IMG/VR virus record: IMGVR_UViG_3300036900_000217
Location: 1-54,073 of that record
Strand: one strand, 5' to 3'
Source: a virus
Length of the DNA: 54,073 bases
Numbering within the stretch: position 1 is the first letter of the stretch; each line of letters opens with the position of its first letter. A model generated the notes under the pieces. The model had not been told where the DNA came from. It saw only the letters and a list, made by a program, of their open reading frames with translations, and made no database searches. The position numbers and the translations under genes were made by a program. This document shows, in pieces, positions 1 through 54,073 of the stretch.

Positions 1-127
1 CAAGTACGAGCCGCCGTTTCACAGCGCCACGCTCCGCCGCATCGCGTTTCAAGCCGCCGCCCAGGTCGAATCACAGTGGCAACGAGTCAAGCACGTTCTC
101 GCTGGCGAGTCTGTCGGCCTCCCCTCT
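1..127. repeat. Left copy of the 127-bp terminal direct repeat
   Basis: These bases are identical to 53947-54073. A 127-bp exact overlap equals a commonly used largest assembler k-mer, and an HNH reading frame passes through the repeat from the right end into the left end without interruption. The repeat therefore most likely marks circular closure of a contig rather than a biological terminal redundancy. Confidence 0.95.
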
Positions 128-142
128 ACTGAGCCTGAGTGA
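2..142 (+). CDS. HNH endonuclease, C-terminal part (continues from window end)
   Basis: This is the last 46 residues of the gene that begins at 53654; on the circular molecule it ends at the TGA at 140-142. It contains the tail of the protein after the last Cys-His-His cluster and no catalytic residues. Its first 42 codons duplicate the end of the window because of the 127-bp overlap. The stop lies one base before the ATG of the next gene at 144, as expected for one continuous operon across the junction. Confidence 0.85.
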   Translation, partial: KYEPPFHSATLRRIAFQAAAQVESQWQRVKHVLAGESVGLPSTEPE

Positions 143-143
143 A

Positions 144-545
144 ATGGGCACGAAAGTCGTCATCAACAAATGTTTCGGCGGATTTGGCCTGAGCAACGAG
201 GCCGAGCGGCGGTTGATCGGTTGCGGCCATATCAAGCTGATGGAGCCGAAGGAGTACTACGACGCGCGGCCCGATTGGGAACAGCGCTTTGCAGAGGACC
301 AAGAGCGCGATAGTTGGCTATTGAGCATCAACGTCGTGGATGGCAAGATCGTCATCGATGAGCACAGCCGCGACGAATCCCGCGCCTGCCCGCGCCTCGT
401 GGCTGTCGTCGAGGAGTTGGGCGCCGCGGCGAGCAGTTGGGCGGCGAAGTTAGCGGTCGTCGAAGTCCCGGATGGCGTCGAGTGGAGCATCCACTATTAC
501 GACGGTCTAGAGCACGTCGAGGAGGTGCACCGCACATGGGGATGA
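144..545 (+). CDS. Conserved phage hypothetical protein (KVVINxCFGGFGLS family)
   Basis: A 133-residue soluble protein. The N-terminus, KVVINKCFGGFGLSNEA, is a signature I know from many small phage proteins of unknown function, where it is usually KVVINxCYGGFxLS. The C-terminal part is a probable beta-rich domain ending in an aromatic segment (WSIHYYDGLEHVEEVHRTWG). No catalytic motif is visible. It starts one base after the stop of the HNH gene and overlaps the next gene, so it is likely translated as part of one early polycistronic message. Family membership is recognised from the motif; the role is unknown. Confidence 0.8.
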   Translation: MGTKVVINKCFGGFGLSNEAERRLIGCGHIKLMEPKEYYDARPDWEQRFAEDQERDSWLLSINVVDGKIVIDEHSRDESRACPRLVAVVEELGAAASSWAAKLAVVEVPDGVEWSIHYYDGLEHVEEVHRTWG

Positions 546-1030
546 CGTCTCCAGTCTCGTCCCCCGACACGCTCTCGGCTGAGATGATCGCGGAAGTTCG
601 CGAGTACGCACGAATCCACGCGCCAGAGAAGCGCAAGGGTTGGTTCTACGGCGTCTGCATACAACTCTGCGATTCCCACGAACGACTTCGCGCGCTCTCG
701 TCTGAGAGACCGACACTGAGTCAGGCCGACGCGCTGGTCCTCATCACGGCAGAACGCGATCGGCAGGTGTCGGCGGAAGGATGGTCACAGGAGCACGACG
801 ACGCGCATGACTACGGCGAGTTGGCACGCGCGGCAGCCATGTACGCGACACCCAAAGCATTCCGGCCAGACAGGACACACGCGGGCGTCCCATTCGGATG
901 GCCGTGGGACGCGAAGTTCTGGAAGCCAACGCCTGACGATCGCATTCGCGAACTGGTGAAAGCTGGCGCGTTGATCGTCGCTGAAATCGAGCGGTTACGT
1001 CGCGCTGCGCTCTTGGGAGAGAAGCCATGA
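536..1030 (+). CDS. Phage protein of the ERxRQxxxEGWxxEHDD family
   Basis: A 164-residue protein. The start at 536 is preferred because GAGGAGG at 519-525 lies 10 bases upstream; ATG 542, which overlaps the previous stop, is the alternative, and an upstream in-frame ATG at 437 lies deep inside the preceding gene. The central block has ERDRQVSAEGW, EHDD and GELARAAAMYA, followed by WPWDAKFWKP and a C-terminal helix. This combination is common in phage proteins and has been linked with all-alpha nucleotide pyrophosphohydrolases (MazG-like); that link is my inference, not shown here. It overlaps its neighbours on both sides. Confidence 0.75.
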   Translation: MGMTSPVSSPDTLSAEMIAEVREYARIHAPEKRKGWFYGVCIQLCDSHERLRALSSERPTLSQADALVLITAERDRQVSAEGWSQEHDDAHDYGELARAAAMYATPKAFRPDRTHAGVPFGWPWDAKFWKPTPDDRIRELVKAGALIVAEIERLRRAALLGEKP

Positions 1031-1551
1031 GCTACCGCGTTGGCGACCGCGTACAGGTAGACGGTGAAGGTGAAGGAACCGTGATTGACGTTCACTCGCC
1101 CGAAGGACTGGACATTCGCTTCGACCGCGACGGCATCGTCCAGGGATGGCACGTCGCGAGCGTGCGGCGCGTCCCTACACCAGACGGCGAGACGGCGCTG
1201 GATCGCATCGACGCAATTCTACGCACCAATCATGAGATGTGGACGGACGAGGAGTTCGCGAAGTATCCGGGAAGATTTCGTCTCGCGGACATCGAACAGT
1301 TGCGCTCCGACCTCGCCACCGCGAGAGCAGAGAGACCGACCGCGCAGGAGGCAGACAAGATGCTCAGCAGATACGCGGCGTGCATCGACAAGGTGGGCGA
1401 ACTGACGCGCCTTCCCGAGATGTCGAGCGCGCAACGTGACCACCTATTCGCCGTGCATGCGATGGAGATGGAAGCCCGCGCCGACTTGCGAAAAGCGTTG
1501 TTGGGCGCTTCCCCGGAGCCAATCCGACCCGCAGGAGAGGAGAACGCATGA
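1027..1551 (+). CDS. Small protein with N-terminal SH3-like barrel
   Basis: A 174-residue protein whose ATG shares four bases with the previous stop (ATGA at 1027-1030). Residues 1-48 (VGDRVQVDGEGEGTVIDVHS, then a strand ending in HVASVRRV) have the pattern of a short SH3/KOW-type beta barrel. The rest is mainly helical and charged, with one Cys. The genes at 3064 and 3281 begin with a similar barrel pattern. Function unknown; nothing points to an enzyme. Confidence 0.75.
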   Translation: MSYRVGDRVQVDGEGEGTVIDVHSPEGLDIRFDRDGIVQGWHVASVRRVPTPDGETALDRIDAILRTNHEMWTDEEFAKYPGRFRLADIEQLRSDLATARAERPTAQEADKMLSRYAACIDKVGELTRLPEMSSAQRDHLFAVHAMEMEARADLRKALLGASPEPIRPAGEENA

Positions 1552-2018
1552 GCGACTTTCAGTGTCGGGTCTGCGGTTACCGGTGGACCGACTCGTGGAA
1601 CTATAGCGCGTGCCCAAATCGGCGCGCTCATCCGAAGTCTGTCATATCTCGTATGACGGTGCTCGAAACGCCAGCCGGACCGATCCCTCCCGCCAGGACC
1701 CCCGCGTATCAAGATGCTAGCGCGCTCCTGCGAATCATCGACGAGGCGGCTAGCAGTCAGCTTCCTGCGTGGGTTCGTGCTCGGGTTGACGCTCACTACG
1801 GCCGCTGCTCGCGTTGTCGTCGCCCGATTCGCGATTTTGTGCCGCCCTCTGGCTCCATGACGGCTGGCTATTACGTCGCCAGCGCGTGGGAGAAATACGC
1901 GAATCGTGAATGGGAAGTATTCATCTGCGATGCCTGCATGTGGGCGGACCCGCGCTACATCGCTGACTATGGCCCCGCCGTCGCCCCGGCAGGTTCGGAG
2001 ACCGACCCCAATGGGTAA
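1548..2018 (+). CDS. Zinc-knuckle hypothetical protein
   Basis: A 156-residue protein with a rubredoxin-like CRVCGYRW motif near residue 6 followed by a single Cys at about residue 23, a second Cys pair in the centre (CSRCRRPI) and a third CDACMW near residue 124. Two of these pairs probably form one or two zinc ribbons. It is linked to the previous gene by an ATGA overlap and overlapped by the next small gene. Zinc binding is inferred from Cys spacing; the role is unknown. Confidence 0.7.
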   Translation: MSDFQCRVCGYRWTDSWNYSACPNRRAHPKSVISRMTVLETPAGPIPPARTPAYQDASALLRIIDEAASSQLPAWVRARVDAHYGRCSRCRRPIRDFVPPSGSMTAGYYVASAWEKYANREWEVFICDACMWADPRYIADYGPAVAPAGSETDPNG

Positions 2019-2169
2019 ACTGACGCGCCCGGAGGTCGTGGCGATGTGGGTCTGGCACGAGGAATACGCGCGCTCTGGTCTCGGTGCCATCGAGTTCTTC
2101 AAGCGGCTCGACCCGTCGCGCGTGCGAGTGGTCGCGGATTTTATCAAGCAATACGAGGCGGCCCGATGA
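2011..2169 (+). CDS. Small hypothetical protein, 52 aa
   Basis: The start at ATG 2011 lies just before the stop of the upstream gene (2016-2018) and the stop overlaps the next ATG (2166). The reading frame is open further upstream, but those ATGs lie deep in the preceding gene. The peptide is a single helical unit (WVWHEEYARSGLGAIEFFKR, then a short helix). No family recognised. Confidence 0.6.
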   Translation: MGKLTRPEVVAMWVWHEEYARSGLGAIEFFKRLDPSRVRVVADFIKQYEAAR

Positions 2170-2555
2170 GCGACCGCCCCCATTCAGGAGACGCCGGGAC
2201 GCCGCGACCGATTCTGTTCTATGACTGTTCGCCTGATCGTGAGCAGTTGGTGGCAACGTCGATCGATGAAGCCGTCGAGAATTGGGGCGACGCGTACGAA
2301 GGCGACCTGCCCGAGACTGTGACGGTGCATGCGTTCGCGGCGATGGAACTACCATCGGCGAAGAACATTGCCGAGATGGTCGAGGAGCACGTCCTGATGT
2401 GGCTTGACGAGGAGCTTAGCGACCCCGATGGCCGCTACGAGCAGGCAGAGCACGCCGCCATTACCGCCGCCGCGCTGCGTTTTGCCGCCGAGGCCGCGTA
2501 CATCTGCCAAGCGTCTCGCCGCCGCCGCGCCTTCTACGGGAGCCCCAGACCATGA
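2166..2555 (+). CDS. Hypothetical acidic protein, 129 aa
   Basis: Starts in an ATGA overlap with the preceding gene and ends overlapping the next. The protein has a short strand-rich start (RPILFYDCSPD), an acidic middle (SIDEAVENWGDAYEGDLPE) and a long Ala-rich helix with many Glu residues near the C-terminus, ending in Arg-rich sequence. No motif recognised; small phage accessory proteins with similar text are usually of unknown function. Confidence 0.65.
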   Translation: MSDRPHSGDAGTPRPILFYDCSPDREQLVATSIDEAVENWGDAYEGDLPETVTVHAFAAMELPSAKNIAEMVEEHVLMWLDEELSDPDGRYEQAEHAAITAAALRFAAEAAYICQASRRRRAFYGSPRP

Positions 2556-3067
2556 GTGAGCGCTGGTTCCCGTCGCATCGCGTTGACGCGAGAGCTCTGC
2601 CGCTCGCAGATCGCCACTACAACCGGCGCAAGATTGGCTCGCCGCAGTTCGTTCCGCCCGGTCGCTGCGCTGTGATGCTCACGCGCGACGCGGACGCCCT
2701 ATGGGTGACAAGCTGGCCCTTCGCTCAGTACGTCCGTCATGCATGGCCAGGGGCGTGGGTCAACTCTCTCTTTCGCAACGAGTCATCCGAGGTCGCGAGC
2801 GATTTGATTCTGGAAGCTGTGGCGCGAACACGCGGCATCTTCGGTGAACCGCCGCCGCTCGGCATGGTGAGTTTCGTCGATTCGCGCGAAGTGCCGGGTG
2901 TGAAGCGTCGCGGGGCCATGATCTTCGGCTACTGCTATTTGCGCGCCGGATTTCGACACGTCGGCTACACGAAAGGCGGCCTGTGGGCGTGGCAACTCGC
3001 CCCCGCCGACATGCCTCCTGCCATAGCGCCGTTCGGTCAACTCGAACTGCTGGCGGAGGTTGCATGA
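2552..3067 (+). CDS. Conserved phage protein, possible GNAT-like fold
   Basis: A 171-residue protein with a series of segments I recognise as a recurrent family in phages and actinobacteria: RHYNRRKIGSPQFVPPGR at residues about 21-38, FRNESSEVASDLI in the middle, and VSFVDSREV followed by GYCYLRAGFRHVGYTKGGLW near the C-terminus. The alternation of strands and the FRNE-to-AGF spacing suggest an acetyltransferase-like (GNAT) fold, which is inference only. The ATG overlaps the preceding stop (2552-2555). Confidence 0.75.
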   Translation: MSERWFPSHRVDARALPLADRHYNRRKIGSPQFVPPGRCAVMLTRDADALWVTSWPFAQYVRHAWPGAWVNSLFRNESSEVASDLILEAVARTRGIFGEPPPLGMVSFVDSREVPGVKRRGAMIFGYCYLRAGFRHVGYTKGGLWAWQLAPADMPPAIAPFGQLELLAEVA

Positions 3068-3288
3068 GCGAAAACTCGTCCGCTCGGGTCTCGTTCCAGA
3101 TAGGAGACCGAGCCGTGTTCCACAGCCGAAGCGACTGGACATCAAGATCGGGCGGGATCTGCACGATCGCTCGCGTCGATGACGACGGCTGGCTTCTTAT
3201 CCAGTTCGCTGACGGCATGCAGATCGGCGCCGACGCCCGCGAGTTACGTCCTCTGGCTGCGTCCCCGGAGACCCAGACCGATGGCTGA
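3064..3288 (+). CDS. Small SH3-like barrel protein, 74 aa
   Basis: Starts at ATG 3064 in an ATGA overlap with the preceding stop. The whole protein is compatible with a single small beta barrel: FQIGDRAVFHSRSDW, CTIARVDDDGWLLIQFADG, then IGADARELRPL. It resembles the N-terminal part of the gene at 1027 and the next gene at 3281 in layout (a GDR or GMR turn, a strand with WLLIQF or WVQW, and a final ELxP). Function unknown. Confidence 0.65.
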   Translation: MSENSSARVSFQIGDRAVFHSRSDWTSRSGGICTIARVDDDGWLLIQFADGMQIGADARELRPLAASPETQTDG

Positions 3289-3526
3289 GCACTCAGCGCC
3301 AGCACTCGCCGTCGGCATGCGATGCGTGTTCACGCGCAACATGCACTACCCGCCACTTTCGCGGCCGACGTGCGACGGCGAGGAATGCGTTATCACCGAC
3401 TACGGCATCAATTCGTCGCTCTGGGTGCAATGGGGCGACGGCCGGCAATCGCCCGTGCTGCCGTCCGAGTTAACTCCCATATCCGACAGCGAGTTGCGTG
3501 CTGTCTCGTCTCCGGAGACCCCGTGA
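3281..3526 (+). CDS. Small SH3-like barrel protein, 81 aa
   Basis: Start at ATG 3281 overlaps the end of the previous gene by eight bases. The sequence has the same plan as the gene at 3064: LAVGMRCVFTRN, a Cys-containing loop, LWVQWGDGRQSPVLPSELTP, and a short acidic tail ending in SPETP; the upstream protein ends in a similar SPETQTDG tail. This suggests a tandem duplication of a small barrel protein. The stop overlaps the GTG start of the ATPase gene. Confidence 0.65.
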   Translation: MAEHSAPALAVGMRCVFTRNMHYPPLSRPTCDGEECVITDYGINSSLWVQWGDGRQSPVLPSELTPISDSELRAVSSPETP

Positions 3527-6306
3527 GCCGGCTGACGATCTCCCCGGACTTGTCGCTCCCGACCGAGGCCGTGACCGAGGCGATCGGTTTCCTCGGCCGC
3601 CGCGGCTCGGGGAAGTCGTACGCCGCGCAGAAACTCGCCGAAGAATTCCACCGCGCGCGCGCGCAATTCGTCGTGCTGGACCCCGTCGGCAACTGGTGGG
3701 CGCTTCGCCTTGCCGCGGACGGCAAGGACGCCGGCATTCCGATTCCGGTCTTCGGCGGGCTCCAGGGCGACGTCCCGCTCGAGCCGACGGCGGGGAAGCT
3801 CGTCGCCGACACGATCGTGGACCGGGGCATCTCAGGCGTGATCGACGTCTCCCAGTTCGAGTCCGACGCCGACAAGTCACGGTTCGCCCGGGCGTTCTGT
3901 GAGCGGTTCTACTTCCGCAAGAAGTCCGCGCCGTCCGCGGTGCACGTCTTCCTCGAGGAGTGCCTGACTCCCGACACAGAGATTCTCACCCCGGGCGGCT
4001 GGCAGCGCATTGATCTTCTCTCCGCCGGCCAACAGGTCGTTGCGTACGATCCGACGTCTGGACGGTACGCGAACGAGGCTATCTCGCGCGTAATCGAGAA
4101 GCCGTTCAAAGGCGATCTCGTTCACCTGAAAACAACCTCCATCGATTGCCTCGCGACGCCTGGTCATCGCGCCGTGATGCGGAGGTTTCAGCACGACCCG
4201 AAACGATACAAGCTCTATCCGTGGACTTTCTGCGAAGCGTCAAAGCTCCCTCGCGACTTTCAGATTCCGAGCGGCGAAGCGCCGTACGGCGAAGGCGTTG
4301 ACGTTCCCGACGATCTCCTTCGTACGATTGGCTGGGTGATCACCGATGGCTATTTCAACGACCGGACCCGCGGGTATATCGGTATCCAGCAATCGTCGTC
4401 GACGGTGAAGATGGGCCAACCGGTCGTGGAGACGATGCGGACCGTTCTTGCGCGCCTCGGTTGCGTCGGGGACTACGCGCGAGCGGCGCGCGTCACGTCG
4501 GCTCCTCAGGGACCTGTACGGGGAGTGGAATCTTCGCAGTTTTACCTCGGAGCGAGACTCTCCCGTGCACTTCGCGCACTTCTCGGCGACGAGATTCATC
4601 GCATTCCACGTCAGCTTCTACGGGACTGCACGCGCCGCCAGCTCGAGGTGCTGTACCTCGGCCTCCTTGAGGGCGATGGCACTGCGAAGGCGGGGCGCTG
4701 GTCTCGGTTCTACGCCGGCCTGAGCGAGGGACTCGCCGACGATTTTCAGGAGATCGCGACCAGGCTCGGCGTCCGGACCGTCAAGAAGCTCGTTCCGCAG
4801 AATGGGCAGTGGGTCGTGATGATATCGGAGACTCGCGACCATTGGGTTCGGAATCGCCGCACCTCCGTGGCGTATAGCGGGAACGTCTACTGTGTTACGG
4901 TTCCATCCGGAGCGTTCGTCGCGCGACGCAATGGAACGGTGTTCGTTACCGGGAACTGCCAGGAGTTTGTCCCGCAGAACCCCGGGAAGGACGAGCCGTT
5001 GATGCTCCACGCGTTCACGCGCCTCGCCAAGCTCGGGCGCAACTTCGGGATCGGCATTTCGATGATCTCGCAGCGCCCGCAAGAGGTGAACAAAAAGGTC
5101 CTCAACCTGGCCGAGCTGCTCTTCGTCTTCCAGCTCACCGGCGTGCACGAACGGAAAGCGGTCGAGGCGTGGATCGGTGACAAGGGGATTGACGGCGAGG
5201 ACATCGAAGCGGAGCTGCCGAAGCTCGAACGCGGCCATCCGCACGCGTGGTCGCCGGCGTGGCTCAAGGTCAGCAAGATCATCAGCATCGGACCGAAGTG
5301 GACCTTCGACGCGTCGAGCACGCCGAAACTCGGCGCTCAGGCGTCGCCCGTGCGCGAGTTGTCGCCGATCGATCTCGAGCAGCTCCGCGCGAACATGGCG
5401 ACGGCGATCGAGAAGGCGAAGGCGGACGACCCGAAGGAGCTACGCAAAGAGATCGCGACGCTGCGCACGCAGTTGACGAAGGCGCAACAGACCGCGCGCG
5501 TCGTCGAGAAGACGGTTGTCGACGAGCGGGCGATCAAGCGAGCGGCGGAGGCCGCGGCCTCCGCGATCCTCGTCGACGTCAACCCTCGCCTCGCACACAT
5601 ACGGCGCGCGGTCGCCGGTGTCGCGCGCGCCGCGAAGCCGCTCGTCGAGTCCCTCGCCGCGCTCGAGGGGATCAATCTCGAAGCGATCGCGGCGCCGAAC
5701 GGCAACGGCCACATCCCGCGAACAGAATCTGTCACATCGAACAAAACGCCCCTTCTGTCGCCGGCGAGGGTTACACCGCGTGCAGTCTCGCGCGCGGCGG
5801 CAGTGCAGGCGGAAGGCGTGTCGAAGGCGATGCAGCGGATTCTCGACGGCCTGGCGCTGTTCGAGACGCTCGGCATCTCGCCCGTGAAGCGGGTCAACGC
5901 TGCGTTCATGGCCGGCTACACCGAGAATGGCCACTTCAACAACATGGTCGGCACGCTGCGCACGAGCGGTTACCTCAACTACCCGGGCGACGGCACGATC
6001 GAGCTCACCGACGAAGGCCGAGCAATCGCCGACGCGAGCCGGAACGCGGTCAGCTCGCTTGATGATCTGCACGCCCTGTGGCTCTCGAAGGTCTCCGCGT
6101 CGGAGGGCAAGCTGCTCCGCGTCGTGATCGACCGAGGGCTCGGCAACCCCATCAGCCGGGCCGACCTTGCCGCCGAAACCGGCTACACGGAGAACGGGCA
6201 TTTCAACAACATGGTCGGACACCTTCGATCGCTCGGCGCCTTCGCGTATCCCGGCGACGGGTCGGTCGTCGCGACGGATGTGCTGTTCCCCGAGGGCCTC
6301 GACTGA
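3523..6306 (+). CDS. HerA-like DUF87 ATPase with in-frame intein
   Basis: A 927-residue precursor starting at GTG 3523, which overlaps the preceding TGA; removal of the intein (residues 147-478) leaves 595 residues. Walker A is GRRGSGKS near residues 26-33. The Walker B-type segment VHVFLEE is followed, after the intein, by CQEFVP, matching the HerA motif hhhDEAHxFxP. Downstream are ISMISQRPQEV, a sensor-like element, and a long charged helix. The C-terminus has two similar winged-helix-like units, each with GYTENGHFNNMVG (from 5914 and 6181). HerA-family ATPases are hexameric DNA translocases; in a phage replication block this could act in DNA processing. The exact role is inferred. Confidence 0.85.
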   Translation: MSRLTISPDLSLPTEAVTEAIGFLGRRGSGKSYAAQKLAEEFHRARAQFVVLDPVGNWWALRLAADGKDAGIPIPVFGGLQGDVPLEPTAGKLVADTIVDRGISGVIDVSQFESDADKSRFARAFCERFYFRKKSAPSAVHVFLEECLTPDTEILTPGGWQRIDLLSAGQQVVAYDPTSGRYANEAISRVIEKPFKGDLVHLKTTSIDCLATPGHRAVMRRFQHDPKRYKLYPWTFCEASKLPRDFQIPSGEAPYGEGVDVPDDLLRTIGWVITDGYFNDRTRGYIGIQQSSSTVKMGQPVVETMRTVLARLGCVGDYARAARVTSAPQGPVRGVESSQFYLGARLSRALRALLGDEIHRIPRQLLRDCTRRQLEVLYLGLLEGDGTAKAGRWSRFYAGLSEGLADDFQEIATRLGVRTVKKLVPQNGQWVVMISETRDHWVRNRRTSVAYSGNVYCVTVPSGAFVARRNGTVFVTGNCQEFVPQNPGKDEPLMLHAFTRLAKLGRNFGIGISMISQRPQEVNKKVLNLAELLFVFQLTGVHERKAVEAWIGDKGIDGEDIEAELPKLERGHPHAWSPAWLKVSKIISIGPKWTFDASSTPKLGAQASPVRELSPIDLEQLRANMATAIEKAKADDPKELRKEIATLRTQLTKAQQTARVVEKTVVDERAIKRAAEAAASAILVDVNPRLAHIRRAVAGVARAAKPLVESLAALEGINLEAIAAPNGNGHIPRTESVTSNKTPLLSPARVTPRAVSRAAAVQAEGVSKAMQRILDGLALFETLGISPVKRVNAAFMAGYTENGHFNNMVGTLRTSGYLNYPGDGTIELTDEGRAIADASRNAVSSLDDLHALWLSKVSASEGKLLRVVIDRGLGNPISRADLAAETGYTENGHFNNMVGHLRSLGAFAYPGDGSVVATDVLFPEGLD
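3961..4956 (+). mobile_element. Intein with LAGLIDADG homing endonuclease domain
   Basis: Encodes 332 residues. It begins with Cys (CLTPDTEILTPGGW, block A), has a TxxH block B in CLATPGHRAV, two LAGLIDADG-type helices (LLRTIGWVITDGYF near 4318 and LEVLYLGLLEGDGT near 4645), and ends with block F YCVTVPSGAF and block G VFVTGN before a Cys +1 residue (TGC 4957). The penultimate residue is Gly rather than the usual His, a known but less common variant. The insertion point lies inside the ATPase Walker B region. Boundaries follow from restoring the LEE-CQEFVP host sequence. Confidence 0.93.
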
Positions 6307-6635
6307 TGCCAGCCACGAGCGAGCAAGTCGAGGTGTGGCGCGGCATCGAGGCGGCGGCGCGGAAACAGGTCCAGGCCGAGCTGCGGCGCGAGGATGCCGT
6401 CCCGCTGGCGGCTGGTCGCCTCGTGGCGTGGGTAAACTGCCACTACCGGCGGACCGATGGCCTCTCGGTCGTCCATCGCGTGGGCGAGCCGCTACAGGGC
6501 GCATCGCTGACGCTCTGTGGCGAGATTGTGCCGCCGGCCATCCGTCGCGTCGCGCTGACCGAGGGCCTTGTCAGGTCTCTCGGCCGCTGCCCGAACTGTG
6601 AGGACGTCTACGCTCGAAAAGGGGCGGCAGCATGA
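6306..6635 (+). CDS. Small Cys-pair hypothetical protein, 109 aa
   Basis: ATG 6306 shares its A with the TGA of the ATPase gene (TGATG). The N-terminal half is helical (EVWRGIEAAARKQVQAELRR), followed by an aromatic segment HYRRTDGLSVVHRVG and single Cys residues, and it ends with CPNCEDVYARKG, a likely zinc-binding pair. No enzyme motif. Its tight coupling suggests co-expression with the ATPase. Confidence 0.65.
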   Translation: MPATSEQVEVWRGIEAAARKQVQAELRREDAVPLAAGRLVAWVNCHYRRTDGLSVVHRVGEPLQGASLTLCGEIVPPAIRRVALTEGLVRSLGRCPNCEDVYARKGAAA

Positions 6636-6850
6636 GCCGAGTTGCGACAGTGTTCTCTAATTCAGGTGTCGCGAGAGTTGCATCGCTACATCTTATATGC
6701 ACTTACGTGATGACACCTCGGTGGCGGCATGTTGGTGTCGCGCCGTCATCGGCGCAGCATCGCGCGAGTCGTGTCCGGTTCAGTCCGCGATTTAGGACGG
6801 ATAACTCCCGACGTCGGATACCGACTGGCTGTATGGCGGCGCCGTGCTGA
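6632..6850 (+). CDS. Doubtful ORF, 72 aa
   Basis: Formally linked by an ATGA overlap to the preceding gene, and its stop (6848-6850) overlaps the GTG of the next, which favours a real coupled gene. Against this, the protein looks non-natural (many Arg and Ser, no hydrophobic pattern) and the DNA is poorer in GC than its neighbours, with a TTATAT stretch at 6693-6698. The element GGTGTCGCG occurs twice (6665-6673 and 6734-6742), with GACACC at 6712-6717. It may be a degraded gene or a non-coding spacer. Confidence 0.3.
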   Translation: MSRVATVFSNSGVARVASLHLICTYVMTPRWRHVGVAPSSAQHRASRVRFSPRFRTDNSRRRIPTGCMAAPC

Positions 6851-7029
6851 TCGACCGGCCGAATCTCCTCCCGTCCCGCGGTAGCTACCCGCGCCAGCTC
6901 GAGCACATCGCGACCATTCTCGGCCGTGTGCTCGCCCGAATCTCCCACCCCACGACCCCGCCGTCGTCGTCCGAGGACGAGGCAAGGCGGCGTCGGATTC
7001 TCGCGCGCGCAACGAGGCGCCGCCCATGA
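6844..7029 (+). CDS. Small basic hypothetical protein, 61 aa
   Basis: GTG start at 6844; the stop at 7027-7029 overlaps the ATG of the replication protein. The peptide has a helix (YPRQLEHIATILGRVLARI), a Ser/Glu linker and an Arg-rich end (EARRRRILARATRRRP). Such small basic proteins next to replication initiators occur in phages, but I do not recognise this one. Confidence 0.5.
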   Translation: MLIDRPNLLPSRGSYPRQLEHIATILGRVLARISHPTTPPSSSEDEARRRRILARATRRRP

Positions 7030-7847
7030 CGCGCATCCGCACGATCAAGCCGGAATTCTGGGGCGACGAGAAGCTCGCCCCCCTCGCCTCGATCGACCGA
7101 TTGGTGTTCCTCGGCTTGATCAGCATGGCTGACGACGCGGGTCGCCTCGTCGACAACGTGAAGACGATCGACGGCTTCATTTTCCCAGAATCCAGCGAAA
7201 CCGCGCGCGACTCTCTGGAGATTCTCGCGAGACACGGCAGGGTCATCCGGTACGTTTCCGACAGCGGGCAGAAGATCATTCAGGTCGCTAACTGGTTGCG
7301 GCATCAGAAGGTAGACAAGCCTTCGAAGTACGTTCTTCCAGGCCCATCATCGACGGGTTCGCGGAATGGTAGCGAGACGCCAGCGGGAGACTCGCGCAAT
7401 TCTATAGAGAGTGTCGCGGGAGTCTCGCAGAAGTCTCGCGCTCCGACCTTGGACCTACGACCTACTACCAACGACCAACGACCGTCTTCTCGCCGCAAAC
7501 CGCGCGGCGAGGATTCGGCCGGGGCGATTGACCAGCCCGCGGAGCATGCCCCGCCGCGCGAGTCCTGGCTCACACCGACGTGCGCCGCGTGGGAGTCGAA
7601 GTACGGCCCCGGATCGTTCGCCGGGGTCGCTGGTCAAGCCGCCAAAGCACTGGCGCCGCTGCGCAAGGCCGGTCACACAGACTCCGAACTCGGCGAGCAT
7701 CTCGAGGTCTACCTCGACCGCACCGAGCCGCGGTTCGTCTCGCTCGCGCGCTTTGCGCAGACCTTCGGCGAGTGGATTCAGCATCCCCTCGTCGACGAGC
7801 ACGGGTTCCTGAACGAACGCGGCCTCGCCGCGATGAGGTCCGAATGA
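7026..7847 (+). CDS. Phage replication initiator / helicase-loader-like protein
   Basis: A 273-residue protein whose N-terminus, MTRIRTIKPEFWGDEKLAPL, followed by RLVFLGLISMADDAGR, is typical of phage replication proteins with a winged-helix N-terminal domain (O/DnaD/replisome organiser type). A strand HGRVIRYVSDSGQKIIQVANW and HQKVDKPSK follow; residues about 110-180 are a low-complexity Ser/Pro/Arg linker, and a compact helical C-terminal domain (WESKYGPGSFAGVAGQAAKA onward) would fit helicase contact. The DnaB-type helicase gene follows with an ATGA overlap, as in other initiator and loader pairs. Confidence 0.75.
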   Translation: MTRIRTIKPEFWGDEKLAPLASIDRLVFLGLISMADDAGRLVDNVKTIDGFIFPESSETARDSLEILARHGRVIRYVSDSGQKIIQVANWLRHQKVDKPSKYVLPGPSSTGSRNGSETPAGDSRNSIESVAGVSQKSRAPTLDLRPTTNDQRPSSRRKPRGEDSAGAIDQPAEHAPPRESWLTPTCAAWESKYGPGSFAGVAGQAAKALAPLRKAGHTDSELGEHLEVYLDRTEPRFVSLARFAQTFGEWIQHPLVDEHGFLNERGLAAMRSE

Positions 7848-8899
7848 CCGCACCGCTGAACCACTACGACCGCACCGGGCCGGTGCTCAGTCTCGACGAC
7901 GAGCGAGAGCGCCGGGCGCGCGCCGAGATGCCCGACGCCGACATGCTTGTCGAGGAGCAGCTCTCGGCCGCGACGGCGCGGATTCACGAGGACTCGACGT
8001 CGTACCCGAAGTACCCGTGGCGCGACCTTGCGTCGCTGGCCGGGCCGATGTGCCCCGGCGACCTCATCCTCGTCGCGGCGCGCACTGGCGGCGGGAAGTC
8101 GCTCTTCCTGCAGAACCTCTTCGACTCGCTGATTCGCTCAAACCTTCGCGGGCTGTACATCGGGCTCGAGCAGGGCCCCGAGGTGCTCCGCGTCAAGTGG
8201 GCGTGCATGGCGATGGACGTGCCGCCGAAGGTCGTGCTCGCCGCCGGCGACATTCGTGGCACGCCGGTCTGGCACGACGCGATGGGCAAGGTGCAGCGGC
8301 ATATCGCGTGGCAGAGAGACCCGTGGGTCCGTGAGCGCGCGCATTTCGCCACGACGCGCCGGATCAACGCCGCGGGCCTCAAGCGCTGGACCGATTGGGG
8401 CGTCGACCTCGGGTGCCAGTTCGTCGTCGTCGACCACGTCGATCGCATCGCGCACGGCGACGGGAAGAACTCGTTCCACGAGATGAGCGAGACCGTGCGG
8501 CTCGCGAAAGAACTCGCCGTGCAGAATCACATCGTGATGCTCGTCGCCTCGCAGATGGGTCGCCCCGCGGATGCCGCCGAGCAGTTCATGCCGCCCTCGC
8601 TGCACGCGCTCCGCGGCGGCGGAACGAAAGAGGAGGAGTCCGACACTGTCCTCGGCGTCTATCGCCCGCTCAAGCCGAGCGTCAGCGACAAGCAGCTCAA
8701 GCTCGTGCGCCAGGGCCTCGCGCTCCGCGACACGGTCGTCGAGCCGAACACGATGGCGGTCATGGTGCTCAAGCATCGACTCGAGGGCCCGGTCGCTGGC
8801 CAAGTGGCGAAGCTCTTCGTGCGCCACCAGCGCGTGCAGGAGATGCGCGAAGCCGATCGCTACTCGACACAATCCCGAGACGTCGGGAGGCAATTCTGA
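7844..8899 (+). CDS. DnaB-like replicative helicase (RecA-fold domain only)
   Basis: A 351-residue protein that matches the C-terminal helicase domain of DnaB. Walker A is ARTGGGKS at residues 79-86, GLYIGLEQGPEVL follows, Walker B is QFVVVDHVDRI near residue 192, and VMLVASQMGRP is the segment before the sensor loop. HALRGGGTKEEESDTVLGVYRP matches the DnaB region that binds nucleotide in trans. The usual N-terminal DnaG-interaction domain is missing; only a 50-residue leader precedes the ATPase core. It would unwind DNA at the phage fork. No primase or DNA polymerase gene was recognised in the genome. Confidence 0.88.
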   Translation: MTAPLNHYDRTGPVLSLDDERERRARAEMPDADMLVEEQLSAATARIHEDSTSYPKYPWRDLASLAGPMCPGDLILVAARTGGGKSLFLQNLFDSLIRSNLRGLYIGLEQGPEVLRVKWACMAMDVPPKVVLAAGDIRGTPVWHDAMGKVQRHIAWQRDPWVRERAHFATTRRINAAGLKRWTDWGVDLGCQFVVVDHVDRIAHGDGKNSFHEMSETVRLAKELAVQNHIVMLVASQMGRPADAAEQFMPPSLHALRGGGTKEEESDTVLGVYRPLKPSVSDKQLKLVRQGLALRDTVVEPNTMAVMVLKHRLEGPVAGQVAKLFVRHQRVQEMREADRYSTQSRDVGRQF

Positions 8900-9360
8900 T
8901 GCGCGCCCCCAACCCCACGCCCGCCGAGCGCCGCTTCGCGTCGAGCTTCTTCGCCGACTCAAGCGCATGCGGCGTCCGTGCGATCAAGACCGCGATGCGT
9001 GCCGATGGCCGGATGGACTCGTGGATCTGGATCGCGGCGATCGACACGCAGACCATGCTCCGGCTCGGGATCCTGATCTCGGACCAGCTCGCGGGCGGCG
9101 TGACGGACGTCGTGCTCGACCTGGCCGATGTGGTCGTGGTCGAGAAGCACGGCCTCGGCGTCTTGGCGCGGATCAGCACGCAGCTCCGCGAGATCCGTCG
9201 CAACCGACGCGACCCGAGTTCGCACGGCACGCTGACGGTCGAGCGTGCGTCGGCGGACGTGGCGCAGCATCTCGAGCCGCTCGTCGCGTGCGGGCTCGTC
9301 ACGATTCGCGAACCGTCGTTCCCTGACGTTCCCCATTCACCCGAGGCGTTCAGCGCATGA
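8899..9360 (+). CDS. STAS-domain-like protein
   Basis: A 153-residue protein linked to the helicase by a TGATG overlap. Residues about 45-136 follow the STAS fold pattern: a strand (WIWIAAID), VTDVVLDLADVVVVEKHGLGVLARI, and a last helix VAQHLEPLVACGLVTI. In anti-sigma-factor antagonists the loop after LDLxxV carries a Ser that is phosphorylated (typically DSxGL); here it reads EKHGLG, so regulation by phosphorylation is unlikely. STAS domains are rare in phages. Family call is by pattern; it could instead be a structural mimic, and the partner is unknown. Confidence 0.6.
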   Translation: MRAPNPTPAERRFASSFFADSSACGVRAIKTAMRADGRMDSWIWIAAIDTQTMLRLGILISDQLAGGVTDVVLDLADVVVVEKHGLGVLARISTQLREIRRNRRDPSSHGTLTVERASADVAQHLEPLVACGLVTIREPSFPDVPHSPEAFSA

Positions 9361-9965
9361 GCCGCGCAGCGACGCAACCCGGCAGGGCCTCACTGATCGA
9401 GTGGCGCGAGGCGTCGCTTCCGCCCGACGTGAAGCAACTCGTCGCGGGCCGAACGCGGCTCTACGTCTCGACACGCACGCTGTGCAAGGTGCTGGTGAGC
9501 CACGAGCCGGCGACGGGCTGGCATCTCTCGATCTCGCATCCGTGGCGCGACCCGTCGTGGGATGAGATCAAATCGGCGCGGTACACGCTACTCGGCGACG
9601 AACTGCGGATGACGATGGACCTGCCGCCATCGAGCGAATTCGTCGACGTGCACGAGTACTGTTTCCACCTGTACGAATGCCGTTGCAAACACAAATCCCA
9701 ACACCTGAGGAATCGACCGATGATGCGAGCGAAGATGAGCGTGCGTGAAGTGACCAAGCCGTACGAGGGCGCTGAGCAATTGCACATGGCGCCGGTCGTG
9801 AGCGGCGAGACGTTCGGGCCGAACGGCGAGAGCGAGAACAACAGCTACTCGCGCTGGACGCCGAGCGGCAGCCTGTCGCTCGTGATCACCAACCCGAATC
9901 TCCACGGCAAGTTCACCGTTGGCGACGAGTATTACGTCGACTTCACGCCGGCGCCGAAAGCCTGA
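9357..9965 (+). CDS. Two-domain phage protein with likely internal start
   Basis: A 202-residue frame. Residues 1-118 form a domain seen as a separate phage protein (RLYVSTRTLCKVLVSHEP, GWHLSISHPWRDPSWDEI, ending in a Cys/His-rich helix). Residues from 122 (MMRAKMSVREV, NSYSRWTPSGSLSLVITNPN, GEYYVDF-like end) match another phage protein normally encoded alone at about 80 residues. An excellent ribosome site TGAGGA at 9706-9711 lies 8 bases before ATG 9720. The second domain may therefore be made both as a fusion and as a separate product. Confidence 0.75.
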   Translation: MSRAATQPGRASLIEWREASLPPDVKQLVAGRTRLYVSTRTLCKVLVSHEPATGWHLSISHPWRDPSWDEIKSARYTLLGDELRMTMDLPPSSEFVDVHEYCFHLYECRCKHKSQHLRNRPMMRAKMSVREVTKPYEGAEQLHMAPVVSGETFGPNGESENNSYSRWTPSGSLSLVITNPNLHGKFTVGDEYYVDFTPAPKA

Positions 9966-9968
9966 GCC

Positions 9969-10055
9969 GTGACGCGACTCCTCGCCCGCTTCCGCGCCTT
10001 CGTGTGGCGCCTACGCATGCGGCGCATTGCTGGCCGCCGACTCCGGAGGATGTGA
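9969..10055 (+). CDS. Possible 28-aa basic leader peptide
   Basis: A GTG-started frame encoding a 28-residue Arg-rich peptide (nine or more Arg). Its stop TGA at 10053-10055 overlaps the ATG of the next gene (TGATG), the same coupling used between true genes here. It may simply provide translational coupling. No family; the start has only a weak ribosome site. Confidence 0.3.
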   Translation: MTRLLARFRAFVWRLRMRRIAGRRLRRM

Positions 10056-10303
10056 TGCCGAGCCAATCCACCGTGCTCGCGAAAGAGCGCATCGAGCGCC
10101 AGCGCGAAGCCGACGAACGTGCGCAGCGGGCCGACAACGCTCGTCGCGCGGCCCTCGAGAACCCCAAGCGCCAAGCGGCGATCACGCTCTACCAGCAGGA
10201 GCGCGAACGAGCCGAGCGCCAAGGGAAGCGCGTCTTGCGGTCGATCGACGACTACCGGCGCACCGTGCCGGCGTGGGTCATCGAGTACGGCGGTGCGCGA
10301 TGA
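10055..10303 (+). CDS. Small coiled-coil protein, 82 aa
   Basis: Start at ATG 10055, with GGAGGA at 10045-10050 four bases upstream; longer in-frame starts exist (GTG 10052, ATG 10004). Residues about 8-62 form one highly charged helix of Arg, Glu, Ala and Gln, probably a coiled coil, followed by SIDDYRRTVPAWVIEYGGAR. No function recognised; the stop overlaps the next ATG. Confidence 0.6.
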   Translation: MPSQSTVLAKERIERQREADERAQRADNARRAALENPKRQAAITLYQQERERAERQGKRVLRSIDDYRRTVPAWVIEYGGAR

Positions 10304-10692
10304 AGCCGGTCACTCAGACGCACGTCGGCGTCGGGAACCCGCGCGCGAATTGTCTCATGGCCGCCATCGCGTCGATCGTCGAGTGCCCGATCGATTCGCT
10401 GCCCGACGTGTACGACCACGAGCAGCGTGGCCTCGATTGGTTCGGCGTTCTGCGCGACGCCTTGGCGCCGCACCGCCTCGTGCCGGTCATCTACGACCAG
10501 AACTCGAAGCTGTTTCCGCCAATCGCACCGAAGGGCTATCACGTGGCGTGCGGAACATCGCCGCGGCAAGACGAACAGCACGCCGTCGTCGCACTCGATG
10601 GCGAGATCGTGTTCGATCCGCATCCGTCGCGTGACGGTCTCCGCGGCGACGTGGCGTGGTGGATCCTCCTCATACCTGCGGCGGCCGCATGA
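10300..10692 (+). CDS. Papain-like cysteine peptidase-like phage protein
   Basis: A 130-residue protein with the arrangement of a small papain-like or NlpC-type domain: NCLMAAIASIVECPIDSLPD with Cys18, then DWFGVLRDAL, KGYHVACGTSPR, and EQHAVVALDGEIVFDPHPSR with His94 and Asp106. Cys-His-Asp in this order would give a catalytic triad. The family is common in phages and is usually unannotated; activity and target are inference. It is preceded and followed by four-base overlaps. Confidence 0.7.
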   Translation: MKPVTQTHVGVGNPRANCLMAAIASIVECPIDSLPDVYDHEQRGLDWFGVLRDALAPHRLVPVIYDQNSKLFPPIAPKGYHVACGTSPRQDEQHAVVALDGEIVFDPHPSRDGLRGDVAWWILLIPAAAA

Positions 10693-11129
10693 ACCAGCTC
10701 GGCTACGAGGCCACGGTGCGCGCCATGCGCGAGCGGCAGATCCCCGAGGAGAAGATCCAGAAGTTCGCCCGCGAGCAGTGGCCCGAGGTCGCCGCGGAGC
10801 AGGACGCTGCGGCCGTGAAGGTCGAGGCGCGTCGGGAGAAGGACGTCGAGCACGCGGGCGACAAGCTGATGCTCGCGCACGGATTCCGAGTGATCTCGTT
10901 CTCGCAGCCACGCGCGACGAAACAGACCGCCGGGATTAGCGATAGATTATACATCAACGCAAAACGCCGCCTAGCTGTATTCTGGGAAGCCAAGACATCC
11001 ACTGGCAAACAGTCGCCGCACCAGCGCGACTTTCAGGCGCTCGTCGAATCGGTCGACTGGACATACGTGGTCGGGACGGATGCGGTGCTCGGTGCCTACC
11101 TCAACGAGCAAGGAGTGTTGATCAAGTGA
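10689..11129 (+). CDS. VRR-NUC domain nuclease
   Basis: A 146-residue protein. The C-terminal part has the PD-(D/E)XK nuclease pattern of VRR-NUC proteins: a helix with Glu54, TAGISDRLYI with Asp85, a strand VFWEAK with Glu100 and Lys102, then GKQSPHQRDF. Phage VRR-NUC proteins are small Holliday-junction or flap-type nucleases acting in replication and recombination. The N-terminal 50 residues are a charged helix. Around 10935-10990 the DNA is less GC-rich than its surroundings, a hint of separate origin. The start is set by the ATGA overlap with the upstream gene. Confidence 0.82.
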   Translation: MNQLGYEATVRAMRERQIPEEKIQKFAREQWPEVAAEQDAAAVKVEARREKDVEHAGDKLMLAHGFRVISFSQPRATKQTAGISDRLYINAKRRLAVFWEAKTSTGKQSPHQRDFQALVESVDWTYVVGTDAVLGAYLNEQGVLIK

Positions 11130-11701
11130 CCGCGCGCTACTCCGACGACGAGATGCTGGCGGAATTGCGCCGCGTGGCCGCTGGCGAGCCTCTGAGCCGC
11201 CCGCTGTATACGGCTGCGCGACCAGCGATCAGCGCCCCCGCGATCACGGCGCGATTCGGTAGTTGGCTGGCTGCATTAGAAAAAGCGGGCGTTTCGTCGC
11301 CGTACGCCTATGGCGGGACGTGGGCGTCGTGTCCGATCTGCGGCGACCGCTTCAGGGTTCGCGGCGGCGTGAAGGCGGCGAAGACTTGCGGGAGGCGATC
11401 CTGTACGTCCGAACTAATGTCTCGCGAACACTCGCATGGCGACGCGGCCAGTCCACAAGCAGCGCGCGGCCGTGCGGGACGAGTCACGAAGGAGCGAGGT
11501 CGCTGCGAGCGGTGCGGACTCCCGCCTGGTCCACGCGCGCATGATCGTCACCACAGAGATCGCGACCCGTACAACAACGATCCGGCGAACATTGAGGTTC
11601 TCTGCCGAGATTGCCACGCCGCTGAGCATGACGCGGCCGGCGACGGCTGGTCAGCTAAGAAAAAGCGGGATGAGTCAGGTCGTTTTCTTCCCGTGCGATG
11701 A
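11126..11701 (+). CDS. HNH endonuclease with homing-endonuclease-associated repeat
   Basis: A 191-residue protein. Residues 8-56 fit the homing-endonuclease-associated repeat (DDEMLAELRRVAAGEPLS through ITARFGSWLAALEKAGV), a DNA-reading module. Cys69/Cys72 and Cys88/Cys93 form a zinc ribbon; Cys127/Cys130 with His142-His143, Asn155 and CRDCH at 160-164 form the HNH nuclease core with its structural zinc. Position just upstream of the terminase genes is common for phage HNH enzymes, some of which assist packaging. Whether it is a mobile homing enzyme or a packaging helper cannot be told here. Confidence 0.85.
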   Translation: MTARYSDDEMLAELRRVAAGEPLSRPLYTAARPAISAPAITARFGSWLAALEKAGVSSPYAYGGTWASCPICGDRFRVRGGVKAAKTCGRRSCTSELMSREHSHGDAASPQAARGRAGRVTKERGRCERCGLPPGPRAHDRHHRDRDPYNNDPANIEVLCRDCHAAEHDAAGDGWSAKKKRDESGRFLPVR

Positions 11702-11949
11702 ACGATCCCGTCTGCGACCGCTGCGGCCGGCTCTGGTCGCACCACGCGCCGCCGAAGATGACCTGCCCGTTCGTCTCGACCTTTCGCGCCGATCGGCCGG
11801 TCGAGCTGACCCACGAAGCCGTGACGATGGTCGAGTCCATTCGCACGCGCCTCGGGATCGGACTCGCCGTGGATTTCGACGCGTGGCTCACGCGCGCACT
11901 GGAGCGGCTGACGGAGATGGAGAACGACGGCGAGGAGTGGAAGCGATGA
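11698..11949 (+). CDS. Small Cys-pair protein, 83 aa
   Basis: Starts in an ATGA overlap. The N-terminus has CDRCGRLWSHH and a further Cys about 15 residues on, compatible with a small zinc knuckle; the rest is a helix with DFDAWLTRALERLTEMEND. No family recognised; probable accessory gene between the HNH and terminase genes. Confidence 0.6.
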   Translation: MNDPVCDRCGRLWSHHAPPKMTCPFVSTFRADRPVELTHEAVTMVESIRTRLGIGLAVDFDAWLTRALERLTEMENDGEEWKR

Positions 11950-12083
11950 CGAAACGCGAGCATCCGTGGCGCGGTCTGCACTGGCTCATGCTGTCCGCGT
12001 TTGCATCCGGCGTGGCCAAAGTCGCGATGGATGTCTGCTATTGGGCGTGGCAGCGAGAGCGCATATCACGGGGCGAACGATGA
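11946..12083 (+). CDS. Small single-span membrane protein, 45 aa
   Basis: The start overlaps the preceding stop (ATGA at 11946-11949). Residues about 12-34 (LHWLMLSAFASGVAKVAMDV and on) are moderately hydrophobic and could span a membrane, flanked by basic residues. The stop lies inside the left arm of the inverted repeat at 12080-12108. Unknown function. Confidence 0.5.
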   Translation: MTKREHPWRGLHWLMLSAFASGVAKVAMDVCYWAWQRERISRGER

Positions 12084-12108
12084 TTCCGAGAGTAGATTAG
12101 AGAATCAT
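12080..12108. promoter_or_regulatory. Inverted repeat over the terminase start
   Basis: ATGATTC (12080-12086) and GAATCAT (12102-12108) are perfect inverted copies separated by 15 bases. The right arm covers the first two bases of the small terminase start codon (12107) and the left arm contains the preceding gene's stop. As RNA it would fold the start region into a hairpin; as DNA it could be a protein-binding site. Confidence 0.5.
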
Positions 12109-12472
12109 GCCGAAACGCATCGACCTCTCTGACAAAGAGCTTCGACAGATCGAGCGTCTGGCGCGCTACCTCACGCAGGAGCAAATCGCCAGCGTGCTCG
12201 AGGTGCCGACGCGCACGTTGCAGCGGCGACTACAAGAGGACACGCGAGCAGTGGCGGCCTATAAAAGGGGCAAAAACGAGACGGTCGCCGCCGTCGCCCG
12301 TTCGCTCGTCTTCCAGGCACTCAGCGGCAACATCACGGCCGCGATCTTCTTCCTGAAATGCCAAGGCGGATGGCGCGAGACCGACCCGCGACAGATCCCG
12401 GTCGACGAGATTCCGAAGCTGACCGACCGCGAGATGGAGCGCGAGAAGCGCCGCATGGGCCTCGTGCGATGA
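12107..12472 (+). CDS. Terminase small subunit-like protein
   Basis: A 121-residue helical protein. Residues about 20-45 form a helix-turn-helix (YLTQEQIASVLEVPTRTLQR), followed by AYKRGKNETVAAVARSLVFQ and SGNITAAIFFLKCQGGWRE, a pattern typical of small terminases and related phage DNA-binding proteins that recognise the packaging site. Its position two genes before the large terminase supports this. The ribosome site is weak and covered by an inverted repeat. Confidence 0.75.
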   Translation: MPKRIDLSDKELRQIERLARYLTQEQIASVLEVPTRTLQRRLQEDTRAVAAYKRGKNETVAAVARSLVFQALSGNITAAIFFLKCQGGWRETDPRQIPVDEIPKLTDREMEREKRRMGLVR

Positions 12473-12499
12473 GCGGCCAGTTATGAGGCGACATCTGGA

Positions 12500-13366
12500 A
12501 TGAGATCTCCATACCGTTCTGATCGGTCGCAGCCTATGATCGTTTGCCGGGAACCTGACTCGGCACGGAGGCGCATGCTCGAAATGTTCGCCGCGCTTCA
12601 GGCGAGCACTCCCGACGATGGCGCCCTGACCTGTGTCGACATGTCGAGTGTCGGCCAATGGCATGACGACGCGAACGGGCCGGAACTGGACGTTCTGCTG
12701 AAGGAAACGCCAGCCCGACCGCCGTTCAAGGTCTGCGTCGTCGGAATTGTGACAGATTGTACAAACGTGCCGCTTCCCGTCGCCGATCCGCGCCGCAGAC
12801 TCATAGTCGCTTTCGTAGAGCGCAAGTCGGAGGCTGAAGTCGTGATGTTCGAGCTTGGCGTGGATCTCATGCCTATAACCGTCGGCGGCCTCGGGCTTGA
12901 CGAGAGAGGTTGCGTGAATAAGAGGATCACTTTTTCCCGCGACTCGAACGATCTGCTTGGGCCGGATGGGTTTACTTCCGAGGTCATCGCTTGCGGTCTC
13001 GCGATGTTCCATGTCGGCAATATCGGGCTTCGAGAAGTCCAATTCCCACGCGCTATGCGTCGGCGTGCACAGAAAGACGGCCTGCGCGGGCCGACTGTCT
13101 ATCACACGCTTCGGCTTCGCCCATTCGGCAAGGATGATGAGCGCGAGCAGCGCTCGGCGATGCCGACCATGGAGCGTCCGCTTCACTTGGTGCGCGGGCA
13201 CTTCGCGCGGTACTCGGAAGACCGTCCTCTCTTCGGCCGCTATTCCGGAACTTTCTGGCGCGCCGAGCATGAGGCCGGAAATCCGTCCGTCGCAGTCGTC
13301 CGCAAAACCTACGCGTTCGACGTTCAAACAAGGGCCGATCATGCAGCGATCCCCGGGGCCTCATGA
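12500..13366 (+). CDS. Conserved phage protein between small and large terminase
   Basis: A 288-residue protein; ATG 12500 has TGAGG at 12484-12488 11 bases upstream, and ATG 12536 is an alternative. The C-terminal segment HLVRGHFARYSEDRPLFG, followed by SGTFWRAEHEAGN, is a motif I know from many phage proteins next to terminase genes, usually annotated as hypothetical. The central part is a strand-rich domain. It may serve packaging or head assembly, but this is from position only. GC content is slightly below that of the terminase genes. Confidence 0.7.
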   Translation: MRSPYRSDRSQPMIVCREPDSARRRMLEMFAALQASTPDDGALTCVDMSSVGQWHDDANGPELDVLLKETPARPPFKVCVVGIVTDCTNVPLPVADPRRRLIVAFVERKSEAEVVMFELGVDLMPITVGGLGLDERGCVNKRITFSRDSNDLLGPDGFTSEVIACGLAMFHVGNIGLREVQFPRAMRRRAQKDGLRGPTVYHTLRLRPFGKDDEREQRSAMPTMERPLHLVRGHFARYSEDRPLFGRYSGTFWRAEHEAGNPSVAVVRKTYAFDVQTRADHAAIPGAS

Positions 13367-14775
13367 GCGTTCTCGAATACAAGCGCGCCCTCGCGCTAGA
13401 GGACGAAACCCGACGTCGCCGCCGTGAGCGGGAGCGCGCCGCGGAACTGGAGCGCCTCGAGGCCGAGACGCGCGCCACGGTAGAGCGGAGTGCCGAGACG
13501 CCCGCGCTCGCGCGCCGCGTGCCGCCGTGGGCCGTCGACCTCCAGCAGCCAGCGCGCTACAAGGGCGCGTCAGGCGGAAGGGCTAGCGGTAAAAGCCATT
13601 TCTTCGCCGAGGAAGCCGTCGAGGCGATGGTGCTCAACCCCGCCCTGCGCTTCGTGTGCATCCGCGAGATCCAGCAGTCGCTCGAGTTCTCGGTCAAGTC
13701 GCTCGTCGAGGCGAAGATCCGCGCCTTCGGTGTCGGCCATCTCTTCGACATCCTCTCGACCAAGATCCGCCGCGCCGGCCACGACGGCATCATGATTTTC
13801 GAGGGCATGCAGGATCACACCGCGGAGTCGATCAAGTCGCTCGAGGGATTCGGCCGGGCGTGGGTCGAGGAGGCCCACACGATCAGCAAGAAGTCGTTCG
13901 ACCTCCTACTCCCGACGATCCGCGCGCCGCAGTCGGAGATCTGGTTTAGTTGGAACCCCGAACTCGCGACCGACCCCGTTGACGCGTTCTTTGCATCCAA
14001 GCCAGCGGGCGCCATTCACCGGCACGCCACGTACCGCGAGAATCCGTTCTGCCCCGACGTAATGCGCGCTGAGGCGGCGCGGCTCGAGGCGGCGGACCCC
14101 GACTCCGCGGCGCACATCTGGGACGGCGGCTATTTCCTCGGCGGCCAGGGTCGCGTCTACTCGTCGTTCGTGAACCGACTCGCGCCCGCCGGCAATCTCG
14201 ACGAGAAAGTGACGGACCACGGCGGCGACCTGTACGTCGGCCAGGACTTCAACGTCAACCCGATGGCGTCGGTGATCGCGGTGAAGGTCGTCGACGAATG
14301 CCACGTGATCGACGCGCTCGAGATCCCGACGTCGAACACCGAAGAGGTCGCGGCCGAGATCAAACGCCGATACCCGAATCGCCGCGTCATCTTCTGCCCC
14401 GACCCCGCAGGGAATCAGCGGCACACGAACGCGCCGGTCGGGCAGACGGACTTTACGATCCTCCAGCGCCATCGGTTCGAGGTGCGCGCGCCGAGCACGC
14501 ACCCGCCCGTCGTGGACCGGATCAACAACGCGCAGGCGATGTACTTCGACCCAAAGACGGGCCGCCGACGCGTGCGGATTCACCCGACCGCCGCCACGGC
14601 GCTCATCACGGGCCTCGCGAACCTGACGTACAAAGAGGGCACGAGCCTCCGCGATACGAAGCGCGGCGGCGGGGCGTATTTCCACATCTGCGACGCGATG
14701 GACTACTTGCTGTGGCAGGAATTCAACGTGCTCACCGAACCCGCCCGCTGGGGCACCACCACCTACCGGACGTGA
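13363..14775 (+). CDS. terL: Terminase large subunit (PBSX/Terminase_3 type)
   Basis: A 470-residue packaging motor. After a charged coiled-coil leader (residues 1-45), the ATPase has Walker A GGRASGKS (71-78), Walker B RAWVEEAH with the catalytic Glu170 pair (165-172), and coupling motif IWFSWNPE. The RNase H-like nuclease domain has Asp295 in YVGQDFNVNP, Asp347 in CPDPAGN and Asp444 in HICDAMDY, the expected metal-binding triad. It would drive DNA into proheads and cut concatemers. The ATGA overlap with the preceding gene fixes the start. Portal follows directly. Confidence 0.95.
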   Translation: MSVLEYKRALALEDETRRRRRERERAAELERLEAETRATVERSAETPALARRVPPWAVDLQQPARYKGASGGRASGKSHFFAEEAVEAMVLNPALRFVCIREIQQSLEFSVKSLVEAKIRAFGVGHLFDILSTKIRRAGHDGIMIFEGMQDHTAESIKSLEGFGRAWVEEAHTISKKSFDLLLPTIRAPQSEIWFSWNPELATDPVDAFFASKPAGAIHRHATYRENPFCPDVMRAEAARLEAADPDSAAHIWDGGYFLGGQGRVYSSFVNRLAPAGNLDEKVTDHGGDLYVGQDFNVNPMASVIAVKVVDECHVIDALEIPTSNTEEVAAEIKRRYPNRRVIFCPDPAGNQRHTNAPVGQTDFTILQRHRFEVRAPSTHPPVVDRINNAQAMYFDPKTGRRRVRIHPTAATALITGLANLTYKEGTSLRDTKRGGGAYFHICDAMDYLLWQEFNVLTEPARWGTTTYRT

Positions 14776-14779
14776 TGCG

Positions 14780-16330
14780 ATGACGACGCTCCTCGACGTG
14801 ATCGGCAGCAACATGAACGAGAACGGCACGGCGGATACGGCCGACTCCTCGGCCGCGCAGCTCGTCGAGTCGAGCGCCGGCGCAACGCCGGACCATCCGA
14901 GCCCGGCGTACCTCCGCATGAAGCCACGCTGGCTCCGCTGTCGCGCGCTGATGGGCGGCTCGGACGGGATTCGCGCGGGGGGCGAGTTATACAACCCGCG
15001 GTTCGATGGCGAGACCGACGACCAGCTCGCGGCGCGGATCTCCCTCTGCGCGCTGACCAACTTCTTCGCGCGCACCGTCAAGGCGTGCGTCGGGATGTTG
15101 CTGCAGAAGCGCCCAGAACTCGGCCAGGACATGCCGACCGACTTCGTCGACTTCTGGGAGAACGTGGACGGCAAGGGCACGCACGGTGCCGTCTTCACGA
15201 AGAAACTGGCGACCGACGCGATGGTCGACGGCCACGCGGGACTGCTGGTCGACTACCAGCGCGTGCCGAACGCCTCGAGCGTGGATGCCTCACAGGAGAA
15301 GGCGCTCGGCCTGCGCCCGTATTGGGTCAAGTTTCGCGCGCAAGACATTTTCCTGGAACTATTCGAGGCGATTAACGGCCAGCAAACGCTCGTCCTCCTC
15401 GTGCTGCGCGAGATCGTCGAGGAGTCGTACAATCGGTTCGGCATTCGCGCGCGCGCGCGGTATCGCGTGTACGAGCGCACGCAGGGCCGCGTCATGTGCG
15501 AATTGTGGACCTCTGCCCCTGGCGGCGGCACGCCGACGCAGACGCAGAAGCCGACTGCGATGCTGAACGTCACGGAGATCCCGTTCGAAAAGTGCGTCGC
15601 CGGCGATGAGTTGACGCTCGTCGAAACCCGGCCAGCGTTGCTGGACTTGGCGGACCTGAACATCGAGCACCACCAGATCAAGACGGACATTCGGAATCTC
15701 GAACGGTTGGCGATGGTGCCGACCGTCGTGCGGAAGGGCTACGTCGCGCCGGTCGACGACAACGGCGACCCCGATCCGGCGCCGGTACTCCTCGGCCCGC
15801 GGCAGGTCATCGACGTACCGATCGAGGGCGACGTGAAGTGGCTCACGCCCGACACGGCGGTGCTCGATCCAGCCATGAAGTCGCTCGAGGACGTCAAGCT
15901 CGACATGGGCACGTCCGGGCTGTCTTTCTTGGCTCCGGAACAGGCGCGGCCGAACGAAACGGCCGAGGCCAAGCGCATCGACGCCGCCGCGCAGAACGCG
16001 TCGCTCGCCACGTTCGCGTCGAACCTGCAGGACTGCCTTGAGGCGGCCGCCGGCCATACCGTCGCGTTCATGGGGCTACCCGACCTGGAGGAGGGATCGA
16101 TCACGGTCAACACCGACTTTGAGCGCGCCGTGATGAGCCCCGCGACGATCTCGGCGCTCGGCACGTTGGCGGCGAACGGGAAGTTGTCGATCGAGACGCT
16201 GCTCGCACTGCTCGAGCGCGGCCAGGTGCTGGACGACGGGTTCGATCGCGAGGCGGAGCTCGCGCGGATTCTGAAGGAGACCACACTACCACCCGCCGCA
16301 GCGACGACGGATACGGGGGCGGCGGCGTAG
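14780..16330 (+). CDS. Portal protein (DUF4055 family)
   Basis: A 516-residue protein directly after terL. Residues about 40-120 (PRWLRCRALMGGSDGIRAG, YNPRFDGETDDQLAARISL, FFARTVKACVGMLLQKRP) match DUF4055, a family of phage portal proteins; further conserved text is AMVDGHAGLLVDYQRV and IEHHQIKTDIRN. The later part (AEAKRIDAAAQNASLATFAS onward) is the portal stem and crown region. Twelve copies normally form the DNA entry ring. The N-terminal 40 residues are a low-complexity Ser/Ala/Asp stretch. The stop abuts the next gene's ATG. Confidence 0.9.
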   Translation: MTTLLDVIGSNMNENGTADTADSSAAQLVESSAGATPDHPSPAYLRMKPRWLRCRALMGGSDGIRAGGELYNPRFDGETDDQLAARISLCALTNFFARTVKACVGMLLQKRPELGQDMPTDFVDFWENVDGKGTHGAVFTKKLATDAMVDGHAGLLVDYQRVPNASSVDASQEKALGLRPYWVKFRAQDIFLELFEAINGQQTLVLLVLREIVEESYNRFGIRARARYRVYERTQGRVMCELWTSAPGGGTPTQTQKPTAMLNVTEIPFEKCVAGDELTLVETRPALLDLADLNIEHHQIKTDIRNLERLAMVPTVVRKGYVAPVDDNGDPDPAPVLLGPRQVIDVPIEGDVKWLTPDTAVLDPAMKSLEDVKLDMGTSGLSFLAPEQARPNETAEAKRIDAAAQNASLATFASNLQDCLEAAAGHTVAFMGLPDLEEGSITVNTDFERAVMSPATISALGTLAANGKLSIETLLALLERGQVLDDGFDREAELARILKETTLPPAAATTDTGAAA

Positions 16331-17389
16331 ATGGCGATCGACTTCGCCGGCGACGCGCGCGGCGTCCAGTTGCAACTCCTAATCGAGCGCGCCAAGTACG
16401 AACGCTGGCTCGCGTCCGAAGTGCGCGCGCTGATTGAGCGCGAATTCAGGAAGGTCGTCGACACGATCCTCTCGCCCTCGTTCCGGTCGCTCAGCCAGTT
16501 CGAGCAGGCGCGGAAGTTGGACCTGTTCCGCGATCTCGACCGACAGATGCGCTCGATGTACGGCGACGTCTCCAACATCGCAACGCGCGAGCTGGCGAAG
16601 TATTCCGACGCCGAGCAACTCATCGCCCGCGAGGAGGTGATGTCCGGCGTGCCCGACGCGCTCAGCGTCCGGTTCGGCGCGTTCCTGCCGAAGACGACCC
16701 TTCGCGCGATCGCCGAACTGCCGATCCAAGGTCTGACGCTCGGAGACTGGTTCACGGCGCAAGCCAACTCGATGTCGCTCAACGTGCGGCGGATCATCCA
16801 GAACGGCCTCGTCGAAGGCAAAGGGATGGCGGAGATCTCCCGCCGGATTGTCGCCGACACGCGAACGCTGGAGCCCGTGCTCTCGCGGCGCGCGGTCAAC
16901 GAGGCGCGGATCATCACGCGCACCGCGACGACCGCCGTCCACAACGCCGCGGCGTTCGAGAGCTATCAGTCGTTGCCGCCGGGCGTGAGCAACTCGTACC
17001 GCTACGTCGCCGTGCTCGACAACCGGACGTCGGAGATTTGCCGCGAGTTGGACGGGAACGTCTACCGCTACGACGACCCGAACCGCGTCCTGCCGCCGCA
17101 GCACCTGAACTGCCGCTCGACGACGCTGCCGATCCTCCGCGGCGGCGAGGCGACGGTGACAGAACAGCGCGATCAGCCGCTCACGCTCCGGTCGTACGCG
17201 AGTTGGCTCAACGGCCAGAGCAGGAGCGCGCAGGACGATCTCCTCGGCGTCCGCGCGTCCGCCGTGCGGAACGGATCGATGTCCCTCGCCGATGCGATCA
17301 GTTCGGATACGAGGACGCTCACGCTCGCGCAATTCGTCAAACGCGTCGGGCTCACGCCGGCGCGCGCCACCACTGGAATTAGCCTATGA
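16331..17389 (+). CDS. Minor head protein, MuF / SPP1 gp7-like
   Basis: A 352-residue protein beginning right after the portal stop. The MuF-type domain is visible near residues 195-265: RIITRTATTAVHNAAAFESY, YRYVAVLDNRTSEICRELDG and VLPPQHLNCRSTTLPIL. Such proteins sit inside the head and are thought to help DNA entry into the host. The N-terminal half is helical. No toxin domain follows the MuF module; the last 90 residues are a short polymorphic-looking tail. Function inferred from family and position. Confidence 0.88.
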   Translation: MAIDFAGDARGVQLQLLIERAKYERWLASEVRALIEREFRKVVDTILSPSFRSLSQFEQARKLDLFRDLDRQMRSMYGDVSNIATRELAKYSDAEQLIAREEVMSGVPDALSVRFGAFLPKTTLRAIAELPIQGLTLGDWFTAQANSMSLNVRRIIQNGLVEGKGMAEISRRIVADTRTLEPVLSRRAVNEARIITRTATTAVHNAAAFESYQSLPPGVSNSYRYVAVLDNRTSEICRELDGNVYRYDDPNRVLPPQHLNCRSTTLPILRGGEATVTEQRDQPLTLRSYASWLNGQSRSAQDDLLGVRASAVRNGSMSLADAISSDTRTLTLAQFVKRVGLTPARATTGISL

Positions 17390-17730
17390 ACGATCGGGAA
17401 ACCGTCTCCCCGGCGCTCCGCGCAGATGAGTGGCGCGAAATCGAACCCGATCTGCCTACGTTTGGCCCGGCGCATCGAGAGGCGATGCGCGCGCTCGCGA
17501 ATTCACTCCATGAGGCCAACGGCGGGCTGCTCGCCAAAATGATCGCGCTCGCCAACGCCGCCCTGCCGGTCGATGATCCGCGGAAGTTCACTCACGTTAC
17601 CGTGGACGTGCTTCGACAGATGCCGGCATTTCTCCGCGGCGCCGGAATGGGTGCGGACCCGGACGGCGCTGGCCGGTTCATCTCCAACCTCGCCGACGTG
17701 ATCGAGTCGTATCTCCCGCCCCGCCCGTAG
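17386..17730 (+). CDS. Hypothetical head-region protein, 114 aa
   Basis: Overlaps the MuF-like gene by four bases. A mostly helical protein (FGPAHREAMRALANSLHEAN, LLAKMIALANAALPVDDPRK) with no recognised motif. It lies between MuF-like and scaffold genes; perhaps a small internal head component. Confidence 0.65.
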   Translation: MNDRETVSPALRADEWREIEPDLPTFGPAHREAMRALANSLHEANGGLLAKMIALANAALPVDDPRKFTHVTVDVLRQMPAFLRGAGMGADPDGAGRFISNLADVIESYLPPRP

Positions 17731-17760
17731 TTCCCTTCCCTCACCACCAGGATGCCGCCG

Positions 17761-18438
17761 ATGCCGCTCAAATTCTTCGCCAAGAAAGAGGAAATCCCCG
17801 AGGCACAACGCGAGACCGCGATCGAACTGAAAGACGGCCGGTTCACCGTCGAAGAGCCGGTTGACACGACAACACTCGAATCGACGCTCGCGAAAGAGCG
17901 CGCCGACCGAAAAGAGGAGGAGAAGGCGCGCAAAGCCGCCGAGAAAGAGCGCGACGAGTTGAAGCGCACGCAGGCCGCGCGCGAGAAAGGGATCAGCGAC
18001 GAGGAGCTGCAGCGGATTCGCGACGACGAGGCGAAGGCGCGAAAGCCGATCGAGGACGAGCGCGACCGTCTGCGGAAGGAGAACGACCAACTCAAGCGCA
18101 CCGACAAGGTCCGGACGCTGGCGCTGGCGAAAGGCATCATGCCCGACCGGATCGAGGACGCCATGCTGCTGCTCGACACGCGCACGGAACTGACCGACGC
18201 TGGCGCGGTCGCGGTGAAGGACAAGGCCGGGAAGATCACCGCCGAGACGCTCGACGACTTCCTCGGCAAGACGTTCAAGGCCGAGAAGCCGTGGCTCTAC
18301 AAGGGATCTGGCGCGAGCGGGTCCGGCGCGACGGGTTCGACTGCGGAAGAGGAGGAAGAGGGCGAGATCGAACTCGTTCCGGCCGCCGCGAAGGCGACGG
18401 ACATCTCGCGGCGCGAGCGCATCGCGAGCAATTTCTGA
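17761..18438 (+). CDS. Scaffolding protein
   Basis: A 225-residue protein; ATG 17761 is preferred over ATG 17752 because the ribosome site around 17748-17751 is 9 bases upstream. Residues about 40-125 are a long charged coiled coil rich in Lys, Glu and Arg, followed by a helical region and an acidic stretch of Glu; this plan and the position between portal/MuF and capsid fit a siphovirus scaffold, the internal core that directs prohead assembly and is removed before packaging. No protease gene is visible nearby. A promoter and a terminator follow. Confidence 0.8.
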   Translation: MPLKFFAKKEEIPEAQRETAIELKDGRFTVEEPVDTTTLESTLAKERADRKEEEKARKAAEKERDELKRTQAAREKGISDEELQRIRDDEAKARKPIEDERDRLRKENDQLKRTDKVRTLALAKGIMPDRIEDAMLLLDTRTELTDAGAVAVKDKAGKITAETLDDFLGKTFKAEKPWLYKGSGASGSGATGSTAEEEEEGEIELVPAAAKATDISRRERIASNF

Positions 18439-18460
18439 TGTGCGTTCGGTCGCTGTCATC

Positions 18461-18489
18461 TTGACAGGACGCGGCGGCAGACGTACTCT
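18461..18489 (+). promoter_or_regulatory. Sigma70-type promoter ahead of capsid genes
   Basis: A perfect -35 box TTGACA (18461-18466), a 17-base spacer and -10 box TACTCT (18484-18489), placing transcription start near 18496. It lies just after the scaffold stop. Downstream is a leader of about 160 bases that ends in an intrinsic terminator (18590-18658) before the decoration gene. Confidence 0.75.
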
Positions 18490-18505
18490 TGCGTTGTGAG
18501 CCGGT

Positions 18506-18593
18506 AGGCGCGATGCCGAATCGGCGTAGAAAATAGCACCAACGGCGAGCGCGGGCGCGATGCCCTCGCTTGATCGGCCCAGGCGCGATGCCG
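18506..18593 (+). repeat. Three direct copies of GGCGCGATGCC
   Basis: The 11-base element occurs at 18507-18517, 18554-18564 and 18582-18592; the outer two extend to AGGCGCGATGCCG. All lie in the leader between promoter and terminator, where no real gene is seen. They could be binding sites for a regulator or part of an RNA fold. Confidence 0.7.
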
Positions 18594-18658
18594 GGGTGAT
18601 GCGGATCGATGATGCTGTCCCTCGCGGACAGGTCTCGACTGCGTCACCCCGGCTTTTT
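18590..18658 (+). terminator. Intrinsic terminator or attenuator in capsid leader
   Basis: GCCGGGGTGA (18590-18599) pairs perfectly with TCACCCCGGC (18644-18653) and is followed by TTTTT (18654-18658). The 44-base loop holds a smaller hairpin TGTCC/GGACA (18616-18630). Together with the promoter at 18461 this defines a transcript of about 160 nt. The nearby stretch CTTTTTCGTTT is shared with the terminator at 34349-34399. Confidence 0.75.
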
Positions 18659-18689
18659 CGTTTTCACGCTCTTCTGAGGACAGCAGCCA

Positions 18690-19091
18690 ATGGCTCTCGT
18701 CACTCGCGATGCGAACGCCAGCGTCGACGCATCGTCGGCGATGTTCGCCCCCCAAATCACGGGGAACATCTACGCCGGTGAAGCGCTGTCCGCCTGCGCG
18801 GCGTGCTACATCAAGGCGTCGGACGGCAAGGTGTACCAGTCGAACGGCACCGCGGCGACGGAACCCGCGACGTTCTTCGGCTTCACGCCGGAACAGCGCA
18901 ACATCGGCGAGCCGGTGACGCTGCTCGGCCTCGGCCTCCGGATGCGCTACGGCACCGGCCTCACGATCGGCGCGAAGCTCTTCATCGCGGCCACGGCGGG
19001 CCTGCTCGACACCGCGGCCACGACGGGCGGCCTGACGGCGGTGGCCCGCGTGATCACCGCGACGGACATCCAAGTCATCGCGCAGTTCTAA
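18690..19091 (+). CDS. Head decoration protein-like
   Basis: A 133-residue protein with a strong ribosome site TGAGGA (18675-18680) 9 bases before ATG. It is Ala, Thr and Gly rich and beta-rich: APQITGNIYAGEALSACAAC, YIKASDGKVYQSNGTA, FFGFTPEQRNIGEPVTLLG. This resembles capsid decoration and stabilisation proteins (DUF2190 type) that bind the capsid surface. Position directly before the major capsid protein supports the call. Confidence 0.75.
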   Translation: MALVTRDANASVDASSAMFAPQITGNIYAGEALSACAACYIKASDGKVYQSNGTAATEPATFFGFTPEQRNIGEPVTLLGLGLRMRYGTGLTIGAKLFIAATAGLLDTAATTGGLTAVARVITATDIQVIAQF

Positions 19092-19108
19092 CCGGAGCGA
19101 CCTGACTC

Positions 19109-20176
19109 ATGGCACAGAAAACAGGCACCTTCGACATTGGGTCACTGCTCGCGGTTCGCAATCTGTCCGCGGTCAAGTTCGGCCTGTCGACGGTCGAGCA
19201 AGTGCTCGCGGCCGACAACGAGAAGTACAACCTCCAGGTCCAGCAGGCGCTCACCGATCTCTGCGACACGTCGGACGATCGCCAGCGCGTCGCCGGGAAC
19301 TCGATCGGCGGCGACATGCAGGAAGCGAGCGAGTACTCGCGCATCCCGACGCAGCGCGACATTCCCTCGTACCTGATCGGCTTCCCGCTCCGCAAGTACC
19401 AGTTCGCGATCGGCTGGACGCGGGAGTGGGAGAAGAAAAAGACGCCGGCCGATTTCGCCATCTCGCAGCAGGCCGCGCAGGGCGCGAACCTCCGTCGCAT
19501 GCGGTATGAGATGCAGAAGGCGATCTACACGCCGACGAACACGTCCTTCGTCGATTTCCTCCGCGACAAGGCAACGCTCGCGGTCAAGGCGTTCATCAAC
19601 GCCGACTCGACGGCCATCCCGAACGGGCCGAACGGCGAAGTGTTCGACGGGACGACGCACACGCACTACACGGGATCTGCGACGCTCACCGTCGCGGCCG
19701 CGCAGGCGCTCATCACCAACGTCGTCGAGCACGGGTTCGGCGGACGTCTCCGGATCCACATCAATCAGGCCGACGTCGCCGCGTGGAGCGGCCTGACGGG
19801 CTTCGTGCCGCTCCAGGTGCCGTACGTGCAGATCAATCAGGCGGCGAACCAGGTCGCCGAGCCGCGGTTGGACATCACGCGCCTCGACAATCGGTTCATC
19901 GGCTATTTCAACGCCGCCGAAGTCTGGTCGAAGCCATGGGCGCCGGCAAACTACGCGTTCGCGACGGACGTCTCCTCGCCCGCCAAGCCGCTGCTGCGGC
20001 GCACGGACGACCTCGACCCGCAGGCCGGTCTCCACGTCGAGGCCGAGCTCGAGACGTTCCCGCTCCGCGCGCAGTATCAGGAAAACAAGTTCGGCTTCGG
20101 CGTGTGGAACCGGCTGAACGGCGCGGTCCTGCAGTTCAACAACGCCAGCTACTCGGCGCCGACGCTCACCTTCTAA
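19109..20176 (+). CDS. Major capsid protein
   Basis: A 355-residue protein after the decoration gene, with a good ribosome site. It has the features of an HK97-fold capsid of the short type without a prodomain: an N-arm (GSLLAVRNLSAVKFGLS), an E-loop-like region around residues 60-95 (ASEYSRIPTQRDIPSYLIGF), and P-domain and A-domain strands (LRIHINQADVAAW, GYFNAAEVWSKPWAPANYAF). Many copies build the icosahedral shell. Assignment rests on size and position after scaffold, since capsid sequences are variable. Confidence 0.85.
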   Translation: MAQKTGTFDIGSLLAVRNLSAVKFGLSTVEQVLAADNEKYNLQVQQALTDLCDTSDDRQRVAGNSIGGDMQEASEYSRIPTQRDIPSYLIGFPLRKYQFAIGWTREWEKKKTPADFAISQQAAQGANLRRMRYEMQKAIYTPTNTSFVDFLRDKATLAVKAFINADSTAIPNGPNGEVFDGTTHTHYTGSATLTVAAAQALITNVVEHGFGGRLRIHINQADVAAWSGLTGFVPLQVPYVQINQAANQVAEPRLDITRLDNRFIGYFNAAEVWSKPWAPANYAFATDVSSPAKPLLRRTDDLDPQAGLHVEAELETFPLRAQYQENKFGFGVWNRLNGAVLQFNNASYSAPTLTF

Positions 20177-20206
20177 CCGGGCGCTGATCGCTCTCTCGAG
20201 GTTCTC

Positions 20207-20428
20207 ATGGCAGAAGCACTCCGGCCCGGCGGCCTGTACTACATCGGCGACACCGCCGTCGACGCGAATGGCGTCGAGATCAAGGACGCGCCGAAAAAGG
20301 ACAAGGACACGGACCCCAGCGAGCAGCCGGGTGCCGTTGGTGGACCGTCGGTCGATCCGATGGAGCGGCTGGCCGACATCCTCCAGGGGAGAACGGCTGC
20401 GAAGAAGCCCGCGGCCGACAAGCCGTAG
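20207..20428 (+). CDS. Small acidic head-region protein, 73 aa
   Basis: Between capsid and terminator. The N-terminal half resembles a short strand-rich domain (LRPGGLYYIGDTAVDANGVE), then a Lys/Asp-rich linker and a Lys/Ala-rich end (ADILQGRTAAKKPAADKP). Short proteins at this position are common in siphoviruses, with unknown function. Confidence 0.6.
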   Translation: MAEALRPGGLYYIGDTAVDANGVEIKDAPKKDKDTDPSEQPGAVGGPSVDPMERLADILQGRTAAKKPAADKP

Positions 20429-20448
20429 CGAACTCGCGGGGGCGCGAG

Positions 20449-20489
20449 ACGGGGCGGCGCGGAGGTTCGTCGCCGCCCCGTTGTTTTTT
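20449..20489 (+). terminator. Strong intrinsic terminator after capsid operon
   Basis: ACGGGGCGGCG (20449-20459) and CGCCGCCCCGT (20471-20481) form a perfect 11-bp stem with an 11-base loop, followed by TTGTTTTTT. This should end or reduce transcription of the abundant capsid message before the connector genes. Confidence 0.9.
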
Positions 20490-20522
20490 GGGGGGATTTC
20501 ACCAGTCGCCGAGGAGGCATAG

Positions 20523-21083
20523 ATGGATTTGATTGCCACCGTCGGCGATCCGGCGGCCAATACCTACGCGCTGATCCCGGACGCCGACGCGTTAGCCGAG
20601 ACGCGCATCGGTGCCGCGGCGGCGGCATGGTTCGCCGCGAGCGACGACGACGGGAAATCCCGCGCGCTCATCACGGCGACGCGCGACATCGATTCCCTCG
20701 CCTCGGGCCCAGCGCTCAAGAGCGAGGTCGACTTCAAGGGCGCGCGCGAGACCGACACACAATCGTTGGAATTCCCGCGCGACTATCTCCCCGGTGTCCT
20801 GCCGCCGACGCTCGTCGCGGCGACGATCGAGCTGGCGATCGTCTACTATGCTGACCCGACGGGGGCCGCCCTCGAGCCGGTGCAATCCGGCATCACGAAC
20901 GTTAAGGCCGGCGACGTCTCAGTCACGTGGGACCCGCTCGCGCCGGCTTCCATCAACGGCACGATCTGGGCGCTCCAGCGATTGCCGGGCATCGTCCAAC
21001 GGCTCCTCGGCCCGCTCCTCATCGTGCGCATCCTCACGAACGTTGGGTGGGGCTTCGGCGGCGAAGCGCGGCGGAGCTCGTAA
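20523..21083 (+). CDS. Head-tail connector protein (DnaT-like / gp6-like)
   Basis: A 186-residue protein with ribosome site GAGGAGG (20511-20517). The N-terminal text MDLIATVGDPAANTYALIP is typical of proteins annotated DnaT-like ssDNA-binding protein in phages, which by position and structure are portal adaptor or head-tail connector proteins. A helix bundle (SRALITATRDIDSL, LVAATIELAIVYYAD) fits. It follows the capsid operon, as expected for the first connector. Confidence 0.78.
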   Translation: MDLIATVGDPAANTYALIPDADALAETRIGAAAAAWFAASDDDGKSRALITATRDIDSLASGPALKSEVDFKGARETDTQSLEFPRDYLPGVLPPTLVAATIELAIVYYADPTGAALEPVQSGITNVKAGDVSVTWDPLAPASINGTIWALQRLPGIVQRLLGPLLIVRILTNVGWGFGGEARRSS

Positions 21084-21084
21084 C

Positions 21085-21459
21085 ATGGGGACCTACGCGG
21101 CGCTTATCCGGAAGGCGGTTCGAAGCATTCCCGCCGAACTGCGCACCGACGTCACGTTCGAGCGGCGGACGCAGGGCGCGTCCGATCCGACGACGGGCCT
21201 GCCAGGCGCGCCGGTCATCACGACGATCACTGGTGTCGGCATTGGCTCCGCGGGCGACGTCGACGAATACCTCGCGCTCGGCCTCGTGCAATCGTCGGCG
21301 CGCACCATCGAATTCATCCCCGACGCCGGTCAGGCCGAGACGCTGCCGCTCGAGGGCGACACGATCACATGGGCCGGCGCCGCCTACACCGTCAAGGCCG
21401 CGTATCCGACGCAGCCGGGCGGCGCGACGCTCGCCGCGCGCGTGGTGCTGTCGCGATGA
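21085..21459 (+). CDS. Head closure / neck protein-like
   Basis: A 124-residue beta-rich protein starting two bases after the preceding stop. Features are VTFERRTQGASDPTTGLPGA, a strand with a conserved Gly (ITGVGIGSAG) and GDTITWAGAAYTVKAAYPTQ, the pattern of small beta-barrel stopper proteins that close the portal after packaging. The call depends on gene order (connector, stopper, tail completion). Confidence 0.7.
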   Translation: MGTYAALIRKAVRSIPAELRTDVTFERRTQGASDPTTGLPGAPVITTITGVGIGSAGDVDEYLALGLVQSSARTIEFIPDAGQAETLPLEGDTITWAGAAYTVKAAYPTQPGGATLAARVVLSR

Positions 21460-21830
21460 CGGGCTTCGCGGACGCGATCCGGTCGTTCGGGCTCAAGGTG
21501 AAAGCCCAGAGCGAGAACGTCGTCGCTGGGTCGGCCATTGAAGTGCTCCGCTCAATCAAGACGGGCTCGGAGCTCACCGGCGCGCCCGGCCAGCCCGTCG
21601 ACACGGCCCGGCTCCTCAACTCGTGGCAGCTCGAGCAACTCTCGCGGCTGTTGTGGAGCGTCTCGACGAACGTCGAATACGCGCCGCCGATCGAAGAGGG
21701 CGTCGGCCGATTCGGACCGCTGACGCTGCGCAGCCAGGTCGGCGGCTTTCATTCCGTCGCGTCAACGCGCGCGAACTTCGATCGGATCGTCGCGTACGTC
21801 ACGCCACGTGTGCAGGGCGGGACGCCGTGA
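21456..21830 (+). CDS. Neck protein, HK97 gp10-like
   Basis: A 124-residue protein beginning in an ATGA overlap. The N-terminal helix (FADAIRSFGLKVKAQ and ENVVAGSAIEVLRSI), PVDTARLLNSWQ and YAPPIEEGVG match the usual layout of gp10-like neck proteins: a helix, an RNSW-type motif and a YAxxxExG turn. It probably joins head and tail. Stop overlaps the next GTG. Confidence 0.75.
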   Translation: MTGFADAIRSFGLKVKAQSENVVAGSAIEVLRSIKTGSELTGAPGQPVDTARLLNSWQLEQLSRLLWSVSTNVEYAPPIEEGVGRFGPLTLRSQVGGFHSVASTRANFDRIVAYVTPRVQGGTP

Positions 21831-22477
21831 TTCACAATCACCTCGCCATGCAGCTCGCCATGCGCGCGCGTCTCATGACGCTCGTCGTGTCGACGACTGG
21901 CTCAGCAACCCTCGCGGCCACGCTCACGGGCTACGCGCGCTCGACGGGGTCGTTCGTCACCGACGGACTGGCGCCGGGCATGGAGCTCACGCCCTCGGGA
22001 TTCTCGTCGAACCCCGTGGGCACGATCAGCGACATGACCGCACTCGCGGTCTCGGTCTCCGGCACGCGTTCGGCGCAGGCCGCCGCGGCAGGGCGTTCGC
22101 TCGTCGTCGGCCTCCCATCGCTTCGCGCGTGGGAGAACGAGACGGTCGAGCCGATTCAGGGCCAGCCGTACGTCGAGGAGCAATACGTCCCCGGGCCTGC
22201 GGCTGTGCAGGAACTCGGGCCGGGCGCGCGGAGCGAAGCGCGCCCGATGTACTGCCCGCGGATCTTCGTCAAGTCGAACACGGCGATCGCGGCCGATGGC
22301 CGATACGCCGACGCAATTCTGGCGCTCTTCCCGCCTGGCCTCACCCTGACCGCAGCGGACGGCTCGCTCCTCTGCGTCATGTCCAGCCCCGCGCCGTACC
22401 GCGGCCAGCGTTTGCCTGGCGTCGCCGTCGGCTGGTCGTGCATCCCAATCACGATCCCGTTCTACACTCTCAACTGA
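21827..22477 (+). CDS. Tail terminator-like protein (DUF4128 type)
   Basis: A 216-residue protein starting with GTG 21827 within GTGA. The N-terminal helix (HLAMQLAMRARLMTL) and RAWENETVEPIQGQPYVEEQ, with a Cys-containing core strand (FVKSNTAIAADGRYADAILA), resemble phage proteins of the DUF4128 group that cap the tail tube. Residues 20-85 are an insert rich in Ser, Thr and Ala that looks like a small beta domain. Position directly before the major tail protein supports it. Confidence 0.65.
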   Translation: MIHNHLAMQLAMRARLMTLVVSTTGSATLAATLTGYARSTGSFVTDGLAPGMELTPSGFSSNPVGTISDMTALAVSVSGTRSAQAAAAGRSLVVGLPSLRAWENETVEPIQGQPYVEEQYVPGPAAVQELGPGARSEARPMYCPRIFVKSNTAIAADGRYADAILALFPPGLTLTAADGSLLCVMSSPAPYRGQRLPGVAVGWSCIPITIPFYTLN

Positions 22478-22487
22478 GCCTCCTCCT

Positions 22488-23399
22488 ATGGCACTCGAAG
22501 TCGGCACGCATGTCCTAGCGCGCTACATCCCGGAAGTGACGTGGGGGACGACGCCCGCCACGCCAACGATGCAGGCGCTGCGCGTGACGTCGGTGACGCC
22601 GAAATACTCGCGCACCACGGTCCAGTCGAAGGAACTCACGACCGCCGGTGAAATTCAGGACTATATCCGGACGAAAGAGGGCGGCGGCCTCGCGTTCAAT
22701 TTCGAGATGTCGTACGGCAACCTCGACGACATCCTCTCCGGGCTGTGGGGCGCCGCCTGGGCGACGAACGTGCTCAAGGTGGGCAATACGCGGGAGTCGA
22801 TGTCGTTCGAGCTCGGGTTCTCGGGCATCAACCAGTTCGCGCTCTACAAGGGCGCGATGTGGAAGACGCTCGCGTTGAGCGTCGTGAAGGGCCAAGTCGT
22901 GAGCGGGTCGGCTGAATTCGTCTCGCAACCGTGCGTCTGGTCAGCGACGACCGCCGCAACGTCAGTCACGGCGGTCGAGACCAACGGCATCATGGACCCG
23001 ATCGCCGGCTTCCAGTCGATGGCGGTCGCGTCCGTCGCGGTCGACGGTCCGCAGGAGTGGACGCTCTCGGTCACGCGAAACCTGATCGAGTTCGATCAGC
23101 TCGGGAGTTTGCAGTTGGCCGACCTGCAGCTCGGTCAGTTCGTCGCCACGGGAACCATCAAACAGTACTTCAAGGATCGGACGAACATCGACCTCGCCGC
23201 GGCCTATTCCGACAACGCGGTCGCCGTCTCGATCGGCGGTGCGTCGACGCTCAAGTACGACTTCCTCTTCAACAAGACGAAGCTCACGCTGTCGAACATC
23301 GCGAACCTGGTCGTCAACGGAGCCGCCGTGGTCGAGTTGGCGTACGAGTGCAAGACCGACCCGACGAATTCGACCGCGCAAGTCACCAGGCATCCGTAA
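22488..23399 (+). CDS. Major tail (tube) protein
   Basis: A 303-residue protein preceded by CCTCCT and a short spacer. Sequence elements typical of tail-tube proteins are VLARYIPEVTWGTTPATPTM at the N-terminus, ELTTAGEIQDYIRTKEGGGL, and long beta strands (FDFLFNKTKL-like segment, LVVNGAAVVELAYECKT) at the C-terminus. It should polymerise into the non-contractile tube around the tape measure. No sheath gene lies next to it, which supports a siphovirus. Confidence 0.85.
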   Translation: MALEVGTHVLARYIPEVTWGTTPATPTMQALRVTSVTPKYSRTTVQSKELTTAGEIQDYIRTKEGGGLAFNFEMSYGNLDDILSGLWGAAWATNVLKVGNTRESMSFELGFSGINQFALYKGAMWKTLALSVVKGQVVSGSAEFVSQPCVWSATTAATSVTAVETNGIMDPIAGFQSMAVASVAVDGPQEWTLSVTRNLIEFDQLGSLQLADLQLGQFVATGTIKQYFKDRTNIDLAAAYSDNAVAVSIGGASTLKYDFLFNKTKLTLSNIANLVVNGAAVVELAYECKTDPTNSTAQVTRHP

Positions 23400-23412
23400 G
23401 TCGGAGGATTCG

Positions 23413-23608
23413 ATGGCGAAACGGAAGAAGCCGAAGCTCGGCACCGGGAAGCGATTCGCGTCGCTCAAGTCGTCGCTCGCCCAAGACGGGGGCGACGAAC
23501 CCCGACGCCCTGGCCGCGTACATCGGCCGCCAGAAGTTCGGCTCGGCCAGGTTCGCCAAGCTGTCCGCGCACAAGCGCGGCGGCGGCCGTCACAACATGG
23601 GCATCTAG
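23413..23608 (+). CDS. Small basic protein split by a single-base frameshift
   Basis: The frame starts at ATG 23413 after GGAGG, with MAKRKKPKLGTGKRFASLK. After codon 26 the family's continuation, NPDALAAYIGRQKFGSARF and LSAHKRGGG, is found in the +1 frame and ends at TAG 23608. The break is in the G-run 23488-23492; one G fewer gives a 64-residue protein that matches the usual form of this phage family (KLGxGKRFxxLK, NPxALAAYIGRxKxG). Without correction the frame would run on with unnatural sequence. It may be a real mutation, an assembly error or a programmed +1 shift. Confidence 0.75.
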
Positions 23609-23620
23609 GAGGATTTTCGC

Positions 23621-23776
23621 ATGGCGAAAGCGAGAAAGGGAGTCATTCCGGCAGCACTGCGCCCGTTCGTGAAAAAGAAGAAGGCGGGCGCGAAATCGAA
23701 GGGCGGCAAGAAGCGCATGCCCGCGTCGCTGGCGCGGAAGCTCGGAAAGCCCGGGCTCGGGTCGACCGCGTACTAG
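23621..23776 (+). CDS. Lys-rich 51-aa protein
   Basis: A short gene with an ideal ribosome site AGGAGG (23607-23612) 8 bases before ATG 23621. The product is very basic: MAKARKGVIPAALRPF, a run of Lys, GGKKRMPASLARKLGKPGLG. It starts like the frameshifted neighbour (MAK). It may bind nucleic acid or act in tail assembly, but no family is recognised. Confidence 0.65.
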   Translation: MAKARKGVIPAALRPFVKKKKAGAKSKGGKKRMPASLARKLGKPGLGSTAY

Positions 23777-23893
23777 CAGTCCCTCGTGTTCGGCGTTCGT
23801 TGATCCTCTAGCCGTGAGCGGCATCCCCGGCGAGCGAGGGCCAGCGTTGACGGGCGCCGAGCACTCCCCCTCAACTCGTGGAGCTGGCACGAA

Positions 23894-24403
23894 ATGACCA
23901 AGAAAGCGAAAAACGCCGTCGATCTCTCGGAGCTCGACACGTACGAACGCGGCGAAGAGCCGCAGCCCCTCGTCCTCATCGACCCGCGCGACGGCTCGCC
24001 CGTCGGCGGCAAAGAGGCGCCCGCGACGCTCTATGTCCTGAGCCTCGACGGCGAGACGATGGTCACGTGGAACGACGAACAGGCGAACAAGAACCTCAAG
24101 CGGACCACCTCGATGTCGAACGAGGAGGCGCGCGAATTTCTCATCGCCCGCTCGGCGCGCTGCCTGATGGCCCGTCCGTGGGTCAACGTCGAGTGGAAGG
24201 GCAAGCCCGTCCCGTTCAGTCTCACGAGCGCCAAGATGCTCATGACGCGCCTGCCGTGGGCGAAGAAGCAAGTCGATGCGCTGGCGAGTCGCGAGGCGGC
24301 GTTCCTGGGAAACTCATTGCCGCCCTCGTCGAGTTCGGACGACACCATTTCCGACTCGCCGAGCGGCCAGGAACCAGCGCTTCAACTGTCCGCGAATGGC
24401 TAG
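23894..24403 (+). CDS. Tail assembly chaperone (gpG-like)
   Basis: A 169-residue product directly upstream of the tape measure gene, the position of lambda gpG. Residues about 25-110 are the folded part (PLVLIDPRDGSPVG, APATLYVLSLDGETMVTWND, REFLIARSARCLMARPWVNV). The last 30 residues are a Ser/Pro-rich tail that is replaced when ribosomes shift at 24307-24313. It is expected to coat the tape measure during tail assembly and is absent from virions. Confidence 0.85.
   Translation: MTKKAKNAVDLSELDTYERGEEPQPLVLIDPRDGSPVGGKEAPATLYVLSLDGETMVTWNDEQANKNLKRTTSMSNEEAREFLIARSARCLMARPWVNVEWKGKPVPFSLTSAKMLMTRLPWAKKQVDALASREAAFLGNSLPPSSSSDDTISDSPSGQEPALQLSANG
24307..24313 (+). promoter_or_regulatory. Programmed -1 ribosomal frameshift site GGGAAAC
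   Basis: The heptamer is in the correct phase of the upstream frame (G GGA AAC). A -1 slip leads into the frame that is open to 24666. Lambda uses GGGAAAG at the same place. Twelve bases downstream a hairpin TCGTC/GACGA (24326-24330 with 24338-24342, 7-base loop) could stimulate slippage. Confidence 0.9.
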
Positions 24404-24666
24404 AGGGAGCGCGCGACGTCGATCCGTCGGCCGCAGAGGCGCTCATTCCGCCACCGATCCCGGAGGGCGCGTTGTCGCTCTGGGATCTCTTCCTCGACCT
24501 GCACGTGAGCCGGCCGTATAGCGGCATGGGCGCGCCGGCGGGCATCTCGTACACGGAGATCGCGGCCTACGCCTCTGTGCGTGGCCGGCGGCTCGAGCGC
24601 GTGCACGTCGACGCCATTCGCGCGCTCGACCGCGCGTTTCTGACGAAGGGCGAGGTCGATGGCTGA
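24313..24666 (+). CDS. Tail assembly chaperone extension (gpT-like, made by -1 frameshift)
   Basis: No independent start is needed: after the slip at GGGAAAC the frame adds 117 residues to the first 140 of the upstream product, giving a 257-residue GT-type fusion. The added part is a separate domain with VEFGRHHFRLAERPGTSAST, VREWLEGARDVDPSAAEALI, WDLFLDLHVSRPYSGMG and YTEIAAYASVRG. In lambda the T domain binds the tail tube protein, while G binds the tape measure. The stop overlaps the tape measure ATG at 24659. Confidence 0.85.
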   Translation, partial: LIAALVEFGRHHFRLAERPGTSASTVREWLEGARDVDPSAAEALIPPPIPEGALSLWDLFLDLHVSRPYSGMGAPAGISYTEIAAYASVRGRRLERVHVDAIRALDRAFLTKGEVDG

Positions 24667-27600
24667 TCTCGCGACGCTACAGGTCAACATCGAGGGCGCG
24701 GGCGTCGACGAGATGACGGCGCGCCTCAACCGGCTCGCGGACGCTGGCGCGCGCGCGGAAGGCTCTGCAGGCACGGTGAGCGGCGCGGTGAACAACACGG
24801 CCTCGGCGGCGCGCGCTGGCGCGGCGGCGGTGGGCGGGTTCGGCGACGCGAATCTTCGCGCGGCCGAGGCGGCGAGCCATCATCAGATCACGCTTGGCCG
24901 CGTGGAGCGCTCGCTTGAGAGTTTCATCGTTCAGACCACGGGGGCGAACGAGCAGGTTGGTCTCCTCGCCGCCGCGTTCGGTCACTTGGAGATCGGAGCC
25001 GTCGGCATGATCGCAGTGCTCGGCGGCACGTTCGCCGTGCTCAAGGTCTACGAGCTGCTCACCGAGGACACGCGGAAGGCGCGCGAGGAACAAGACAAGC
25101 TCACGGAGTCGCTCGGCAAGTGGTATGACGCGCAGCAGCGCGGCGCCGGGGGCGGGTTCCTCCAACAGATCGGCGCCGAAGAAAAGGCGCTCGGCTCACT
25201 CCGAACCACGCTCGACAACACGCTGCGCGGCACGTCGGCAGGCGGCATTTTCGAGGTCTTCAAGGCCGACGTCGCCGCGATCGTCGCCGGCAGTTTCGAC
25301 CCGAACCAAGCCGGCATCGAGTTTACGACACGATGGGCGCAATACGTCCAGGCGCAGAAGGATGCGATCACGAAGGGCGAAGCCGAAGTGCAGGCCGCCG
25401 CGAAAGCGGCCTTCGCCGCGCTGATCGACGAGGGGCTGAAAAAGAATTCCGAGCAGTCAGGGGGCCTCGCTTCGCTGATCTCAGGCGGCCAAGCGTCGGG
25501 TGCCGTCTACGCCGACGCCTCGGCCGCGATCGCACGCTACCAGCACGCGCTCGATGGGCTGAGGCAGGCGTATAGTGGACTCTCCGACGCGAACAAGGAG
25601 TTGAACCTTCGCCAGCAAGCGGGCCTCCTCGCTGATCTCACGCAGCTCACCGACGCGCTCCACGCCGCCGAGATGCACCGGCTCGACGCGCTGACTGAAA
25701 CAACCGCCGAGGCGGAAAAACAGCGGGCGCTGCAGGATCTGCTAACAGTCGACGTCGTGAAATATTCCGCCGCCGTCCGCGACGGCCAGGTGGTTACCAA
25801 AGACGGTCAGATTGTGTACGAGTCGACCATCGCGACCACGGTACGGCTAACCGATCTGCTCGCGGCGGAAGAAGCCCAGCTCCGAAAGACGGCCGAGGCG
25901 ACGTCGATCCTCACGGCGGAGCAGAAGAAGGCGCTCGCCGGCGATCCGTTCCACATCACCGGCGGCCCGATCGGCGACCTGACGACGCTCGGCAACGAGG
26001 TGAAGAAGGACACGGCCGCGCTCAACGATTTCACGCGGCAGGGGCTCACCGACTACGCCGCCCAGATGACGAAGGCGGCCGAGATCACGCGACAGGCGAC
26101 CGACGAGGTGCATCACCTGTCGGAGACAGTCGGCCGCGAATTAGTCCGCGCCGTCGTCGATTTCGCGGCGTCGGGCAACATCTCGTTCAGCACCTTCTTG
26201 AAAGACGGGAGCAACCTCGCGCTCCGGATCGTGGGCCAGTTCGATCAGGGCGTGAGCGAGCTGCAGGGGAAGCTGAAAGAGGCGATGAAGATTGGCGGCG
26301 TGGCCGGGGAGAGTGCGGTCGCGACGATCAAGGGGCAGCTCGATCAGCTCGAATCTCAGGCCGCAAAGATCAAGGACCTCGCCGCTGGGATTGGCGGCCT
26401 CTCGCTCGGCTATTCCCTCGGCCAGCAAGGGCAAGCGGGCCTCGGCGCTGTCGGCGGTGCGGCGCAAGGGTTCCTGACGGCTGGCCCGGGCGGCGCCGCG
26501 ATCGGCGCTGTCGCTGGTGTAGTCGGCGGCCTCCTCGGCGCGGCGCAAGCACACCGCGAAGCCGCGGCCGCGCTACATGCGGCTGGTGACAGAATCCAAG
26601 CGTCGCTGCAGAACTTCGCCGGGTTCAGCGGGCCGACCGCGGCGCTCGCGCAGAACGCGGCAACGTACCAGCAACTCCGCAGCGCGATCATCGACGACAT
26701 TCGCGAGGCGGCGCACCAGGGAGACCGGGGAGCGTTTCAGACCGGCGTCACGCAATTGGGTCAACTCGACGCGGAGAACGCGGCAAACGCGCAACGGATC
26801 GTTCAGAACTTCTTCGCGGGCCTCACGCAGCAACTGAACGCACTGAACGGCCCGGCGGGCAACTACCAGAACGCGCTCGACGCGCTCAACAAAGAGTATG
26901 CCGACAACGTCGCGACCATCGAGGCGACCTTCGGCGGCCAAGACAAGCTCAATCAGGCGACAGAGCTCTACCAGAAGAAACTCGACGCGCTCAACGCGGC
27001 CTACGCCGAAGCGGCCAAGCAGCTCCAGTTCTCGCTCGACGCGCGCGAGGCGTATGCGAAGGGCCTGACAGCGGAAGGCGACGCGATCGCGCGGCGCGCG
27101 CAAGAGGACAAGGAACTCTTTGACGCTCAGCAGGCGGGCTACACCGACGCCCAGATCGCGCAACTGAAATACATCCAGGGCCTCGAGGACGAGGCGGCGC
27201 TCAAGAAACAACTCGCTGACGCGAACAACGCCCTCGCGCAGAATCTCGCTGGGGGCCCTGGCGGCACGGCGGCGTCTGCATTGGCGGCGTCGCTCGCGCC
27301 GCTGTTGCAGAAACAGGCAGCGGATCAGGAGGCGTATAACCAAGCCGTGATCGACGGGGTCGACCCGATGACGCAACTCGCCTTGCAGGTGACGCTCGCC
27401 GCCGACGCGGCCGCGATTGCCGCGACGGCTTTTCAGGCGACCGTCGCCGCGCTGCAGCAGTCGACATCGGACATCGAGAATGCGGTCTCGGGTGGGTTTA
27501 TCAGCGGCGCGTCTGGGCTCGCCGGCGAGCGGTCCAACCTCGGCACGCTCTTCGGCATCGATCCGTCGACGATCACCGATGCGCTACTCAAATCGCTCTA

Positions 27601-28072
27601 TACCGACCCGACGCAGCAGGGCGGGCTCACGAATCAGCAGCGCGCGCAGAACGCCGCGATCGACCAGTTCTTCAAAGATGAGGCGCAGTGGGGTCCCCAG
27701 ATGGCGACGGCCGCGGCGGCGCTCGCCTCGCCGGCCTCCGGTGCGTTCACGTCAGCGACCACGGCGATCACCAGCGGGGCGCGCGCGTTGACCGATCAAG
27801 TGGGCAACCGCATGGCCGACTATCTCGCGACGCTCGTCATTCGGACGACGGAAATTCGTGACGACAATCGCAACTCGCGCAACAACGCCTACGGTGGCAG
27901 CGGCGTGACGGTCATCGTCCAAGTGCCACCGGGGGCGAGCCAGAACGACGTCGCCGCGGGCAAGCGTATCGCGAAGACGGTCGACGAGGCGCTCGGCTCA
28001 CTCAAGATTAACACCGATCGCTCGCGAGGCGTGAACACGATCGGCGGCACCGGCTCGCTCATCGGAGGCTGA
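24659..28072 (+). CDS. Tape measure protein
   Basis: A 1137-residue protein overlapping the chaperone gene by eight bases. It starts with a typical tape-measure leader (LATLQVNIEGAGVDEMTARL), is dominated by long Ala/Gln/Glu-rich helices, and has two hydrophobic parts: VLGGTFAVLKVYELL near residue 120 and a Gly/Ala-rich segment near residues 580-630 (VGGAAQGFLTAGPGGAAIGA and following) that may enter the host membrane. At roughly 0.15 nm per residue the tail would be near 170 nm. The C-terminus (NRMADYLATLVIRTTEIRDD) is the likely tip contact. No peptidoglycan hydrolase domain seen. Confidence 0.9.
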   Translation: MADLATLQVNIEGAGVDEMTARLNRLADAGARAEGSAGTVSGAVNNTASAARAGAAAVGGFGDANLRAAEAASHHQITLGRVERSLESFIVQTTGANEQVGLLAAAFGHLEIGAVGMIAVLGGTFAVLKVYELLTEDTRKAREEQDKLTESLGKWYDAQQRGAGGGFLQQIGAEEKALGSLRTTLDNTLRGTSAGGIFEVFKADVAAIVAGSFDPNQAGIEFTTRWAQYVQAQKDAITKGEAEVQAAAKAAFAALIDEGLKKNSEQSGGLASLISGGQASGAVYADASAAIARYQHALDGLRQAYSGLSDANKELNLRQQAGLLADLTQLTDALHAAEMHRLDALTETTAEAEKQRALQDLLTVDVVKYSAAVRDGQVVTKDGQIVYESTIATTVRLTDLLAAEEAQLRKTAEATSILTAEQKKALAGDPFHITGGPIGDLTTLGNEVKKDTAALNDFTRQGLTDYAAQMTKAAEITRQATDEVHHLSETVGRELVRAVVDFAASGNISFSTFLKDGSNLALRIVGQFDQGVSELQGKLKEAMKIGGVAGESAVATIKGQLDQLESQAAKIKDLAAGIGGLSLGYSLGQQGQAGLGAVGGAAQGFLTAGPGGAAIGAVAGVVGGLLGAAQAHREAAAALHAAGDRIQASLQNFAGFSGPTAALAQNAATYQQLRSAIIDDIREAAHQGDRGAFQTGVTQLGQLDAENAANAQRIVQNFFAGLTQQLNALNGPAGNYQNALDALNKEYADNVATIEATFGGQDKLNQATELYQKKLDALNAAYAEAAKQLQFSLDAREAYAKGLTAEGDAIARRAQEDKELFDAQQAGYTDAQIAQLKYIQGLEDEAALKKQLADANNALAQNLAGGPGGTAASALAASLAPLLQKQAADQEAYNQAVIDGVDPMTQLALQVTLAADAAAIAATAFQATVAALQQSTSDIENAVSGGFISGASGLAGERSNLGTLFGIDPSTITDALLKSLYTDPTQQGGLTNQQRAQNAAIDQFFKDEAQWGPQMATAAAALASPASGAFTSATTAITSGARALTDQVGNRMADYLATLVIRTTEIRDDNRNSRNNAYGGSGVTVIVQVPPGASQNDVAAGKRIAKTVDEALGSLKINTDRSRGVNTIGGTGSLIGG

Positions 28073-28075
28073 CCG

Positions 28076-28840
28076 ATGCCCGTCTATTCGTTCGCCCTCA
28101 AGATCGGCGGCGTCGACGTCACGACGTACGGCGTCATCGTCTCGGACCTGCCGAACAATTGGGACGCGCCCGCGATCTCGTATCCCGAGGTGCAGATCCC
28201 CGGTCGCCGCGGCACGGTGCGCACGAGCGCGAAACGCCAATACGCGCCCACGGACTACGTCGTCAAAGGGAACCTCATCGGCACGTCGCCGAGCGATTTT
28301 GAGTCCAAGCGCGATGCCCTGCACCTCGCGACGCTCGGCGATGCCGTCCTGATTGGCGGGAATCAGACGGCGCGCCAGCGCACCGGCAGCGTCACGTCGA
28401 TTCAGTATCCGCAACTCTACCCGAGCGCGGCGCAGGCACCGATCCTGATTACGGTGCACTGCGAGGACCCGATCGCGTACGCGACGTCGGCGACGACGGT
28501 CACCGGCTCGTCCGGCTCGGACCTGGCGTGCGCAGTCGGCAGCGAGGACAGCTTTCCCGTCGTCACCGCGACGAGCCCGACGTCGCCCCTCGTGATCACG
28601 TACAAGAACCACGCGGGCACCACGATCGCGACGGCGACGATCACGTTCCCTGGCTCGCCCGCGACGATCGTCGTCGACATGCTCCTGCAGCGCGTGACGG
28701 CGGCTGGCGTGCGGCATGACGAGTATCTCACGGCCGGAGACTTCTTCGCGCTCTCGCCCGTGGACGCCGTGGGCGGCTCGCCGACGGTGCGCATCTCGTC
28801 CGGCTCGGCGTCGATCGTGTACACGCAGGCATTTCGATAG
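28076..28840 (+). CDS. Distal tail protein-like (Dit)
   Basis: A 254-residue protein right after the tape measure. The N-terminal part (YSFALKIGGVDVTTYGVIV, DAPAISYPEVQIPGRRGTVR) is the usual layout of distal tail hub proteins, including a ring-forming strand and PGRxG turn; the C-terminal part is a beta-rich galectin-like domain (LVITYKNHAGTTIATATITF and following). It would form the ring joining tube and tip. Six bases separate it from the tip protein gene. Confidence 0.8.
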   Translation: MPVYSFALKIGGVDVTTYGVIVSDLPNNWDAPAISYPEVQIPGRRGTVRTSAKRQYAPTDYVVKGNLIGTSPSDFESKRDALHLATLGDAVLIGGNQTARQRTGSVTSIQYPQLYPSAAQAPILITVHCEDPIAYATSATTVTGSSGSDLACAVGSEDSFPVVTATSPTSPLVITYKNHAGTTIATATITFPGSPATIVVDMLLQRVTAAGVRHDEYLTAGDFFALSPVDAVGGSPTVRISSGSASIVYTQAFR

Positions 28841-28845
28841 TCGAA

Positions 28846-31800
28846 ATGCCGCTCGCCCGCCTGGAGCTTTGGAACACCATCGCCGCGAACGGCGGCTCGC
28901 GCCTCTCGACGGGCGGCTTCCTTCCCTATCGCACCGCGTGGTCGACGACGCGGTCGCTGATCAACCCGGAGTCGATGACGTTCTCGATTCCGGGGAACTC
29001 GGAAGCCGCCTCGCTCGTCCGGAAGGGGCTCGTCGCGCGACGGTGGAAATCCGACAGCGACGTCGACTGGTGGCCGATCGACCAGGTTGTGACGAATCGC
29101 GCGTCGGGCACCGACGTCGATGTGACGTGCAGCCCGCTCAGCTTCCTACTCGGCCAGCACGGGATCATTGCCGACCCGCTGGCCTCGCCACTCAACGGCA
29201 TTCCGTCGACGTCGTTCGGGTTCGTCGGCCTGACGTTCACGGAAATGCTGACCACGTACGTCACGACGAACGCGAGCGTGACGAGCGTGTTGCCGTGGGT
29301 CACGCTCGGCACGATTGAGCCGACGGCGACATTCGACCTCGACGTGCAGGACGTCAACACGCTGTCGCTCATCACCGCCGGGCTCGGCGCCCTCGCGGCA
29401 CTCGGTGTCTTGGCAGAATTCCAGCTCGATCCGAGCGGCGCGATCAACATCTTCACCACGATCGGGTCGACGGCGCCCAAGTTCTTCGTGCGCGTCGGGA
29501 AGAACCTCCAAAGTCTCAAGCGCACGGTCGACGGCTCGCAGCAGTATTCGCGGCTCTCGCCGAAGCTCGCGACGCTGAGCGACGGCACCACCACGGCGAT
29601 CGGGAATGCGCGCTGGGCCGTGACGAACGTCGCGTCGAATGTGATCACGCTCGCCGATCCGGCGGAAGGCGCGGGGCCCATGGGCTTCGACGATCAGCTC
29701 AACGGCCTGTACGTCTACGTCGAGGCGACCGGCTCGTTCGTGGCCATCACCGACTCGAGCGCCGCGAATCAGACGGTCACGCTCACGAGCGGCACCGGCA
29801 TCTCGAACGGAATGCTGCTCCAGTTCCGCACGACGAACGGCTCGCCGGCGGGCGTGCCGACGTTCCTCGACTGGCCGCTCTTCACGTCCACCACGCCGCC
29901 GGGCATTGGCATCGTCGCGGGTCAGATCGACAAGTCCACCCTCCAGGCCGTGCCGAACCTCGCCGTCAACGGCACGATGCGCTCGTGGGCGACGCCGACG
30001 GCGTTGCCCGATGGCTACACGTTTCGCCAATTCAGCAGTCTCGGGGCGACCGGGGCAACCTCAACGCCCACGCCGATCGCGGGCGGCGGCTACATCGACA
30101 TCAGTCAGAACACCGATCCGCTGTTCACGAACGTCGCGAAACAGAATCTCCATTTTCGCGCGATCAATGGGACGCTCGTCTCGCCGCCGGCGAAGGTCAC
30201 GCCCTGGTTCGATGGGATGCCGGTCTCGGTGCGCCTTCGGCTGATCCTGACCAACGGCTGGGACCCGACGCTCAACTCCGGCGCCCTGATGCGGATGAAT
30301 CTGGGCATCATGAAGGCGGATGGCTCGATCGTCCAATGGTTCGACGACAAGCGAGTGGCATATGCACAGCCCGGCAACGGCCGGCCGTCGCTCGGCGGCA
30401 CGCTCGGACCGGAGGGCCAGTTCGTCGACATCATTCTCGAAGATCAAGACATCACGACGCCGTCGCTCCTCGCGCCAAGCATCTTCGCGGCCGTCCAGGC
30501 CAGCGACATTAGCGATCTCTCAGGCTCCGCGCAGGGCCTCGTCGTTATGCTCAATTTCGCGTGGTCGGCGATCACGGGGTTCGCGCTGACGCCGATCGAG
30601 GGATACATCGACTCGATCATGATCACGCCGGGCGGCGTCCCGCCCGACACGCAGAGCGAATTCGGCGAAGCCAATCAGGCATGGCAGGCCACGAATGCGG
30701 GCCTCGCCCTCGTGAACCCGGCGCAAGCGAGCTACGAAGTCGCCCTGCTGGACTTGGCGCGGCTGAATCTCGACGTCGACCCTTCCGCCTCGCCAACGCT
30801 CGGCGGCAGTGGCGTGATCTTCGACGCGGAAGTCGGGGCCAACGACAACGAGCGGCTCGTTGAGATCGTCGAGAACCAGTGCGTCGAGGGCGATACGAAG
30901 CTCACGTTCTCGAACAAGAACAAGCGCCTCACGGATCTCCTGTTCCAGCCCGGCGCGCCGAAGAGCGGCAGTCCGCTCGCGGGGACGACGACGGCGGTAG
31001 CCTCGACGGGTGGGACCAGCCCGCCCAGCTCTGGCGGAACGCTCGCCGCGCCGGTGGTGACGCTGACGCTCGACGGCTCGAACGTGCCGACTGCCGTGTG
31101 GACGGTGCCGCTCGGCGTGAACAAGACGTGGTACGCGTGGTCGACATCGGCGCAGCCTACCGCGGCCGATGCACTGGCAGGGACGGAGATCGACGCGCCG
31201 GCCGACTTCACGGCGACGACGTCCGCGATCACTTCCGGGCAGACGATTTACATCACGGTCGTCGGGAAGGACACGTTCGGCCAGACGACGCCGGCTGGCT
31301 TCGCGCATCTCAATCTGGCCGCGCCGCCGGGCGTGCCGGGTCGGACGGATATGGCACCGCTCTTCGTGGAAGACGGCGGCGGCGGTCCGCGGCACACTGA
31401 CACGCTGTACATCTACGAAAACGAAGGGATGGTGCACAGCATGACGGGCGGCCGGAACAACGGGCCGCATTGGCTGACCCGCAATTTTACCAGCCAAGCG
31501 ACCTATATGAGTTCTGGCAGTGGAACGAAGGAAGGCCGCGTTCTCTGCTGGATCGACCTCACGGGGAAGACGATTGTCGCCGACGGGCAGTTGCTGTACC
31601 AGGCGATGAACAACGGCGCATCTGGCTCGTGCCATCTCGCGTTCGGTCTCGACAGCTCGCGCCACGTCCTCGTATATCGGACCGACAACGGCTCCGATGC
31701 CCTGCTGCAGACGTCCACAGTGACCGTCCCGGCGTCGGGACGGTACCTCCTCGAGTTCGGCTTCCTGATTCACGCCTCGGCTGGGTATGTGACGTGCCGC

Positions 31801-33870
31801 GGCTACGACATCAGCGCCGGCAGCCCGACGACAAAGACCGACTTCTTCGACGTCACCGGCATCGACACGCTGAGCAGCTTCGCGAGCGTCGCCGAGGACA
31901 TCGAAATCTGTTCGTGGGGCTCCGATGCCTTTACGACGACGGCGTTCCAGGTCGGCGGCATCGACGACATTCCGATGGGCGGCTTCGCCTTCTTCGACGC
32001 GACGGGCCTCGGCCACACGGCGTTCGTTGGCGACGTCATGGCGCTCAGCGCGTTCGTGGCGAGTGCGGGGCATTACGCCGACGCGCCGATCCCGTGGCAG
32101 TTGTTGAATTGCAAAGAGGCGCCGGGCTATCTCTCCGCTGGCGAATTCGAGTCGTCGACGCAGCGCAACAGCTACGGCATCGCGACCTTCAACGCCGCGA
32201 ACGTCGGCTCCGTTCTCGCCGTCTCGCCGTTCGGCACATACGCCAATAGCGCCGGAACGGGGGCGCTGATTCGTCCGGGCGTTCGATCCGGATCGACCGA
32301 CGCAGACAACGGCACCGACTTGCGCGTCGTGTTCAGCGACTGGGGCGGCTCGCTCGGTAAGCCGTCGGACGGCCTCGATAAAGCCGTCTATTTCACTGTG
32401 GACCCGGCGACGAGCGCCGCGTGGGCGGTGAGCGCCGCACAAGCGGCGGAGCCCATTTTCCAATCGAAGGGCAGTGATCGCCTCGTGATGACGCAAGCCG
32501 GGCTCACCATCGTCTACCGCCCCGCGAACGGCACCGATGGCCAGGTGAACGGCAGCGTCGGCTCGCGCGACCAGCCCGTCACGCCGCTCGAATGGATGGA
32601 CCTCGGCGCCACCAACACGACCGGCCAGGGCGTTCACGCGAATTACAAGAACGACTCGGCCGGAACGAACCGGATTCAGGGCGACCCGTTCACGAATGCG
32701 ACCGCCGGCGCGGACGGCGGCCGTGCGATGACCTACAACCACTCCTATGCCGGGAGCGGCGTCTGGCCGGGCGGCAATTTCGGCGTCATTCTCGGCCCGG
32801 TCGGCGGGTATTGGCTCACAGACTTCCCGCCCTCGTTCGCGAACGGGTCATTCAGCGCGCCCGCATTCATCGAACGATCCCAGCAGAAGACCGCGGGCAT
32901 CTGGGTCAATTTCCACAGCAACACGCTGTCCGCCGACCTCAAGCTCTTCTCGTTCTACGACACCAGCGGCGTCGAGGCCGTGGCCGTGTTCCTCACGACC
33001 GCGCGCAAGGTTCGCGTCGACAACATCCACGGCGCCGGCAATCCGTTCAACCTGGTCGCGGCGACGGCGACGGCGCTCAGCTCCAACGGGCTGAATCAGG
33101 TCGAAGTCGAGCTCGGGCTCGACACCGTCTTTGGCTATGTGAACGTCTGGCGCATCGACGGGAGCACCGGCACGCGCACGCTGATCGGCAGCGCGAGCGG
33201 CATCGACACGCGACACACGAGTGGGAAGAACATCGGCGGCGTCGCGTTTGGCTTCGCGCTCGGGACGGCGAACGGGGACGGCCTCACGGTCAGCGATGCC
33301 TTCGTGGCCTCGTGCGGCACGACCGGCGGCGGAACAGGGCTCGGCGGCTGTCGCGCGGCCACCTTGCTCGCCAACGCGGTCGGCGCCCATAACAGCTCGG
33401 GCGGACCGTACACGAAAGTCACCGATGATCTCGGCTCTGGGGCCATCCCGGACGGCGACTACAACGTGCTCACCGCGGCCGCGCAGGAGGACACATACAA
33501 GGTGCAGGGCGCGCCGGGCGATTGCGTGACCGTCCTCGGGGCGATGCCAATCGTCTATGTCTCTCGCGCGCCGAGCGGCTCAGGGACGAACCAAGGCCGA
33601 ATGGCCATGATCATCGGCGGCGCGGAGTTGCGCGGCCGCGAATTCAACATCACGCACGACTGGCCGGACGGCGATGGCGGAAAGCTCAACCTGAGCAGCA
33701 GCCTGGGTCGTCCGCTCGTCGCGACGCTCAACCCGTCGACCGGTTCGGCGCTCGCCCCGGCGGACTTCGGCGGCGGCAACGCCGAGGTGGGCTATCTCCT
33801 CTCGGCCCACAACAACGACCACTGGATCCGCCAGGTCGTCATTTCCCTCCTCTACGCGTGGACGCATTGA
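28846..33870 (+). CDS. Large tail tip / receptor-binding protein
   Basis: A 1674-residue protein, the largest here. Residues 1-280 form a Tal/gp27-like hub domain (ARLELWNTIAANGGSRLSTG, INPESMTFSIPGNSEAASLV, WPIDQVVTN). A mid part is a long beta domain, followed near residues 733-825 by a fibronectin-III-like module (VVTLTLDGSNVPTAVWTVPL, IYITVVGKDTFGQTTPAGFA). Two regions near 834-1060 and 1330-1495 have the strand pattern of concanavalin A-like lectin domains (RYLLEFGFLIHASAGYVTCR; LNQVEVELGLDTVFGYVNVW). It probably binds host surface sugars. Domain calls after residue 280 are pattern-based. Confidence 0.8.
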   Translation: MPLARLELWNTIAANGGSRLSTGGFLPYRTAWSTTRSLINPESMTFSIPGNSEAASLVRKGLVARRWKSDSDVDWWPIDQVVTNRASGTDVDVTCSPLSFLLGQHGIIADPLASPLNGIPSTSFGFVGLTFTEMLTTYVTTNASVTSVLPWVTLGTIEPTATFDLDVQDVNTLSLITAGLGALAALGVLAEFQLDPSGAINIFTTIGSTAPKFFVRVGKNLQSLKRTVDGSQQYSRLSPKLATLSDGTTTAIGNARWAVTNVASNVITLADPAEGAGPMGFDDQLNGLYVYVEATGSFVAITDSSAANQTVTLTSGTGISNGMLLQFRTTNGSPAGVPTFLDWPLFTSTTPPGIGIVAGQIDKSTLQAVPNLAVNGTMRSWATPTALPDGYTFRQFSSLGATGATSTPTPIAGGGYIDISQNTDPLFTNVAKQNLHFRAINGTLVSPPAKVTPWFDGMPVSVRLRLILTNGWDPTLNSGALMRMNLGIMKADGSIVQWFDDKRVAYAQPGNGRPSLGGTLGPEGQFVDIILEDQDITTPSLLAPSIFAAVQASDISDLSGSAQGLVVMLNFAWSAITGFALTPIEGYIDSIMITPGGVPPDTQSEFGEANQAWQATNAGLALVNPAQASYEVALLDLARLNLDVDPSASPTLGGSGVIFDAEVGANDNERLVEIVENQCVEGDTKLTFSNKNKRLTDLLFQPGAPKSGSPLAGTTTAVASTGGTSPPSSGGTLAAPVVTLTLDGSNVPTAVWTVPLGVNKTWYAWSTSAQPTAADALAGTEIDAPADFTATTSAITSGQTIYITVVGKDTFGQTTPAGFAHLNLAAPPGVPGRTDMAPLFVEDGGGGPRHTDTLYIYENEGMVHSMTGGRNNGPHWLTRNFTSQATYMSSGSGTKEGRVLCWIDLTGKTIVADGQLLYQAMNNGASGSCHLAFGLDSSRHVLVYRTDNGSDALLQTSTVTVPASGRYLLEFGFLIHASAGYVTCRGYDISAGSPTTKTDFFDVTGIDTLSSFASVAEDIEICSWGSDAFTTTAFQVGGIDDIPMGGFAFFDATGLGHTAFVGDVMALSAFVASAGHYADAPIPWQLLNCKEAPGYLSAGEFESSTQRNSYGIATFNAANVGSVLAVSPFGTYANSAGTGALIRPGVRSGSTDADNGTDLRVVFSDWGGSLGKPSDGLDKAVYFTVDPATSAAWAVSAAQAAEPIFQSKGSDRLVMTQAGLTIVYRPANGTDGQVNGSVGSRDQPVTPLEWMDLGATNTTGQGVHANYKNDSAGTNRIQGDPFTNATAGADGGRAMTYNHSYAGSGVWPGGNFGVILGPVGGYWLTDFPPSFANGSFSAPAFIERSQQKTAGIWVNFHSNTLSADLKLFSFYDTSGVEAVAVFLTTARKVRVDNIHGAGNPFNLVAATATALSSNGLNQVEVELGLDTVFGYVNVWRIDGSTGTRTLIGSASGIDTRHTSGKNIGGVAFGFALGTANGDGLTVSDAFVASCGTTGGGTGLGGCRAATLLANAVGAHNSSGGPYTKVTDDLGSGAIPDGDYNVLTAAAQEDTYKVQGAPGDCVTVLGAMPIVYVSRAPSGSGTNQGRMAMIIGGAELRGREFNITHDWPDGDGGKLNLSSSLGRPLVATLNPSTGSALAPADFGGGNAEVGYLLSAHNNDHWIRQVVISLLYAWTH

Positions 33871-34055
33871 TGACGTTTTTCGTGTTTCGGCAAACGCGCC
33901 TTCCCGACGGTTCCCTCGGCGAGACGCGCATCGCGACGGGTCGTCGATTCGACACGAACGGCGAAACGAACGACGTCCGGACCGACGCGGCCGCGTGGGT
34001 CGCCGATCGTCCCAATCCGGACGCCGTGTTCAAGATCGTCGAGGTGCCCACGTGA
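33870..34055 (+). CDS. Small tail-region protein, 61 aa
   Basis: ATG 33870 is in a TGATG overlap with the tip gene. A short beta-rich protein (TFFVFRQTRLPDGSLGETRI, DAVFKIVEVPT) whose end overlaps the next GTG. No motif recognised. Confidence 0.6.
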   Translation: MTFFVFRQTRLPDGSLGETRIATGRRFDTNGETNDVRTDAAAWVADRPNPDAVFKIVEVPT

Positions 34056-34267
34056 TTGCCACAGAACGGCGGTCCGTCTACATCGTGCTCCGACGCTCGA
34101 CGGCGCTCGACCCGCCCTCGGGCTGGCAGCAGGCGACGCGGATCAATTTCGTCGACCGGGCGGCCGCTGAGCGGTGGATCGCGCATGTCAGCCGTCGGGC
34201 GGAGAACGCGGTCCAGTTCAAGGCGGAAGAGGTCGAGGAGGACCCGCCCATCTACCAGGCCGGCTAA
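34052..34267 (+). CDS. Small tail-region protein, 71 aa
   Basis: GTG start overlapping the previous stop (GTGA). A compact protein with a strand (SVYIVLRRSTALDPPSGWQQ), a helix (RAAAERWIAHVSRRAENA) and an acidic end. It is the last gene before a 153-base gene-free stretch with a terminator. Unknown function. Confidence 0.6.
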   Translation: MIATERRSVYIVLRRSTALDPPSGWQQATRINFVDRAAAERWIAHVSRRAENAVQFKAEEVEEDPPIYQAG

Positions 34268-34348
34268 GGCTGGTTAAAGCGGGTGTTTTAGAGTATGCTG
34301 TAGCTATGTAGAACGGGTCACACATCGCGCACGACCAAGTGCGTCTCC

Positions 34349-34399
34349 GGCGGCACGTGAGGGCTCCCAGCACATCGGGGCATCGCGGGCCGCCTTTTT
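34349..34399 (+). terminator. Probable intrinsic terminator before the lysis region
   Basis: GGCGGC (34349-34354) pairs with GCCGCC (34389-34394), followed by TTTTT. The stem is short with a 34-base loop, weaker than the one at 20449. It lies in the gene-free stretch 34268-34420, whose first 45 bases are unusually AT-rich (TATGCT at 34294) and could hold a promoter, but no good -35 box is present. The tract CTTTTTCGTTT matches the end of the capsid leader terminator. Confidence 0.55.
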
Positions 34400-34420
34400 C
34401 GTTTGCGGGGGTCCTCGTGA

Positions 34421-34840
34421 ATGGCTGCGAACGGCGGATGGACGATCGAGACGCTCCGCGAGCACTTCGATGTCGTGCTCGGGGCGAACGATCGACGCTA
34501 CGAGCAGCGGTTCAAGGACTCGCAGACGGCCGTCGACGCCGCGCTGAACGCAGCGAAGGAAGCAGTGCTCAAGGCCGAGATGGCCAGCGAGAAGCGCTTC
34601 GAGGGCGTCAACGAATTTCGTCAGACGCTCGCCGATCAACAGCGAACGCTCATGCCTCGTGCCGAAGCCGAACTGCGCATGGGGGCGATCGAAGCGCGGC
34701 TCGAGTCGATCACCAAGGCGACGTCCGCGCGCAACGCCGAGCAGAAGGGCGGTCGCGAAGTCTGGGCGTGGGTATTCAGCGGCGTGATGGCGCTGGTCGC
34801 CGTCGGATCGCTCGTCGCTGCGGTCGTCGCGAAGAAATGA
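34421..34840 (+). CDS. Coiled-coil protein with C-terminal membrane span
   Basis: A 139-residue protein. Residues about 25-105 form a charged coiled coil (VDAALNAAKEAVLKAEMASE, KRFEGVNEFRQTLADQQRTL), and residues 116-136 are a single transmembrane helix (VWAWVFSGVMALVAVGSLVA). This is a common phage protein next to lysis genes, sometimes with a holin-like or spanin-like role, but the function is not established. It is the first gene after the terminator at 34349. Confidence 0.7.
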   Translation: MAANGGWTIETLREHFDVVLGANDRRYEQRFKDSQTAVDAALNAAKEAVLKAEMASEKRFEGVNEFRQTLADQQRTLMPRAEAELRMGAIEARLESITKATSARNAEQKGGREVWAWVFSGVMALVAVGSLVAAVVAKK

Positions 34841-34841
34841 C

Positions 34842-35324
34842 GTGCTCACTCTCACCGCGTGGAGCGCTATGCGCCTCGAGGATCAGACGGTCCCCCCGGA
34901 TGGCGCATGGGTCCAGTGGGTCAAGCTCATCGTGCCAGCCGCGTTTCTCGCCGCCATCGCGCTCGGCTGGAACATCGTCCGACCGGCGATCACGCGACTC
35001 CTCTTCTACTTCCTGCGGCACGAGGACGGCCAACTCTACTTCCAGAAGTATTTCGGCGAGACGATGGGAAGCGTGAACGTCGAACTAGCGACCACGGCCA
35101 GCGCGGTGCGGACGCTGCAGAACCGCTTCGAGGATTTCGCGCGCACGCAGACGCGCACGGATCTCCGGATCGGCGAACTGGCTTCACGGTTCGAGACCGT
35201 CGTCGAACGATTCGATGCAAGCATCGATCGCCTCGCCCTGGCGCTCGCGAAGATCGATGGAGCGACGGAAGAGCGGCGATACACAGCAACGAACCACCCG
35301 CGACGACGCGACGGCGACCGATGA
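34842..35324 (+). CDS. Membrane-anchored coiled-coil protein, 160 aa
   Basis: GTG start at 34842; ATG 34869 is an alternative. A transmembrane helix at about residues 27-45 (LIVPAAFLAAIALGWNIVRP) is followed by a helical, charged domain with coiled-coil character (FARTQTRTDLRIGELASRFE) and a basic end. The plan is similar to its neighbours at 34421 and 35349, so these three may form a membrane complex in the lysis or host-interaction region. No specific family. Confidence 0.6.
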   Translation: MLTLTAWSAMRLEDQTVPPDGAWVQWVKLIVPAAFLAAIALGWNIVRPAITRLLFYFLRHEDGQLYFQKYFGETMGSVNVELATTASAVRTLQNRFEDFARTQTRTDLRIGELASRFETVVERFDASIDRLALALAKIDGATEERRYTATNHPRRRDGDR

Positions 35325-35348
35325 ACCGAGGAGAGGCGTGAGGCATGG

Positions 35349-35738
35349 ATGAACTACCACGACGTGCGGGACTGGCTCTGGCTGACAGTGGCCCTCATGT
35401 CGTGGCTCGCCACGTACCTCGCCGTCAGTCTGCGCCGCGCGTTGCGTCCGCACATCGGCCACCTCGCCGCCCTCGAGCGGGTGTCCGAGGACCGTACGAG
35501 GCGGATCGAAGAGGCGGCCGTTGCCGTGCGTTTGTCCAACGAAGAGACGGCCCTCTCTGTGCGCTTGTCGAACGAAGTCAAGATGAAATCCGACGAGTTG
35601 GTGCGCGAAGAGATCAGGATCATGCAAGACGACAACCGGCGAGTCGTGGAGGCAAGTCACTCCGTGCTCGAGGAGTTGATGGGCGTCGCAAGGGAACTCA
35701 GGTTACGGCATCCGACGGCCACCAATCACCAGCACTAA
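35349..35738 (+). CDS. Membrane-anchored coiled-coil protein, 129 aa
   Basis: ATG 35349 with GAGG upstream; ATG 35345 in another frame is not used. A hydrophobic span near residues 9-27 (WLWLTVALMSWLATYLAVSL) is followed by a long coiled coil containing an internal duplication (AVRLSNEETALSVRLSNE). This is the layout of an inner-membrane spanin-like protein, but there is no partner lipoprotein next to it. Assignment open. Confidence 0.55.
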   Translation: MNYHDVRDWLWLTVALMSWLATYLAVSLRRALRPHIGHLAALERVSEDRTRRIEEAAVAVRLSNEETALSVRLSNEVKMKSDELVREEIRIMQDDNRRVVEASHSVLEELMGVARELRLRHPTATNHQH

Positions 35739-35751
35739 ACGGAGAATTCCC

Positions 35752-35982
35752 ATGGCCCAGAAGCTGAAACCCCTCTGCGTCTTCGGTCCGGACAGCGCCG
35801 GCGGGACGACGATCGCCGACCTTCGTGCGCTACTCGCGAATCCGGAGTACAGCGGCGACGACGCCGCGATCACGATCCTGCAGAAAGGCAAGGACTTTTT
35901 CGCGCGCGTCTCGAATGCCGAAGGCGCGCACCCCACGGACCTCAACGAAGCGACGCAGTGTCCTGGCAGCCCGCGGTGCTAG
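35752..35982 (+). CDS. Small hypothetical protein, 76 aa
   Basis: Preceded by GGAG and 8 bases. Contains ADLRALLANPEYSGDDAAIT and a Cys pair at the end (CPGSPRC). The stop abuts the ATG of the next membrane protein. No family recognised. Confidence 0.55.
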   Translation: MAQKLKPLCVFGPDSAGGTTIADLRALLANPEYSGDDAAITILQKGKDFFARVSNAEGAHPTDLNEATQCPGSPRC

Positions 35983-36549
35983 ATGGACGCCGAGACAGTC
36001 GCCATCGTCATGGCGCTGTTGCCAGCGGTCACGCTCGGCGGGCTTCGGCTCGCCGGGCGGCGCCGGGATGCGCGCCTTTGGTGGATCGCCGCCGGCTTCG
36101 CCGTCTCGTGGCTGGCGAACGTGACCGCGCTCGCGTTTCCGCCGAACGACCGCTGGGCACCGACGCTCGTATACCCGGTCACGCAGGTTGCGCTCATCGC
36201 CACGGCGTTCTGGCCGCGCCGCATGGTGCTCTTGCTGGTGCTCGACCTGAGCGCGATCGGACTGGCCGCAATCGTCTGGCGAGGATTGCACGCGCCGGAC
36301 GTGGTGCTCCACTCGGCCGCGTCGCTCGCTGTCGTCGCCATTGTGGTCGACCGTCGGGATGCCTCGTGGCTGGTGCGCGGCTCACTGCTCATCTACTTCG
36401 GCCTCGGCCTCGTCGCGTGGATCCCGCACGCGATGTGGGTTCACGCCCATCCGCTCGCCCACGGCGCAGCGCCGACGTACTGGCCGTACCAGGGCGTGCT
36501 GCTCGCGGGGCTGTTGGCGTTCTCGTGGGTGTGCATCAGCGACGAATGA
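35983..36549 (+). CDS. Multi-span membrane protein, 188 aa
   Basis: About six hydrophobic helices are visible, beginning with IVMALLPAVTLGGLRLAG, then LWWIAAGFAVSWLANVTALA, LVYPVTQVALIATAFW, VLLLVLDLSAIGLAAIVW, and VLLAGLLAFSWVCISDE at the end. Charged loops are short. It resembles small integral proteins in phage lysis or superinfection regions, but there is no signature. Holin function would be a guess. Confidence 0.6.
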   Translation: MDAETVAIVMALLPAVTLGGLRLAGRRRDARLWWIAAGFAVSWLANVTALAFPPNDRWAPTLVYPVTQVALIATAFWPRRMVLLLVLDLSAIGLAAIVWRGLHAPDVVLHSAASLAVVAIVVDRRDASWLVRGSLLIYFGLGLVAWIPHAMWVHAHPLAHGAAPTYWPYQGVLLAGLLAFSWVCISDE

Positions 36550-36568
36550 CTTCAACCGGAGACGTTCG

Positions 36569-36760
36569 ATGAATCTCTACCCACTGATTTTCGCCCTCAT
36601 CGCCATCGTGCTCGGCGCGGTCGTTTCCGCTGTCTGGCCGAACATGGATGCGCAGTACAAGCGGTTGCTCTACATCGTGATCGCCGTCGTCGTGGTCGTC
36701 TGCATCATCGCCGTGTTCTGGCCGCTGTTCGACCGCGGCATGTCGACGCGAGTCACCTGA
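36569..36760 (+). CDS. Two-span holin-like membrane protein, 63 aa
   Basis: Start ATG 36569 after GGAG. Two hydrophobic helices (PLIFALIAIVLGAVVSAVW and LLYIVIAVVVVVCIIAVFW) are separated by a polar turn (NMDAQYKR), with a basic end. This is the size and plan of class II holins; it lies upstream of the lysin gene. The stop shares bases with the next ATG. Function inferred. Confidence 0.5.
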   Translation: MNLYPLIFALIAIVLGAVVSAVWPNMDAQYKRLLYIVIAVVVVVCIIAVFWPLFDRGMSTRVT

Positions 36761-37026
36761 TGACCGTCCGCACGCTGCTCGTGACGATCGGCGCGGTGGG
36801 CGGCGCCTTCGCGTCGATCGCGACCGTGACCGGCTACGCGCGATCGTACCTCGACGGGCGGTACGTTGCCGCGCCCGTGTTCGCGCTCTATGTGCACGAC
36901 GACTCGTTGCGCCATGTGTTCGCACAGCGTGAGCGTGCGCGAACCGCGCAGGTGATCGACTCAATCGAGAAGGCGCACCAGCGCCCCGAAGGTGGCAGGG
37001 TGCTGCAGGCGGGGAATCCGCGATGA
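36760..37026 (+). CDS. Single-span membrane protein, 88 aa
   Basis: TGATG overlap with the previous gene. An N-terminal hydrophobic helix (LLVTIGAVGGAFASIATVTG) is followed by a soluble charged domain (RERARTAQVIDSIEKAHQRP). It could be an N-terminally anchored periplasmic protein. No signature. Confidence 0.55.
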   Translation: MTVRTLLVTIGAVGGAFASIATVTGYARSYLDGRYVAAPVFALYVHDDSLRHVFAQRERARTAQVIDSIEKAHQRPEGGRVLQAGNPR

Positions 37027-37520
37027 CCGGGCCGGCAGTCGTCGCGGTCGAGGTGAAGAGCGGCCGCAGGGCCGCCGACTGGCACGTGCTGCCGAAAAGT
37101 GGCAAGAGCATTTTCTATTATTTGCTAGGCATGCTAGTAGACGAGAACGGCAAGCCGAGCATGTCGCGGTGGATGTTCGCGATCTGGACGTACGTCGGCT
37201 GGGTCATGATCCGCCACGAGCTATTGCTGAAACCTGGCGACGTCTCGATCTCGAATGCTGCTTGGGGTGCCTGGTGGGCAGCAGAGGGCGCCATCTCCCT
37301 GGCGGTGTTCGGCCCGCGTATCGCCTCCTACTTTGGTGCCGGCGCTGCGGGAGCTGTGGCGGGCATCGGATCGAGCATTCGCGATGCGGTTGCCACGATC
37401 GTCACGAAGGTCGATTCCATCAACGCCGCGCCCGCCGCCACGCAAGTCAATGTAAACCAGCCCGCCGCTCCGGCACCCGTCCCGGACGCCGAGACGCCGG
37501 TTCCCTCGCGGGAGGGCTGA
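37023..37520 (+). CDS. Membrane protein, 165 aa
   Basis: Linked by ATGA overlap. The central part has two or three hydrophobic segments (MFAIWTYVGWVMIRH, WWAAEGAISLAVFGPRIASY, GAGAAGAVAGIGSSI), followed by a Pro/Ala-rich, probably unstructured end (APAPVPDAETPVPSREG). The region around 37100-37140 is less GC-rich than its neighbours. Just upstream of the DUF1906 lysin; possibly part of lysis, unproven. Confidence 0.55.
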   Translation: MTGPAVVAVEVKSGRRAADWHVLPKSGKSIFYYLLGMLVDENGKPSMSRWMFAIWTYVGWVMIRHELLLKPGDVSISNAAWGAWWAAEGAISLAVFGPRIASYFGAGAAGAVAGIGSSIRDAVATIVTKVDSINAAPAATQVNVNQPAAPAPVPDAETPVPSREG

Positions 37521-37521
37521 G

Positions 37522-38199
37522 ATGCCGTCGACGAAAGTCGCCCCGGCCGGAACGCTTGGCTTCGACACGAATACGCCGCTCGATGCCGAGGGCGCGGTCG
37601 CGTTCTACGAGCACGGGTATCGGTTCGCGGTGCGCTACGTGCGGCGCGTCCTGGCGCGCGCGAACGATCTGAGCGTCGCCGAGATCCAGCGACTTCACGA
37701 CGCGGGGCTCGCCGTCAGCGTCGTGCAGCACGTCGAGTCAGAAACCTCGTGGGTGCCCTCGGTCGACAAAGGCGCGGAGTACGGCGCGAACGCCGCCGCT
37801 GCGACGGGGCTCCTCGGCATTCCGCAGGGCGTCGTCGTGTGGTGCGACCTGGAGGGCGTCGCGCGCGGCACGCCCGCAGCGACGACGCTCGCGCATTGCA
37901 ACGCGTGGTTCGAAGCAGTCGCGGGTCAGGGCTACGTCCCCGGCATCTACGTGGGCTGGCACTGCGGCCTCACGCCCGACCAACTCTATCGCGGCCTCAA
38001 GTTCGCGCACTTCTGGGGGGCTTATAATCTGAATTCGGACGAAGAGCCGGCGATCCGCGGGCTGCAGATGAAGCAGCACGCCGCACTGCACAAGGACGTT
38101 CCGGCGGGACTTCCCTACTCGATCGACGTCGACACCGTGCGCGCCGATAATCTCGGCGGCCTGCCGATCGTCTACGCGCCGGACGGGTGGTTGACGTGA
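37522..38199 (+). CDS. Putative endolysin, DUF1906 / glycoside hydrolase-like domain
   Basis: A 225-residue protein. GTLGFDTNTPLDAEGAVAFY, YRFAVRYVRRVL and VSVVQHVESETSW are typical of DUF1906 (Rv2525c-like) domains, which have a glycoside-hydrolase TIM-barrel-like fold; acidic residues in VVVWCDLEGVARGTP and YVPGIYVGWHCGL fall in the likely active site. No signal peptide and no cell-wall binding repeats. Position next to several small membrane proteins suggests a cell-wall-degrading lysin. Catalysis is inferred from family. Confidence 0.7.
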   Translation: MPSTKVAPAGTLGFDTNTPLDAEGAVAFYEHGYRFAVRYVRRVLARANDLSVAEIQRLHDAGLAVSVVQHVESETSWVPSVDKGAEYGANAAAATGLLGIPQGVVVWCDLEGVARGTPAATTLAHCNAWFEAVAGQGYVPGIYVGWHCGLTPDQLYRGLKFAHFWGAYNLNSDEEPAIRGLQMKQHAALHKDVPAGLPYSIDVDTVRADNLGGLPIVYAPDGWLT

Positions 38200-38564
38200 C
38201 GCTTCCCGTGCCGCAGATCTCGCCCGCCACGATCGACACGTGGCGCATGGACGCGCCGATCACGGTCATCGCCGCCGGGTATCGCATCACGATTCCCGAG
38301 GGGACGCTTTCGGACGGCGCGAGCATTCCGCGGATCTGCTGGCCGATCGTCTCGCCGTTCGAGGTCTCGGTCATCGCGCCATTCGTACACGATCTCCTCT
38401 ATCAGCGCCTCGGGAAGATCGACGACTTCACCACGGTCGGCCGGAACGTCGTCGATCGGATCTTCTACGACCTGATGAAGCAGGAAGACATCTACTGGTG
38501 GCGTCGGTGGCTCGCCTTCCGCGCCGTGCGGATCTTCGGCGGCTCGCACTGGAGGGCCGCGTGA
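38196..38564 (+). CDS. DUF1353 family phage protein
   Basis: A 122-residue protein starting with GTG 38196, whose TG overlaps the preceding TGA; an upstream GTG at 38187 is less likely. Signature parts of DUF1353 are ITIPEGTLSDGASIPRICWP, APFVHDLLYQR and WWRRWLAFRAVRIFGG. The family is widespread in phages next to lysis genes; its role is not established. Confidence 0.8.
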   Translation: MTLPVPQISPATIDTWRMDAPITVIAAGYRITIPEGTLSDGASIPRICWPIVSPFEVSVIAPFVHDLLYQRLGKIDDFTTVGRNVVDRIFYDLMKQEDIYWWRRWLAFRAVRIFGGSHWRAA

Positions 38565-38905
38565 GCGCGCCGGAGCATGGCGACATGGTTCGCGACGGGC
38601 GCGATGTATGGCCGGACGACGCGCCGCCGGGGACGTTCGACATCGTGCCGCACGGCATGGAAGGCTACCCGGGCGTGACGGCGCACATGACGTTCGAGTG
38701 CCCGAACCGTCATCGGTGCTCGGTTGCGCTCGCGCCGCAACCGATTCCGCGGCCGAGCGACGACAAACTCTACGTCTGGGGCTGGGACGGCAACGTCGAG
38801 CGGCCGACACTCACGCCGTCAATCAACTGCGTCGCCGAGAAGAACGGCAAGTCGACGGGCGGCTGCGGCTGGCACGGCTTCATCACAAATGGCGTGATGC
38901 GATGA
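38561..38905 (+). CDS. DUF6527-like zinc protein
   Basis: GTG 38561 overlaps the preceding TGA. The protein (114 aa) contains FECPNRHRCSVALAPQP, LYVWGWDGNVERPTLTPSIN and GGCGWHGFITNGVMR, a combination I know from phage DUF6527 proteins; the Cys residues probably bind one zinc ion. Role unknown. The gene sits in the lysis region between the DUF1353 and spanin-like genes. Confidence 0.75.
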   Translation: MSAPEHGDMVRDGRDVWPDDAPPGTFDIVPHGMEGYPGVTAHMTFECPNRHRCSVALAPQPIPRPSDDKLYVWGWDGNVERPTLTPSINCVAEKNGKSTGGCGWHGFITNGVMR

Positions 38906-39585
38906 CCGCGCCTCGCTCCGTCGAGCAGGATCTCGAGGCCGTGCTCGCCGCGGCGAAGATGCACCGCCGCGCGTCGTATATCCTTGCGGCGATCGTCCTC
39001 GGCCTCGTCATCCTCTTCCTGTTCATGTTCTGCCGGGCGCAGCCGAACGTGATTCCGGCGAAGGATCAGCAGGCGCTCGACGTGCAGCATGGCACGCAGA
39101 AGGGCTACGACTCGACGCGGAAAGAGAACGTGAAGGCCGAAGGCGCGAGCGTGCTTCGGTCGTCCACACACGTCCGCCAGGCCACGACGTCGCTACACGC
39201 GGCGGATTCGTTGCACGTCATCGCCCTCGCACTGCAGAAGCTCGCCGAGGCGCAGCGCGACACGTCGTCGCGCTGGTATGGCGTAGCGATGATCACGCAG
39301 AAAGAAAACGATTCGCTGCGCGCGTCGAATCGAGGTCTGGACTCGGCCTTGCAACAGCAGAAGATCGCGACGGCGTTCGCCGATCAGCGCGCGCGCACCG
39401 ATTCGATCCGCCTCGTCGCCTCCTCGCAACTCAACGATCGGCTCGCGAACGATGTGAAAACGGCGGGTCAATGCCGTTTCGGCCACGGGCTGTTTCAGTG
39501 CCCGACGCGAACGGAGACCGCCGTCACCGTCACGATCACCACGCTCATCGCGAAGGCGATCATCGACTCTCGGAGAAAACCGTAA
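38902..39585 (+). CDS. i-spanin-like membrane coiled-coil protein, 227 aa
   Basis: ATGA start overlap. A transmembrane helix near residues 29-48 (ILAAIVLGLVILFLFMFC) is followed by a long coiled-coil region with many Gln and Ala (HVRQATTSLHAADSLHVIAL, GLDSALQQQKIATAFADQRA) and a C-terminal hydrophobic strand. This is the layout of an inner-membrane spanin. No clear outer lipoprotein partner is embedded. Function inferred. Confidence 0.6.
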   Translation: MTAPRSVEQDLEAVLAAAKMHRRASYILAAIVLGLVILFLFMFCRAQPNVIPAKDQQALDVQHGTQKGYDSTRKENVKAEGASVLRSSTHVRQATTSLHAADSLHVIALALQKLAEAQRDTSSRWYGVAMITQKENDSLRASNRGLDSALQQQKIATAFADQRARTDSIRLVASSQLNDRLANDVKTAGQCRFGHGLFQCPTRTETAVTVTITTLIAKAIIDSRRKP

Positions 39586-40076
39586 TGCCAAGCCCCAACG
39601 CATCGGACCAAGGCCAGGCGCACGCGCACCCGTCTGCGCACGCGCACATCTGGCTCGACGTACTCCTCACCCCGCTCGCCCAGGATGGGTCGGTCAACGG
39701 GAGTGATGTAGTGCAAGCCCTCACGCGACTCGCGCGTGCGGTAGAAGCAAACACCCTCCTTTTGGAGACCATCATGGCATCAGTCGCAGAACTTCAGGCA
39801 CAAGCGGACGCGCTCAAGCAGGCCGTCACGGATGGACTCGCGCGCATTCAGGCGCACGAGGACGCGGAAGCCGCCGCCGACACGGCGCTGCAGGCGCAGG
39901 TCGCGACGCTGACGCAGGCGAACACGGACCTGCAGGCGCAGATCGACGCGCTCAAGGCGGGCGGCACGGACACGACGGCACTCGACGCCATCCTGGCGAC
40001 GATGAAGGACGCTACGGCGCAGATCGGCACGATCGATCCCGCCCCGGCGCCCGTGCCGGAAACGCCGGTTCCGTAG
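39585..40076 (+). CDS. Coiled-coil protein with His/Ala-rich N-terminus, 163 aa
   Basis: The ATG overlaps the previous TAA (TAATG). The first part is HAHPSAHAHIWLDVLLTPLA; from ATG 39775 (GGAG about 8 bases upstream) the frame encodes MASVAELQAQADALKQAVTD and further helix of Gln/Ala type, which by itself resembles known small phage coiled-coil proteins. An internal start is possible. C-terminus is Pro-rich. Unknown role, likely appendage or lysis helper. Confidence 0.6.
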   Translation: MPSPNASDQGQAHAHPSAHAHIWLDVLLTPLAQDGSVNGSDVVQALTRLARAVEANTLLLETIMASVAELQAQADALKQAVTDGLARIQAHEDAEAAADTALQAQVATLTQANTDLQAQIDALKAGGTDTTALDAILATMKDATAQIGTIDPAPAPVPETPVP

Positions 40077-40078
40077 TC

Positions 40079-40708
40079 GTGAACCGGGCAACGAGTTTCC
40101 TCCTTGGCGCGCTCACGGTGGGCGCGCTGGGGATTGCCGGGCCGCGAGTCGAGACAATGGCGCGGGAGTCGATCGCTATTCGCGTCGGCGACACGCTCGT
40201 CATGCACTATTCCGTGCTGACGGACACGGTGCTCGGTGTCGCGCCGAGTCGTGTCATCGCGAAGCGCTGTGGCTCGAGCAAGATGTTCTGGCGGCCGTGG
40301 AAGTTGCGACCGGCTACGCAGGATTCGATCGTGGCGTCGGCCGATACGGTCTCCGTCAGCGTCTTGGCGCCCGTCGGCGGCTCGTGCACGTCTGAACTGC
40401 CGGTGCCGTCGCCTTCGGACAGCGGCAGTCTGGGCTTCTTTCTCTCGCCGACTGGCCACTGGTGCGCGGGAACTGTCTCCGACACGAGCGTTCACGTCTC
40501 GCGCTGCACTGCACCGTCGGATCAGTGGCTAGGCTTCCTCCGCGTGTGGAGCGGCGTGGCGCCCGTGAATCCTGCGACGGGTGTCTCGCCGATCGATCAT
40601 TGCGAGACTGGCCCGCTCGATCCGTCGGGGATGTTTCACCGATTCGACTGCGCGGAGACGACGAAGGTCAAGAGCTTGACCAACACTTGGCCCCACGTGA
40701 CCCCGTGA
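40079..40708 (+). CDS. Secreted hypothetical protein, 209 aa
   Basis: GTG start. Residues about 1-21 form a signal peptide-like helix (RATSFLLGALTVGALGIAGP). The mature part is beta-rich with several Cys residues (KRCGSSKMFW, GGSCTSELPV, GHWCAGTVSD, SRCTAP, DHCETG, FDCAET) likely to form disulphides, unusual for a cytoplasmic phage protein. It may work at the cell envelope. Family unknown. Confidence 0.65.
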   Translation: MNRATSFLLGALTVGALGIAGPRVETMARESIAIRVGDTLVMHYSVLTDTVLGVAPSRVIAKRCGSSKMFWRPWKLRPATQDSIVASADTVSVSVLAPVGGSCTSELPVPSPSDSGSLGFFLSPTGHWCAGTVSDTSVHVSRCTAPSDQWLGFLRVWSGVAPVNPATGVSPIDHCETGPLDPSGMFHRFDCAETTKVKSLTNTWPHVTP

Positions 40709-41229
40709 CGGCGTACCGCGACTCGATGGCTGCGGCCGAGGCAGAGTTCACCCTCCTTGAGTCGAGGCGCGTCTCGTGGCACGGTGCGCCGATTCGGCAT
40801 CCGCGTCGCGCTCGGGTGGGCGAGCCGATACCGGCTCGGCGGCCGCGGCGTGCCTGGAAGTGCAAGCATCGGGATCGGCGGCATCATGCTCGCGGCCTTT
40901 GCAAGTCGTGCTGGACGCGAGACCAGAGGTTCCGTCTGGGAAAAACGCAGTTCCAGCGAAAGCAGAACGATGATCCCAAAACGCGGCCGACCTGCCATCC
41001 AAGCCGCACCCACTACGGCAACCGTCTATGCGAATCGTGCTACCGCGCAGCCGAGGCTCGATGCGCGCGGCACGTCCGCACCGCCGTGAAAAAGCTGTAC
41101 TTCATGCTCAACGGCCGCGGCGTGCGGTTCGATGAAAAGCAGGCGATCGAACAACTCACGGCTGCGGTTGGTGACGTGCTCGCGCGACGCCGCACGGCGG
41201 CCGCAACGCCAGCGATTTCTCTTTCCTGA
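40705..41229 (+). CDS. Zinc-finger hypothetical protein, 174 aa
   Basis: GTG 40705 overlaps the previous TGA. Two Cys/His clusters, KCKHRDRRHHARGLCKSCWT and CHPSRTHYGNRLCESCYRAA, follow the same CxH...GxCxxCx plan, suggesting two small zinc knuckles from an internal duplication. Such repeats occur in phage HNH-like proteins that have lost the nuclease, or in DNA-binding proteins. The N-terminal third is basic. Not recognised further. Confidence 0.6.
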   Translation: MTAYRDSMAAAEAEFTLLESRRVSWHGAPIRHPRRARVGEPIPARRPRRAWKCKHRDRRHHARGLCKSCWTRDQRFRLGKTQFQRKQNDDPKTRPTCHPSRTHYGNRLCESCYRAAEARCARHVRTAVKKLYFMLNGRGVRFDEKQAIEQLTAAVGDVLARRRTAAATPAISLS

Positions 41230-41239
41230 GACCTGACCC

Positions 41240-41980
41240 ATGTCGATCTTGACCACGGATCTCCAATGCTTCGACGCGGCGAGCGTGCCGACGGACGATG
41301 TGTCCACCTCGGGCGGCGCGATCTCGGCCGTCTCTCGCCCCGATCTCGTCCAGTGGGCGGCGCCCAACATCGCGCAGGTCGTCTCCGACGGCGCCGACAC
41401 GCGCACGGTCACGATTACGGGTCGCCTCGCGACGGGCGTGGTCGACACGGAAGTGCTCACGCTGAACGGCACGACGCCGGTCTCTGGGGCGAAGACGTGG
41501 GAACGCGTGCAGAGCGCGGTAGCCTCGGCGACGAGCGGTACGCGCACCGTGCTCGTGAAGGAGGCCGCGGCGGGCACGACGCGCGCGACGATCCTCCCGA
41601 ACGAAACGACGCGCCACATCTCGTTCCAGAACTCCTCGAGCGACCCGGTCTCGACCAAGACGCGCGTCGAGAAAGTGTTCTGGAAGAACACGAACGGATC
41701 GCTCACGCTCACGCAATCGACCGTCACGCTAACGACAGACGCCGCGGCGAACATCATGATCTCGACCGATGCGGCGATCGATGCGACGACCTCCGTCGCG
41801 AACCGACTGACGTCGACCGGCTTCAGTTTTGTCGACGACACCGTCGCGATCACGGTGCCCGGTGGCGGCAACATCCCGGCCGGCTCGCGCATCGGAACCT
41901 GGATCCAGCAAACGCTCGCCGCGGGTGCCGCGGCCACGAAGTCGACGTACACCACCAAACTCGCCGGCAGTTCGATTTAG
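41240..41980 (+). CDS. Structural appendage protein, 246 aa
   Basis: A Thr/Ala/Ser-rich beta protein typical of fibre or appendage components (ATGVVDTEVLTLNGTTPVSG, RTVLVKEAAAGTTRATILPN, SVANRLTSTGFSFVDDTVAI). No chaperone or trimerisation motif is recognised. It opens a block of similarly Ser/Thr/Ala-rich proteins up to 47326, so a virion location is likely. Confidence 0.65.
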   Translation: MSILTTDLQCFDAASVPTDDVSTSGGAISAVSRPDLVQWAAPNIAQVVSDGADTRTVTITGRLATGVVDTEVLTLNGTTPVSGAKTWERVQSAVASATSGTRTVLVKEAAAGTTRATILPNETTRHISFQNSSSDPVSTKTRVEKVFWKNTNGSLTLTQSTVTLTTDAAANIMISTDAAIDATTSVANRLTSTGFSFVDDTVAITVPGGGNIPAGSRIGTWIQQTLAAGAAATKSTYTTKLAGSSI

Positions 41981-42007
41981 CGCGCGCACCCTCCGGAGAC
42001 TCAACCA

Positions 42008-42379
42008 ATGGACGAAGCAACCACGCTCGACCCCGCGACGATCACGACGCGCAAGGACGCCGAGGCGTTCGTGCGCTCGATACACCTAACGTGTCGGGGC
42101 CCGAAGAGCGAGAAGCACGCGGCCGCAATCGCGCAACTGCTCGACGAGGGACGGAACGCGGAAGCGGCCGATATGGATGACGCCAGTCGGCGGCATCCGC
42201 TCACGGGCGCGTACAACTGCGGCGCGAACACGAACGACGTCATTTGTGCCGGCCCATTCGACGGCGCCATTCACGAATACACCTGCCCGCGATGCGGCGT
42301 GCACGCACGCTACCGCGCACCGCTCTTTCCTGGTCTATCAGAAGCCGACGCCGCTGATCCGGCCGTCGCGACCACCTAA
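42008..42379 (+). CDS. Zinc-ribbon hypothetical protein, 123 aa
   Basis: A GGAG sequence precedes ATG. The C-terminal part contains AYNCGANTNDVICAGP and YTCPRCGVHARYRAPL, four Cys that could bind zinc. The N-terminus is helical (ATITTRKDAEAFVRSIHL). It is inserted between two structural-looking genes; role unknown. Confidence 0.55.
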   Translation: MDEATTLDPATITTRKDAEAFVRSIHLTCRGPKSEKHAAAIAQLLDEGRNAEAADMDDASRRHPLTGAYNCGANTNDVICAGPFDGAIHEYTCPRCGVHARYRAPLFPGLSEADAADPAVATT

Positions 42380-42401
42380 CCGCTGACAACCGGATACTCA
42401 C

Positions 42402-42959
42402 ATGGGACGGCAACTCTTCACGGAAGGCCCGTACATCGATCCGCCGGTCGCGTCCAACCCGGGCGTCACGGGCGCGGCTGGATCGGCCCTCGTCTCGACC
42501 TCGGCGGAAGCGCTCTGGATCGGCGCGCAGTTCACGCCCATCTATGCCAACGATCCGAAGGCCGGGAAGATTTACACGGTTCGGGCCGGGGGTATTCTGT
42601 CGACCGGCGCGTCGGGAACGCTGATCCTGATTCCACAGTACGGCGCGTTGGGCGGCACCACGCTCGGGACCTCGATCACACAGACGGTTCCGATCAACCT
42701 GACAAATGTTCCGTGGTATCTGGAATTCACGCTCGTGTTTCGGACGATCGGCAGCGGTGTCAACTCGACGTGTATCGGGACAGGGTATTTCCAAGCGGCA
42801 GGCACGGCCGCGACGGCTGGCTCCAGTTTCGATCTCGCCTTCGGCGGAACGTCGGCGACCGTGGACGTCACGGTCAATTCCGGCATTACGATCAGCAAGA
42901 CGTTGAGCGTCGCCGGCTCCTTCACGACGCAATACGCCTTCATTCACGGTTACAATTAG
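42402..42959 (+). CDS. Structural beta-rich protein, 185 aa
   Basis: Rich in Gly, Thr, Ser and Ala with alternating strands (TSAEALWIGAQFTPIYANDP, SGTLILIPQYGALGGTTLGT, SFDLAFGGTSATVDVTVNSG). This pattern fits phage surface or tail proteins. A 70-base gene-free gap follows it. No domain recognised. Confidence 0.6.
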   Translation: MGRQLFTEGPYIDPPVASNPGVTGAAGSALVSTSAEALWIGAQFTPIYANDPKAGKIYTVRAGGILSTGASGTLILIPQYGALGGTTLGTSITQTVPINLTNVPWYLEFTLVFRTIGSGVNSTCIGTGYFQAAGTAATAGSSFDLAFGGTSATVDVTVNSGITISKTLSVAGSFTTQYAFIHGYN

Positions 42960-43029
42960 TCCGATTGCCGAGCGACGCCGCTCGTGCATCGATGCGCCTC
43001 GAATGCCTTTTCACGTTGAGCGAACTTTT

Positions 43030-43254
43030 ATGTCTCTCGCAAGCGATTACGCCGCCGCCGTTGCCGCGGCGGCCGGCGATGTGGTGACGGCTGCCGCTAC
43101 AGCTCCCGCGCCCCTTACGGGACCGAACGGGCACCTCGAAGTCACGCCACAAGGAAACCTGCGCGCCGTGCCGGGGCCGGGCGTGGGAGCGGTGGAGATC
43201 CCTGCCGCTGCGGTCCCGGCAGCGATCGCGTGGCTCACGACCAACTTCGTCTAG
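43030..43254 (+). CDS. Small Ala-rich protein, 74 aa
   Basis: ATG 43030 is preferred to ATG 43003 because MSLASDYAAAVAAAAGDVVT matches starts of known small phage proteins; neither has a strong ribosome site. The C-terminal part (GHLEVTPQGNLRAVPGPGVG, VEIPAAAVPAAIAWLTTNFV) is also typical of that family. Function unknown. Confidence 0.55.
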   Translation: MSLASDYAAAVAAAAGDVVTAAATAPAPLTGPNGHLEVTPQGNLRAVPGPGVGAVEIPAAAVPAAIAWLTTNFV

Positions 43255-43257
43255 GCC

Positions 43258-43596
43258 ATGCCGGGATCATTTCAGTCGAACGGCATGTGGGGCGTTCCCC
43301 GCGTGCCACGATCGATACCCGTTGTTCGCAACTTCGACGATACGCCGACGGGGGCGTACCAGTACTACTACTCGATCGCACTGCAGGCAGTCGATGGAAG
43401 CGGCACGCCGCTCCCGGGCGCGATCGTATCCCTCTTTCGTACCGTCGACAATTCGTTCGCCGGATTAGCCGTCACGGACGCCAACGGCAATTTTCGGCTC
43501 GCCGCGTCGCAGTTTATTCAGCACTACCTCGTCGCCTATTTGACCGGTAGCCCAGACCTCGCCGGCACCTCTGTGAACACCCTGGTCGGCACATGA
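43258..43596 (+). CDS. Ig-like / carboxypeptidase-regulatory-like protein, 112 aa
   Basis: Starts three bases after the preceding stop. YYYSIALQAVDGSGTPLPGA, IVSLFRTVDNSFAGLAVTDA and NGNFRLAASQFIQHYLVAYL follow the beta-sandwich pattern of carboxypeptidase-regulatory-like or Ig-like modules that decorate phage surfaces. Possible virion decoration protein. Confidence 0.65.
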   Translation: MPGSFQSNGMWGVPRVPRSIPVVRNFDDTPTGAYQYYYSIALQAVDGSGTPLPGAIVSLFRTVDNSFAGLAVTDANGNFRLAASQFIQHYLVAYLTGSPDLAGTSVNTLVGT

Positions 43597-43603
43597 GGAA
43601 TCA

Positions 43604-43798
43604 ATGATCCATATCGTGATCCAGTTCGACGAGACGACGGGCCAAATGAACATCAACGCATCCGATAGTAATAAGATGCGCTGCTGCTGGATCCTTGAAC
43701 TCGCGCGCGATGAAGTAAAGAAACACGAGGACCCGTCGGCTGGGCATATCGCGCTGGTTCCACCCGGCATGCGACTGCCGATGCGCAACGGATCGTGA
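43604..43798 (+). CDS. Small hypothetical protein, 64 aa
   Basis: A compact protein with a strand (MIHIVIQFDETTGQMNINA), a helix (RCCWILELARDEVKKHEDPS) and a short end. The stop overlaps the GTG of the fibre gene. No function recognised. Confidence 0.55.
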   Translation: MIHIVIQFDETTGQMNINASDSNKMRCCWILELARDEVKKHEDPSAGHIALVPPGMRLPMRNGS

Positions 43799-45030
43799 CA
43801 TTTATTGTCGCGGATCGGGTCAAAGAAACGACCGCGTCGACGGGGCCGGGAAACCTCGCCCTCAGCGGCGCCTCGGTCGGCTTCCGCGCATTCTCGTCGG
43901 TCTGCGCGAATAACGACACCGTTGCCTACACGATCTCGTCGGCGGGGGGCGTCGAATGGGAGACGGGCGTCGGCACGTGGCAGGCGGGCAACACGCTCGT
44001 CCGCACGGCCGTCATCGCGTCGTCGAACGCCAACGCGGCCGTCAACTTCTCGGCCGGCACGAAGGACGTCTATCTCACGGTCCTTGCGACGCAGGTGCCG
44101 GACGCGACACGGATTTGTGACGGGCGGCTCACGCTGACGAGCGGTACGCCCGTCACGACCGCCGATGTCACCGGCGCGACGTCGGTCTTTTTCACGCCGA
44201 TGATCGGCGACCAGATTGGGCTCTTCAACGGCGCCGCGTGGCGGCTCTACCAGTTCTCAGAAATCACGATCGCGCTCGGCACGCTCACGTCCGCCAAGAA
44301 CTACGATATCTTCGCGTACGACTCTGGCGGCGTGGTCGGGTGCGTGATCGGGCCCGCGTGGACCTCGGACACGGCGCGCGGATCAGGTGCAGGGACGACA
44401 GAGCTCACGCGGTTGAACGGCGTGTTGGTCAACAACGTCGCCATCTCGGGCGGCCCGGCGGCGAACCAGGGCCGCTATCTCGGCACGTTCCGCACGACGG
44501 CGACGACCACGACGGAAGATTCGGCTGGTGGCGTGACGACGCAGGTCGGCGGGAAACGGTTCTTGTTCAATCAGTACAACCGCGTCCAGCGTGCGCTCTC
44601 GGTGATCGATACCACGGATAACTGGTCCTATACGACCAATACCGTCCGCCAGGCGAATGGTGCGGCAGGGAACCGGGTGGAGTATGTCGTTGGCGAGGCG
44701 GCTGTGATGCTCGACGTAGAGGTGCTCGGGATCGCGTTTATAGCAAACAACTCAGCAAATGCCGCCAAAATGGGTGTAGGCATTGACAGCACGACCACGC
44801 TCTCTGGCACGGTGCAAGGGGGTTACGAAGCGCTCGCGTTTTCTGGCGCCAACGCGGATCCCGGCAATGGCCTCTATGTCCCGTTAAATGGCAACTTTAT
44901 CGGGTATCCAGGTCTCGGCTATCACACCCTCAACTGGAACGAAAAGGGCGCTGACGTGAATTGCACGTTTCTAGGGGATAATGGTGGCGACGGACAACAG
45001 GCCGGCCTGCTCGCAATGCTCATCATCTAA
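43795..45030 (+). CDS. Tail fibre protein
   Basis: A 411-residue protein starting with GTG 43795. The N-terminus (VADRVKETTASTGPGNLALS, FRAFSSVCANNDTVAYTISS) is a known start of phage tail-fibre and appendage proteins. The middle is beta-rich with Asn/Thr repeats. The last 110 residues (from about 44700) have clearly lower GC than the rest, suggesting a recently exchanged receptor-binding tip. The next small gene starts within the stop codon and may be a fibre partner. Confidence 0.75.
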   Translation: MTFIVADRVKETTASTGPGNLALSGASVGFRAFSSVCANNDTVAYTISSAGGVEWETGVGTWQAGNTLVRTAVIASSNANAAVNFSAGTKDVYLTVLATQVPDATRICDGRLTLTSGTPVTTADVTGATSVFFTPMIGDQIGLFNGAAWRLYQFSEITIALGTLTSAKNYDIFAYDSGGVVGCVIGPAWTSDTARGSGAGTTELTRLNGVLVNNVAISGGPAANQGRYLGTFRTTATTTTEDSAGGVTTQVGGKRFLFNQYNRVQRALSVIDTTDNWSYTTNTVRQANGAAGNRVEYVVGEAAVMLDVEVLGIAFIANNSANAAKMGVGIDSTTTLSGTVQGGYEALAFSGANADPGNGLYVPLNGNFIGYPGLGYHTLNWNEKGADVNCTFLGDNGGDGQQAGLLAMLII

Positions 45031-45404
45031 TGATTCAACAACTCACCGTCGAGCGCCTCGTCGCCGCCCTTGCGGCTCTCGCTCCCATTGACGGGGTGAG
45101 CGTTGGGACGTTCGGTGTCTCATCGAGCGTCCGAATTGATTTTCAGGCGGCTGCCACGACCACGCAGAGGTCCAACGCGGCGGCGGCGCTCACAGCATTT
45201 GATTGGTCCGACGCCGCGAGCCTCGCGTGGGAACAGCAACAGAATCCGAATCAGACCGCCCTCTTTGCTGCTGCCGCGCAAGCGGTGACTGACAACCTGA
45301 CGTTCCTGGCGATCGCCACGCCGACACAGACGCAGGCCGTCGCGCAGGTTCAAGCGCTGACGCGGCAGATGAATCAGGTGATTCGCTACCTCGCGCAGTT
45401 GTAG
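45030..45404 (+). CDS. Possible fibre assembly helper, 124 aa
   Basis: Starts in a TAATG overlap with the fibre gene. A helical protein with Ala/Gln-rich C-terminus (ATPTQTQAVAQVQALTRQMN). Small genes directly behind fibre genes often encode chaperones or accessory tips; nothing here proves it. Confidence 0.55.
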   Translation: MIQQLTVERLVAALAALAPIDGVSVGTFGVSSSVRIDFQAAATTTQRSNAAAALTAFDWSDAASLAWEQQQNPNQTALFAAAAQAVTDNLTFLAIATPTQTQAVAQVQALTRQMNQVIRYLAQL

Positions 45405-45413
45405 GCCCGGCCG

Positions 45414-46928
45414 ATGCTCGGCTTCCTTCCGATTGCCAGCGCGGCGATCGCGGACGAAGGACTGCCCGCACCGGCGGCCGAGACGTTGATCGTCCTGTAC
45501 CCGGTCGCGCTCACTGATCAGACGATTGTCCTGCGCGACCCGACGGCAGTCCCGGTGTCGATCTCGGTGTCCGCGAGTCAAGGCACGGGCACGGAATCGC
45601 TCGCTGAAGCCGACGCCTCGATCGCCGTCGGCGACGAATCGACGACCGCCGTCGCGGCCATTCTCGCAACGAGCGACGAGAACCTCCTCGGCGTCGCGGC
45701 AACACTAGCGAGCAGTGACGAGAATGTACTCGGCCTTGCCGCCACGCTTCCATCCGGCGACGAGAACATCCTCGGACTCGCAACGGCCCTCGCCACAGGC
45801 GATGAGTCGCTAGGCGCCATCGTGGCGAGCTTGGTGACAGCGGACGAGTCGCTGATCGGCGTGGGCGCGACTCTGGCTGAGGCGGACGAGAACCTGGTCG
45901 GCATCGTCGGCTCGGACGCCGTCGCGGACGAGAACCTGATCGGCCTGGGATCGCCGTTGGCGACTGGCGACGAGTCGTCTGTTCCTGTCTCAGCAACACT
46001 TCCGTCCTCCGACGAGAATCTTGTCGGACTCGCCGCGGCGCTCGCCACGGCAGACGAGGATCTGCTGGGCGTCGCGGGGTCGCTCGCCAGCGCGGACGAG
46101 AACCTCGTCGGCATCACGTCGTCCTTGCTCGTCGGCGACGAGTCGCTTGGCACTGTCGCCGTACAGCAAACCCAACAGACGGCTACGGAATCGCTCACGG
46201 GGCTCGCGCCGTCGCTGGCGTCGTCGGACGAGTCGCTGACCGGCCTCGCGACGACGCTTGGCTTGAGCGACGAAAACACGCTCGGCGTGTCCGCGTCGAA
46301 AGCAACGGCCGACGAGAATCTTCTCGGCGTCGCGGGATCATTGGCGATCGGCGACGAGTCGAAAGGCACGCCGTCGGCGACCATGGCGACGGGGGACGAG
46401 TCGATCGGTCCCGTTGCGGCGACGCTCGCGAGCGCGGATGAGTCGCTGATTGGGGTCACGGCCTCGCGACTTTCGAGCGACGAGAATCTGCTCGGCGTCT
46501 CGGGCTCACAAGGCACCGCCGATGAATGGGCGATGGTGCTCGCCGCGCTGCAACTCATCAGCGACGAATCGGCGGGAACGCTGTCGGCCATCGCCGCCGC
46601 GGGCACCGAATCGCTGGTCGGGCTCCAGGCATCGCAGTCGAGCGGCGACGAATGGCTGATTGGTGTCGCGGCGATCCTGGCCGCGGCACACGAGTCGCTG
46701 GCCTCGCCGCTCACCTATTGTCTGATCAGCGCCGTCACGCAACTGTTGGCGACGGTCACGGCGACGCGCGTCGAGCCGACCGTCTCGGCGACGAACATCA
46801 CGCCCGCCGTACCGTTCACGCGCCTTTCGCCTGAATTGCTCGCCACCTGCATCACGCCGAATCCCGTCGCGACCGCGCTGTCGCCGTCCGTCGACGCCAC
46901 CCGACTCATTGAGGAGCTCGTCCCATGA
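45414..46928 (+). CDS. Protein of 26 tandem 14-residue DEN-L-G repeats
   Basis: A 504-residue protein. Residues 60-425 consist of 26 head-to-tail units with consensus DE[NS]LxG[VL]AATLA[ST]x; 25 units are 14 residues long and one is 16. Examples are DENLLGVAATLASS, DENVLGLAATLPSG and DENLVGLAAALATA. DEN alternates with DES. Each unit ends in a small turn and contains a hydrophobic strand, suggesting a beta-solenoid or beta-roll-like stalk. A hydrophobic leader (residues 1-30) and a short C-terminal domain with ATRVEPTVSATNITPAVPFT flank the array. Context suggests a virion appendage. I know no family with this repeat. Confidence 0.75.
   Translation: MLGFLPIASAAIADEGLPAPAAETLIVLYPVALTDQTIVLRDPTAVPVSISVSASQGTGTESLAEADASIAVGDESTTAVAAILATSDENLLGVAATLASSDENVLGLAATLPSGDENILGLATALATGDESLGAIVASLVTADESLIGVGATLAEADENLVGIVGSDAVADENLIGLGSPLATGDESSVPVSATLPSSDENLVGLAAALATADEDLLGVAGSLASADENLVGITSSLLVGDESLGTVAVQQTQQTATESLTGLAPSLASSDESLTGLATTLGLSDENTLGVSASKATADENLLGVAGSLAIGDESKGTPSATMATGDESIGPVAATLASADESLIGVTASRLSSDENLLGVSGSQGTADEWAMVLAALQLISDESAGTLSAIAAAGTESLVGLQASQSSGDEWLIGVAAILAAAHESLASPLTYCLISAVTQLLATVTATRVEPTVSATNITPAVPFTRLSPELLATCITPNPVATALSPSVDATRLIEELVP
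45591..46688 (+). repeat. 42-bp coding repeat array (26 units)
   Basis: The DNA has a period of 42 bases because of the 14-residue protein repeat. Units are diverged at the DNA level with GACGAG or GACGAA at most starts. The one irregular unit, with two extra codons, ends near 46187. Variation is mostly in the strand residues, not in the Asp-Glu turn. Confidence 0.85.
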
Positions 46929-47326
46929 CCACAACGCCGACGCCATCGGTCCACGTGCTGTCACCGTCGAACGATCTGGTCTACACGTTCGTCCTCGAGG
47001 AGGTGGATCCCGCGACCTTCGTGCTCGGGCCAGCGACGACGGGCGCTGTGACGTGTTTCCTGTCGACGTCGAACCTGTCGAATGCGACAGCGATCACCGG
47101 CCTGACGCGCCCCGCCGTCTACATCGGCGGCGCGAACGGGTATCCGGACGGGACGTGGGGCGTCGAGTTCGATGCCGACGACCTGACGCCAGCGCTGCTC
47201 CAGCCGATTTTCGAGGTGTCGCCCGCGCCGACGCCGTACCTGATGATCGTCCGCGGCGGTGCCGTGCGGCGCTACATCACGCTCAAATACCAGAAGGCGC
47301 TCAAGGCGGAGCTGACGCAGGTCTAG
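46925..47326 (+). CDS. Structural protein, 133 aa
   Basis: ATGA overlap with the repeat-protein gene. Beta-rich (LSPSNDLVYTFVLEEVDPAT, TTGAVTCFLSTSNLSNATAI, PDGTWGVEFDADDLTPALLQ) with a basic C-terminal helix (RRYITLKYQKALKAELTQV). It may attach the repeat protein to the virion. It converges on the leftward gene at 47323 with overlapping ends. Confidence 0.6.
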   Translation: MTTTPTPSVHVLSPSNDLVYTFVLEEVDPATFVLGPATTGAVTCFLSTSNLSNATAITGLTRPAVYIGGANGYPDGTWGVEFDADDLTPALLQPIFEVSPAPTPYLMIVRGGAVRRYITLKYQKALKAELTQV

Positions 47327-47595
47327 ATGTTTTTCAGGTCGTCGATCGAAGATAACGCGCTCAGGTCTGGGATTCCGTGAAAGAATCGCCAGACGCCTTC
47401 TAGGACAACCGCGGGCTCGGGAGAGCGCTTGCGGAGAATGAAGGTCGCGCCGCACGCATGGCAGCTCGCCGCATCGTAAATGGCGCCCGGTATCGCGATC
47501 ACGTGATAATCGTTCGGCGCCTTCAATGGCTCGCCGCAGTCGCAGCAAGACATCGGGGGCTCGTAACTCTCTGCGGGGGCGCGTTCCTCGCTCAT
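47323..47595 (-). CDS. Zinc-ribbon protein on the reverse strand, 90 aa
   Basis: First of a leftward group. SCCDCGEPLKAPNDYHVIAI and DAASCHACGATFILRKRS give two Cys pairs for a zinc ribbon. The start at 47595 overlaps the stop of the upstream leftward gene (ATGA). Function unknown. Confidence 0.65.
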   Translation of the reverse strand: MSEERAPAESYEPPMSCCDCGEPLKAPNDYHVIAIPGAIYDAASCHACGATFILRKRSPEPAVVLEGVWRFFHGIPDLSALSSIDDLKNI

Positions 47596-47807
47596 GAGAT
47601 AGCCCGACGCGGCGACAGGATTCGTATGTTCGGAATCGGCGGCGCGGTCGACCCGAACGTATCGTCGATCACCATCGCCCAGAGCGCATCGTTCAATCCG
47701 CTCATTGCGTTCGCAAGATGGCGCATCGCCTCGTTGTTTCGCTCCATCACATCAGCCAGCGCGCGGAATGCTTCATCGTATCTCTCAAGGGCGTCGTCGT
47801 CGCGCAT
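47592..47807 (-). CDS. Small helical protein on the reverse strand, 71 aa
   Basis: Start chosen at ATG 47807; a longer frame to 47999 has unnatural Arg/Ser-rich sequence. RYDEAFRALADVMERNNEAM and RHLANAMSGLNDALWAMVID are amphipathic helices, perhaps a small coiled coil. TATAGT lies just upstream on this strand and could be a -10 box, but no -35 box is seen. Confidence 0.6.
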   Translation of the reverse strand: MRDDDALERYDEAFRALADVMERNNEAMRHLANAMSGLNDALWAMVIDDTFGSTAPPIPNIRILSPRRAIS

Positions 47808-47847
47808 GGAGACAACTATACTCGATTCGGGGCCGCGCCGTGGCGAC

Positions 47848-48165
47848 TCACTTCTCCGCGAACGCGCCCCGCTCCATCCAGAGGTCGACCGTCTCCCCGA
47901 CGCGCCGGACCTGAACCGCCGACGAGTCGATCCGCTCGATGAGCATCGGCGTCCCGCGGGCCACGGGCCGACACCCGCCGTGCGAACTGAGCGAGTCACG
48001 GCTCGCGCAGCCGAATGCCGCGGCGGTCGTGTTCATGATCGCGCCCTCGACAAAGCCGTCCACGGGCGGCCCCTCGGCGGACGGCGCGCCACGGTTGCGG
48101 ACGCGGGCGAGCACGGCGAGAGCTATCACGGCGACGATGGCGAGAGAGATCCAGAGGCGGCGCAC
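47848..48165 (-). CDS. Membrane-anchored protein on the reverse strand, 105 aa
   Basis: Starts with GTG 48165, sharing its G with the TAG of the upstream lipoprotein gene. Residues about 4-20 (LWISLAIVAVIALAVLARV) anchor it in the membrane or act as a signal; the rest has two Cys (FGCASRDSLSSHGGCRPV) and a strand-rich end. Likely co-expressed with the lipoprotein. Unknown role. Confidence 0.65.
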   Translation of the reverse strand: MRRLWISLAIVAVIALAVLARVRNRGAPSAEGPPVDGFVEGAIMNTTAAAFGCASRDSLSSHGGCRPVARGTPMLIERIDSSAVQVRRVGETVDLWMERGAFAEK

Positions 48166-48584
48166 TACCAGACCGCGATGATGTAGTAGGCTTCGTTCGC
48201 GATCCCGTTGATGAGCGTGACGCCGGGCGTCGCGCTGCCGATCCCCGTGAGACCGCAGAACACGAAGGGGCTATTCGATGGCGTCTGCGCCACCGCGAGC
48301 CACGTGATCCGATCCGTGCTCACGTAACAGGCGACGACGGGCACCTTATTCCCAGCGACCGACGCCGCGGGCAACGGAACAGAGACGGAGCCGGTCCCGG
48401 ACAGGTTGCCCGTGAAGTCGGCGCGATTCGTTGAGCCTGCTGGACCGGACGGCCCCTGCGGGCCCGCGGGACCGTTCGGACCTTGCGCACCTGCCGGACC
48501 TTGCGGCCCCGTCGCGCCGTCCGCGCCCTTGCAGCCGAGTACGATTCCGAGACCGAACAGCGTGACAGCTTGGCGGGCGCGCAT
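48165..48584 (-). CDS. Collagen-like lipoprotein
   Basis: A 139-residue protein; ATG 48584 has GAGGA 8 bases upstream, while upstream ATGs have none. The N-terminus is a lipoprotein signal ([12 protein letters not shown], Cys18 as lipid attachment). Gly20-Gly50 is ten Gly-X-Y collagen triplets rich in Pro ([20 protein letters not shown]). The C-terminal 85 residues form a beta-rich head with [20 protein letters not shown] and a Cys pair. Collagen triplets can form a trimeric stalk. In a leftward cassette of a rightward genome it fits a moron gene altering the host surface. Confidence 0.8.
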
Positions 48585-48611
48585 GGTTGAGATCCTCATC
48601 GTGGTGAGAAG

Positions 48612-48627
48612 ATTAGAGCGGTCTAAT
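48612..48627. promoter_or_regulatory. Palindromic operator-like site upstream of the lipoprotein
   Basis: ATTAGA (48612-48617) and TCTAAT (48622-48627) are inverted copies with a 4-base centre. It lies 28 bases upstream of the leftward lipoprotein start and in front of the rightward gene at 48707. It is a candidate repressor site or promoter element; no convincing -35/-10 pair was found. Confidence 0.5.
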
Positions 48628-48706
48628 AATTGGGCTGCTGTAACAGGACGTTGCAGAACGCTGAGGGTGGCCCCATTTTCGTCGGCCTCAACGGAGGACA
48701 TCTGAT

Positions 48707-48934
48707 ATGCGGGTGACGGGAAAACGGCCGACGCCTAGCTCGGCTCGCGGCGTTTGGCAGGCGGATTTCTTTGGACCGGACGGGGAACTCGTGCTCGTCG
48801 CGACGGATAGTCGGAGTCGGCTCGTCGCCCCGCCTCTCGTCGTGCCGCACGGCGCGAATCGCATGCAGGCGGCCGACGGGCTTCTCGAAACGCTGGACGC
48901 AGCAGACCCTATCCCTCCGTTGCGCATCATCTAG
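48707..48934 (+). CDS. Small rightward protein, 75 aa
   Basis: GGAGGA (48693-48698) lies 8 bases before ATG 48707. The product (VWQADFFGPDGELVLVATDS, RMQAADGLLETLDAADPIPP) is compact and unknown. It is isolated between two leftward genes, and its end overlaps the repressor gene's 3' end by eight bases. Confidence 0.6.
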   Translation: MRVTGKRPTPSSARGVWQADFFGPDGELVLVATDSRSRLVAPPLVVPHGANRMQAADGLLETLDAADPIPPLRII

Positions 48935-49298
48935 CCTTCCCCCGTCGCATCGCCTTGGCGACGGGGCCGCCAAAGGCCAGCCACACGACCCCGCGGCCCT
49001 CGGGGTCGATCAGCACGACCAAGGCGCCCTCCTCAAGCGATAGCCCACGCAGGCCAGCCTCGATCCGACTGACCTTGCTGTCGTCGTACAGCTCGTCGAG
49101 ACCATAGGTCTCGGCCATCGTCGTCAACTCCGCGGCGAGGGCCGCCTGGCTCAGCCCAGCGGCCTCACGGATGTCCTTCACCCGCCCCCCGCGCTCCGCT
49201 CGCCGAATTAGTTCGCTGCCCGGTTTTGTGGACACTTTGTAACAATGTCTGGGGTCTGCGCTCTGGACCTTGCGGAAACCGCAATGTCCAACACACAT
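48927..49298 (-). CDS. XRE-type repressor
   Basis: A 123-residue frame from ATG 49298; GTG 49235 is a strong alternative and would remove a Cys-rich leader not typical of repressors. The helix-turn-helix is GGRVKDIREAAGLSQAALAA with a second part DDSKVSRIEAGLRG; the C-terminal part (EGALVVLIDPEGRGVVWLAF) may form a dimerisation strand. Transcribed away from the Cro-like gene, with inverted repeats 49270-49284 and 49301-49326 in the shared control region. This is the plan of a lysogeny switch. Confidence 0.75.
   Translation of the reverse strand: MCVGHCGFRKVQSADPRHCYKVSTKPGSELIRRAERGGRVKDIREAAGLSQAALAAELTTMAETYGLDELYDDSKVSRIEAGLRGLSLEEGALVVLIDPEGRGVVWLAFGGPVAKAMRRGKAR
49270..49284. promoter_or_regulatory. 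Inverted repeat TTGCGG-AAA-CCGCAA
   Basis: Perfect 6-base arms with a 3-base centre at 49270-49275 and 49279-49284. If the repressor starts at ATG 49298 this lies in its coding part; if it starts at GTG 49235 it is in the control region. A possible operator for repressor or Cro-like protein. Confidence 0.5.
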
Positions 49299-49300
49299 TG

Positions 49301-49326
49301 CTCACCGTGAAACTTATCACGGTGAG
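49301..49326. promoter_or_regulatory. Operator candidate: perfect 9-bp inverted repeat
   Basis: CTCACCGTG (49301-49309) and CACGGTGAG (49318-49326) flank an 8-base AT-rich centre (AAACTTAT). It sits between the divergent repressor and Cro-like genes and covers the likely ribosome sites (GGTGAG) of both. It is the strongest candidate for the switch operator. Confidence 0.75.
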
Positions 49327-49330
49327 ACGC

Positions 49331-49555
49331 ATGGGTCTACCTGACAACGCCCCGACGCGTAAGCAGCGATTTGACGCGGCTTTAGCACTCTCGGGGATGA
49401 CGCAAGAACAGTGGCGAACCGAGCACTACCGGGTCACGGTCCACCACCTCCTGGAAGTCCTGAAGGGCGAGCGTGACGGCTCGGCAGAGCTCAACGCCGC
49501 GATCGATGCGCTGATCGCGAAGTACCTGCCGGCCGAAGCAGGCGAAGCCGCCTGA
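49331..49555 (+). CDS. Cro-like small DNA-binding protein
   Basis: ATG 49331 lies 5 bases after the right arm of the operator. The 74-residue protein is helical: RKQRFDAALALSGMTQEQWR, EHYRVTVHHLLEVLKGERDG and LNAAIDALIAKYLP. This is a typical small helix-turn-helix with recognition helix around residues 31-43. Divergent from the XRE repressor, so it is probably the Cro counterpart or an early activator. Longer GTG starts exist upstream but would lie in the operator. Confidence 0.7.
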   Translation: MGLPDNAPTRKQRFDAALALSGMTQEQWRTEHYRVTVHHLLEVLKGERDGSAELNAAIDALIAKYLPAEAGEAA

Positions 49556-49632
49556 AAGCCCGCCAACGCTAGCAGCCGCGCCGCGACTCGCCAGCGCCAA
49601 CTCTTTCCACCCCTCTTCGGAGGCGTAACGAA

Positions 49633-49770
49633 ATGCTACAAATCCTGATCGCCACCGTTGTCCTCGCCGCGATCGCGTGGCTCCGCCAGCGTCGCGAGGA
49701 GCGGAAGGCCGAATACGACGCGACGGCCGCACTGTGCGCGGAGCAGCGCCGACGTCAGCTCGCGCTCTAG
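49633..49770 (+). CDS. Single-span membrane protein, 45 aa
   Basis: A short gene with GGAGG (49619-49623) 9 bases before ATG 49633. MLQILIATVVLAAIAWL is a membrane helix, followed by a charged helix (RQRREERKAEYDATAALCAE) and a basic end. Position behind the Cro-like gene is typical for an early host-interaction protein. Role unknown. Confidence 0.6.
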   Translation: MLQILIATVVLAAIAWLRQRREERKAEYDATAALCAEQRRRQLAL

Positions 49771-49883
49771 CAAATGCTCATGATGATGCGAACCGGGGCG
49801 CTGTCGAGCGCAATCGATACCGGGGAATCCCGCGGGCCTTCTACGCCAAGAGTCGGCGTCGCGCGGGGCATGCAAAAGGAAGG

Positions 49884-49992
49884 TTCGCTGGCCGGCCAGC
49901 GAAGAGGAGAGACGGGCCTTAGGGCTCGTCAGCCGGCGCAGTACCCCGAAACAACGAAGCGCCGCGAACCCGGGCAGGGTTTCTCGCGACGC
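49884..49992 (+). other. Gene-free stretch with three strong hairpins
   Basis: Between 49771 and 50019 no convincing gene is seen. TTCGCTGGCC/GGCCAGCGAA (49884-49903) is a perfect 20-bp palindrome. GACGGGCC/GGCTCGTC (49911-49930) is an 8-bp stem with one G-T pair and a 4-base loop. A third hairpin has arms 49959-49971 and 49977-49992 with about 12 pairs and a 5-base loop. This may be a structured leader RNA, a small RNA, a replication origin or a binding site. Confidence 0.5.
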
Positions 49993-50019
49993 CTCGCAAC
50001 CAACAGAGGCAAGGTAATC

Positions 50020-50406
50020 ATGCTCCGCTCATGGCAGCAAGATCTCCAAGATCACAGTCTCGCCGACCAGCTCAGAGACGAGCGTAACGAAAAGCTCGCC
50101 ACCCTTCGCGCGAAGCCCGTCTTTCGCGACAACGAGACGCTCGCCGACTTCACGCTCGCCGCGCTGTCGCGGATGGGCTACTACGTGACCGACGAGATCC
50201 TCGTCGCCGTCCAGCGCATCGATGCCACGGACGAGGAGAAGGCGAACATCGCCGACGGGATCGAGCTGCACGCGCTCGTCTCGAGGAAGATCACGGCGGC
50301 GTACGGAAAGTATCTGGGCACGTTCGCCGACAGCCTGATCGGAATGGCGGTGGTCGCCTTATTCAATTTTCGGCAGCAGTGCGAGCCCGAGGCGATGGCG
50401 CGATGA
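50020..50406 (+). CDS. Hypothetical early protein, 128 aa
   Basis: ATG 50020 is preceded by GAGG and AAGG, and the sequence turns protein-like here; the frame is open from 49774, but that part is Arg/Gly-rich without pattern. The protein is helical (WQQDLQDHSLADQLRDERNE, GYYVTDEILVAVQRIDATDE, ELHALVSRKITAAYGKYLGT). Ends in an ATGA overlap with the HNH gene. No family recognised. Confidence 0.65.
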   Translation: MLRSWQQDLQDHSLADQLRDERNEKLATLRAKPVFRDNETLADFTLAALSRMGYYVTDEILVAVQRIDATDEEKANIADGIELHALVSRKITAAYGKYLGTFADSLIGMAVVALFNFRQQCEPEAMAR

Positions 50407-50957
50407 ACGACATTCTCGCGCGCATTGCTTCGCCGTCTCTGGCTCGGCGCTTCTTCGCCAAGACGGTGCCCGAGCCTAACTCCGGCTGTCTGCTGTGGAC
50501 TGCATCTGCTCACGTGAACGGGTACGGACGTTTTGCGATTTCGAAGCGGATTCAAGAACGCGCCCACCGCGTTGCTTGGTTGATCCGGCACGGCGAAATA
50601 CCCAACGGACTCTGCGTCCTTCATCGGTGCGACGTTCCCGCGTGCGTAAACGTGGACCATCTGTTTCTCGGTACGCTCGCTGACAATAACGCCGACATGA
50701 TGGCGAAGGGCCGGAACCGCAATGTGCTAGCCGAGCGAGCGCGACGCACGCCCGTCTGTTCATGCGGCACGCCCTTCACGCTGGCGCGCCGAACGCGCGA
50801 TGGAATTGTGCGTCCCGCTGGTAAGCGAGTCTGCAAGTCGTGTCAGCAGCGAGAAAACGCCGAAAGGTATCGGCTCAATCGAATTGCGATTCTCGCGAAG
50901 AAGGCCGAGCAGCGACGGGCGCGGGGGATTGCGCCACGACAAAAGGCGGTCGCATGA
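50403..50957 (+). CDS. HNH_3 homing-type endonuclease
   Basis: A 184-residue protein. NSGCLLWTASAHVNGYGRF, AHRVAWLIRHGEIPNGLCVL, HRCD, CVNVDHLFLGT and NNADMMAKGR are the classical HNH_3 blocks, with the metal and catalytic His/Asn at His74, Asn83 and His86. A C-terminal zinc ribbon (CSCGTP, CKSCQQR at 119-147) may help DNA binding. Such genes are typical mobile elements in phages. It is joined by overlaps on both sides, so it seems established in the operon. Catalysis is inferred. Confidence 0.85.
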   Translation: MNDILARIASPSLARRFFAKTVPEPNSGCLLWTASAHVNGYGRFAISKRIQERAHRVAWLIRHGEIPNGLCVLHRCDVPACVNVDHLFLGTLADNNADMMAKGRNRNVLAERARRTPVCSCGTPFTLARRTRDGIVRPAGKRVCKSCQQRENAERYRLNRIAILAKKAEQRRARGIAPRQKAVA

Positions 50958-51286
50958 GCGCCCGCCCCGACCACTCGCTCCCGATAGGCGTTCTCGACGC
51001 CGAAGATCGAGAGCCACCGGCGCGCGTCGAATTCCCGTCAGACGCTGGCTACGGGTTCGCGCCTCGGTATTGGAAGGCGAAGCGCGCCGATATGCGCCGG
51101 TGGGTCCAGCAGGAACTCGGCGGGATTGGCTCGGACCTGCCCGAAGACGAGGCGCAGATCATCGCCGAGTTCCACGCGGTGAAGGAATTACAGCGGCCGA
51201 TGCGGTGGGCTGAGAAAAGTCTGATGCGGTCGTGCGTGCTGGATCTCGTTGTCGCGTGGGCGGCATTTGCGAAGGCGGGGCGATGA
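50954..51286 (+). CDS. Hypothetical early protein, 110 aa
   Basis: ATGA overlap start. Features are FPSDAGYGFAPRYWKAKRAD, RRWVQQELGGIGSDLPEDEA and KSLMRSCVLDLVVAWAAFAK. The protein is helical; no recognised motif. Likely expressed with the HNH_3 gene and the following genes. Confidence 0.65.
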   Translation: MSARPDHSLPIGVLDAEDREPPARVEFPSDAGYGFAPRYWKAKRADMRRWVQQELGGIGSDLPEDEAQIIAEFHAVKELQRPMRWAEKSLMRSCVLDLVVAWAAFAKAGR

Positions 51287-51738
51287 GCGCGCCGGGGACT
51301 GCGGTCGCGATTCTGCGCGCCATGCTCGCCGACACCGTCCCTGGCCAATGGGACGCGCACGGCGGACACGTTGCTGCTGTCAGCGAGGCGCCGCTGCGAG
51401 TCGTGGACGGGCGATCAGATCCCGATTCGCTCAGGTACTACGGCGGCTATCTCGTCTGCGAGTCGTGCGACCGAAAGGACGCGGGGTTCATCGCCGCGGC
51501 GCACAATCTCTTGCCGGATCTCCTCGACGGCTACGACGAGATGGCGCACCGCATGTGGAAGATGGAGTTGGAACTGCGCTGCGCGAAGGCCGCGCTCGAC
51601 GAGGCCGAGCAGACGATTGAATATGAGCGCAGCCGACGCTACGTGGCGCCGCTTCGACCGTTGGAGCGCGCCGGGCTGATTCGCATTTACCACGATAACC
51701 GCGTCGAGACCACTACGGCGATCGGAGTCGGGGCGTGA
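51283..51738 (+). CDS. Hypothetical early protein with CxxC, 151 aa
   Basis: ATGA overlap start. YYGGYLVCESCDRKDAGFIA and AAHNLLPDLLDGYDEM resemble a segment common in Ea22-like early phage proteins of unknown function. A long charged helix follows (RMWKMELELRCAKAALDEAE). Possibly modulates host functions; no evidence beyond family resemblance. Confidence 0.65.
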   Translation: MSAPGTAVAILRAMLADTVPGQWDAHGGHVAAVSEAPLRVVDGRSDPDSLRYYGGYLVCESCDRKDAGFIAAAHNLLPDLLDGYDEMAHRMWKMELELRCAKAALDEAEQTIEYERSRRYVAPLRPLERAGLIRIYHDNRVETTTAIGVGA

Positions 51739-51739
51739 G

Positions 51740-52165
51740 ATGTCCGTTACTCCCGCCGATCGCCCGATTGGCTCGCACTGGACCTACGTGGGCGTCAATC
51801 ACCCCCGCGCGCCGATCGGCTGCGAGATCGTCGAGCGCTACGACGACCTTGAGAAGTGCATGTTCGACTGCGTGGTCCGATGCGAGGACGGGACTCTCGT
51901 CGTCGCGTTCGACGCGAACCTCCACGCCGAAGGCTGTACCGGCTCACCGCGCGATATGTCCGCGCCGTGGTTCCCGGCGAAGGAATGGGAGAACCGGAAC
52001 CCGCCGTGCTCGTGTGGCGCGGGTCCAATGGCGGCAGATCACAAGTTCAAGCGCCTGCTGCGCACCAAGAACAAGCTGCAAACGAAATCCGAGATCGAAC
52101 ACGAAGATTTAGTGGTGAACTTCGAAGGCCCCATCCCTGTCGCCGTGGAGCGAAAAGTCTCATGA
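51740..52165 (+). CDS. Hypothetical early protein with SH3-like N-terminus, 141 aa
   Basis: Starts two bases after the preceding stop. RPIGSHWTYVGVNHPRAPIG, CEIVERYDDLEKCMFDC and EDGTLVVAFDANL suggest a small beta barrel, as in several genes near 1-3.5 kb. NRNPPCSCGAG gives a Cys pair. Role unknown. Confidence 0.6.
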   Translation: MSVTPADRPIGSHWTYVGVNHPRAPIGCEIVERYDDLEKCMFDCVVRCEDGTLVVAFDANLHAEGCTGSPRDMSAPWFPAKEWENRNPPCSCGAGPMAADHKFKRLLRTKNKLQTKSEIEHEDLVVNFEGPIPVAVERKVS

Positions 52166-53124
52166 GCACTTCAACGAAGCCGGAACCGACCGCCGTCGCT
52201 CTGCGCGATGCGTCAGTCGGCAACCTGCCGCCGGCTATACAAGAGCGCCTCCAGCTCCGACGCCTGTCGAATCAGGTGGCCGGCGAGTTGGCGAAGATCA
52301 ACTGGGGGGCGAAGCTCGATCTCGACACCCGCCGCGCCGTCGCCGATTGGGGCCGTCAGTTCCGCGTGGACGTGACGACGGAGATTCACGTGCTCGGCGG
52401 CAACATCTACCTGAACGCCGCGTTCTGGCTCCGGAAGCTCTCGGAACTCGTCGCCGAAGGCGTGGTCGAGTACGCGGTCGCGGACCACGTCGAAGATGAT
52501 CCGCGACTCAAGAAGCTCGGCCCCGAAGGCGAGGGCGAGTACAGCCGCCGGCTTCGTGAGCGGATCATGCACGCGATCCCGGATGCCGCGACCTCGGCCG
52601 TCGTGTTCCGCGTGAAGCTGCGCTCGATGGAGAAGGAAGTCGTCGGCGTGAAGTGGTGCGGTGGCGGGACGCGGAAGAGCGACCCCGTCGGCGATGCGAT
52701 GCCGGTCGAGACGTCAGAGTCCCGCGCGGCGCGGCGCGCCATGCGTCTTATCGCGACGCACGTACCCGCAGCGTCCAAGGAGATCGAAGCGATCGAGACG
52801 TCCGCCGAGCAACTCTCCGAGCGCGTCGTCGAGGCGAAGACGCGGATCGCCGACGTCGAGGCGACGCGCAACCCGCCGCGGAAGGCGATCGCCGCGGGCG
52901 TCTCGGATGATCCCTACACGCAGGTCGCCACGAACGAGCAGAAGGCGGAGATCGCCGAGCTGCTCGACAAGGCCGACGTCACCGACGACGAACGCGCGAG
53001 AATCGCGACGACGGCCGGCGCGAAGGATTACCGCGCCGCGGACGCCCTCGCGCTCATCGAACGCCTCGCATCCCTCGTCCCGCAGAAACAGGGCGAGGAC
53101 TTCTCACTCTCAAGCGAGGGCTAA
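52162..53124 (+). CDS. Possible single-strand annealing / recombination protein
   Basis: A 320-residue protein starting at ATG 52162 in an overlap. Residues about 60-200 contain DVTTEIHVLGGNIYLNAAFW, EDDPRLKKLGPEGEGEYSRR and DPVGDAMPVETSESRAARRA. Phage proteins with DPVGDAxPxxTxExRAxRRA are often recombination proteins of the RecT/ERF/Rad52-like classes; this is my reading, and other functions are possible. The C-terminal 100 residues are a separate helical domain. Its neighbours include HNH enzymes and, across the junction, nuclease genes. Confidence 0.5.
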   Translation: MSTSTKPEPTAVALRDASVGNLPPAIQERLQLRRLSNQVAGELAKINWGAKLDLDTRRAVADWGRQFRVDVTTEIHVLGGNIYLNAAFWLRKLSELVAEGVVEYAVADHVEDDPRLKKLGPEGEGEYSRRLRERIMHAIPDAATSAVVFRVKLRSMEKEVVGVKWCGGGTRKSDPVGDAMPVETSESRAARRAMRLIATHVPAASKEIEAIETSAEQLSERVVEAKTRIADVEATRNPPRKAIAAGVSDDPYTQVATNEQKAEIAELLDKADVTDDERARIATTAGAKDYRAADALALIERLASLVPQKQGEDFSLSSEG

Positions 53125-53127
53125 TCG

Positions 53128-53613
53128 ATGCTCGTCCCCTTCCGCTCTAGCGATCGACTCCTCGGCTCGAAAGCCTTGGGCATCTACGACAAGATGCTCG
53201 ACACGGCGAAGGCCGCATGCGACAAGGTCTACGCCCCGACGCTCTGGCTCGATACCGAAAAGGGCCGCGTCGAACGCGCCGAGGCGTGGCTCAACGAATC
53301 GCTCGACGGCTTGGAGCTGGGCGAGGAACGCGACATCGACATCGCCTCGCCACTCGCCTCCGTGATTGGGAACGCGGCGTCCGCGTATCTCTCGCAGCTC
53401 ACGAAGCTCGCCGAGAAGCAGACGGACCTCCTCGTGCCGGTGGATGACACGAGCGAAATCACGGCGCGGGTCGCGAGTTTGGCGGATCGGATTCGAGGGC
53501 AGGGCGAGCTCACTGGCATCAGCAGCGCGACCGTCAGCGTGAACGGCGGCGAGCCGATGACGCTCGACGAGATGTCGCGGCGCGTTGAACATCTGACCAA
53601 GCGCGCCGACTAA
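53128..53613 (+). CDS. Hypothetical early protein, 161 aa
   Basis: Starts three bases after the previous stop. A helical protein (SKALGIYDKMLDTAKAACDK, VERAEAWLNESLDGLELGEE, YLSQLTKLAEKQTDLLVPVD), with a basic end. No catalytic motif. Being next to the possible annealing protein, it may take part in recombination or replication. Confidence 0.6.
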   Translation: MLVPFRSSDRLLGSKALGIYDKMLDTAKAACDKVYAPTLWLDTEKGRVERAEAWLNESLDGLELGEERDIDIASPLASVIGNAASAYLSQLTKLAEKQTDLLVPVDDTSEITARVASLADRIRGQGELTGISSATVSVNGGEPMTLDEMSRRVEHLTKRAD

Positions 53614-53653
53614 TGCCTCAGGTGACGCATCCGGGAACCCGGAAGGCGGCAGC

Positions 53654-54073
53654 ATGACGCTCGCCACGGCATGTCCAAAGCCGGCCAAGCGTGAGAAGTC
53701 GCCGCGGAAGCCGATGAAGCGCTCGCGAATTGCGGCGAAGAAGCGGAACGCCTCGGACTTCGCGCGCATTTACGGCAGCAAGGCACGGGTGCGCTGGATC
53801 AAGGAGCAAGACTGCTGGTGGTGCGGGCGCGCGGCGACAGAGGAGATGCCATCCGACAACGCGCACACGGTGAACGGTGGCAAGAGTCGCAAGGCCGACT
53901 TCTACACGATTTTGCCGCTCTGCCGCGCGCATCATCGGGCGTACGACAAGTACGAGCCGCCGTTTCACAGCGCCACGCTCCGCCGCATCGCGTTTCAAGC
54001 CGCCGCCCAGGTCGAATCACAGTGGCAACGAGTCAAGCACGTTCTCGCTGGCGAGTCTGTCGGCCTCCCCTCT
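53654..54073 (+). CDS. HNH endonuclease (crosses the circular junction)
   Basis: A 144-residue protein on the circular genome: it begins at ATG 53654, passes the window end and stops at 140-142. The zinc-HNH core has Cys54/Cys57 (DCWWCGR), His71 (NAHTVNGG), Cys90 and His93-His94 (LPLCRAHHRAY), the pattern of compact phage HNH or DUF968-like nucleases. The N-terminus is very basic (PKPAKREKSPRKPMKRSRIA), fitting DNA binding. It lies in the same operon as the genes before it and those at 144 onward. Confidence 0.85.
   Translation, partial: MTLATACPKPAKREKSPRKPMKRSRIAAKKRNASDFARIYGSKARVRWIKEQDCWWCGRAATEEMPSDNAHTVNGGKSRKADFYTILPLCRAHHRAYDKYEPPFHSATLRRIAFQAAAQVESQWQRVKHVLAGESVGLPS
53947..54073. 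repeat. Right copy of the 127-bp terminal direct repeat
   Basis: Identical to bases 1-127. It lies inside the HNH gene that continues in frame at base 128, so the two copies are one site in the circular molecule. Confidence 0.95.

Follow-up and report, generated by a model that had tools for sequence, protein, structure and literature searches.

How far a phage reaches and which hosts it can use depend on its long fibres, for which to our knowledge few repeat folds are known. The YadA head repeat has 14 residues per unit, whilst the triple beta-spiral of the adenovirus fibre type is a trimer in which every repeat of approximately 15 residues contributes strands and a Gly/Pro turn. The stem of the phi29 head fibre gp8.5 is composed of repeated short helices that form a trimeric helix-turn-helix supercoil (PMC6542822). 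The subject of this analysis is a tandem-repeat protein encoded in the tail-fibre module of a tailed phage. Its principal array of 14-residue units is real and new as a sequence, and arrays of its kind turn up repeatedly in phage tail modules, although the libraries used have no family name for them.

Arrays of 14-residue units are also carried by tail proteins of other phages. The J-like tail proteins of Aeromonas Casjensviridae, including those of BUCT551 (QOI69663.1) and vB_C4 (XLZ95813.1), have arrays of exactly this period (PYGLRPGVIADLTA; PYGLRSTVQAELLP) which, unlike the array described here, extend a J-like hub protein (Phage-tail_3) at its C-terminus; in sequence they are unrelated to the array described here. 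In KVP40-like Vibrio phages (QD01, 1.081.O) a 14-residue array, likewise unrelated in sequence, is fused to the C-terminus of the tail protein gp15 (homologous to PDB 4huh and 3j2m). As the Aeromonas and Vibrio arrays came from loci selected for period 14, they show the existence of such arrays on tail proteins and not a preference for period 14. Two J-like C-termini of Aeromonas Casjensviridae with 18 and 24 units (L147 2827-7143 and L148 1389-5969) are encoded by genes annotated merely as tail or hypothetical protein, and L104 7862-11536 (minus strand) encodes a tail-type protein of 1,225 residues that carries a long array of 14-residue units of the DEYVVRNVVTSDLA type. A tail gene at L163 9294-10592 contains YadA-head-like 14-residue repeats of the SVAIG type. 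The 42-bp repeats of a Vibrio gp15 array (L189 2799-2992, corresponding to MG592456.1 238315-238508) are annotated as CRISPR spacers and look like coding repeats. No description of 14-residue repeats in phage tails was found in the literature, in a search that lay mostly outside subscription journals.

The window, i.e. the whole stretch of 54,073 nucleotides that was analysed, is one contig (G000 contig C71) in a 5.37-Mb bacterial genome bin. It encodes the markers of a tailed phage, namely terminase, portal, head morphogenesis, major head and Dit-like proteins. Its first 127 bases (positions 1-127) are identical to its last (53947-54073), an exact 127-bp identity of the window ends, and it probably represents an entire circular phage genome, 53,946 bases in length. 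The features of the repeat gene and its surroundings are as follows.

43795..45030, plus strand: tail-spike/tail-fibre-like gene, 411 residues, by tblastn to the tail spike of Pseudanabaena phage Pam5
45030..45404, plus strand: small gene directly upstream of the repeat gene, 124 residues, with a homologue in L193
45414..46928, plus strand: tandem-repeat protein gene of the tail-fibre module, 504 residues; open reading frame with ATG at 45414 and stop at 46926-46928
45414..45455, plus strand: N-terminal 14-residue signature, MLGFLPIASAAIAD
45591..46730, plus strand: array 1 (residues 60-439), 27 units of 14 residues, the last unit degenerate
46137..46184, plus strand: the sole 16-residue unit of array 1, DESLGTVAVQQTQQTA, residues 242-257
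46752..46913, plus strand: array 2, six units of nine residues, residues 447-500, by lag-9 identities
46925..47326, plus strand: small gene, 133 residues, candidate adaptor by position only; its start overlaps the stop of the repeat gene

The earlier note on this DNA had placed the repeat gene next to fibre genes, and this is correct: the gene forms a tight operon with the tail-spike-like gene within the tail-fibre module. The 411-residue product of the latter is 35.6% identical to the Pam5 tail spike (E 2e-36, tblastn), and its residues 1-100 match proteins that are annotated as tail fibre. The repeat gene starts nine bases past the end of the 124-residue gene, whose homologue in L193 (52% identity) adjoins another repeat protein. 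The downstream gene of 133 residues is a possible adaptor by its position only, which is that of an L193 gene matching Gp77 (in podophage GP4 the adaptor between fibre and tail). It has no Pfam match to the Gp77 family (PF23148) at E 5, no match to any other family was found, and hhalign detected no homology to the small genes of L166, L179 and L193. Among the genes at the downstream position only the 108-residue gene of L193 matches PF23148 (E 1.5e-7).

Array 1 starts its units at residues 60, 74 and so on to 426, all 27 following the pattern [D/T/H]-E-[N/S/W/D], and the spacings are all 14 with the exception of one of 16, which reflects a two-residue insertion. The 26 clear units cover residues 60-425 (366 residues), in exact agreement with the earlier note, which made no mention of the degenerate unit 27 (HESLASPLTYCLIS) or of the six-unit array 2. 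Position 2 of the unit is an invariant Glu (27/27) and position 1 is Asp in 23 of the 27; position 7 is Val, Leu or Ile in 24 and position 6 is Gly in 17, with hydrophobic positions 4, 7 and 11 conserved across the units. The array is net acidic and rich in Ala, Ser and Gly, with scattered Pro. Identity at a lag of 14 residues is 0.31, against a maximum of 0.14 among 1000 shuffles, and is 0.27 at both lag 28 and lag 42. Two regularities proposed previously do not stand. The order of DEN and DES units (SSNNNSSNNSNDNSSSNNSSSNWSSWS) contains 11 runs where 12.7 are expected, which speaks against alternation, and a two-unit super-repeat is rejected by the same runs test and by the lag identities, lag 28 not rising above lag 14.

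Mean identity between units at codon positions 1, 2 and 3 is 0.52, 0.58 and 0.41, and Tandem Repeats Finder recovers 2.4 copies only from the DNA of array 1. Because the third codon position is the least conserved and neighbouring units are not closer in sequence than distant ones, array 1 consists of old copies that are maintained by selection at the protein level. That neighbouring units are no closer than distant ones also led to the rejection of a recent expansion at the DNA level.

Array 2 lies in the C-terminal part of the repeat protein. Its units (TVTATRVEP, TVSATNITP, AVPFTRLSP, ELLATCITP, NPVATALSP and SVDATRLIE) give 17 lag-9 identities in 65 residues, a value not equalled in 5000 shuffles. 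The repeat proteins of L047, L099, L162 and L163, read by eye, end in short repeats of approximately 9-12 residues (SASWVDDRTI in L047) which resemble array 2 in layout.

It had been claimed that no described family has the consensus of array 1, and searches of Pfam, PHROGs, the PDB and phage records agree. The best Pfam match of the repeat protein has an E value of 0.07 and the best PHROGs match one of 0.05, neither amounting to family membership; no PDB sequence scores better than E 0.69, and tblastn against 50,697 phage records yields no relative. None of these searches clearly linked the protein to a known repeat family. The DEN unit was found nowhere beyond the window in 98 relatives of the host and 395 genomes of its phylum, and a peptide-pattern scan of IMG/VR for the unit returns the window only. 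A DNA pattern for two DE[NS]LxG units has a single further match in IMG/VR, L099 (IMGVR_UViG_3300010371_000081), and in 84,980 genomes the same pattern gives only chance or simple-repeat matches. A wide spread of the DEN unit is accordingly rejected, since in these collections only the window and L099 were found to carry it. An initial, looser 42-bp GAYGAR pattern returned mostly acidic low-complexity sequence and itself selects period 14, so that how often 14-residue arrays turn up at those loci says nothing about 14 being special. L027 and L091 were also rejected as relatives, as their DESL units match the profile but lie in the opposite-strand frame of another array.

The L099 array is homologous to array 1, with a profile E value of 1.4e-17 among 8,342 frames and a BLASTP E value of 2e-18, and array 1 is nearly private in sequence, L099 being the one true relative found. 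The L099 product shares the 14-residue DEN unit with the window protein, but has 15 recognised units, lacks the MLGF start and is fused to a hydrolase. Its DEN units come after a GDSL/SGNH hydrolase domain that falls just short of the curated Pfam cut-off (E 4e-7), and behind them lies a short C-terminal domain that weakly matches phrog_1084, such that hydrolase, array and C-terminal domain make up one tail-type polypeptide. Pro is frequent at position 14 of its units.

The N-terminus of the window protein is shared more widely than its array. A profile was made from the first 14 residues of five proteins (L166, L162, L157, L163 and L160) picked by eye for their starts, and against it the window protein ranks sixth of 4,108 distinct ORF starts, a rank which is descriptive and not a blind test since the five were chosen by eye, all of them from loci that share a neighbouring gene. 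Above it are four of the training proteins and the repeat protein of L156; the start of L160 had been edited by dropping one residue and is hence absent from the ranking. In a leave-one-out comparison the training proteins rank 4 to 6. The signature, only 14 residues long, has the form M-[LF]-G-F-x-P-h-[AS]-S-x-x-[IF], which the window start fits, and the window protein combines it with an in-frame array and a nearby tail-fibre gene of the 43795-45030 family, although the training loci were chosen for a neighbour of this family and the neighbourhood is therefore not an independent criterion. The high-scoring signature proteins all have arrays, with periods of 14 (window and L166), 22 (L162 and L163), 20 (L157 and L160) and 18 (L156, the weakest). 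Unlike the window protein, the last five combine the same start and a place in a tail-fibre module with a period other than 14, which implies that the start is conserved and the array is not. Lower-scoring matches include hub-type proteins without arrays, so the signature may be a more general tail element.

One such case is L166 (IMGVR_UViG_3300045970_000086), which has a homologue of the 411-residue gene (58% over residues 7-101) and, downstream of it, a protein of 359 residues that starts MLGFAPLSSTPIS and contains about 19 units of the type TSTRATTWNVKAAV. Like the window protein it has the start signature, the same kind of place in the tail-fibre module and 14-residue units, again with two-residue insertions. 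Unlike array 1, however, the L166 array is rich in Trp, Thr and Arg, is quite different and unrelated in sequence, and is not followed by a second array of nine-residue units; the hydrophobic profiles of the two arrays show a weak similarity (r 0.62, P 0.1). L178 and L179 have 14-residue arrays of related TSTRATTWNVKAAV units, with two-residue insertions also in L178, but neither the start signature nor a nine-residue second array was found in them. In L193, which has homologues of both the 411-residue and the 124-residue gene, the corresponding place is taken by a repeat protein of period 23, followed by the 108-residue Gp77-type protein. The arrays found in this kind of neighbourhood have no sequence in common.

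Array 1 had been suggested to form a rigid solenoid, for which structure prediction gives no firm answer: two single-chain AlphaFold2 runs are of low confidence and disagree. The first, on the full protein (mean pLDDT 38), has strands at the beginning of the array and helices towards its end, and the second, on eight units, gives a single helix (pLDDT 62, pTM 0.21). A structure search with the model of the first run returned no PDB match at E 0.001, as is expected for a low-confidence model. Hydrophobic spectra were computed on aligned units, whole-array spectra being blurred by the insertion, and are mixed for array 1 and strand-like for L166, L178, L179, L076 and gp15. It is a real possibility, if short of probable, that the array forms a beta-structured trimeric shaft in which each unit would be a strand pair or coil, akin to the left-handed YadA-head beta-roll or the triple beta-spiral. 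The first run predicts strands at unit positions 4-13 of units 3 and 4, albeit at a pLDDT of about 50 and contradicted by the helix of the second run, and in its hydrophobic positions 5, 7 and 11 the unit resembles the strand-like arrays of L166, L178, L179 and L076. The YadA head repeat (PF05658) matches the period and a YadA-head-like array is present in the tail gene neighbouring the L163 repeat gene, but array 1 has no SVAIG motif, the repeat protein scores 10.8 bits (E 0.67) against a Pfam cut-off of 25 and is not a member, the genome search gave no YadA match, and the profiles of array 1 and the YadA-like array do not agree significantly (P 0.58). This reading concerns the fold and is compatible with the functional reading given below.

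It is fairly unlikely that the shaft is instead alpha-helical, each unit forming a short helix from D1 to A12 with E2 near its start and the chains supercoiled in a gp8.5-like manner. The helix of the second run, the helix-like spacing of Leu4, Val7 and Leu11, a capping box that S/T13 and E2 could form, and the hydrophobic variance of L099, which has its largest share at 3.5 residues, are consistent with such a shaft. It is difficult to reconcile with Gly6 in 17 of the 27 units, the scattered Pro and the frequent Pro14 of L099, and the helix comes from a single model. phi29 gp8.5 is likewise a phage fibre of short repeated helices (PMC6542822), but is a fibre of the capsid and not of the tail and has no clear 14-residue period. 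The low confidence of both predictions, the acidic, Ala/Ser/Gly-rich composition and the absence of common sequence among arrays of this neighbourhood would also suit a linker or decoy surface that is flexible, mostly unstructured and lacks a defined fold, so that only length or acidity matters. This is distinctly unlikely in view of the strict register of 26 units with one insertion only, the invariant E2, the conserved hydrophobic positions 4, 7 and 11 and the low conservation of third codon positions. Both the rigid solenoid and metal binding by array 1, as put forward in the earlier note, are putative and unproven. Rows of metal-binding acidic residues cannot be the general function of the group, because proteins with the same start have arrays with few acidic residues; the L162 repeat protein has only three Asp or Glu after residue 15.

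With respect to function, we consider it reasonably likely that the repeat protein is a structural part of the tail-fibre/tail-tip module, presumably present in the virion, and that it consists of an N-terminal anchor, a swappable spacer or shaft array and a short C-terminal array. It probably serves the attachment apparatus as an exchangeable spacer or stalk. The conserved N-terminal segment (MLGFxPhuSxxh) would dock on a common component of the tail or fibre; the 27 units of array 1 would provide a long, possibly trimeric, spacer or shaft that may be exchanged between phages for one of different sequence and even different period, and the six units of array 2 may connect to, or cap, its far end. 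The protein could also function outside the virion, for instance as a cytoplasmic factor that helps the neighbouring fibre to assemble, and the small genes of the operon are indeed chaperone-sized. This is very unlikely, as L099 fuses a homologous array to hydrolase and C-terminal domains in a polypeptide of the tail-fibre type, and other 14-residue arrays are fused to structural proteins of the tail.

More tentatively, and with considerable doubt, the shared start may mark an unrecognised tail-fibre cassette that occurs in several kinds of tailed phage, in which a docking start is combined with a wholesale-replaced array of period 14, 18, 20 or 22. If so, the DEN array would count among several fibre folds that structural libraries still lack, and array replacement would alter reach or binding with the docking end untouched. 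None of the tested arrays has a named Pfam or PHROGs family, and the start is kept where the whole array changes between phages. Should the start be a docking element, it would mark a shared point of attachment by which fibres of this kind could be traced in genomes that lack annotation, each array being a compact new target for structure work.

Two further observations concern other parts of the window. A short collagen-like protein (GPAGPQGP) encoded at 48165-48701 (minus strand) matches many tail-fibre PHROGs. A likely intein with a LAGLIDADG-type endonuclease domain is located at 3961-4956 (residues 214-545 of the open reading frame 3322-6306), with candidate boundaries that start at CLTPDTEIL and end at VFVTGN before a Cys; its candidate host protein is a HerA/DUF87-type ATPase with an adjacent VFLEE motif.
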